This document shows positions 1-29,338 of a stretch of DNA of 29,338 bases, piece after piece. Below the pieces are notes generated by a model. It did not search any database, was not told where the DNA came from, and saw only the letters and a list, made by a program, of their open reading frames with translations. The DNA lies in IMG/VR virus record IMGVR_UViG_3300044629_000232, positions 1 through 29,338 of that record. One strand, 5' to 3'. Within the stretch, counting starts at the first letter, position 1, and each line of letters starts with the position of its first letter. This DNA is from a virus. The translations under genes and the position numbers were made by a program.

Positions 1-38
1 TGCCATGTTTTGCGTGTTTTTTAGCCACCGGGTGACGC

Positions 39-2138
39 TTGGTTCGATCTGACCAGAAAGACCGGCAGGACAAGGCGAAGGCTCGCTACGACGACATCAA
101 GCGTCGCACTGGTGAACGCTCACGCCAAGTCGGTGCCGCCGGGCGCGACATCGGCAGCATCCCGCCGGTAAAGGACGTCAAACGCCGCGACGCCTGCCGG
201 GACTCGTTCCGGTCATTCTGCGAAGTCTACGGCGCTGAGTCGTTCCCGCTGGCGTGGTCGCCTGACCACTTGACGGCGATTGCCAAGATCGAGGCGGCTG
301 TGCTGCGTGGCGAGTTGTTCGCCTTCGCCATGCCTCGTGGCTCGGGTAAATCCACGCTGTCGATCTGGGCCTGCCTGTGGGCGATGCTCTACGGTCACCG
401 CTCGTTCGTGATGCTGGTGGGTTCTGACCAGGCGATAGCCTGCCAGATGCTCGATACGCTCAAGAGCCACCTAGAGCAGAACGACCTGCTTGCCGAGGAC
501 TTCCCGGCGGCGTGCTATCCGGTGCGTGCGTTGGAGGGCATCACGGCTCGGGTGCGTGGTCAGACATGCGAAGGCGAGCCGACGCACATGGGCTGGACGG
601 CAGATAAGGTCACGTTGCCCTGGATCAAGGGTGCCGCCTCGGCTGGTGCGGCTGTGCGTGTCGCTGGTATCACGGGCCGCATCCGTGGCATCAGTCACAC
701 ACGCCCAGACGGCAAGACGATCCGCCCCAACCTGTGCCTCATTGACGATCCGCAGACTGACGAGTCGTCCGCGTCGCCGTCGCAAGTGGCTACCCGTGAA
801 CGCATCCTCTCGGGTGCAATCCTCGGTCTCGCCGGTCCCGGTGCGAAGATCGCCGGTTTGGCGACGATCACGGTGATTCGTCCCGACGACCTGGCTGACC
901 GTCTGCTCGACCGGATGCGTCATCCTTCGTGGCAGGGCGAGCGCACGAAACTGGTCTACGAGTGGCCCACTGCGGATGAACTGTGGGGGCAGTATTCCGA
1001 GATGCGTCGTGAGGGGCAGCGTAGCGGTGAAGGCACTGCGGCGGCTGACGCCTTCTACCGGGCGAATCAGGCGACGATGGACGCCGGGTCTCGGGTGGCG
1101 TGGCCGGAACGGAAACACGACGACGAACTGACGGCGATACAGCATGCGTGGAATCTACGCATCGACCGTGGCGAGTCTGCGTTCCAAGCGGAATACCAGA
1201 ACGCACCGCTGGCGGATGACATCTCGAGCGAGAAGCTGGACAAGCGGTCGCTCGCTGCTCGAGCGTTGACGCTGTCTCGTGGGACTGTCCCACTTTCCCA
1301 CCAGACGGTGACGGCGTTCATAGACGTTCAGGACAAACTTCTGTACTGGCTGGTCGCATCGTGGGGCGATTCGTTTGGCGGTCACGTCGTGGCATACGGC
1401 ACCTATCCTGACCAAGCCAGCACGTTCTTCGAGGCTAAGAACGCCAAGAAGACGCTGGCACTATCTGCCAAGGGTGCCGGGTTCGAGGCGGCGCTGTCGG
1501 CTGGCCTGGAGTCGCTCACGCAGATCCTGTTGGGCAAGGATTGGAGCCGTGAGGACGGCGTGCCTATGCGAGTGCGTCAGGTGCTCATCGACGCTAATTG
1601 GCACAAATCGACGGAAGTCATACGGACGTTCTGCCGCCGCTCCACGTTTGCGGCGAGTCTGCTACCGACGCACGGCAAAGGCATCGGTGCGTCTGGCGGA
1701 AGCCTGACCGAGAAGAGAGGGCGAGGCGAAAAGCTGGGGCTGAATTGGGTGATGCGACAGACGGCGACGAACCAGCGCTACGGCGTGTATGACACGAACT
1801 TTTGGAAGACGTTCACTGCGGCCCGACTGCGTCTTGCGATTGGCGATCCAGAAGCGATCACGCTGCACGCCGGCGATCACGACATGCTCATTGAGCATCT
1901 CACCAGCGAGTTCCCGGTGCTGACGGAGGCAAAGGGTCGAGTCGTGGACGAATGGAAGCTCGACATGCGTCGAGAGAATCACTGGTGGGATTGTCTCGTT
2001 GGCTCTGCCGTTGCAGCGTCGATTGCAGGCGTGCAACCCGTGGCGACTGAGGCGGGTGGACGCCAGCGGAAAAAGGTGACAATCCCGACCGGCCCGAATG
2101 GCAAGAAAGTGATTCAAGTCAAGCGGCTGAAAACTTGA
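39..2138 (+). CDS. terL: Phage terminase large subunit, GpA-like
   Basis: This is the ATP-driven DNA packaging motor and headful or cos nuclease, which docks on the portal. The 699 aa fit the GpA family. A Walker A motif (PRGSGKST, about residues 99-106) is followed by a Walker B-like LCLIDD (232-237) and a coupling stretch around ATITV. The C-terminal nuclease half starts at FIDVQD (Asp429) and ends at HWWDCLVGSA (Asp651), which are acidic positions expected for metal binding. The N-terminal GRDIGSIPPV region resembles terminases I remember from Planctomycetota phages. The start is TTG at 39, because an in-frame TGA lies at 33-35 and no ATG lies nearby; GGGTGA (30-35) is a weak, close ribosome site. 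The usual head genes follow after two inserted accessory genes. The family call is firm; the exact start is less so. Confidence 0.95.
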   Translation: MVRSDQKDRQDKAKARYDDIKRRTGERSRQVGAAGRDIGSIPPVKDVKRRDACRDSFRSFCEVYGAESFPLAWSPDHLTAIAKIEAAVLRGELFAFAMPRGSGKSTLSIWACLWAMLYGHRSFVMLVGSDQAIACQMLDTLKSHLEQNDLLAEDFPAACYPVRALEGITARVRGQTCEGEPTHMGWTADKVTLPWIKGAASAGAAVRVAGITGRIRGISHTRPDGKTIRPNLCLIDDPQTDESSASPSQVATRERILSGAILGLAGPGAKIAGLATITVIRPDDLADRLLDRMRHPSWQGERTKLVYEWPTADELWGQYSEMRREGQRSGEGTAAADAFYRANQATMDAGSRVAWPERKHDDELTAIQHAWNLRIDRGESAFQAEYQNAPLADDISSEKLDKRSLAARALTLSRGTVPLSHQTVTAFIDVQDKLLYWLVASWGDSFGGHVVAYGTYPDQASTFFEAKNAKKTLALSAKGAGFEAALSAGLESLTQILLGKDWSREDGVPMRVRQVLIDANWHKSTEVIRTFCRRSTFAASLLPTHGKGIGASGGSLTEKRGRGEKLGLNWVMRQTATNQRYGVYDTNFWKTFTAARLRLAIGDPEAITLHAGDHDMLIEHLTSEFPVLTEAKGRVVDEWKLDMRRENHWWDCLVGSAVAASIAGVQPVATEAGGRQRKKVTIPTGPNGKKVIQVKRLKT

Positions 2139-2160
2139 CGCCGTCGCCATGCTGCAAGGC

Positions 2161-3021
2161 ATGGAAAAACACATCCTCAATCTCGGTGCAGGCGTTCAGT
2201 CAACGGCGCTGTACCTGATGAGCATCGACGGCGATGAGCCAGAGGTGCCGAAGTTCGACGTGGCTATCTTTGCTGACACGCAAGAGGAGCCTGACGAGGT
2301 GTATCGGCACCTTGAATGGCTTGAGCAGCAAGGCGGGCCGCCGATTGAAAGAACGACGGCTGGAAGCCTTGGTAAGGCGTTGGAGGATGGGGCAGACGCC
2401 GCTGGGAATGTCTGCACGGATGGCGGGCATTTCATCAGCATTCCAGCATTTACGCTGCTACCAACCGGAGAGAAGGGTATCAGCCAAAGGCAATGCACAG
2501 CGGATTTTAAAATCAAGCCAATTGAAAAGTGGCTGCGTGAGTCTCTTGGAGTTATGCCCGGCAGGCCAGTTCCAAAAGAGCATGTCTTGATTCAATACAT
2601 GGGGCTTTCCTACGACGAGCCGAAGCGTGTCATACGTGTGAAGCAGCGATATCTTGCAAAACCGTCCAACTGGCAAGTGAGATTTCCACTATGGGAAATG
2701 CAATACACAAGAAGTGACTGCCAATCGTATTTACGTCAGCGGATGCCGCACGAGGTTCCACGCTCTGCGTGCGTATTCTGCCCATTTAAGTCTGACGCCG
2801 AGTGGCGTGCGTTGCGTGACTCTGACCAAAAAGGATGGCAGCGGGCCGTATACATCGACACAGTATGCCGCCAGTCGGGCAACTTCAAGGCAGTGCGATA
2901 CCTGCACCGCTCATGCCAGCCGCTTGACCAAGTAGACCTGCGGCCAGCCGACGAGAAGAGCGGGCAGAAACACCTATTCAGCGGTTTTCAGGACGAGTGC
3001 GAGGGGTACTGCGGGAACTGA
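2161..3021 (+). CDS. PP-loop / PAPS-reductase-like protein (adenine nucleotide alpha hydrolase superfamily)
   Basis: The N-terminal LGAGVQSTAL matches the degenerate PP-loop of phage-borne PAPS-reductase-like proteins, which bind ATP or an adenylylated substrate. Further family-like features are AIFADTQEEP, a QCTADFKIKP segment and the Cys pair in ACVFCPFKS, with more Cys in the C-terminal DECEGYC. Members are common in phages, but their substrate is unknown; nucleic acid thiolation or sulfur metabolism are only possibilities. An ATG at 2149 would add four residues, but the family normally starts a few residues before the ILNLGAGVQST stretch, which favours 2161. Neither start has a well-spaced Shine-Dalgarno. 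Base use is unlike the neighbours: two counted 60-base lines inside the gene are 45-50% GC. This suggests a recently acquired accessory gene between terminase and portal. Confidence 0.82.
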   Translation: MEKHILNLGAGVQSTALYLMSIDGDEPEVPKFDVAIFADTQEEPDEVYRHLEWLEQQGGPPIERTTAGSLGKALEDGADAAGNVCTDGGHFISIPAFTLLPTGEKGISQRQCTADFKIKPIEKWLRESLGVMPGRPVPKEHVLIQYMGLSYDEPKRVIRVKQRYLAKPSNWQVRFPLWEMQYTRSDCQSYLRQRMPHEVPRSACVFCPFKSDAEWRALRDSDQKGWQRAVYIDTVCRQSGNFKAVRYLHRSCQPLDQVDLRPADEKSGQKHLFSGFQDECEGYCGN

Positions 3022-3022
3022 C

Positions 3023-3439
3023 ATGAACCAGATCACGCTCACAACCGTTGACGGTCTCGACCCTCGTGACATGCTGGCGATCCGCTCCAGGCTGACGAAG
3101 CCGTCGAGTGAGTTTCAGTTGGAGGTTGCCCAGGTGCTGGAAGGCGAGGGGAGCAGCTGCACACCGCTTGCCGTGTGGCACTGCGACGGCTCGTTGATTG
3201 CTTGGGCGTGCTCGCACGTCTGGCGTGGCATGCAGACGTTAGAGCAGTACGTCGAGGAGCGGTATCGCAACACGGGCAAGGCGACGGCGTTGACTGCGTT
3301 CCTGCTGTCGTCTGGCGTGATTGACGCAGCCAAGCCGCTGGCAGTGTTCTCTCCGTTCACGGCAGACATCGCCCGCAAGCTAGGCGTGGCAGACGTCGTG
3401 CTCTTTGAGCGGCGCGGCTCTGAATGGGCCGAAGTCTAA
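3023..3439 (+). CDS. Possible GNAT-like acyltransferase-fold protein
   Basis: This 138-aa protein begins one base after the PP-loop gene stop, so the two are probably co-translated. Residues about 48-95 read like a GNAT core: a strand with LAVWHCDGSLIAWA, then LEQYVEERYRNTGKATALTA, which resembles the acetyl-CoA pyrophosphate loop and following helix of N-acyltransferases (V-x-x-x-Y-R-x-x-G-x-A-x-x-L). The C-terminal AVFSPFTADIARKLGV would fit the last helix-strand part of that fold. I see no signal peptide or membrane segment. If the fold is right, the substrate cannot be deduced. It lies between terminase and head genes, a common place for accessory genes. The assignment rests on pattern resemblance only. 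Confidence 0.45.
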   Translation: MNQITLTTVDGLDPRDMLAIRSRLTKPSSEFQLEVAQVLEGEGSSCTPLAVWHCDGSLIAWACSHVWRGMQTLEQYVEERYRNTGKATALTAFLLSSGVIDAAKPLAVFSPFTADIARKLGVADVVLFERRGSEWAEV

Positions 3440-3463
3440 CGGCATACCCGGTCTGTGATTGCC
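3439..3463 (+). promoter_or_regulatory. Intergenic CCGGTCT element, copy 1
   Basis: The 48-base gap before the joining-protein gene begins with ACGGCATACCCGGTCT (3439-3454). The same 16 bases recur perfectly at 14408-14423, and the following GTGATTGCCG resembles the AGATTCCGCC after the second copy. The element starts at the stop codon of the preceding gene and its GGTCT lies about 40 bases before the ATG at 3488. I see no convincing sigma-70 hexamers. It could be a phage late promoter, an activator site or an RNA processing site; the role is inferred from position and repetition only. Confidence 0.45.
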
Positions 3464-3487
3464 GGTGCGTCCCGTAGCGTTGCTCGC

Positions 3488-3691
3488 ATGAGCGACGAAC
3501 TACGCGCAAAGATTGCCGAGACGGCATCCGGCCCCAAGCGGGTCCGCACCGATGCTGGCGAAGTTGAGGCACAGGATGTCGCCTCAATGATTGAGGCTGA
3601 CAAGTATTTGTCTGCCCGTGCTGCGAGCGGCAGCGGCAACACACGCCGTGGCCTGCGGTTCAACAAGATCATCCCGCCGGGGGCTGGCTGA
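3488..3691 (+). CDS. Small head-tail joining-like protein (gpW position)
   Basis: This 67-aa charged protein lies between terminase and portal, the position of gpW-like or joining proteins in lambda-type head modules. It contains LRAKIAETASGPKRVRTDAG, then IEADKYLSAR and a basic C-terminus, a layout I associate with small proteins that precede lambda-type portals (alpha-helical N-terminus, ADKYL motif, basic tail). An in-frame ATG at 3455 would add 11 residues that read through the intergenic element, so I chose 3488. The stop overlaps the portal start by one base (TGATG), implying translational coupling. The role is inferred from context and resemblance. Confidence 0.7.
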   Translation: MSDELRAKIAETASGPKRVRTDAGEVEAQDVASMIEADKYLSARAASGSGNTRRGLRFNKIIPPGAG

Positions 3692-5139
3692 TGGGTTTGT
3701 TCAGCAGGCTGCTGCCGGGACGCAAGCCGCAGAACGTGGCGGTGCCTCTGCACGTCCGTGCGAAGTTCGACGCCGCAGAGATGGGCGACGACCGGCGGCA
3801 CTGGGCGAACGCCGACGCCTTCGCTGCCGATACGGCTCTATCGCCTGAGAAGCGACGCACGATGCGGAATCGTGCCCGCTATGAGCGTGCGAACAACTCG
3901 TATCTCGCTGGCATCTCGGCAACGCTCGCCAACGACTTGATCGGCACCGGACCACGCCTGCAACTCAACAGCGGCGACGTCGAGGCGGATCGCCTGGCGG
4001 AACGTCTCTTCTTCGATTGGTCGTGGCAAGTCGATCTGGCGACGAAGCTGCGGACGATGCGTGAGGCGATTGTGGTGGACGGTGAAGCGTTCGCCATGAT
4101 GATCAGCAACCCTCGCCTGCCGGGCGTGCAACTCGACCTGCGGCTCGTGGAAGCCGAGATGGTGGCGACGCCGGTGCAGTCCGTCACGCCTAGCGTCACC
4201 GTCGATGGCTCGATTGTCGATGGGCTTGAGTTCGACGCCTCGGGCAACGTGCTCGCCTATCAGGTGCTCTCGTACCATCCCGGTGCCAATTACCACGTCA
4301 ACGCACTGAACTACCAGCGGGTGCCAGCGGCACAGATGATCCACTGGTTCCGGCCCATCCGGCCCGGCCAGCATCGTGGCGTTCCTGAAGTGGCACCGGC
4401 TCTCAAGCTGTTCGCCCAGCTTCGCCGCTACACCGAAGCGGTCGTGGCTGCTGCGGAGACTGCCGCCGACTTCGCAGGCTTCCTGCGGACGAACTCGCCT
4501 GCCGCCGAGGTGGACGAAGTTGAAGCGTTCGCAGAGATGCCAATCGAAAAAAGAACGATGGTCACGCTGCCAGACGGCTGGACGTTCGAGCAGCTCAAGG
4601 CAGAGCAGCCGACGACGCAGTTCCCGGCGTTCGTGCGTCAGCTTCTGGGAGAGTTGGGGCGTTGCCTGCAACTGCCTTTCAACGTCGCTGCGTTGGATTC
4701 GTCGTCCTACAACTACGCATCGGGCCGCATGGATCATCAGGTCTATGCCACGACGCAGCGCGTGATGCGTGACGATCTTGAGCGTCGGATGCTCGACCGT
4801 CTGCTTGCGGCGTGGGTGAACGAAGCAACCCTGGCAGGGCTTCTACCTGAAGGCATCCCGCCGTTCAGCGAGTGGGATTGGTCGTGGCAGTGGGACGGCA
4901 AGGAACACGTCGACCCTGCCAAGGAAGCCAATGCCGCCGAGACGAGGCTGCGTACGCACACGACGACTCTGGCGACTGAATACGCCAAGGCTGGCAAGCA
5001 GTGGGATGTCGAACTGCGTCAGCGCGCCGCCGAAGTGGCGTTGATGAAGGAACTCGGACTCTGGGTCGATCTCACGCCGGAAGTGAACTACGGCGGGCAG
5101 CTTGACGAGAACGGAGACCCCGTAGAGGAAAACCAATGA
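3691..5139 (+). CDS. Phage portal protein, lambda family
   Basis: This protein forms the ring at the special capsid vertex through which DNA enters and to which the tail attaches. The 482 aa match the usual size of lambda-type portals. The diagnostic stretch lies at about residues 210-238: a MIHWFRPIRPGQHRGVPEVA segment followed by helices with LKLFAQLRRYTEA, as in the family signature of I-H-x-x-x-x-x-R-P-G-Q-x-R-G-V-P. The N-terminus has the typical YERANNSYLAG stretch, and the clip/stem region is followed by the SSYNYASGR loop. The start overlaps the preceding stop by one base, and the end overlaps the protease-capsid start by four bases (ATGA). No frameshift is seen. Confidence 0.95.
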   Translation: MGLFSRLLPGRKPQNVAVPLHVRAKFDAAEMGDDRRHWANADAFAADTALSPEKRRTMRNRARYERANNSYLAGISATLANDLIGTGPRLQLNSGDVEADRLAERLFFDWSWQVDLATKLRTMREAIVVDGEAFAMMISNPRLPGVQLDLRLVEAEMVATPVQSVTPSVTVDGSIVDGLEFDASGNVLAYQVLSYHPGANYHVNALNYQRVPAAQMIHWFRPIRPGQHRGVPEVAPALKLFAQLRRYTEAVVAAAETAADFAGFLRTNSPAAEVDEVEAFAEMPIEKRTMVTLPDGWTFEQLKAEQPTTQFPAFVRQLLGELGRCLQLPFNVAALDSSSYNYASGRMDHQVYATTQRVMRDDLERRMLDRLLAAWVNEATLAGLLPEGIPPFSEWDWSWQWDGKEHVDPAKEANAAETRLRTHTTTLATEYAKAGKQWDVELRQRAAEVALMKELGLWVDLTPEVNYGGQLDENGDPVEENQ

Positions 5140-6950
5140 ACGCAATCAAGTTGGATTCTGGCGTCACGTTCCTGCAAGCCGCCGAAGGCGATTCGGCACC
5201 GGCTGGCAAGCGTTTTCGCATCGTCGCCTACACGGGCGCACCGATCCGGCAGGGCTGGAGCCGTGAGCCGGTCGTGATCGACATGGCTGGCATGCAGCTG
5301 CCGGCGACTGTGCCGGTGGTGCTCGGGCACGACTACTCGCTTGGCTCGATCCTCGGGCAAGGTCGCCCGTTCATCGAAGCTGGGCAGTTGATCGTTGAAG
5401 GCGAGATCCTCGCTGACAACGACAACGCACGCCAGGTGATGGCACTCGCCGCTGCGGGCTACCAGTTCCAGGCGAGCGTAGGTGCTGACGTTCGTCGGCA
5501 CCAGAAGATCGACGCCGAAGGCGTCACCACCGTCAACGGTCAGGCTCACGTTGGGCCTGTTCGAGTGGTCAAGGCTTCGGCACTCCGAGAGACGTCGTTT
5601 GTGACGCTCGGCGCTGACGGGGCCACGACCGTATCAATCGCAGCCGAAGACGCTGCCGAGGAGGTTCCCATGGCGGATGACGCCAACCAGAAGCCTGCCG
5701 ACGTCGTTGAGACGCCGGTGGAAGTCACGGCGAGCGTCGCCGTGGAGACCAAGCCCGAAGTCGATCACACCGAAGTGATTGCGTCCCTCACGAAGAAAGT
5801 CGAACAGATGGAAAAGCTGATCGCCACCCGCGACGAGCGTCCCTCGGCTCCTGCCGTTCACATGGCACAGCCGACCGCTCGCACGCCCGAAGTCATCGAG
5901 GCAGCGTTCGCCCTTCAGGGCAACCTGCCGAATGTCGAGAAGCAGTACAGCGTCCAGACCCTCGAAGCCGCTGCCAAGATCCAGCGGACGACGAGCCTCG
6001 GCGAAGTGCTCCTCTCGGCTGCCGAGGAAGGCGGCTACACCGGGCCTCGCCGGGTGTCGGCTGCGACGCTGCGTCCGATCCTCGCTGCGGCGTGGGCGAC
6101 CCACAGCATCAGCGGCATCCTGTCCAGCACCGTGAACAAGTTCCTGTTGGCTGGCTTCAACGGCGTCGAGTCCTCGTGGCGGTCGATCTCGTCTGTGCGG
6201 AGCGTGAACGATTTCCGCAGCGTGACGAGCTACCGTCTCAACGGCGGGATGAAGTTCCAGAAGGTCGCCAACGGCGGCGAGATCAAGAACTCTGGCTTCA
6301 GCGATGAGAGCCGGACGATCTCGGCAGAGACCTACGGCATCATGACCAGCGTCACTCGCACTGACCTGATCAACGATGACCTCGGTGCTCTCACTGCTGC
6401 CCCGCAGCGGTTGGGCCGTGGTGGCGCTCTTGCTCTGAACGATCTGTTCTGGGCTTCGTTCCAAGACGATTCGACGTTCTTCACCACGGGTCGTGGTAAC
6501 AAGAAGAACACCGCCGGTGCTCTGTCGCTCGCGAACCTCAAGGCGATTGCCACGATGTTCCGCAAGTTGAAAGACCCCGATGGCAACCCGGTTGCCGTCG
6601 ATCCCCGCGTGCTGCTCGTTCCGGCTGATCTGGAACTCGCGGCGGCTGAGATCATGGGCTCGTCGCTCTTGGTTGGCGGCTCGTCCGCTGGCCCGGATCG
6701 CAACGTGCTCGCCGGTCGGTATCAGGTCGTCTCGACAAGCTACCTGTCGAGCGCCGAGGACTACTACCTGCTTGCGTCGCCGGCTGACCTGCCGGTGATG
6801 GAAGTGGCTTTCCTCAACGGCGTTCAGTCCCCCATCGTTGAAACGGCGGAAGCCAATTTCAACGTCTTGGGTGTCGAGATGCGGGGTTACTTCGACGTCG
6901 GTGTGGCGAAGGCTGAATACCTCGCCGGCGTGAAGGCCGACGCTTCGTGA
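5136..6950 (+). CDS. Fused prohead protease - scaffold - major capsid protein
   Basis: One 604-aa reading frame holds what many phages split into two or three genes. Residues about 1-175 look like a prohead serine protease: GHDYS with His65, FQASVGAD with Ser114, and the RETSFVTLGADG strand region. Residues about 180-245 are rich in Glu, Val, Ala and Lys and contain a coiled-coil-like LTKKVEQMEKLIATRDE, suiting an internal scaffold (delta domain). The rest (about 250-604) looks like a HK97-fold or Mu-gpT-like capsid subunit: SLGEVLLSAAEEGGYTG, RLGRGGALALNDLFW, PRVLLVPADLELAA. The protease is expected to remove the scaffold and itself during maturation. An internal ribosome binding site at residue 179 may supply capsid protein without protease. 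Codon use is the most GC-rich in the window. Confidence 0.88.
   Translation: MNAIKLDSGVTFLQAAEGDSAPAGKRFRIVAYTGAPIRQGWSREPVVIDMAGMQLPATVPVVLGHDYSLGSILGQGRPFIEAGQLIVEGEILADNDNARQVMALAAAGYQFQASVGADVRRHQKIDAEGVTTVNGQAHVGPVRVVKASALRETSFVTLGADGATTVSIAAEDAAEEVPMADDANQKPADVVETPVEVTASVAVETKPEVDHTEVIASLTKKVEQMEKLIATRDERPSAPAVHMAQPTARTPEVIEAAFALQGNLPNVEKQYSVQTLEAAAKIQRTTSLGEVLLSAAEEGGYTGPRRVSAATLRPILAAAWATHSISGILSSTVNKFLLAGFNGVESSWRSISSVRSVNDFRSVTSYRLNGGMKFQKVANGGEIKNSGFSDESRTISAETYGIMTSVTRTDLINDDLGALTAAPQRLGRGGALALNDLFWASFQDDSTFFTTGRGNKKNTAGALSLANLKAIATMFRKLKDPDGNPVAVDPRVLLVPADLELAAAEIMGSSLLVGGSSAGPDRNVLAGRYQVVSTSYLSSAEDYYLLASPADLPVMEVAFLNGVQSPIVETAEANFNVLGVEMRGYFDVGVAKAEYLAGVKADAS
5658..5672 (+). promoter_or_regulatory. 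Internal Shine-Dalgarno and start inside the protease-capsid gene
   Basis: AGGAGGT at 5659-5665 is a full anti-Shine-Dalgarno complement, followed by TCCC and ATG at 5670. The spacing from the AGGAGG core to the ATG is five bases, which is optimal. The ATG is in frame and encodes Met179, exactly between the protease and scaffold segments. In the long reading frame the same bases encode only Glu-Glu-Val-Pro-Met, so nothing about the protein demands this sequence. Confidence 0.65.
5670..6950 (+). CDS. Internally initiated scaffold-major capsid protein
   Basis: Translation from the internal ATG would give a 426-aa protein starting MADDANQKPADVV. It lacks the protease (residues 1-178 of the long form) but keeps the coiled-coil scaffold-like segment and the whole capsid domain. 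This would solve the stoichiometry problem of a fused gene, since hundreds of capsid subunits but few proteases are needed. The closest known analogy is lambda, where scaffold Nu3 starts inside the protease gene C. The evidence is the well-placed AGGAGGT and the domain boundary; production of the shorter form is inferred. Confidence 0.6.
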   Translation: MADDANQKPADVVETPVEVTASVAVETKPEVDHTEVIASLTKKVEQMEKLIATRDERPSAPAVHMAQPTARTPEVIEAAFALQGNLPNVEKQYSVQTLEAAAKIQRTTSLGEVLLSAAEEGGYTGPRRVSAATLRPILAAAWATHSISGILSSTVNKFLLAGFNGVESSWRSISSVRSVNDFRSVTSYRLNGGMKFQKVANGGEIKNSGFSDESRTISAETYGIMTSVTRTDLINDDLGALTAAPQRLGRGGALALNDLFWASFQDDSTFFTTGRGNKKNTAGALSLANLKAIATMFRKLKDPDGNPVAVDPRVLLVPADLELAAAEIMGSSLLVGGSSAGPDRNVLAGRYQVVSTSYLSSAEDYYLLASPADLPVMEVAFLNGVQSPIVETAEANFNVLGVEMRGYFDVGVAKAEYLAGVKADAS

Positions 6951-6968
6951 TCTGAAAACAAACCGTGA

Positions 6969-7000
6969 CCGCTGGGCGGGAGCCAGTTCCCGCCCAGCGG
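6969..7000 (+). terminator. Strong hairpin between capsid and decoration genes
   Basis: A perfect 13-bp stem (CCGCTGGGCGGGA, 6969-6981, with its complement at 6988-7000) closes a six-base loop. It sits in the 92-base gap after the capsid stop. There is no run of T after it, so a classic intrinsic terminator is doubtful. Partial termination, RNase processing or 3' protection of the abundant capsid message are alternatives. The upstream part of the gap has TCTGAAAACAA (6951-6961), shared with the gap at 9027-9037. Confidence 0.6.
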
Positions 7001-7042
7001 CATGATTCCAACCCAACCCATTCCAAGGAAAGTAGGTGATCT

Positions 7043-7375
7043 ATGGCTGATTATGTTCAACACGGCGACGTGATCGAAGTCACGCCTTCCTCGGCTCTTT
7101 CTTCCGGCCAGCCTTTTCTGGTCGGTTCCAGCCTGCTGACGATTGCGACTCAGCCCATTGCGGCGAACGCTGCTGGCTCTGTCGCCACCGAAGGCGTCTG
7201 GTCGATTGCCAAGTCAACCGGCAACAGCACTGCGATCAGCGCGGGCACTGTCCTTTACTGGGACAACGCCAACGCCGTCGTGACCTCCAGCAGCAACGGC
7301 ACCGTCCGCTGCGGCGTGGCGGTTGGCTCGGCTGCCAATGCGGCTGCGAGCGTTGCGTTGAAGCTGAACGGCTGA
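7043..7375 (+). CDS. DUF2190 capsid decoration / cement protein
   Basis: This 110-aa Gly/Ala/Ser/Thr-rich protein directly follows the major capsid gene. It has the DUF2190 pattern: an early GDVIEVTPSSALSSGQPFLV, a central VWSIAKSTGN, TVLYWDNANAVVT, and an RCGVAVGSAANAAASVALKL end. Family members decorate or stabilise capsids, often as trimers on the outer surface. No transmembrane segment or signal is seen. Its leader carries AAGGAA and TAGGTGA before the ATG. The gene is bounded by hairpins upstream (6969-7000) and downstream (7397-7437), hinting at independent control of message level. Confidence 0.88.
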   Translation: MADYVQHGDVIEVTPSSALSSGQPFLVGSSLLTIATQPIAANAAGSVATEGVWSIAKSTGNSTAISAGTVLYWDNANAVVTSSSNGTVRCGVAVGSAANAAASVALKLNG

Positions 7376-7396
7376 TCTTGTCCCGTCCCACTGCAA

Positions 7397-7437
7397 GCCG
7401 CCGGCGGCAGCGTTCATCCTTTCCGCGCCGCCGGCGG
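7397..7437 (+). repeat. Paired GCCGCCGGCGG palindromes in the gap after the decoration gene
   Basis: GCCGCCGGCGGC (7397-7408), itself palindromic, is repeated as GCCGCCGGCGG (7427-7437) exactly 30 bases later. The two copies could pair into a long GC stem with a loop of about 18 bases, or each could fold or act as a protein site. TCTTGT follows the second copy, a poor terminator tail. Together with the hairpin at 6969-7000 it brackets the decoration gene. Confidence 0.5.
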
Positions 7438-7457
7438 TCTTGTAGCCAGAGGTGCCC

Positions 7458-8147
7458 ATGTCCGACCTACTCGCCAGCGGTGCGGCTTGGCTCGCTGACC
7501 AGTTGTCGGCGGGTGCGTCGCGGTCTGTGCGTTACTACCGAGGCGCTGACTACGGCGTGGTCAACGCCACGGTCGGCACCAGCCGGTTTGAGTCGCAAGG
7601 CACGAGCGGCGTGATCGAGCAATGGGAAAGCCGGGATTTCCTGATCAAGTCTGGCTCGCTGCCATTCGGCGAGCCGCAGCGGCACGACAAGATCCGTGAA
7701 ACGCTCAACGGCGTGGACGTCACCTACGACGTCACCAGCCCGCGAGGCGTGCCGGTATTCCACTACGGCGATGCTTTCCGGCAGACGGTGCGTGTGCATA
7801 CGGTGGCGACGGCTGAAGCGTCCAGCGTGCCTGCAACGCTCAGGCGTCGCTTCTGGGGGGCGTTTGCTGGTGGGACGATGACTGACGCACAGATTGTCGC
7901 CAGCCTCTCCAGCGACCTTGGCGGCACTCGGGCACAGACCCGGATGATCGCCGCACAGACTGCGTATATCTACGTCGTTCTGCCGACGAGTTTCGGCGTT
8001 CCTGTCTTCGCCGTCAGCGGCTTGACGTCCTCGGCGTGGGAGACCACGACCAGGTCGATCACGTTCACCGGGCAGACGGCACAGAGTTACGGCATTTACC
8101 GCTCCACGTATCCGATCACCGGCACCGTCAACCTTGTGGTCACATGA
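7458..8147 (+). CDS. Head-closure-like protein with a C-terminal fibre-like domain
   Basis: The 229-aa product appears to have two parts. Residues about 20-115 (RSVRYYRGADYG, GVIEQWESRDFLIKSGSL, RHDKIRETLNG) resemble proteins encoded just after DUF2190 genes in Planctomycetota prophages, where a stopper or head-closure protein is expected. The remainder (TDAQIVASLSSDLGG, AYIYVVLPTSFGVPVFAVSG, SYGIYRSTYPITG) resembles short beta-rich domains of phage baseplate or fibre proteins. I prefer ATG 7458, with AGAGGTG just upstream, to the in-frame GTG at 7452. It overlaps the next gene by four bases (ATGA). The head-closure role is inferred from position. Confidence 0.6.
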   Translation: MSDLLASGAAWLADQLSAGASRSVRYYRGADYGVVNATVGTSRFESQGTSGVIEQWESRDFLIKSGSLPFGEPQRHDKIRETLNGVDVTYDVTSPRGVPVFHYGDAFRQTVRVHTVATAEASSVPATLRRRFWGAFAGGTMTDAQIVASLSSDLGGTRAQTRMIAAQTAYIYVVLPTSFGVPVFAVSGLTSSAWETTTRSITFTGQTAQSYGIYRSTYPITGTVNLVVT

Positions 8148-8422
8148 CGCAAATCAAGGGCACCAACGTACTCGCGCCGGTCGTGCCGTTCGACACGACA
8201 GATACGCACGCATCGCACGAGGCAAAGTACGGCAAGGGCGGCTACCGCAGCGTGGCAGACATCGCCGAGAGAGACGCAATCCCGGCTCTGAGGCGAGAGG
8301 CGGGCATGCTGGTCTGGGTGATCGACACACAGAAGGCGTGGCGGCTCAACGCAAACCTGACCACATGGACTGAAGTCACCGCAATTAACGAACCACAACT
8401 CTTAGACGGGGGCAACTACTGA
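8144..8422 (+). CDS. Small fibre-associated adaptor protein
   Basis: This 92-aa protein starts at an ATG overlapping the preceding stop. It reads as a compact phage module: an N-terminal IKGTNVLAPVVPFDTTDTH, then GGYRSVADIAERDAIPALRR, then GMLVWVIDTQKAWRLNANL ending in TWTEV. I recall this arrangement from small proteins next to tail or head fibre genes. The C-terminus is DGGNY, a motif repeated at the end of the next protein and inside the large fibre. It lacks membrane segments. It probably caps, attaches or chaperones a fibre, but the precise job is unknown. Confidence 0.65.
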   Translation: MTQIKGTNVLAPVVPFDTTDTHASHEAKYGKGGYRSVADIAERDAIPALRREAGMLVWVIDTQKAWRLNANLTTWTEVTAINEPQLLDGGNY

Positions 8423-8423
8423 C

Positions 8424-9017
8424 ATGGCGAACACCATTCGCATCAAGCGGTCCACAGGATCGGCGGCACCGACGACGCTGCAAAACGCAGAGCTTTCCTA
8501 TAGCGAAGGCGTGGCCGGCGGCGGCACGCTGTTCATTGGCGTTGGCACGGGCGGTGCTGGTGGGTCTGCCACCAGCGTCATCGCAATCGGTGGGCCGTCA
8601 GTGTATGCGTCCAAAAGCTACGTGGACTCTGCGATTAGCAATGCCAACCTGTCGAACTACCTGACGACTTCTGCCGCTGCATCGACCTACCTTTCACAAG
8701 CGACGGCGGCCAGCACATATGCAACCCAGAGCAGCGTAAGCACGGCGATATCAAACGTGATCAATGCCGCCCCGGCGGCTCTCGACACGCTCAAGGAGCT
8801 GGCCGACGCTCTCGGGTCGGATGCTGCGTTTTCTACGACAGTGACAACGTCCATTTCCGGCAAGCTCGCAAAGGCGAGCAATCTGTCGGACGTGGCCGAT
8901 GTGTCTGCGGCTCGTACGAACCTTGGGCTTGGCAGCATGGCAACGCAGTCGGCAGGCAATGTGGCGATCACTGGCGGCTCAATTGACAACGTGACGCTTG
9001 ACGGCGGCACGTACTGA
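8424..9017 (+). CDS. Fibre protein with shaft repeats
   Basis: The 197-aa protein begins with an IRIKRSTGSAAPTTLQNAEL virion-attachment-like segment. It continues with YVDSAISNANLSNYL and Ala/Ser/Thr-rich heptad-like repeats, then ALDTLKELADALGSDAAFST and LSDVADVSAARTNLGLGSMA, both recurrent in trimeric fibre shafts of tailed phages. It ends NVTLDGGTY. The end lacks a recognisable receptor-binding head, so it may be a short fibre or a connector for later fibres. It begins two bases after the previous stop. The fibre class is clear from the repeats; its place on the virion (head or tail) is not. Confidence 0.8.
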   Translation: MANTIRIKRSTGSAAPTTLQNAELSYSEGVAGGGTLFIGVGTGGAGGSATSVIAIGGPSVYASKSYVDSAISNANLSNYLTTSAAASTYLSQATAASTYATQSSVSTAISNVINAAPAALDTLKELADALGSDAAFSTTVTTSISGKLAKASNLSDVADVSAARTNLGLGSMATQSAGNVAITGGSIDNVTLDGGTY

Positions 9018-9019
9018 CC

Positions 9020-9037
9020 GAGCCGGTCTGAAAACAA
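9020..9037 (+). promoter_or_regulatory. Intergenic CCGGTCT element, copy 3
   Basis: GAGCCGGTCTGAAAACAA lies in the 59-base gap before the 9077 gene. Its CCGGTCT matches the elements at 3439 and 14408, and its TCTGAAAACAA matches 6951-6961 in the gap after the capsid gene. It therefore links the two kinds of repeated intergenic sequence. The function is unknown. Confidence 0.35.
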
Positions 9038-9076
9038 GAACATCCGGCGACAATGCCGCAACGAAGGACGTGACGC

Positions 9077-9445
9077 ATGCCGACGTTTTCTCAGCTTCCT
9101 GGCGACCTAACGGTTGTGTTCGTGGTCGCTGACGAAGTCAACTTCACGCTCGACCTAGACGTTGACGTGACGGGCTATCAGTTCACGGCTGGCGTCTACG
9201 TCGTCTCCACCAACGGCTTCTTCGGTGGTGGTGGCGGAACGATCAACGCTGTCGGTGCCACGGCGATCACGCCGACGATCACGGTCGTGAACGCTGCGGC
9301 TGGCACTCTGTCGTGGGGCGTGAGTGAAGCTCAGACGGTGACGCTGTCGCCTGCGATCAAGTACCGGCATTTTGTGCGCTGGGTGACTCCTGCCGGCGTG
9401 ACTCGCACGGTTGTCTCTGGCGACCTCATCGCAAAGGCACCATGA
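9077..9445 (+). CDS. Beta-rich baseplate/fibre adaptor protein (BppU-N-like)
   Basis: This 122-aa beta-rich protein carries LPGDLTVVFVVADEVNFTLD, DVDVTGYQFTAGVYV, a Gly-rich loop, then VVNAAAGTLSWGVSEAQTVT and HFVRWVTPAGVTRTVVSGDL. That order matches short immunoglobulin-like adaptors found at the N-terminus of receptor-binding protein supports (BppU-type), here as a separate gene. No signal peptide is seen. It overlaps the start of the large fibre by four bases (ATGA), suggesting stoichiometric synthesis. It could anchor the 751-aa fibre to the virion. The fold assignment is by pattern only. Confidence 0.6.
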   Translation: MPTFSQLPGDLTVVFVVADEVNFTLDLDVDVTGYQFTAGVYVVSTNGFFGGGGGTINAVGATAITPTITVVNAAAGTLSWGVSEAQTVTLSPAIKYRHFVRWVTPAGVTRTVVSGDLIAKAP

Positions 9446-11697
9446 GCAACATCACCGTCAACGTCACGAACGCCGGGGCGGCTAACGTCGCCGTCTCCAA
9501 CGGCTCGACGGTCAATGCGACTGTCGGTAATGGCGGTGCGGTCAATGTCTCGCTCGGCACGATCTCGCCTGGCAACGCCACGGTCGTGAGCGGCACGCTG
9601 ACGATCAACAGCACGACGACGCTCGCTGCGGGCACACCTGCGTATGTGAAGAACGACGCAGGCACGGCATACGCTGCCAAGCTCGACATCGGCATCCCCG
9701 CCGGCCCGGCGACGAATGTGGTCGTAGGGAATACGACCACACTTGCCGCTGGCAGCAATGCGACCGTGAGCGGCGTGACGAACGGATCGACGCTGACGCT
9801 GGCGTTCGGGATTCCCGCTGGAACGCCGGGGCAGAACGGGATAAACGGCAGCAACGGAACCAACGGGACGAACGGAACCAACGGCATTACGCCGACGTTC
9901 TCAGCTTCCGCCACGACGCTCTCCGCTGGCTCCGATGCCACGGTCACGGCGACGACGAGCAATGGCGGTGCGAACGTCGCCCTGGCGTTCGGCATCCCGG
10001 CCGGAGCTACGGGCGGCTCCAACCTCACGCTCTCTGACGCCGCGCCATCGGCTCTCGGGACGGCTGCGGCAGGCACAAGCAACACCGCCAGCCGTAGCGA
10101 CCACGTCCACCTCCTGCCGTCGCTCTCGACGCTGGGGGCGGCGGCGGCGAACCACGCCCACAACTACGTCACGGCGCTGAACAACTTGACGGGCGGCGTG
10201 ACGCTGGCGGCTGGCGGCAACGTCACGATCTCGTCGGCGAATAGCACGCTGACGATTGCGGCGAGCGGCGGGCTTGGGTCTGACGATGCGGTGGATGGCG
10301 GGACGTACCAGGGCTACATCCCCCAGAACACCATCACGATCACGCAGCAACCAACGGCACAGACGGCGAGCAATGGGGCGGCGACGTTCAGCGTGTCGGC
10401 CACATCGACGCCCGGCGGGACGCTCTCGTATCAGTGGCAAAAGCAGGAGTCTGGTGCCGGGTCGTTCTCAAACATAGCCGGTGCCACGAGCTATTCGCTT
10501 GCTCTCACTGGCCTGACGAACGCAGAGGATAATGGCGACGTTTTCCGCGTCGTATTGTCGGCGTCAAACGCTGTCAGCGTCACAAGTAGCACGGCTGCAC
10601 TGACCGTGAATGGCAGCGGCTGGGCGCAGGTTGGATCGTCACTCTCAGGCCCATCATCAAGCGCACTGGGCCGGGTTCTGTCGCTTTCGTCCGACGGGAC
10701 CGTCCTAGTGGCCGGCGATTACAACTACAACAGCGAGTCGGGGCTGGTTCGAGCGTATTCGCTCACGAACGGTGCGTGGTCGCAACGAGGGGCCGACCTG
10801 ACATCCGAAAATGCTAAATTCGGGTGGAGCTTGAGTCTGTCGGCCAGCGGCAGCGCGATGGCTGTCGGAAAGAACTCGTCGGGCAGTAGCTCAGAGGTTC
10901 GCTTCTACGACTGGAACGGAACATCTTGGTCCATGCGAGGGGCAGCGATTGCTACAAGTAGCCTCGCGCCTGTGAGGCTGTCAGACAACGGGCTATCTGT
11001 TGTCGTTGGCGAGCCGGGGCATGACGACGGTTTCAACACCAACATCGGCCGCGTCAGGGTGTTCGACTGGAGCGGCACTGCGTGGGAGCAGCGGGGAGCG
11101 TCGCTACTGTACGGCGCTGAGTACGATTCAATCGGTCAAGCGGTCTCCATGTCTGGCAACGGCGGTGTAATTGCCGTCGCCTCGGTCAACGGTGACGCAG
11201 GAAATACCGGGCGTGGCGACGTGCGGGTGTTTGCGTGGAGCGGCACGTCATGGGTTCAGCGAGGAGCCAGCATCGAAGGCGAATCCGCCGGAGATATGGC
11301 TGCAAGCCTCGGCGTGGAATACGTCAGCGTCGACCTGTCTGTAGACGGCTCAGTGCTCGCGATAGGTGCTATCGGGAATGACGGTGCAGGCAGCAATTCA
11401 GGAAGCGTGCGAGTGTTTGCGTGGAGTGGCACGGCGTGGGTACAGCGAGGCAGCGACATCGACGGACAAGAAGCTAACGACCTCAGCGGAACGTCGCTGT
11501 CTCTGTCGGACGACGGGGCCACGCTGGCTGTGGCGTCTTCATCTGGTCCCGCAAGAGTGTTTGTGTGGAGCGGAAGCGCCTGGTCTCAGCGAGGTACAGG
11601 GCTTGGCAGTGGAGGTCTGAGCGTCAGCCTGTCTAGCACTGGCAGCACAGTAGCGGCGCAGACCGAGAGCGGAATTTCTGTCTATCAGTGGAACTAA
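9442..11697 (+). CDS. Large fibre with collagen-like segment, Ig-like domain and seven-unit beta-propeller
   Basis: The 751-aa protein is modular. Residues 1-130 are Asn/Thr/Val/Gly repeats with recurring AAGSNATVSG and GIPAG units. Residues 136-150 form a collagen-like NGTNGTNG stretch. A second GIPAG unit, DHVH and NHAH motifs and DAVDGGTY follow. Residues about 296-392 look like an Ig-like domain (QQPTAQTASNGAATFSV, LSYQWQK). From about 391 to the end, seven units each carry a W-x-Q/M-x-G motif (AWSQRG, AWEQRG, SWVQRG) with an S-x-S-x-DG turn, ending ISVYQWN. That is the layout of a seven-bladed propeller closed by its last strand. It is probably a receptor- or glycan-binding appendage. 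Its position before the tail genes leaves open a head-fibre role. Confidence 0.8.
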   Translation: MSNITVNVTNAGAANVAVSNGSTVNATVGNGGAVNVSLGTISPGNATVVSGTLTINSTTTLAAGTPAYVKNDAGTAYAAKLDIGIPAGPATNVVVGNTTTLAAGSNATVSGVTNGSTLTLAFGIPAGTPGQNGINGSNGTNGTNGTNGITPTFSASATTLSAGSDATVTATTSNGGANVALAFGIPAGATGGSNLTLSDAAPSALGTAAAGTSNTASRSDHVHLLPSLSTLGAAAANHAHNYVTALNNLTGGVTLAAGGNVTISSANSTLTIAASGGLGSDDAVDGGTYQGYIPQNTITITQQPTAQTASNGAATFSVSATSTPGGTLSYQWQKQESGAGSFSNIAGATSYSLALTGLTNAEDNGDVFRVVLSASNAVSVTSSTAALTVNGSGWAQVGSSLSGPSSSALGRVLSLSSDGTVLVAGDYNYNSESGLVRAYSLTNGAWSQRGADLTSENAKFGWSLSLSASGSAMAVGKNSSGSSSEVRFYDWNGTSWSMRGAAIATSSLAPVRLSDNGLSVVVGEPGHDDGFNTNIGRVRVFDWSGTAWEQRGASLLYGAEYDSIGQAVSMSGNGGVIAVASVNGDAGNTGRGDVRVFAWSGTSWVQRGASIEGESAGDMAASLGVEYVSVDLSVDGSVLAIGAIGNDGAGSNSGSVRVFAWSGTAWVQRGSDIDGQEANDLSGTSLSLSDDGATLAVASSSGPARVFVWSGSAWSQRGTGLGSGGLSVSLSSTGSTVAAQTESGISVYQWN

Positions 11698-11700
11698 GAC

Positions 11701-12981
11701 ATGCCCAACAAAATCAAACCCAAGCGCTCCTACACCGCCAATGCCGTTCCGGTTGTCTCTGGCAACACGCCAGACATCGAGCAGCACGAGATGGCGGTGA
11801 ACTGGACCGACGGCAAGCTGTTCACGCGCGACGCGAACAACCAACTAGTTTCGATCACGCTCGGCGGGAGCGGCTCCATCCCGACCGCATCCGCCTCGGT
11901 GCTGGGCGGCGTCAAGGTTGGCTCGGGCCTCACGATCACCGATGGCGTGTTGGCTGCGTCTGGCGGCGGCGAGGACACGGCCCTGCGTGCCCTGTTCGTC
12001 CCGCCTGCTCCGACGAACGTCACTGCGACCGCTGGTAATGCTCAGGTCTCGCTGGCGTGGACTGCGCCGAGCGTGCTTTCCGTGACGCCGATCACGGACT
12101 ATGTCGTTCAGTATTCGTCCAACAGCGGATCGTCGTGGACGACGTTCAGCGACGGCACCTCGACGGCGACTTCAGCGACCGTCACCGGACTGACCAACGG
12201 CACGGCGTATGTCTTCCGCGTGGCGGCGGTGAATGGGGTTGGACAGGGGGCTTACTCGACGGCGTCTAGCAGTGTGACTCCTGGTGTTCCCACTGATCCG
12301 TATTTCTCAAATGTCGCCCTCTTGCTCCACTGCGACGGCAGCAACGGTAGCACGACGTTTACCGACTTGTCGCTGAACGGCCACGCGATCACGCGGTATG
12401 GGAACGCCGCTATTTCGACCACGCAGAGCCGATTTGGCGGCGCATCTCTGTATCTGGACGGCGACGGCGACTATCTGGAAATCCCAGACCACGCCTCGTT
12501 CGACTTCGGGGCTGGCGAGTTCACGATTGAGTTTTGGGCCTTCTGCACGGACCAGTCGACGCCGTATCCGACCTACATCGCCAACGGCACGGCAGGCTTT
12601 GAGTCGGGCTCGTGGTCGATCCGCTATGACAACAGCGGACAACCGCAGCGATTCGGCGTCTTCTGGAATCCGAGCGACCCGCTGCACTCAACGGCCAGCG
12701 CGTACTCCTTTAATCAGTGGCGACACGTCGCCGTCGTGCGTGACGGAAACACGATCCGCACCTATGTCGATGGCGTGCAGCAAGCGTCAACGGCCGTTGA
12801 CGCTGGCAGGACGCTCGACTTGACGCAAGGCGGTCACGGCCGAATCGGGTCGGCGCGATGGGACGGCGGGAACGGGTTCTTGAAGGACTACATCGACTCG
12901 TTCCGAATCACAAAAGGCGTGTGCCGCTATCCAAGCGGCACGACGTTCACCCCGCCAACAGCAGCTTTCCCTGACGCATGA
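11701..12981 (+). CDS. Fibre protein with Fn3 and LamG/concanavalin-like domains
   Basis: The 426 aa start with IKPKRSYTANAVPVVSGNTP and HEMAVNWTDGKLFTRDANN, an N-terminal virion-attachment pattern common to phage receptor-binding proteins. A fibronectin type III domain spans about 101-195 (PPAPTNVTATAGNAQVSLAW, TVTGLTNGTAYVFRVAAVN). A LamG-like jelly roll follows from about 205 to the end (ALLLHCDGSNGSTTFTDLS, ASLYLDGDGDYLEIPDH, FTIEFWA, WRHVAVVRDGN, IRTYVDGVQQ, RIGSARWDG). Such domains bind glycans, so this is a good candidate for host recognition. It starts three bases after the large fibre. No reverse transcriptase or repeat pair of a diversity-generating system is seen. Confidence 0.82.
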   Translation: MPNKIKPKRSYTANAVPVVSGNTPDIEQHEMAVNWTDGKLFTRDANNQLVSITLGGSGSIPTASASVLGGVKVGSGLTITDGVLAASGGGEDTALRALFVPPAPTNVTATAGNAQVSLAWTAPSVLSVTPITDYVVQYSSNSGSSWTTFSDGTSTATSATVTGLTNGTAYVFRVAAVNGVGQGAYSTASSSVTPGVPTDPYFSNVALLLHCDGSNGSTTFTDLSLNGHAITRYGNAAISTTQSRFGGASLYLDGDGDYLEIPDHASFDFGAGEFTIEFWAFCTDQSTPYPTYIANGTAGFESGSWSIRYDNSGQPQRFGVFWNPSDPLHSTASAYSFNQWRHVAVVRDGNTIRTYVDGVQQASTAVDAGRTLDLTQGGHGRIGSARWDGGNGFLKDYIDSFRITKGVCRYPSGTTFTPPTAAFPDA

Positions 12982-13106
12982 TCCGCACCTCCATTTTCAT
13001 CGCCGCCCTCGCCACAGCCGGTGCCGCCGCGCTGGTGCTATCGGCTCGCGCAGGGGCGGCGTCAATGCGGTGGGCGATTGGCAGGGCAATCCTGAGCTAT
13101 TGGTGA
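12978..13106 (+). CDS. Small single-pass membrane peptide
   Basis: This 42-aa frame starts with an ATG overlapping the previous stop (ATGA) and ends three bases before the next ATG, so it fills the gap between two genes exactly. Residues 5-23 are a hydrophobic helix (SIFIAALATAGAAALVLS), preceded by an Arg and followed by Arg-rich residues, as in a small inner-membrane or secreted peptide. I do not recognise it. It could be a small holin-like or lysis-timing peptide, or a superinfection exclusion factor. It is supported by overlap and spacing, not homology. Confidence 0.55.
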   Translation: MIRTSIFIAALATAGAAALVLSARAGAASMRWAIGRAILSYW

Positions 13107-13109
13107 ACT

Positions 13110-13577
13110 ATGAGCAGCACACTACGCACACTCGCTGACAGTCTCGCCGATGGTCTGCAATCGGTGACGTGGGCGATTGCGTCCACGGTCGTGGAGCGTC
13201 GCAATTGGGCGAACGTCGACCTAGAGGCGATGAGCGTGCCGCATGTGTTCGTCATCCCCGGCAATGCCGAGGTGACACGCATCAGCCGCCAGATGATGCA
13301 GGTGGATTACACCGTGTCCGTGTTCGTCGGGCGTCACGTCCAGACCGACAGCGACGTGGACGCCATGCTTGATCTTGCCGACAGCGTCATGCTCCAGGTG
13401 CGTGCCCACTCGTTTGGCTCTGCCGTGACGTGGCCGGCGGGCGTGACCAGCCCGCAGACGGTGGGAATTGACCTGAATCCTGACGACGCACTGACGGAGC
13501 GAAACGTCTGGCGTGCGGTCATTACGGCGACGTATCGAGTGTTCGAGGCGAACGTGCTGCCGACGCCGACCGTCTAG
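13110..13577 (+). CDS. Tail terminator-like / minor tail protein
   Basis: The 155-aa protein opens the tail module. It combines an alpha-helical N-terminus (TLRTLADSLADGL) with VPHVFVIPGN, QMMQVDYTVSVFVGRHVQTD, a LDLADSVMLQVRAHSF helix and a VWRAVITATYRVFE final strand. The order helix-strand-strand-helix-strand and the Y-x-V-x-V-F-V pattern fit tail terminator (gpU-like) proteins. They cap the tail tube and join it to the head. It is followed ten bases later by a tail completion candidate, matching the lambda-like order terminator, completion, tube, chaperone, tape measure. The call is from context and fold pattern. Confidence 0.6.
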   Translation: MSSTLRTLADSLADGLQSVTWAIASTVVERRNWANVDLEAMSVPHVFVIPGNAEVTRISRQMMQVDYTVSVFVGRHVQTDSDVDAMLDLADSVMLQVRAHSFGSAVTWPAGVTSPQTVGIDLNPDDALTERNVWRAVITATYRVFEANVLPTPTV

Positions 13578-13586
13578 GAGGCTGCT

Positions 13587-14405
13587 ATGCCGTCGATGCT
13601 CTCTGGCATGAGCCGGGCGTTTATCCGCCCTGGCATGATCGGCGGCAATCGCCGGGAGATGTCTGCGGATACGCTCGGACGGCTCCAGCTGCGGGCGAGC
13701 ATTCGTGGCAACTTCTTTGACAAGCCCAAGGCCACAAGGCTGATCGGCAAGATGAACGCCAGAGTGTTGTCTTTGCTTGGCAGAGACATCATGCAAGAGG
13801 CAAAGAAGGGCATCGGCCAGACTAAGCCGAGGACGTCAGCGGCAGCGAGGAAGCGTCTCGGGCGCGGAAATCCTGTGGAGTTCGTCGGCGGACTGTACCT
13901 TGACATCACGGCGTATGGGTCTGGAGAACCGAGGGCGGCAGGCCAGCCGATCAAGTCGTGGGCTCCGAAGAGGTGGTTCTACAAAGACATCATTTACAAG
14001 CTTGATCCTGCCCGCATGACAGCCGTCATCGGCACCTACAAGACAAAGCCTTGGCTGGCACAGCTGCACCAGATGGGCGGCACCGTAAAACAAACGGCGT
14101 GGCGGATCGGCGTCGGGGCTGCACGCAATGCGTACCTGCGGAAGCGAGGCAACGGACGCCAGGGGCGAGACGAGAAGGGGCGATACACTTCGTCGCTGCC
14201 GCAAGCGAACCAGTACGAATACGGTGCCTTGATCTGGCAGATCGACAAGGCGGGCAAGTTCAAGCACTCCCGCAATTGGGAACGCACGACTATCACCCGC
14301 ATGGCTCGCTATCCGGCCCGCCCGTTCATGGCAGGCTCTAAGCGTGTAGACGCCGCCGTTGCAAAGGCCAACGAGAAATGGCGGAACATGCTGGCCAGAA
14401 ACTAG
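13587..14405 (+). CDS. Tail completion / minor tail protein (HK97 gp10- or Z-like)
   Basis: This 272-aa basic protein has an excellent ribosome site, AGGAGG (13576-13581), five bases before its ATG and overlapping the preceding stop codon. Its C-terminal MARYPARPFMAGSKR matches the PARPF signature of phage virion morphogenesis and HK97 gp10-like tail completion proteins. Upstream parts are Arg/Lys-rich (RTSAAARKRLGRGNP, NAYLRKRGNGRQGRDEKG) with an IKSWAPKRWFYKDI segment. It would help attach the tail to the filled head. It is longer than typical gp10 proteins (about 120-180 aa), having an insertion in the middle. Confidence 0.65.
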   Translation: MPSMLSGMSRAFIRPGMIGGNRREMSADTLGRLQLRASIRGNFFDKPKATRLIGKMNARVLSLLGRDIMQEAKKGIGQTKPRTSAAARKRLGRGNPVEFVGGLYLDITAYGSGEPRAAGQPIKSWAPKRWFYKDIIYKLDPARMTAVIGTYKTKPWLAQLHQMGGTVKQTAWRIGVGAARNAYLRKRGNGRQGRDEKGRYTSSLPQANQYEYGALIWQIDKAGKFKHSRNWERTTITRMARYPARPFMAGSKRVDAAVAKANEKWRNMLARN

Positions 14406-14407
14406 CG

Positions 14408-14433
14408 ACGGCATACCCGGTCTAGATTCCGCC
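14408..14433 (+). promoter_or_regulatory. Intergenic CCGGTCT element, copy 2
   Basis: Bases 14408-14423 repeat 3439-3454 perfectly (16 of 16). The following TAGATTCCGCC (14423-14433) is nearly shared with TAGGATTCCGCC at 25936-25947. The element lies in a 91-base gap ahead of the first tail-tube gene, 78 bases before its ATG. TCTAGATT could act as a -10-like sequence, but I see no matching -35. A second role as processing or activator site is possible. Confidence 0.45.
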
Positions 14434-14496
14434 CTGCTGCCCATACCGTGAGCGAACCAGCCGCACCGCTGGCACTCGCACACATGAGGGCACCCT

Positions 14497-14823
14497 ATGC
14501 CGGCAGGCACACTTGACATCAAGCTCGGGAAAGACGTGACCATCACGGGCGTTTCTAACGCCCGCACCTGCACCGTCACCAACTCCGCATCGGAAGTGGA
14601 CGTCACGAAGTTTGGCGACACTTCTCGGAAGTTTTCAAAGGCTCTGATTGAGCAGACCATCGAGCTTGAGTGCGTTGACGCTCCGGGTGTCACCATCGGT
14701 GGCACGTTCACCATCAGCGGCACGACGACCGGCAATGCGTCTTACGTCTGCACCAACATCAGCGAGAGCCAGCCTCTCGATGGCGTCGTCACCTACACGG
14801 TCTCGGGATCTCGCACCGTCTAA
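14497..14823 (+). CDS. Tail tube-like protein, paralogue A
   Basis: This 108-aa beta-rich protein begins PAGTLDIKLGKDVTITGV and ends with ISESQPLDGVVTYTVSGSRT. It is the first of three consecutive small paralogues that share an N-terminal LGKD and a C-terminal [IV]SE-x(3)-[VIL]DG-[AV]-x-[TV]-[FY] motif. That combination and the position directly before the tail chaperone gene match major tail proteins, whose beta-barrel stacks into the tube. GAGGG precedes the ATG by a short spacer. Which of the three is the main tube subunit is not clear. Confidence 0.65.
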   Translation: MPAGTLDIKLGKDVTITGVSNARTCTVTNSASEVDVTKFGDTSRKFSKALIEQTIELECVDAPGVTIGGTFTISGTTTGNASYVCTNISESQPLDGVVTYTVSGSRTV

Positions 14824-14852
14824 CCACTCACCACGAATAGAAACAACCACAC

Positions 14853-15182
14853 ATGGCTATCACTCTCGGCAAGGACGGCTCTGGCATTCCGCAAGTATCG
14901 GGAGCCGCTATTGAGGGCGTCATCTCGGCGACGTTCACGCAGGAATGCGAAACGGTTGATGTCTCGAATCGCAGCAACGTCGGCGGCTCTGCTGGTGCTC
15001 CTGGCCGCAGGGTCGCTAGGGCCGGCTTCGTGACGAAGACTTGGGAAATCGAGTGCCACGACGCTGACGGGTTGCTCACGTCGCTGAATGCCGCCGGAAC
15101 CAGCTATTCCGTGATGAGCGTGTCCGAGAACATCAGCGTCGATGGGGCTGTGACCTTTAGCGTGACGCTCAAGGAATTTTAA
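14853..15182 (+). CDS. Tail tube-like protein, paralogue B
   Basis: The 109-aa product starts with MAITLGKDGSG and ends VSENISVDGAVTFSVTLKEF. The N-terminal eight residues are identical to paralogue C and the C-terminal motif matches A and C, so the three arose by duplication. A central QECETVDVSNRSNVGG segment fits the first strands of the tail tube barrel, as does TWEIECHDADGLL. Its stop (TAA) is immediately followed by the ATG of the next gene. It could be a second tube component or a tail decoration domain. Confidence 0.65.
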   Translation: MAITLGKDGSGIPQVSGAAIEGVISATFTQECETVDVSNRSNVGGSAGAPGRRVARAGFVTKTWEIECHDADGLLTSLNAAGTSYSVMSVSENISVDGAVTFSVTLKEF

Positions 15183-15545
15183 ATGGCGATCACGCTGGGG
15201 AAGGACTGCTCCATCATGCTCGATGGCGGCTACATCTTCAGCGCTCGCAACGTGACGCTGACAGAGTCGGCTCGCACTATCGACGTGAACCCGTACGGCA
15301 GTCGCTACGCAGGCGTCTACAGCACGGGTTACGAGTGCAGCGTGTCCGTTGAGTTGAACGATGCAGCGGATCTCGGCACGGCGTTTGAGCGGATGCACAC
15401 GGGCGGGACGTTCACCGTCAACGGCGGTGCTGGTGGCTTTTCCTTCTTAGCGGTGATGACCGGCATAAGTGAGACAGACCCGATTGATGGCGTGGCGACG
15501 TTCACGCTTGAAGGCCGGATGACTGATCCTAGATTGGCGAGGTAG
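15183..15545 (+). CDS. Tail tube-like protein, paralogue C
   Basis: The 120-aa product starts MAITLGKDCSIMLDGGY and contains ARNVTLTESARTIDVNPYG, a classic first segment of small major tail proteins (strand, then E-x-A-x-x-x-D-V). It ends ISETDPIDGVATFTLEGRMT. It lies directly before the tail assembly chaperone. Of the three paralogues this one looks most like a tube subunit, because the ESAR-x-x-DV segment, a central YECSVSVELND and the DGVATFTLEG end are all present. There are no intergenic bases between it and paralogue B. Confidence 0.68.
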   Translation: MAITLGKDCSIMLDGGYIFSARNVTLTESARTIDVNPYGSRYAGVYSTGYECSVSVELNDAADLGTAFERMHTGGTFTVNGGAGGFSFLAVMTGISETDPIDGVATFTLEGRMTDPRLAR

Positions 15546-15549
15546 TGGG

Positions 15550-16107
15550 ATGCGTGAGTTCCGTGATGACCAAGGCAGGCCGTGGCAGGTGGCGTTGACG
15601 GTGGCGTCGGCGCTGCGTGTCCGTGACAACGTCACGGTCGATGTCGTGGACGAGGAGAGCGGCGAGCGTAAGGCTGTGCCGTTCGACATGGTGGACGCTG
15701 CGAACATCTCGCAGACGTTCCAGGTTCTTCGCAGCCAGTACGCAAAGATCGGCGAGATCCTCTACGCACTGCTGACCAAGCAGGTCGAAACGAAGGGGCT
15801 GTCGAGGGAAGACTTCCTTGACGGTCTGCGGGGCGATTCGCTGGACGCTGCGACAAAGGCGTTGGAGCAGGAACTTGTCGATTTTTTCCCGCAGCGCCTC
15901 CGCAAGATGATCGGGCTGTTGGCCGCCAAGATGGACGAGGTAGCCAACGAGATGCTCGGCAGAGCGGAGGCGGGTCTGAAGAAGGCGACGGTGGAGAGTC
16001 TCGCAGGAGCATCTGGGACGCAGTCTGGGAAGCCGCTGGAATCCTCGGAGTCCATCCAGGCAAGTGGACCGTCAGACAACTCTTCGCCGCTCGTGACAGC
16101 CGCCTAG
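15550..16107 (+). CDS. Tail assembly chaperone, short (G-like) form
   Basis: The 185-aa protein lies between the tail tube genes and the tape measure, the position of lambda G. Its N-terminus (EFRDDQGRPWQVALTVASAL) and YALLTKQVETKGLSREDF resemble chaperones that coat the tape measure before tube assembly. The C-terminal 40 residues are Ser/Gly/Pro-rich and low complexity. At codons 112-113 the frame crosses T TTT TTC, from which a -1 shift gives a longer product. The ATG follows the previous stop by two bases, with GTAGTGGG upstream. The function is inferred from position, size and the frameshift layout. Confidence 0.72.
   Translation: MREFRDDQGRPWQVALTVASALRVRDNVTVDVVDEESGERKAVPFDMVDAANISQTFQVLRSQYAKIGEILYALLTKQVETKGLSREDFLDGLRGDSLDAATKALEQELVDFFPQRLRKMIGLLAAKMDEVANEMLGRAEAGLKKATVESLAGASGTQSGKPLESSESIQASGPSDNSSPLVTAA
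15864..15888 (+). other. Predicted -1 ribosomal frameshift site
   Basis: The heptamer T TTT TTC (15882-15888) is phased correctly for a -1 slip: zero-frame codons are GAT TTT TTC, and both tRNAs re-pair after sliding to TTT TTT. Upstream, GGAG (15864-15867) and AGGA (15869-15872) are Shine-Dalgarno-like. The latter ends nine bases before the heptamer, about the distance of the dnaX stimulator. I could not fold the downstream RNA. The slip leads into a long frame without any start codon of its own. Confidence 0.68.
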
Positions 16108-16289
16108 AACACGAGTGGTGGCACACGGCGAACATCCTGGCACAGCAAGCGAATCTGAACCGAGACAAGAACTCAGCAAAAGCCGACCCAAGGAAGTTCA
16201 ACCCGTACGCGAAAAAGCCGAAGCCGAGACAGGCGACGCCTGATGATCTGAAACGCCTCTTTGGCAAGGACTGGCAGAAACACGTATGA
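15888..16289 (+). CDS. -1 frame extension of the tail chaperone (GT-like)
   Basis: After the slip, 133 codons remain open to TGA at 16287-16289. Reading the codons one by one I find no ATG, GTG or TTG, so the frame is unlikely to be made except by frameshifting. The first 40 residues are a Gly/Asp/Arg/Gln-rich linker. Then comes a conserved-looking part: SIWDAVWEAAGILGVHPGKW, TVRQLFAARDS, EHEWWHTANILAQQANLNRD, FNPYAKKPKP and DDLKRLFGKDW. The Trp-Thr-Ala and Asn-Pro-Tyr segments fit T-domain proteins of tail chaperones. The fused product would be 246 aa. The stop overlaps the tape measure start (ATGA). In lambda such an extension recruits tail tube subunits. Confidence 0.7.
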   Translation, partial: PAAPPQDDRAVGRQDGRGSQRDARQSGGGSEEGDGGESRRSIWDAVWEAAGILGVHPGKWTVRQLFAARDSRLEHEWWHTANILAQQANLNRDKNSAKADPRKFNPYAKKPKPRQATPDDLKRLFGKDWQKHV

Positions 16290-18814
16290 GCGCAGGAGCA
16301 GTCAGAGCCGGCGGCGTGTTTGTCGAGATCGGTGCCGATCCCAGGAAATTCTTTTCGGCGCTGGCTCGGGTCAATAAGTCGCTCGGCAATATGGGCCGCT
16401 CGCTGGCTTCGGGCGGCGGCAAGCTGGCTGCGGCTGGCATTGGCATGGCGGCACCTATCGCCGCTGCCGTGCGTCAGGGTGCAGCGTTTGAATCGACGCT
16501 GTTGAATATTCGGGCGAGCACTGGTGCGACAACGGCGCAGATCGACCAGATCAAAGCATCGTCGATGGCGATGTCGCAGGCTCTCGGCGTCGGGCCGACA
16601 GAAGCCGCACAGGGCATGCTTGAACTGCTGAAGGCTGGCATGTCGCTTGATGCCGTGCTCGGCGGTGCTGGCAAGACGGCAATGGAGTTTGCCAAGGTCG
16701 GCGAGATGGACGTTGCCCAGGCGGCCGTGGTGATGTCGGACGCCATGAACGTGTTCAAGGTGTCGTCAGATGTCGCCGCCAATGCGTTGTCCTCGGCAGC
16801 GGACGCTTCAAGCACGTCGATTGCTCAGATGTCAGAAGCGTTTTCGATGTCGTCTGCGGTTGCCGGGCTGGCGAACCAGAGCATCGAGGATCTGTCGGCA
16901 ACGCTGGCGATCCTCGCCAACAACGGCGTCAAGGGATCGGACGCAGGCACCAGCGTCAAGACGATGCTGATGAGGCTGATGGCACCGGCTGACGATGCCG
17001 TGGGTGCGTTGGATCAACTCGGGCTGTCAGTCGCCTCGTTCCGTGGTGCTGACGGGCAGATGAAGCCGATGGTGGAAATCATCGGCACGCTCGGTCAGGC
17101 AATGGCTGGTCTCGACCAGACGGCGAAGGACGATCTGTTCCGCCGCATCTTTGGCGCAGATGCCATTCGTGCTGCCGCGATCCTTGCCGATGCTGGAGTG
17201 GAAGGCTTTCAGAGCATGCGGGATGCGATGGCATCCGCTCTGCCGGTGGGCGAAAAGTACAAGATGCTCATGTCGGGCCTGGCTGGCTCCGGTGCCAACG
17301 TCCTCGCGGCGTTACAGCGAATGGCTATTGCCATTACGGACGCCGTGGCACCGGCTCTCGCGGGTGCGTTGCCGTTTATCACTGGCTTCATCGACGGGCT
17401 GACGAAGCTGGCGACGGACAACAAAGAATCCATTGTCTTGTTCGCTCAAGTCGCCGCCGCCGCCGTTGGCATCGGTGCCGCAATGGCGACTGTAGGGTAT
17501 GCGTTGCAGGCGTTGAGCGGCTCTATCGGTCTCGTCTTGAAGGGCTTCGGTCTCTTTTCTGCCCTTGCCAGCCCGGTGCTGCTGGTTGCGGCTGGCATCG
17601 GTGCGGCGGTCTTTGCTCTCTATAAGTTCAAAGACCAGATCGGTGCGGCCCTCGGCCCGGTGGCTCCGCTCGTCCAACAGGCGGCAGGAGCCATCGGCGA
17701 GGGTTTCGGTGCAGCAGTGGCCGACGGCATCGTCGTTCTCGGCGATCTCGCCACGACTGCCACGACAACTTTCAACGGCGTCTACGAAGCCGTCGCCGCT
17801 GGTGACTTGTCCGGTGCGATGGACGTCCTCTGGGCTGGTCTCGTCGCTGGCTGGCTGCGTGGCACTGAAGCCCTGATGTCCTACGTTGATCCGTGGGTGG
17901 CAGCGTTTCAGGACGTGTTCACCGACATCGGCTCGGGCATCTACATCGCGTGGGACAAAATCTACACCGACTCGGCGGCGATTCTGAACACGATGGGTGC
18001 ATGGATCATGGGCTTCTTCGACAACATCGCCAATGGAGTCATGGCGACGTTTGACAACCTCGTGGCTGGCATCCAAATCGCATGGACGAGGGTGCAGGGA
18101 TTCATCACGGGTGCTGAAGACACTGAGCAGCGAGTGCAGGCGATCAAGGACGAGAACGCTGCACGGGCAGAGCAGCGGATGCAGGAGCGACCGGGTATTG
18201 AGAGCCGCACGGCTGATGCTGCCAAGGAAAACGATCAAGCCGAGAAAGACCGTCAGGACCGTGCCAAGGCAATCAAGGAAGACGCACAGGCGACGAAGGA
18301 CGGCAGACAGGCTGCGAACCAGCAGCGAGCGGACGCACGGCGTGCTGCGACGCAGGCTGCCGAGGCCAATCTCGCCAACGTCACGGCAGGACAAGACGAA
18401 GGGCGAAAGGATGCGACCACAGCAGCAGAACTGCTGAAGTCGCTTGGCTCGGCATCGTCGCTTGACGAAATCACGAACATCGGCGCGAGCATGGACGCAC
18501 TGCTTCAGCGTGGCAACGTCAGCGGCGAGATGGAATCGAAGCTGCTCGACGCCTACTACGCCGCCTTTTCTCGTGTCAACGTCGCAAGTGCGGCATCGTC
18601 ATCTTCCGAGAAGGCTGCGACGGCTGGGGCTGGTGCCGCCGGCGCTGACGCTGCGATGAGCAAGAGCGAAGTCGCCGGCACATTCTCAAGCGTCAACCTC
18701 GGCGGTATGGGCTTCGGCTCGTCGCTCGCTGAACGCACGGCAAAGGCTGCGGAAGACACTGCCAAGGGTGTCGGTCAGCTGGTGCAGCAGGGCCAAGCAG
18801 GAGTAGCAGCGTAA
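16286..18814 (+). CDS. Tail tape measure protein, TP901 type
   Basis: The 842-aa protein sets tail length and sits inside the tube. The N-terminal part (about 60-350) matches the TP901 core: AAFESTLLNIRASTGATTAQ, ALGVGPTEAAQGMLELLKAG, a LANNGVKGSDAGTSVKTMLM stretch and FRRIFGADAIRAAAILADAG. Three hydrophobic segments follow at about 338-372, 382-412 and 415-449, as expected for the region that inserts into the host membrane. A highly charged coiled coil occupies about 614-700 (EKDRQDRAKAIKEDAQ). At roughly 1.5 angstrom per residue, the length would correspond to a tail near 125 nm, a family rule rather than a measurement. Confidence 0.95.
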   Translation: MSAGAVRAGGVFVEIGADPRKFFSALARVNKSLGNMGRSLASGGGKLAAAGIGMAAPIAAAVRQGAAFESTLLNIRASTGATTAQIDQIKASSMAMSQALGVGPTEAAQGMLELLKAGMSLDAVLGGAGKTAMEFAKVGEMDVAQAAVVMSDAMNVFKVSSDVAANALSSAADASSTSIAQMSEAFSMSSAVAGLANQSIEDLSATLAILANNGVKGSDAGTSVKTMLMRLMAPADDAVGALDQLGLSVASFRGADGQMKPMVEIIGTLGQAMAGLDQTAKDDLFRRIFGADAIRAAAILADAGVEGFQSMRDAMASALPVGEKYKMLMSGLAGSGANVLAALQRMAIAITDAVAPALAGALPFITGFIDGLTKLATDNKESIVLFAQVAAAAVGIGAAMATVGYALQALSGSIGLVLKGFGLFSALASPVLLVAAGIGAAVFALYKFKDQIGAALGPVAPLVQQAAGAIGEGFGAAVADGIVVLGDLATTATTTFNGVYEAVAAGDLSGAMDVLWAGLVAGWLRGTEALMSYVDPWVAAFQDVFTDIGSGIYIAWDKIYTDSAAILNTMGAWIMGFFDNIANGVMATFDNLVAGIQIAWTRVQGFITGAEDTEQRVQAIKDENAARAEQRMQERPGIESRTADAAKENDQAEKDRQDRAKAIKEDAQATKDGRQAANQQRADARRAATQAAEANLANVTAGQDEGRKDATTAAELLKSLGSASSLDEITNIGASMDALLQRGNVSGEMESKLLDAYYAAFSRVNVASAASSSSEKAATAGAGAAGADAAMSKSEVAGTFSSVNLGGMGFGSSLAERTAKAAEDTAKGVGQLVQQGQAGVAA

Positions 18815-19704
18815 TGCCTGATCTAGTCTGGATTGAAGACGGCGACTCACGCCAGGCGACGATTGTCCGTCGTGGCAAGAAGGCAGCGTCAACGATGACA
18901 AAGAGCTACAAGCTCTTTGGCACTGCCAACGACGTCGAGGTACATGCAGCTGTCAACCAGCAGATCAGCACCGTCGGGTACGGCTGGCAGTATCCCGGCG
19001 TGTCAGACGCACAACTGTGGGCTGAGAGTTACTCGATCTCGTTCTTGGGCGACAACGCCTGGCAGGTGACGATCAACTACGAGAAGACAGGTGCCGAGCC
19101 GTCAACACCTGACCCGATGAAGCGGGCAAGGTCGTTTGACACGACCGGCGGCACGCAGCACATCACGCAAGCGTGCTCGGTAGGATCTGGCGGCACGCTT
19201 GACTTTGAGAAGCGGTTCCCGTCATCCGCGACAAACATGAGCGGTGCCATTGGCGTTGACTCCAACGGCGTCAACGGCGTGGATATTGTCGTCCCACAGC
19301 TGCAATGGCAGGAGCAGTACGACGTTCCCAATGCGTACGTGACGGCTGCGTACGTGCGAGGTGTTGCCGGCATCACTGGCACCACGAACAACGCCAGCTT
19401 CCGAGGCTTTGATGCTGGCGAGGTTCTTTTCGTCGGCTGCTCGGGATCGCAAGAGTGGGACAACGAAAAGGGGAGCGGCCCGTGGTCGCTGTCGTTTCGC
19501 TTTGTGGCGTCAAAGAACGTAACCGGGCAGACCATTGGCAGCATCAGCGGTATTGAGAAAAAAGGCCACGAGTACCTGTGGGTGCGGTACGAGGATGCCG
19601 TGTCAAGCAACACGCTGATGAAGCAGCCGAAAGCCGTCTACGTGTCCAAGGTCTACAAAGACTCTGACTTCTCACTCCTTGGGCTTGGCACGGGGTACAC
19701 CTAA
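18814..19704 (+). CDS. Distal tail-like protein, function unassigned
   Basis: The 296-aa product follows the tape measure with a one-base TAATG overlap, where distal tail (Dit-like) proteins usually lie. It is beta-rich with aromatic strands: DLVWIEDGDSRQATIVRR, YGWQYPG, AESYSISFLGDNAWQVTINY, VVPQLQWQEQYDVP, WSLSFRFVASKN, HEYLWVRYEDA. The last element and KAVYVSKVYKDSDF recur in Planctomycetota phages as I remember them. No catalytic motif or membrane segment is seen. The tail tip role is inferred from gene order; I do not recognise a named family. Confidence 0.55.
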   Translation: MPDLVWIEDGDSRQATIVRRGKKAASTMTKSYKLFGTANDVEVHAAVNQQISTVGYGWQYPGVSDAQLWAESYSISFLGDNAWQVTINYEKTGAEPSTPDPMKRARSFDTTGGTQHITQACSVGSGGTLDFEKRFPSSATNMSGAIGVDSNGVNGVDIVVPQLQWQEQYDVPNAYVTAAYVRGVAGITGTTNNASFRGFDAGEVLFVGCSGSQEWDNEKGSGPWSLSFRFVASKNVTGQTIGSISGIEKKGHEYLWVRYEDAVSSNTLMKQPKAVYVSKVYKDSDFSLLGLGTGYT

Positions 19705-20447
19705 TGCCACGCCCCGACGGACGCATCGAGCCAGGCCAGCCGCTACGCGGTGCAATCTCTGCCCGTGCGTGGAATCGAGCGCAGGACGCTGCCGACCTGG
19801 TGCTCGGTGCCAATCCCGGCACGGAAGGCGTGCCCGGCTCGCCGGTGCTGAAGCCGTATACGTGGGTCTACTGCAAGCCGTCTGTGACCGTCGCCCGCTG
19901 GGGCGTGCTGGCGATCACTGGCATGGAGATCACGCCTACGTCGTCGTCAGGAGGTGCTACGGCGTCCTTCGAGGAGATGCCCGTGCTGACGGGTGGCACG
20001 CCGTCTGCAACCACGACGGCCTGGTGCGTGGCGGTCGAGCCGATTGAGTCGGGCAAGATCGGGCGCGTGGCGGTTGGTGGCGTGGTGCAGTGCAAGGTTG
20101 ACGTGACGAGCGCAGACGACAAGTTCGTTGCGTGCAAGGCGTCGGCGGCTGAACTTAAGACGGGCACGACCGGCGAGGGGCTGATTTTGTGGAAGGAATC
20201 AGGCACCGGCACGGGCAAGTGGGCGCTGGTGCGGCTAGCGGCAGGCGGCGCTCAAGGCGTCAAGCGCGGCACGTTCTCGGCACCGTGGAGCAAGGGAAGC
20301 ACGAAGACGGTCACAGATGCCGTGACGAGCGGCACGACATACACCAACGTCAAGAACTACTTCGCCGGGATGACAGGAAGCGGCACCAAGGCTTGCGCCA
20401 TCGCTTACGTTGGCAGCGAGTGGATCCTGATTGCTGCGGAGTGCTGA
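19704..20447 (+). CDS. Distal tail/baseplate protein, function unassigned
   Basis: This 247-aa protein starts one base inside the previous stop (TAATG). It begins RPDGRIEPGQPLRGAISARA, which looks like a conserved virion-docking segment (an arginine-rich stretch with WNRAQDAADLVLGA behind it). It continues with beta-rich parts (TWVYCKPSVTVARWGVLAIT, GRVAVGGVVQCKVDV, GKWALVRLAAGG) and ends AYVGSEWILIAAEC. I see no enzyme motif. Its place between distal tail and the large Cys-rich protein suggests a hub or connector in the tail tip. Confidence 0.55.
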   Translation: MPRPDGRIEPGQPLRGAISARAWNRAQDAADLVLGANPGTEGVPGSPVLKPYTWVYCKPSVTVARWGVLAITGMEITPTSSSGGATASFEEMPVLTGGTPSATTTAWCVAVEPIESGKIGRVAVGGVVQCKVDVTSADDKFVACKASAAELKTGTTGEGLILWKESGTGTGKWALVRLAAGGAQGVKRGTFSAPWSKGSTKTVTDAVTSGTTYTNVKNYFAGMTGSGTKACAIAYVGSEWILIAAEC

Positions 20448-20448
20448 G

Positions 20449-23202
20449 ATGATTGACTCTGCCGAGCCGCTATCGCTTGTCATCTGGGCTGTGTTTGCGT
20501 TTGCGGCAGGGTTGTACCCGCTTGGGTTCATGCTCGGCGCGCCGTGTAGCCCTTGCTGCGGAGGCGACGAAGAGTGGTTTGATTTCAACCGTTGTATTCG
20601 ATTTGTAAACGTCGACACGTCTGCGCCGCGCACTTCGTACAGCACTAGCGAAACTGTGGACACGCCACTGCACGGATACTCTCGCGCTGTGTCGCGGCCT
20701 GAGGATGTCGGCGCTAAACAGGTGGCAACCAAGCTTGTTCTCAATTGCGTCCTTAATATCGCTGACGGCGCGTCGGCGATGAGCGACGGCGAGACTCGCA
20801 CGGCTTCTTATAGCGTGCGATACACGGCTGGCGCAAGCGACCTTGGCGAGGCTGTTAACTGGGCGGTAACGTTGCGTGGCGTGACAATGCCGCTTTCGCC
20901 ACCAGACTCCGTCGAGCCGGTGTATGTTGACCTCGTCAACAACTCCACGACTGCAACCTCGCAGTACTCTGCTGGCAGCACCGCCCTCAGCACGTCTTCG
21001 CCGGTTAGCGTGACTGTGTTTAGCTGCGACGCAGGCGCAGTGTCTCAGTGGCTTGACGGCTCCGCCGTTACACAAAACACGCTCAGAAGCATGCTGTCAG
21101 TGTCGGTGTCAATGAACGGCGACGCTCAATATGGCAACTGGGCTGTCACGGCGTCATTCACGCCAGACGCCAGCGTGTTTCGGTTTCTTCCGCGTTTTAC
21201 CTATTTCCCGCTGCAATACGTCATTAAGCACACGCGAGGAACAAAGCATCGGTATTCAACCTTTCAGGTCTTGGTGCGGCAAGTCAACGTGCCTGATGCG
21301 CTCCCAGAAGGTGGGCTTCCTGCGTTCTTGAACAATCCGTCTCCGTATAGTAACTCTCCATTTACTCGCACGCAGCCAGAGTTCGGAGGTGCTCTCGCAA
21401 CTGCACGTACAGCCGTCATCTACAGCGACAATGCAGTCCTAGATGACATCTATTCTGCCGCAGGTGTTCAGCTTCCAGCAGTGGAAATAGAGCCAACCGG
21501 CGCGCAGTTGAACCACACGGAGTACGCAGTGCAGGCCACTAACGCGCAATATTTGTCGCTTCAGTCGCCAGCAAGCAATGTGATCAGCCGGGGCTGGATC
21601 ATGCGTCCGCGTGATCCAGCTTTTCTTCTCGACTTTCAATTCAACAACTGGATTTACGACACCGAACGTGTTGCTGATTGGCTAAGCGGCGAAGGGACTG
21701 TGCCGTACAACAACGGGCAGCTTGTTGGCCTAATAGATAGCTCTTGGACGATGCAGGTGTCGGACCCCGTCGCCTTCTGCGGCTATCCTCTGTGCACTCC
21801 CACTGTTTTTTTTGGAGGCGCCATGTATGGAGGGATTGTCAGCAATACGATGACAGTGCAGACGGCGAAGTTCCCGAGTACGTATACGTCAACTGACGAG
21901 AAAGGCACTACAACATACACAAATCCATGCTATGGACTTGACGCAGCGCCTGTTGTAACAGCAAGGCTGCTGCCCAGTGGTTGCCAATACAGCGGAAGCT
22001 ACTCGTCATGTGAAAACCCAAGCTCGTTGAACAACGCATGGGTGCGTAATCGCGGACAACCTGTGCGCGTATTTTACTGCGGCGATTTGCTGTGGGCCAT
22101 TGAGCATGGACCATGCAGGAACACCCTGACGATTCCATACCTAAACTGGGGAAACGAAACTTATACCATAGGAGGAAATGACAGCGATCCGTCGCAAAAC
22201 AACCGAAGGTGCCACGTCTCTTTCACCCAAAACGAAGGCGTGTGTATGCCATACGAGGCAACTCTGACGCTGAACCAGCAGTACCAAATAAGATGCTATG
22301 CAGGCGCATCGCTCTACATAGGAGACGCCTTAACAGGGGATATTGTTTGTAGTGCATTTGGCAGCTCCGGTGCCGGATATTCAACTGCATCTGGCGGCTG
22401 CACCAGCCAGGTGTTTTCCGGAGTGATTCCTTTTCAGCAGGCGGCCGGTCGAACGGAGTACGGAGGCATGCTTCCACTGACAATCGTTAGGAAAAGAGAT
22501 AAGTGGTGCGACGAGTGGGCAAATAATGTCGAGCTTTGGTTTTCTACCGGATGCTTCTGTGGTCTTGCCCCCGGGTCATGTGCCGCGACAGTGCCAAGCG
22601 GTTCTCCATTTTTTCCAGTAATCAACGCTAGCGTCGCATTTGGAGCTAGCACGTCTCCGTTGCCTAATACGGCTTCAGTCTCCACTGCAAGCCTTCCGAA
22701 GCAGGGAGGAACCGTAACGCTCACTTATTGCTGTCCAGAGCGACAGGAGACGAGGGTTATCGGGCCGCACTCTGGACGGTATCCTCGATCATTTAACATA
22801 GAGTCGAGCGGCAGCGGGCTTCCTGGCAGTGGAATAACAGCGTACGTCACACAGGCAGGCTACGACGGCGTCGAGTGTCCGTTCACCGTCATGTGGCTAT
22901 CAGGCTCTGTGATAAGTCTGGGAAGCAAATCCCGCGCGTTCGCTGCCACCGGGGAGCCGATTATGGGCCAAATAAACCACAGTGAGCAGCCTGGGTGCCC
23001 GTGGTCGGTTGTGGAGTCGGCGAACTGGATTGTTGCAGAGCAAACGGTAGACGGCCTGCTCAAGGTATCCATTAACGGTAATGTCGCGGCTGTGTATGGG
23101 CCGCGCGACAGCAAGTACACTCACCCATACAGAGAAGCCACGGTCACGATTTCTTCTGGAGGGTCTACTGACACATGGGAAATAGTTCAATTCCAGCCGT
23201 GA
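20449..23202 (+). CDS. Large Cys-rich tail-tip-like protein with BACON-like C-terminus
   Basis: The 917-aa protein has a hydrophobic N-terminal segment (about 8-28, IWAVFAFAAGLYPLGFMLGA) followed by PCSPCC and 23 more cysteines, 26 in all. Its body is beta-rich and Asn/Ser/Tyr/Thr-rich with no catalytic motif I can name. Residues about 844-917 match a BACON-like module: GCPWSVVESANWIVAEQ, then a ATVTISSGG-type strand and the final TWEIVQFQP. BACON domains bind carbohydrate or mucin. I chose ATG 20449, with GGAG about seven bases before it, over the ATG at 20431 that overlaps the previous gene more deeply. Two counted lines are 45-50% GC, well below the head genes. It may be a receptor-binding tail protein or an acquired adhesin. 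Confidence 0.65.
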   Translation: MIDSAEPLSLVIWAVFAFAAGLYPLGFMLGAPCSPCCGGDEEWFDFNRCIRFVNVDTSAPRTSYSTSETVDTPLHGYSRAVSRPEDVGAKQVATKLVLNCVLNIADGASAMSDGETRTASYSVRYTAGASDLGEAVNWAVTLRGVTMPLSPPDSVEPVYVDLVNNSTTATSQYSAGSTALSTSSPVSVTVFSCDAGAVSQWLDGSAVTQNTLRSMLSVSVSMNGDAQYGNWAVTASFTPDASVFRFLPRFTYFPLQYVIKHTRGTKHRYSTFQVLVRQVNVPDALPEGGLPAFLNNPSPYSNSPFTRTQPEFGGALATARTAVIYSDNAVLDDIYSAAGVQLPAVEIEPTGAQLNHTEYAVQATNAQYLSLQSPASNVISRGWIMRPRDPAFLLDFQFNNWIYDTERVADWLSGEGTVPYNNGQLVGLIDSSWTMQVSDPVAFCGYPLCTPTVFFGGAMYGGIVSNTMTVQTAKFPSTYTSTDEKGTTTYTNPCYGLDAAPVVTARLLPSGCQYSGSYSSCENPSSLNNAWVRNRGQPVRVFYCGDLLWAIEHGPCRNTLTIPYLNWGNETYTIGGNDSDPSQNNRRCHVSFTQNEGVCMPYEATLTLNQQYQIRCYAGASLYIGDALTGDIVCSAFGSSGAGYSTASGGCTSQVFSGVIPFQQAAGRTEYGGMLPLTIVRKRDKWCDEWANNVELWFSTGCFCGLAPGSCAATVPSGSPFFPVINASVAFGASTSPLPNTASVSTASLPKQGGTVTLTYCCPERQETRVIGPHSGRYPRSFNIESSGSGLPGSGITAYVTQAGYDGVECPFTVMWLSGSVISLGSKSRAFAATGEPIMGQINHSEQPGCPWSVVESANWIVAEQTVDGLLKVSINGNVAAVYGPRDSKYTHPYREATVTISSGGSTDTWEIVQFQP

Positions 23203-23639
23203 TGTGCGACTTTGATCGGGAGTCGCTTCGCTGTCACAGGTGCGGGTATCTTGCCAAGAGGATGCCGACACACAGGGTGTGCAGAACGATTCCCGAGATG
23301 GCTGAAAAAATCGCATCTGATCAGTCCACCCACCGCATAAAAGTCCCTCCTGCTAATGTCGGAACTGCCGTTGCTGGGTTGCTTTCTGCCGTCGGCGTGA
23401 CCCCTGATCGCGTCAAGAAAGTCATCGGCAAAGACTGCGGATGCGACAAACGAAAGGCCACGCTTGACAAGATCGGAGCGGCCGTCTCGGCAGTGATCGA
23501 GCGTGCGGCTAACGGCGTGCTTAACGCCGTGCTGCCAAGCCCGATAGGCCCAGACGACGTGGCTGCTATCGCCAATTCGTTGCAGGCCAGCCCGTTCACG
23601 AACGCAGGGCTGAAAGACGGGCCGCCGCCTCCCGCTTGA
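23202..23639 (+). CDS. Cys-cluster (zinc-ribbon-like) protein
   Basis: The 145-aa protein begins MCDFDRESLRCHRCGYLAKR with a later HRVC, giving a Cys-x(8)-Cys-x(2)-Cys array that resembles a zinc ribbon. A second Cys pair (GKDCGCDKRKATLDKIG) follows AGLLSAVGVTPDRVKKVI, an order I recall from phage proteins of Planctomycetota. The C-terminal half is Ala-rich and ends in PPPPA. I chose ATG 23202, which overlaps the preceding stop (TGATG); an ATG at 23175 would start inside the Cys-rich protein gene. The function is unknown; nucleic acid or protein binding is a guess. Confidence 0.6.
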   Translation: MCDFDRESLRCHRCGYLAKRMPTHRVCRTIPEMAEKIASDQSTHRIKVPPANVGTAVAGLLSAVGVTPDRVKKVIGKDCGCDKRKATLDKIGAAVSAVIERAANGVLNAVLPSPIGPDDVAAIANSLQASPFTNAGLKDGPPPPA

Positions 23640-23661
23640 CACGCCTGCCACGCTAGGTGGC

Positions 23662-23844
23662 ATGGGACGCGCAAAGCCAAAGCCAGCCGAGGCGGTGATC
23701 TTGCCGCCTGACCTCGACGACGACGACGAGGAGCACGTCGGCGGCGGCATCCCTGACGATGACGGGTGGATACACCTTGAGAAGAAGGAGCCGCCGCGTG
23801 AAGACGAAAAGCCGAAGCGTCGCACTAGCCGACGCCGTAGCTGA
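23662..23844 (+). CDS. Small highly charged protein
   Basis: The 60-aa product has an acidic centre (ILPPDLDDDDEEHVGGGIPD) and a basic tail (EKPKRRTSRRRS). I recognise no domain. It may be a disordered chaperone-like or DNA-associated peptide. GCCAC and GTGGC (23648-23652, 23658-23662) flank GCTAG and form a hairpin reaching the start codon. The gene overlaps the next by 47 bases in another frame, and the next gene's ribosome site lies inside it. Confidence that it is translated is moderate. Confidence 0.5.
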   Translation: MGRAKPKPAEAVILPPDLDDDDEEHVGGGIPDDDGWIHLEKKEPPREDEKPKRRTSRRRS

Positions 23845-24058
23845 GAGAGTGAAGCCAGCCAAGCCGGCGACGTGGATGGATCGCCTGAGCGATGACGACC
23901 GGGACGGCGTGCTGGAGATCCGCAGGCGGTTCCAGGCGGGCGGCTATGGCTCCGCATCATCGGCGTCCGTCGCACGAGCACTGAGAGAAGAGGCGGCTGC
24001 AAGCGGGTGGCAAATCATCTCAGAGAAGGAGCTATCTGAATGGCTGCGAAGAAAATAG
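23798..24058 (+). CDS. Small DNA-binding-like protein
   Basis: The 86-aa product carries LSDDDRDGVLEIRRRFQAGG, then SSASVARALREEAAASGWQ and ISEKELSEWLRR, a helix-turn-helix-like order seen in small phage and bacterial proteins. The start is GTG 23798, because AAGGAG (23785-23790) lies seven bases upstream; the longer in-frame ATG at 23759 lacks such a site. It overlaps the metallophosphoesterase by 19 bases, so the pair is probably co-translated. It could assist a DNA-end or packaging enzyme, or be a regulator; a small terminase is a further possibility. None of these is proven by the sequence. Confidence 0.55.
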   Translation: MKTKSRSVALADAVAERVKPAKPATWMDRLSDDDRDGVLEIRRRFQAGGYGSASSASVARALREEAAASGWQIISEKELSEWLRRK

Positions 24059-25206
24059 CCGACAGGATCAAGGCGAAGTTGCCGCCGCCGAAGCCAGCCG
24101 CCGACGCAGAGCAGGTGACGCAGTCGCAGAACGGCGACACGCTTGAAGCACGCTCCACGAGCCGCCGCATTAAGACCGTCGAGGATCTGCTGAAGCACAT
24201 CGAAGCCGACCTTGATCGTTTTGAAGTCGCTGCATCTGAAGCGACCAAGTGGGAATGTGGCGACGGCGAAGGCGGCTCTATTGAGTTGCACCGTGTGTTC
24301 GTCAGGCTCAAGCCAAAGGGCGGGCCGACGACTCGTGAAGTCGTGGCGGCGATGATTGACGCTGCGAAGAAGGACATTCGCCGCCCTTTGACCAAGGTTG
24401 TCAAGGCACCGAAGCGCGATGGTCTATGGCAGGTGCTCGTCGTCGCTGATCCGCATTTCGGCAAGTACGCCTGGGCCGGCACGACCGGCGGCGATGACTA
24501 CGACCTTGACCACGCTGCCCGCCTGGTGGGAGACACCGGCACCCAACTGCTCACGGTGGGAAATTCCCACAATCCCACCAGACGCACGATTGCCTTCGTT
24601 GGCGATTTGTTCCATTACGACAGACCGGACGGGAGTACCACAAGTGGTACGCCTCTGGAACGTGACGGGCGTCTCCAGAAGATGATCGAAGTCGGATGCA
24701 ATACGCTGCTCGCTCTCATCTCGCAATCAGCCGAGAAAGTGCCGACCGACGTTGTGATCGTCAACGGCAACCACGACGAAGTGCTGACGTGGACGTTTCA
24801 GCGGATCATGCAAGAGCGGTTCCGTGGTCATAAGCAGGTGACAATCAAGCCAGACTTCACCGGGCGGCAGTACCTCACGCACGGGCGGAATCTGCTGGGC
24901 TTCGCTCATGGGCATCGAGCCAAGCGAAAGCTGCCGCAGATCATGGCGCTCGAAGCGTCCCGCCAGTGGAGCGAGTGCCCGTACCGTGAATGGCACACAG
25001 GGCACTTCCACTCGCAGGCTGCGGAGTGGCAGCGACCAATCGAGACGCTCGACGGCGTGATCGTTCGCACGGCACCGGCTCTCTGCCCGCCCGACGATTG
25101 GCACAGCGTCAACGGATTCATCGGCTCACGGCAGGCAATGGAGACGTTCTTCTACGACCACGCCGGCGGGCTGTCGTCCATGCACGTCGCAGGCGTGAAG
25201 GCTTGA
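24040..25206 (+). CDS. Calcineurin-like metallophosphoesterase
   Basis: The 388-aa protein shows the full metal-ligand series: ADPH (Asp137, His139), GDLFH (Asp189, His192), GNHDE (Asn244, His245, Asp246), GHGH (His290, His292 region) and HTGHFH (His322, His324). The N-terminal 120 residues are a charged region with helices that may bind the neighbour encoded upstream. The family cleaves phosphodiester or phosphomonoester bonds with Mn or Fe; phage members may process nucleic acids or nucleotides, substrate unknown. AAGGAG (24026-24031) lies eight bases before the ATG. Two inverted repeats inside the gene (24556, 24635) are noted separately. Confidence 0.88.
   Translation: MAAKKIADRIKAKLPPPKPAADAEQVTQSQNGDTLEARSTSRRIKTVEDLLKHIEADLDRFEVAASEATKWECGDGEGGSIELHRVFVRLKPKGGPTTREVVAAMIDAAKKDIRRPLTKVVKAPKRDGLWQVLVVADPHFGKYAWAGTTGGDDYDLDHAARLVGDTGTQLLTVGNSHNPTRRTIAFVGDLFHYDRPDGSTTSGTPLERDGRLQKMIEVGCNTLLALISQSAEKVPTDVVIVNGNHDEVLTWTFQRIMQERFRGHKQVTIKPDFTGRQYLTHGRNLLGFAHGHRAKRKLPQIMALEASRQWSECPYREWHTGHFHSQAAEWQRPIETLDGVIVRTAPALCPPDDWHSVNGFIGSRQAMETFFYDHAGGLSSMHVAGVKA
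24556..24570. repeat. Inverted repeat GTGGGAA-A-TTCCCAC
   Basis: This perfect 7-bp inverted repeat lies around one base inside the metallophosphoesterase coding region. A second inverted repeat 65 bases further also begins or ends in GTGG/CCAC. It may be chance, a hairpin, or a protein site. Confidence 0.3.
24635..24650. repeat. Inverted repeat GTACCAC-AA-GTGGTAC
   Basis: This perfect 7-bp inverted repeat with a two-base centre lies in the metallophosphoesterase coding region. It could be a dimer-protein binding site or a short hairpin. No operator function is shown. Confidence 0.3.
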
Positions 25207-25209
25207 CGC

Positions 25210-25938
25210 ATGGAATACGAATTGACGGACGACTACATCGCCGAGGCACGCCAGCGAGCGTATCGCTATCAAGGACAGTGGTGCGGCACATCGGGATCGC
25301 TGGCGGCGGATGTCGCTCGCCTTCTCATCGAAAGGAACAAGATGCAAGGAACGATCACGAATCTGGAAGACACAAACGCCGCACTGCGGGCAGCAGTGGA
25401 GAGCCGTCTAGCTGGCGGATGCTGCGACGGTGGCAAGTGCCACGCCAAAGACGACGCATTGGATCGGTGGCGTGAGATCACGCAGGCGAGCGCAGAGAAG
25501 TACGCCGCCGAGCGAGAGGAGTCGGTGCCGGCGGATTGGATCTTGCAGGGGCAGCGAGAGATGGAAGCGGCACCGGATGACATCCGGTGGACGGGTGACA
25601 GCATCCTTGCCGAGGAACACGACGACATCCGCCCAGGCTCTCGGGAGTTCCTCGCCGTGCTGGAAGAACTGAAGCGGCTTCACTTAGCCAAGACATTAGA
25701 TTACGGCGTGGACGAGGACGCACTGTCGAACATCCGCAACAGTGCCGACGTCGTGAATATGCCAGCGTGGGCGGGCTGCATCCTGCGGATCAGCGACAAG
25801 ATGCACAGACTCAAAGCGTATTTCCGGCGTGGGAAATGCGAGTTCGACGGCGTGGAAGACACGCTGAAGGACATCGCCTGCTATGCGGCGATTGCTCTCG
25901 TCTTGCACCGAGAGCAGGAACGGGCAGAGCCGGTCTAG
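25210..25938 (+). CDS. DUF1599-type nucleotide-related protein
   Basis: The 242-aa protein has a C-terminal module from about residue 144. Its elements are ELKRLHLAKTLDYG, a VDEDALSNIRNSADV stretch, WAGCILRISDKMHRLKAYFR, and DTLKDIACYAAIALVL. This is the pattern of DUF1599 / nucleotide modification associated proteins, all-alpha relatives of MazG-type pyrophosphatases with acidic metal-binding positions. The N-terminal 120 residues carry coiled-coil-like helices and a Cys cluster (GGCCDGGKCHAK). It begins three bases after the phosphoesterase stop, so the two may act on the same nucleotide pool. The exact reaction is unknown. Confidence 0.75.
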   Translation: MEYELTDDYIAEARQRAYRYQGQWCGTSGSLAADVARLLIERNKMQGTITNLEDTNAALRAAVESRLAGGCCDGGKCHAKDDALDRWREITQASAEKYAAEREESVPADWILQGQREMEAAPDDIRWTGDSILAEEHDDIRPGSREFLAVLEELKRLHLAKTLDYGVDEDALSNIRNSADVVNMPAWAGCILRISDKMHRLKAYFRRGKCEFDGVEDTLKDIACYAAIALVLHREQERAEPV

Positions 25939-25948
25939 GATTCCGCCC
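25931..25948 (+). promoter_or_regulatory. Intergenic CCGGTCT element, copy 4
   Basis: CGGTCTAGGATTCCGCCC overlaps the stop codon of the DUF1599 gene. It matches GGTCTAGATTCCGCC at 14419-14433 apart from one inserted G, and lies 38 bases before the first gene of the lysis region. Position ahead of a new functional block supports a regulatory role; the nature is unknown. Confidence 0.45.
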
Positions 25949-25949
25949 A

Positions 25950-25968
25950 GCCGCCCTAGTCTGGCGGC
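25950..25968 (+). promoter_or_regulatory. Hairpin abutting the start codon of the lysis-region gene
   Basis: GCCGCC (25950-25955) and GGCGGC (25963-25968) can pair around a seven-base loop, and the ATG follows immediately at 25969. No Shine-Dalgarno is visible. The stem could restrict initiation or serve as a control point for the first lysis-region gene. A smaller stem also reaches the ATG at 23662. Confidence 0.4.
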
Positions 25969-26343
25969 ATGGTCACTGACGCACCGCTTGCTGCCGCACA
26001 CCCGTTCCTCGACATCGAGCACAAGGTGAGTGCGTTCCTGACCACCGCTAAAGTCGTGGCCCGTGACGGTCTGACGTGGGTTGAGTTCGGTTCTCTGCTG
26101 GTCGCCTTGCTGCGGCTGTGCGTCGAGACGCTGGACGCCACTGCGTCGATCTCCGGGCCTGAGAAGAAGGCTATCGCTCTCGCTGCGGTTGCGTCGCTCT
26201 TCGACATGATTGCCGTGTCGTGCCTGCCGCTGGTGGCGTGGCCGTTCTGGGCGATCCTGCGGCCTGCCCTGCGGGCGTTTGTGCTCGCCCTGGCATCTGG
26301 TGCCATTGAATCTCTTCTGCCGCTTGTGAGGGCTTCCGCGTGA
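25969..26343 (+). CDS. Holin-like membrane protein candidate
   Basis: The 124-aa protein has hydrophobic segments at about residues 40-56 (EFGSLLVALLRLCVETLD region), 68-95 (a IALAAVASLFDMIAVSCLPL segment running into VAWPFWAIL) and 96-115 (ALRAFVLALASGAIESLL). No signal peptide or enzyme motif is seen. Small multi-span proteins directly before a lytic-type enzyme gene are usually holins, so that role is inferred. An N-terminal HKVSAFLTTAKVVARDG resembles EKVKAFVATAKVPTIDG of the next protein. A hairpin abuts the start codon. Confidence 0.5.
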   Translation: MVTDAPLAAAHPFLDIEHKVSAFLTTAKVVARDGLTWVEFGSLLVALLRLCVETLDATASISGPEKKAIALAAVASLFDMIAVSCLPLVAWPFWAILRPALRAFVLALASGAIESLLPLVRASA

Positions 26344-26897
26344 TTACAGCGTTGCTCGTGGCGTTCGCCGCTTATCTGCTCGCCGGTCAGCAGATCACCG
26401 AGAAGGTGAAGGCGTTCGTGGCTACGGCGAAGGTGCCGACCATCGACGGCAAGCACGTCGCCGTGTTGGCGTTGCTTGTGGCTGCGGCGATTGCCTTTAT
26501 GCCGAGCCGCTCGAGTACACCCTCCCCCACCCCAGAGCCGGTGCCGCCGGATGCGTTCACGCTCAGAGGAAAATTCATCGGAGAGCGAGCCAGTTCGGAC
26601 GCCGCAACCCTATCCGCCTTGTGCTCAGAACTCGCAGATTGCATCGAGTACGACGGCACGCACGACCAGCGACTGAAGACGGGCGTGGCGTTTGACGAAC
26701 TGCGGATCGCCGCCCGTGAGGCTCGGTGCAAGGGCGACAGCATCGGTGCCCGTCAGCCTCACGTCAGAGAAGCCGTGCATCGGTTCCTCGATGACGCCGT
26801 GGGATCTTCTGGCGGGCCTGTGACGCCAGAGAGCCGGGCGGATTGGGTAGCGGCTCTGCGTGACCTGTCGAGGGCTGCTGCCGATGTCACGAAGTAG
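26340..26897 (+). CDS. Membrane protein with N-terminal helices (lysis-region)
   Basis: The GTG start at 26340 overlaps the preceding TGA (GTGA). The 185-aa protein has two hydrophobic segments at about 2-14 (ITALLVAFAAYLLAG) and 40-54 (VAVLALLVAAAIAFM). A Pro/Ser/Thr linker and a soluble C-terminal domain with SALCSELADCIEYDG follow. The KVKAFVATAKVPTIDG stretch between the two helices resembles the neighbour's N-terminus. The topology would fit a spanin-like, antiholin or pore-associated protein. No lipobox or family signature is seen, so the function is open. Confidence 0.5.
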   Translation: MITALLVAFAAYLLAGQQITEKVKAFVATAKVPTIDGKHVAVLALLVAAAIAFMPSRSSTPSPTPEPVPPDAFTLRGKFIGERASSDAATLSALCSELADCIEYDGTHDQRLKTGVAFDELRIAAREARCKGDSIGARQPHVREAVHRFLDDAVGSSGGPVTPESRADWVAALRDLSRAAADVTK

Positions 26898-28023
26898 CCG
26901 CTGGTCAATCGGTGCTGTCACGTTTGTGATCGTGATGGCGATTCTCGGGGCGCTCGTTGAGCGTGCCACGCACCGTGTCGTTGCGCGGATTGATGGGCAG
27001 TTTGGGTATACGCCAGACCCCGAAGGCACAAGGCAGTTTCTGGCGACTCTCGGTGACGAGAAGTTCTTCAGCCAGGCGGGTGCCGAGGCGATGAAGGAAG
27101 CCAAAGGCGTCGATGTATTTCTGTATCGGCAACTGGATGCGGCACATCGGGCACGCTACGGAAAACCGTTCGTCGTTGGCAGGCAACAAATCGGCGACTG
27201 CGTGGCATGGGGAGCAGCTCATGCGGTAGCGATTTCTGAGGCTGTCTCATTTTCGCTCGGCAAACTGCCAGAGCCACCGCTGATGCCTGCGACTGAAGCG
27301 TTGTACGGCGGTGCCCGTGTCGAAGCGCGTGGCAAGCCGGGCGACGGTGCCCAGCCTTACGGCGGGTTTTCGGACGGTGCCACGGGCTTCGGTGCCGCAA
27401 AATTTCTGCGTGAGTTTGGCGTGGTCTATCGGCAGAAGTATCCGTCTGCGGATCTCACGGAGTATTCAGGCGAGCGTGCGAAGCAGTACGGGGCGTATGG
27501 CTGCGGCGGGCAAGGTGACAACGGCAGAATGGATGCCGAGGCGAAGAAGCACCCGCTGCGGCATGTGGTCGCCGTTCGCTCGTGGGCTGAATTGGCGGCA
27601 GCTTTGGAGTCAGGCTACCCAGTGACGCTGGCGTCTTCTCAGGGCTTCACTTCGACGCGCGACAAGAACGGCATCTGCGAAGCGTCTGGGACGTGGATGC
27701 ACCAACTTTGTGCCATAGGAATTCGCCACAAGAAGAACGGCGCACCTGACGACCTGTGCCTCATTTTGAATAGCTGGGGGCCTAACTACGTGGGTCCGAA
27801 GGAGAACAAGTTCCCAAGCGATCAGCCCGACGGGTCGTTCTGGGCACGCCGCAGCGTCGTGGAGCGGATGCTCGAAGACGCATGGGCTATCGGCGACACG
27901 GACGGATTCAAGTATCGAGATCTTGACCACGGCGGTTGGCTCGCACCGGCACCGCCAGAGAAGCAGGCTCGCAAGCCGTCGCCGGCACGTCTGATCGCAG
28001 ACACGTTTCATATCGCTTTCTAG
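26884..28023 (+). CDS. Membrane-anchored papain-like cysteine peptidase
   Basis: The 379-aa protein has one hydrophobic segment near the N-terminus (about 8-25, SIGAVTFVIVMAILGALV) and then a papain-fold core. RQQIGDCVAWG places the catalytic Cys at 106 with nearby Gln101/102. His273 lies in WMHQLCAIGIRH, and LILNSWGPNYVG supplies Asn296 in the classic NSWG. Cys, His and Asn occur in C1 order. ATG 26884 was chosen over GTG 26860; it overlaps the previous stop by 14 bases. Bacterial C1 enzymes cleave proteins. In the place of an endolysin it might act on cell-wall cross-links or envelope proteins, possibly as a signal-anchor enzyme. Family call firm; role inferred. Confidence 0.8.
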   Translation: MSRSSRWSIGAVTFVIVMAILGALVERATHRVVARIDGQFGYTPDPEGTRQFLATLGDEKFFSQAGAEAMKEAKGVDVFLYRQLDAAHRARYGKPFVVGRQQIGDCVAWGAAHAVAISEAVSFSLGKLPEPPLMPATEALYGGARVEARGKPGDGAQPYGGFSDGATGFGAAKFLREFGVVYRQKYPSADLTEYSGERAKQYGAYGCGGQGDNGRMDAEAKKHPLRHVVAVRSWAELAAALESGYPVTLASSQGFTSTRDKNGICEASGTWMHQLCAIGIRHKKNGAPDDLCLILNSWGPNYVGPKENKFPSDQPDGSFWARRSVVERMLEDAWAIGDTDGFKYRDLDHGGWLAPAPPEKQARKPSPARLIADTFHIAF

Positions 28024-28032
28024 GAGCAACGC

Positions 28033-28260
28033 ATGGGACTTCTTCTGTGGCTCGCATTTGGTGCCGTCGCAGGCGGCATCGCCAAGTGGCTTTACCCTGG
28101 CAAGTGCCCTGAAGGCTGGGTGCCGACCATCGGTCTCGGCGTTATCGGCTCGCTCGCCGGTGGTCTGCCGTTTGGCGACGCGCCCGCAGGGCTGATCGGC
28201 TCGGTGATAGGTGCCGTCGTGGTGATGTTCGTTTACTCGTTGTGGAGCGACGACCGATGA
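28033..28260 (+). CDS. GlsB/YeaQ/YmgE-family small membrane protein
   Basis: The 75-aa protein is nearly all membrane: WLAFGAVAGGIAKWLYPG, VPTIGLGVIGSLAGGLPFG and GLIGSVIGAVVVMFVYSL. The G-A-V-A-G-G-I-A-K and G-x-x-G-S-x-x-G-G-L patterns are the transglycosylase-associated (PF04226-type) signature. The family is of unknown biochemical role, with stress links in bacteria. Here it lies in a presumed lysis block, so a holin-like use is a fair guess. AGGAG (28022-28026) precedes the ATG by six bases. It overlaps the next start by four bases (ATGA). Confidence 0.82.
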   Translation: MGLLLWLAFGAVAGGIAKWLYPGKCPEGWVPTIGLGVIGSLAGGLPFGDAPAGLIGSVIGAVVVMFVYSLWSDDR

Positions 28261-28517
28261 CCAAGAGAGAAATTCAGACAGCCGTCGTCGTGGGCCTGGT
28301 CGCCGTGATGCTGACGTGGTGGGCGGCGACATCGGACTACTCGCCCGTGAAGCCTGAGCCAAGCCGCCCGGTTCTTCGGATCATCCAGCGGCTCGCACGG
28401 CTGGGGCTATGGGCGATGATGTTTGCGGAGCAGCCACCGCAAGAGGCACGCTACGTCGTGCACGCACGAGTCGATGAGAACGGGCATCGTGTCCTCAACC
28501 ACGGGCAAGGATGGTGA
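28257..28517 (+). CDS. Small N-terminally anchored membrane protein
   Basis: The 86-aa protein starts at ATG 28257, four bases inside the previous gene. It has one hydrophobic segment (about 9-24, AVVVGLVAVMLTWWAA) and a second amphipathic one (LARLGLWAMMFAEQ), followed by a polar tail (YVVHARVDENGHRVLNHG). I do not recognise a family. Co-translation with the GlsB-like gene suggests a shared membrane role. Confidence 0.5.
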   Translation: MTKREIQTAVVVGLVAVMLTWWAATSDYSPVKPEPSRPVLRIIQRLARLGLWAMMFAEQPPQEARYVVHARVDENGHRVLNHGQGW

Positions 28518-28520
28518 ACC

Positions 28521-28826
28521 ATGTGGCAATGGCTCCTCTCGATCCTCGCCAGCCTGTCGGCTGATCCCGCCCAGATCGACCAGGAGGCTCCTAGAGCCTC
28601 GGCGGCGGTCTCGGTGGCATATGCCGCCACGGCACCGGACAAGGCTCCAGAGCCGAAGCCAGAGCCTAAACCGGGCTGCTGCACCGATTGCGGCGGGCGT
28701 GGCTACATCGTCCATGGAGATGGGCACCGGACGCCGTGCCCGTGCCCTGCGTCGTGCAAGTGCAAAGCCCCGACCGGCGCGTTGTCCACGCCTGTTTCAC
28801 CTGCTCGGCCTGCGGGCGGGAGGTGA
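28521..28826 (+). CDS. Membrane-tethered Cys-rich (zinc-finger-like) small protein
   Basis: The 101-aa product starts MWQWLLSILASLSADP, possibly a short secretion or anchor segment. A Pro/Lys/Glu linker (APEPKPEPKPEP type) follows, and then CCTDCGGRGYIVHGDGHRT with CPCPASCKC. The C-x-x-C-G-G-R-G-Y resembles the DnaJ-type cysteine repeat, with three further Cys pairs for metal binding. I recall similar small proteins in Planctomycetota phages. It overlaps the next gene by up to 91 bases in another frame. Confidence 0.55.
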   Translation: MWQWLLSILASLSADPAQIDQEAPRASAAVSVAYAATAPDKAPEPKPEPKPGCCTDCGGRGYIVHGDGHRTPCPCPASCKCKAPTGALSTPVSPARPAGGR

Positions 28827-29206
28827 CGGTGGACGACGCGCCGGCTGGGATGCTGCCGCATCTGCGGAGCCGGTTGCGTGCCGAAGTCGGCCCGCGAGCC
28901 GTTGCCGCTGGCAGAGCGTTTGACGAGTTCGTCGATTCCGTCTGTCGCTGCTGGAATGCGGAGCACTGGACGAAGCTGGCACGCTCGCAGCCAGAGAGCG
29001 AGATGGCAGCGGTGCGTGACGCCAAGGTGCTGATCGCCAAGGTGCGAGAAGACGTCGAGGCGATGTGGGGCGATTCGCCAGAGCTACAGAAACTCTACGG
29101 CGATGTCGGCACTGACGCCGTGGAATCGTTCGCACGCCTGTGGTTCGAGAGCATGGCAAACCGCACTTGGATGCGTGCGGCGTGCCGAGAAGCCCGGAAG
29201 ACTTGA
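28736..29206 (+). CDS. Cys-containing protein of unknown function
   Basis: The frame has several in-frame GTG codons (28736, 28742, 28754, 28760) and a TTG further up; no ATG or good ribosome site marks the start, so 28736 is tentative. The protein, about 156 aa, carries HACFTCSACGREVTVDD, VCRCW, then a mostly helical part: RDAKVLIAKVREDVEAM and DAVESFARLWFESMAN. The Cys pairs could bind zinc. Consistent helical composition and high GC at the third codon position suggest a real gene. The function is unknown. Confidence 0.5.
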   Translation: MPVPCVVQVQSPDRRVVHACFTCSACGREVTVDDAPAGMLPHLRSRLRAEVGPRAVAAGRAFDEFVDSVCRCWNAEHWTKLARSQPESEMAAVRDAKVLIAKVREDVEAMWGDSPELQKLYGDVGTDAVESFARLWFESMANRTWMRAACREARKT

Positions 29207-29227
29207 CAGAGTTGGCAGACTCGCTGC

Positions 29228-29338
29228 ATGGGCGAGGTACAGCGGTCCCTACTGGGCGACGACGAATTGCCACCGGCGAAGGGCAAAAAGCGTCGCATGC
29301 CGGAACGTCTCTCGCCGCAGCTGCGGAAGTGGTTGACG
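29228..29338 (+). CDS. Partial basic protein cut by the window end
   Basis: The 37 codons from ATG 29228 run to the last base without a stop: MGEVQRSLLGDDELPPAKGK continuing with basic residues KRRMPERLSPQLRKWLT. The end is missing. It starts 21 bases after the previous stop, with TTGACA 25 bases upstream. If the window is a circular molecule, reading across the ends would close it after 44 aa at 22-24, just before the terminase. Small basic proteins ahead of terminase genes are often DNA-binding partners; that is speculative here. Confidence 0.4.
   Translation, partial: MGEVQRSLLGDDELPPAKGKKRRMPERLSPQLRKWLT

Follow-up and report, generated by a model that had tools for sequence, protein, structure and literature searches.

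Within the window, 29,338 nt of a virus record with 61% GC, a reading frame lacking any usual start codon follows a T TTT TTC heptamer inside a tail gene. The question raised by this locus is whether that gene is decoded in two ways, by ribosomes that read through the heptamer and by others that slip back one base on it, and what each of the two proteins would then carry at its C terminus.

The locus and its candidate slip site

The head genes of the window are of the lambda type (terminase large subunit with a gpA endonuclease domain, portal, and capsid). One gene (5136-6950) encodes a 604-aa protease-capsid fusion with a protease-like N-terminal part (phrog_3244, phrog_80) and a major capsid part (PF25209). 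Farther along, 11701-12981 encodes a protein with fibronectin type III and laminin G-like (concanavalin-like) domains, possibly a host-binding structural protein. The locus of interest is flanked by a major tail protein gene upstream and a tape measure gene downstream, as in loci of the lambda G/GT type, with 15550-16107 as the sole ORF between tube and tape measure genes. Its features are as follows.

15183..15545, + strand, major tail (tube) protein gene, upstream (phrog_1407 major tail protein, E 7.5e-6)
15550..16107, + strand, zero-frame gene with ATG start, 185 aa; putative G-like tail assembly chaperone, judged from its position and its homologues in many viral and MAG loci
15869..15872, + strand, Shine-Dalgarno (SD)-like AGGA, 9 nt before the heptamer; possible stimulator, modestly enriched over synonymous recoding
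15882..15888, + strand, candidate slippery heptamer T TTT TTC, in phase; zero-frame codons GAT TTT TTC, residues 111-113
15888..16007, + strand, apparent Gly/Pro/Arg-rich linker in the -1 frame; in the zero frame, the same DNA encodes a conserved segment
15895..15903, + strand, 5' arm of a possible long-range stem, 6 nt 3' of the heptamer (RNAalifold; tentative)
15964..15972, + strand, 3' arm of the same possible stem (RNAalifold and z-score; tentative)
16008..16289, + strand, T-like domain of the -1 frame (93 aa) plus stop codon (identity, synonymous/nonsynonymous counts, Phage_tail_T match)
16286..18814, + strand, tape measure protein gene (PF10145, E 3.6e-36; phrog_1533, E 3.9e-66)

A preliminary description of this DNA had proposed a correctly phased heptamer at 15882-15888, and it does fall as X XXY YYZ in the 185-codon gene 15550-16107. 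The -1 frame, described as open to 16289 without ATG, GTG, or TTG, is open from 15822 and ends in a TGA at 16287-16289, which overlaps the tape measure start as ATGA. The 133 codons reported for the extension are those after the slip (15888-16286), giving a predicted fusion of 246 aa (113 + 133), and the overlap of about 220 bases measures 216 nt from the end of the heptamer to the zero-frame stop, indeed long next to the 15 nt separating heptamer and G stop in lambda. When the zero-frame peptide was kept and codons were drawn by the codon usage of the window, the -1 frame stayed open in 2.6% of 20,000 recodings, with a mean of 3.3 stops, and phased XXXYYYZ sites occurred in the other genes of the window at 0.63 per kb. 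Given these values, an open -1 frame behind a heptamer in a single sequence is suggestive, not decisive; the doubt from chance was removed by conservation of the arrangement among relatives, close (69/69) and distant (85/87).

Conservation of the heptamer and of the open frame

Two viral scans returned 158 loci, from which we obtained 70 unique full-length sequences, 69 of them equal in length, with pairwise nucleotide identities from 71% upward (the close set). The heptamer was invariant in all 69 unique homologues, with zero variation at GAT, TTT, or TTC, whereas both codons were in use at every one of the other invariant upstream positions, five Asp and three Phe (for two of the Asp, a single sequence had the alternative codon). 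All close relatives carried the T domain in the -1 frame, with identities of 85 to 100% over this domain in the best 80 viral relatives. ATG and GTG were absent from the open -1 frame in 69/69, and TTG was found only at or beyond 16137, inside the domain. In six close homologues, a -1-frame TGA touches the 5' side of the heptamer, and two distant relatives (L179 and L201) likewise have a -1-frame stop directly 5' of it; the -1 frame is therefore entered at or after the heptamer. Apart from the adjoining TTTCCC, no further conserved phased XXXYYYZ was found in the overlap.

Distant relatives were found by scanning 84,980 bacterial and archaeal species genomes with the zero-frame alignment (an earlier genome scan using the -1 peptide as query gave no match). 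Seven loci at 28 to 34% identity were recovered in MAGs of Planctomycetota (five loci in four MAGs), Acidobacteria, and Verrucomicrobiae. In all seven, the overlap is long and TTTTTTC sits in an identical ELVDFFP context. A viral scan started from one MAG locus added 80 loci, for a distant total of 87 that are not all independent (69 unique stretches, 67 with the heptamer). At about 30% protein identity, the phased TTTTTTC was kept in 85 of these 87 loci (67 and 18 in two subsets), compared with an expectation from codon usage of 4.6% for GAT TTT TTC. In one of them (L184), G replaces D and Q replaces P around the site and the heptamer was retained, which speaks for selection on the bases. The two loci that lost the heptamer, L224 (CTTCTTC) and L256 (TTTCTTC), kept the T domain open in the -1 frame; just downstream, both carry CCCTTTGGGG (L224:4275-4320 and L256:4275-4320), possibly a replaced slip site.

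Distant overlaps ranged from about 147 to 270 nt. Within them, the -1 frame had no stop in any of the 69 unique sequences, and the unused +1 frame was stopped in 53/69. Starts in the -1 frame appeared only inside the domain in L174, L175, and L177. A tape measure gene followed downstream in six distant relatives, in some after one or more other ORFs. On one 102-kb contig (IMGVR_UViG_3300048599_000897), the chaperone gene occurs twice, at sites separated by about 58 kb (L186 and L193); the record may comprise two prophages or a pair of tail modules.

With regard to elements that could stimulate slippage, the AGGA noted earlier does lie where it had been placed, nine bases upstream, although it is not invariant. 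An SD-like core 6 to 13 nt upstream of the heptamer was present in 88.6% of the close sequences (69% under synonymous recoding) and in 97% of the distant ones (62% under recoding), a modest enrichment. Downstream, the possible stem pairing 15895-15903 with 15964-15972 has almost invariant arms without covariation (RNAalifold, 19 homologues), and folding of 15892-15970 gave z = -2.76. No conserved covarying RNA structure was found downstream of the heptamer and no stem was common to the distant relatives, although single distant sequences do fold after it (L173, z -2.46; L176, z -1.98). Compared with a dnaX-like stimulated site, the locus thus offers a modestly enriched SD-like core upstream and a possible stem without covariation downstream; both are possible stimulators, neither proven.

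Two frames in the shared stretch

Synonymous-site conservation, which the preliminary description had proposed as a check, followed the expected course: zero-frame third-position variability drops after the slip, and the frame then switches. In the close set, entropy up to 15880 was concentrated in the zero-frame third position (about 0.76 to 0.96 bits), fell there to about 0.5 to 0.6 up to 16000, and past that point shifted to the second position of zero-frame codons, equivalent to the third position of -1-frame codons. The periodicity of codons and substitutions switched to the -1 frame near 16000 as well. A shift site near 15995-16005, where the codon-position signal changes and conservation of the -1 peptide begins, was considered and rejected, since no phased slippery site is conserved there, whereas the heptamer is.

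Counts of synonymous/nonsynonymous codon variants in the close set agreed with this division. Between 15888 and 16007, they were 14/67 in the -1 frame and 40/42 in the zero frame; between 16009 and 16107, they were 11/44 in the zero frame and 35/14 in the -1 frame. The T-like domain (16008..16289) gave -1-frame values of 35/14 and 96/68, and beyond about 16008 identity was 0.81 in the zero frame and 0.92 in the -1 frame. In the distant set, the 35 codons that immediately follow the heptamer gave mean pairwise protein identities of 0.55 when read in the zero frame, 0.37 for the -1 frame, and 0.38 for the +1 frame, which is not used. The -1 linker, composed in that set of 25% Gly, 18% Ala, and 12% Pro, is not conserved in sequence, yet it was interrupted in 0/69 distant sequences.

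Judged from these comparisons, the first ca. 40 shared codons (15888-16007) are conserved as protein in the zero frame only, the -1 frame there corresponding to an unconserved linker, and the conserved part of the -1 extension is confined to 16008-16286, which refines the earlier reading. Since the zero frame encodes a conserved segment in the very bases of the unconserved -1 linker, the unshifted product has a C-terminal segment absent from the shifted one. The effect of frameshifting would therefore be to replace one C-terminal part, itself conserved, by another made of linker and T domain, and not simply to add T.

The identity of the two parts was approached through family searches. The 93-aa -1 domain of the window matched Pfam Phage_tail_T (PF06223) at 16.2 bits and E 0.014, below the curated cut-off of 25.9 bits. 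Across diverse -1-frame C-terminal domains, PF06223 was matched in 31/31 at E ≤ 0.1 (best E 3.7e-6), with essentially no other family, so that the database search suggested earlier for the -1 peptide gave a weak answer for the window alone and a uniform one for its relatives. Against seven lambda T proteins, profile comparison yielded no match, for which reason we regard kinship of the -1 domain to Phage_tail_T as probable, not proven. The zero-frame protein had no significant Pfam or PHROG family, and no known chaperone or G family was detected. Structures predicted by AlphaFold for the zero-frame protein and for the -1 frame (pLDDT 49 and 45) were too poor for a fold search, and there were no relevant solved structures. 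A tblastn search of 50,697 phage records returned nothing, whether the queries were the two window proteins or the corresponding pairs (zero frame and -1 frame) from two distant relatives.

Decoding of the gene, alternatives, and known systems

Very probably, then, the gene encodes tail assembly chaperones and is read in two ways, through a programmed -1 slip at T TTT TTC that yields a G-like and a GT-like product. The majority of ribosomes would translate 15550-16107 into a 185-aa G-like protein, and a minority would slip one base back, the Phe tRNAs in the P and A sites re-pairing with TTT and TTT, and continue to 16289 to give a 246-aa GT-like protein. The latter would consist of the same 113 N-terminal residues, a linker of ca. 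40 residues, and the T-like domain. By analogy with lambda, the shared N-terminal residues may form a coat on the tape measure protein, and the T part may serve to recruit the tail tube subunit. As the GT-like protein would leave out the conserved C-terminal segment found in the G-like one, the shift would amount to an exchange of C-terminal parts. What the sequences show directly is the heptamer with its frames, their conservation, coding in both frames, the order of the genes, and the similarity of the -1 domain to a family; we infer that slippage occurs, that it is the minority event, and that both products have these functions. Points that count against this reading are the two loci that keep the T domain after losing the heptamer, the lack of a conserved covarying structure downstream, the failure of the zero-frame protein to match a chaperone family, and the negative profile comparison with lambda T. 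The hidden tail chaperone extension behind T TTT TTC proposed in the preliminary description is supported by the heptamer and open frame in homologues and by the Phage_tail_T similarity; the opposite outcome it had envisaged, a -1 frame unlike any phage protein together with homologues devoid of heptamer and open frame, did not occur.

A different origin of the T-like domain would be a separate gene, translated from a non-canonical start such as ATC at 16011 or by re-initiation after coupled translation. An AGGAG directly precedes this ATC, and some distant relatives (L173, L176, and L179) have an ATG or TTG near the zero-frame stop. However, the AGGAG lies one base from the ATC, which is itself present in only 30/69 sequences, and the -1 frame of 69 homologues has no ATG or GTG, with TTG only inside the domain. 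A separate gene would also leave unexplained the invariant heptamer and a -1 frame open back to it in every unique relative examined, and we consider it very unlikely. Marginally less likely still is that a base is inserted in the mRNA at the T run, since an inserted U at this homopolymer would yield the same -1 reading and the same fusion by transcriptional slippage, with no ribosomal frameshifting. Against it, T6 is shorter than the T runs listed for transcriptional realignment (Tn, n > 8; PMC3711429), and in almost every relative the run is exactly T6, not longer, with C next and the X XXY YYZ phase preserved. As for a pseudogene, an assembly error, or chance, in which a single gene was split or the frame is accidentally open, the 2.6% of synonymous recodings of one sequence that leave it open would lend it some room; recurrence of the arrangement across 69 unique close homologues and 85/87 distant loci, together with purifying selection on the -1 frame, already refutes it, leaving a negligible probability.

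The programmed -1 slip thus favored resembles that of lambda gpG/gpGT (GGGAAAG), where the gpG:gpGT ratio is near 30:1, the G part binds the tape measure, and the T part binds the tube subunit (PMC5009743). Both genes lie between tail tube and tape measure, with a -1 slip at a heptamer, a start-less -1 extension whose T domain resembles Phage_tail_T (PF06223), and an overlap with the tape measure start. In lambda, with its heptamer so close to the G stop, GT is nearly all of G plus T; in the window, the zero frame runs on for 216 nt and, unlike in lambda, the predicted products differ in their C-terminal parts after residue 113, which is the main difference. The zero-frame protein, unlike lambda gpG, also has no detectable similarity to a G family. 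By all comparative tests applied, the gene behaves as a programmed -1 frameshift gene of the lambda G/GT kind, laid out differently, so that the earlier interpretation is essentially right.

Phage P2 E/E' slips at T6G, and its relatives at T7G/T7C, E' reaching 37 nt back into E (PMC3931495). The window shares with it a T-run slippery sequence, a -1 extension without its own ribosome binding site, and the same place in the tail operon, but its run is T6C and its shared stretch is 216 nt rather than 37 nt; family searches did not link the window proteins to P2 E/E' proteins. Tail assembly chaperones of actinobacteriophages have a programmed -1 frameshift at the same gene position with a shorter slip-to-stop distance, the mean being 26 nt in the SEA-PHAGES actinobacteriophage set and 36 nt in that of Xu et al. 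(PMC10885494). The distance in the window is several times these means. Sites farther from the stop are reportedly missed by PRFect (PMC10885494), so that this existing predictor would probably overlook the long-overlap gene.

Lambda-type tail frameshifting would thereby extend to phages whose proteins matched none of the 50,697 phage records. We see an even balance of chances for the broader proposal that, across the lineage, chaperones of viral contigs and of Planctomycetota, Acidobacteria, and Verrucomicrobia MAGs exchange C-terminal parts by frameshifting over about 150 to 270 shared bases. If they do, the zero-frame segment would serve a separate role (self-association or release, for example) from which GT has to be excluded. 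The dual-coding gene set allows a direct test of the need for a G-specific C terminus.

Adjoining the single chaperone gene are three tail-tube-like genes in tandem (14497-14823, 14853-15182, and 15183-15545). They are mutually related paralogues (29 to 34% identity, pairwise E 8e-6 to 2e-14); a match to a major tail protein family was obtained for the third alone.
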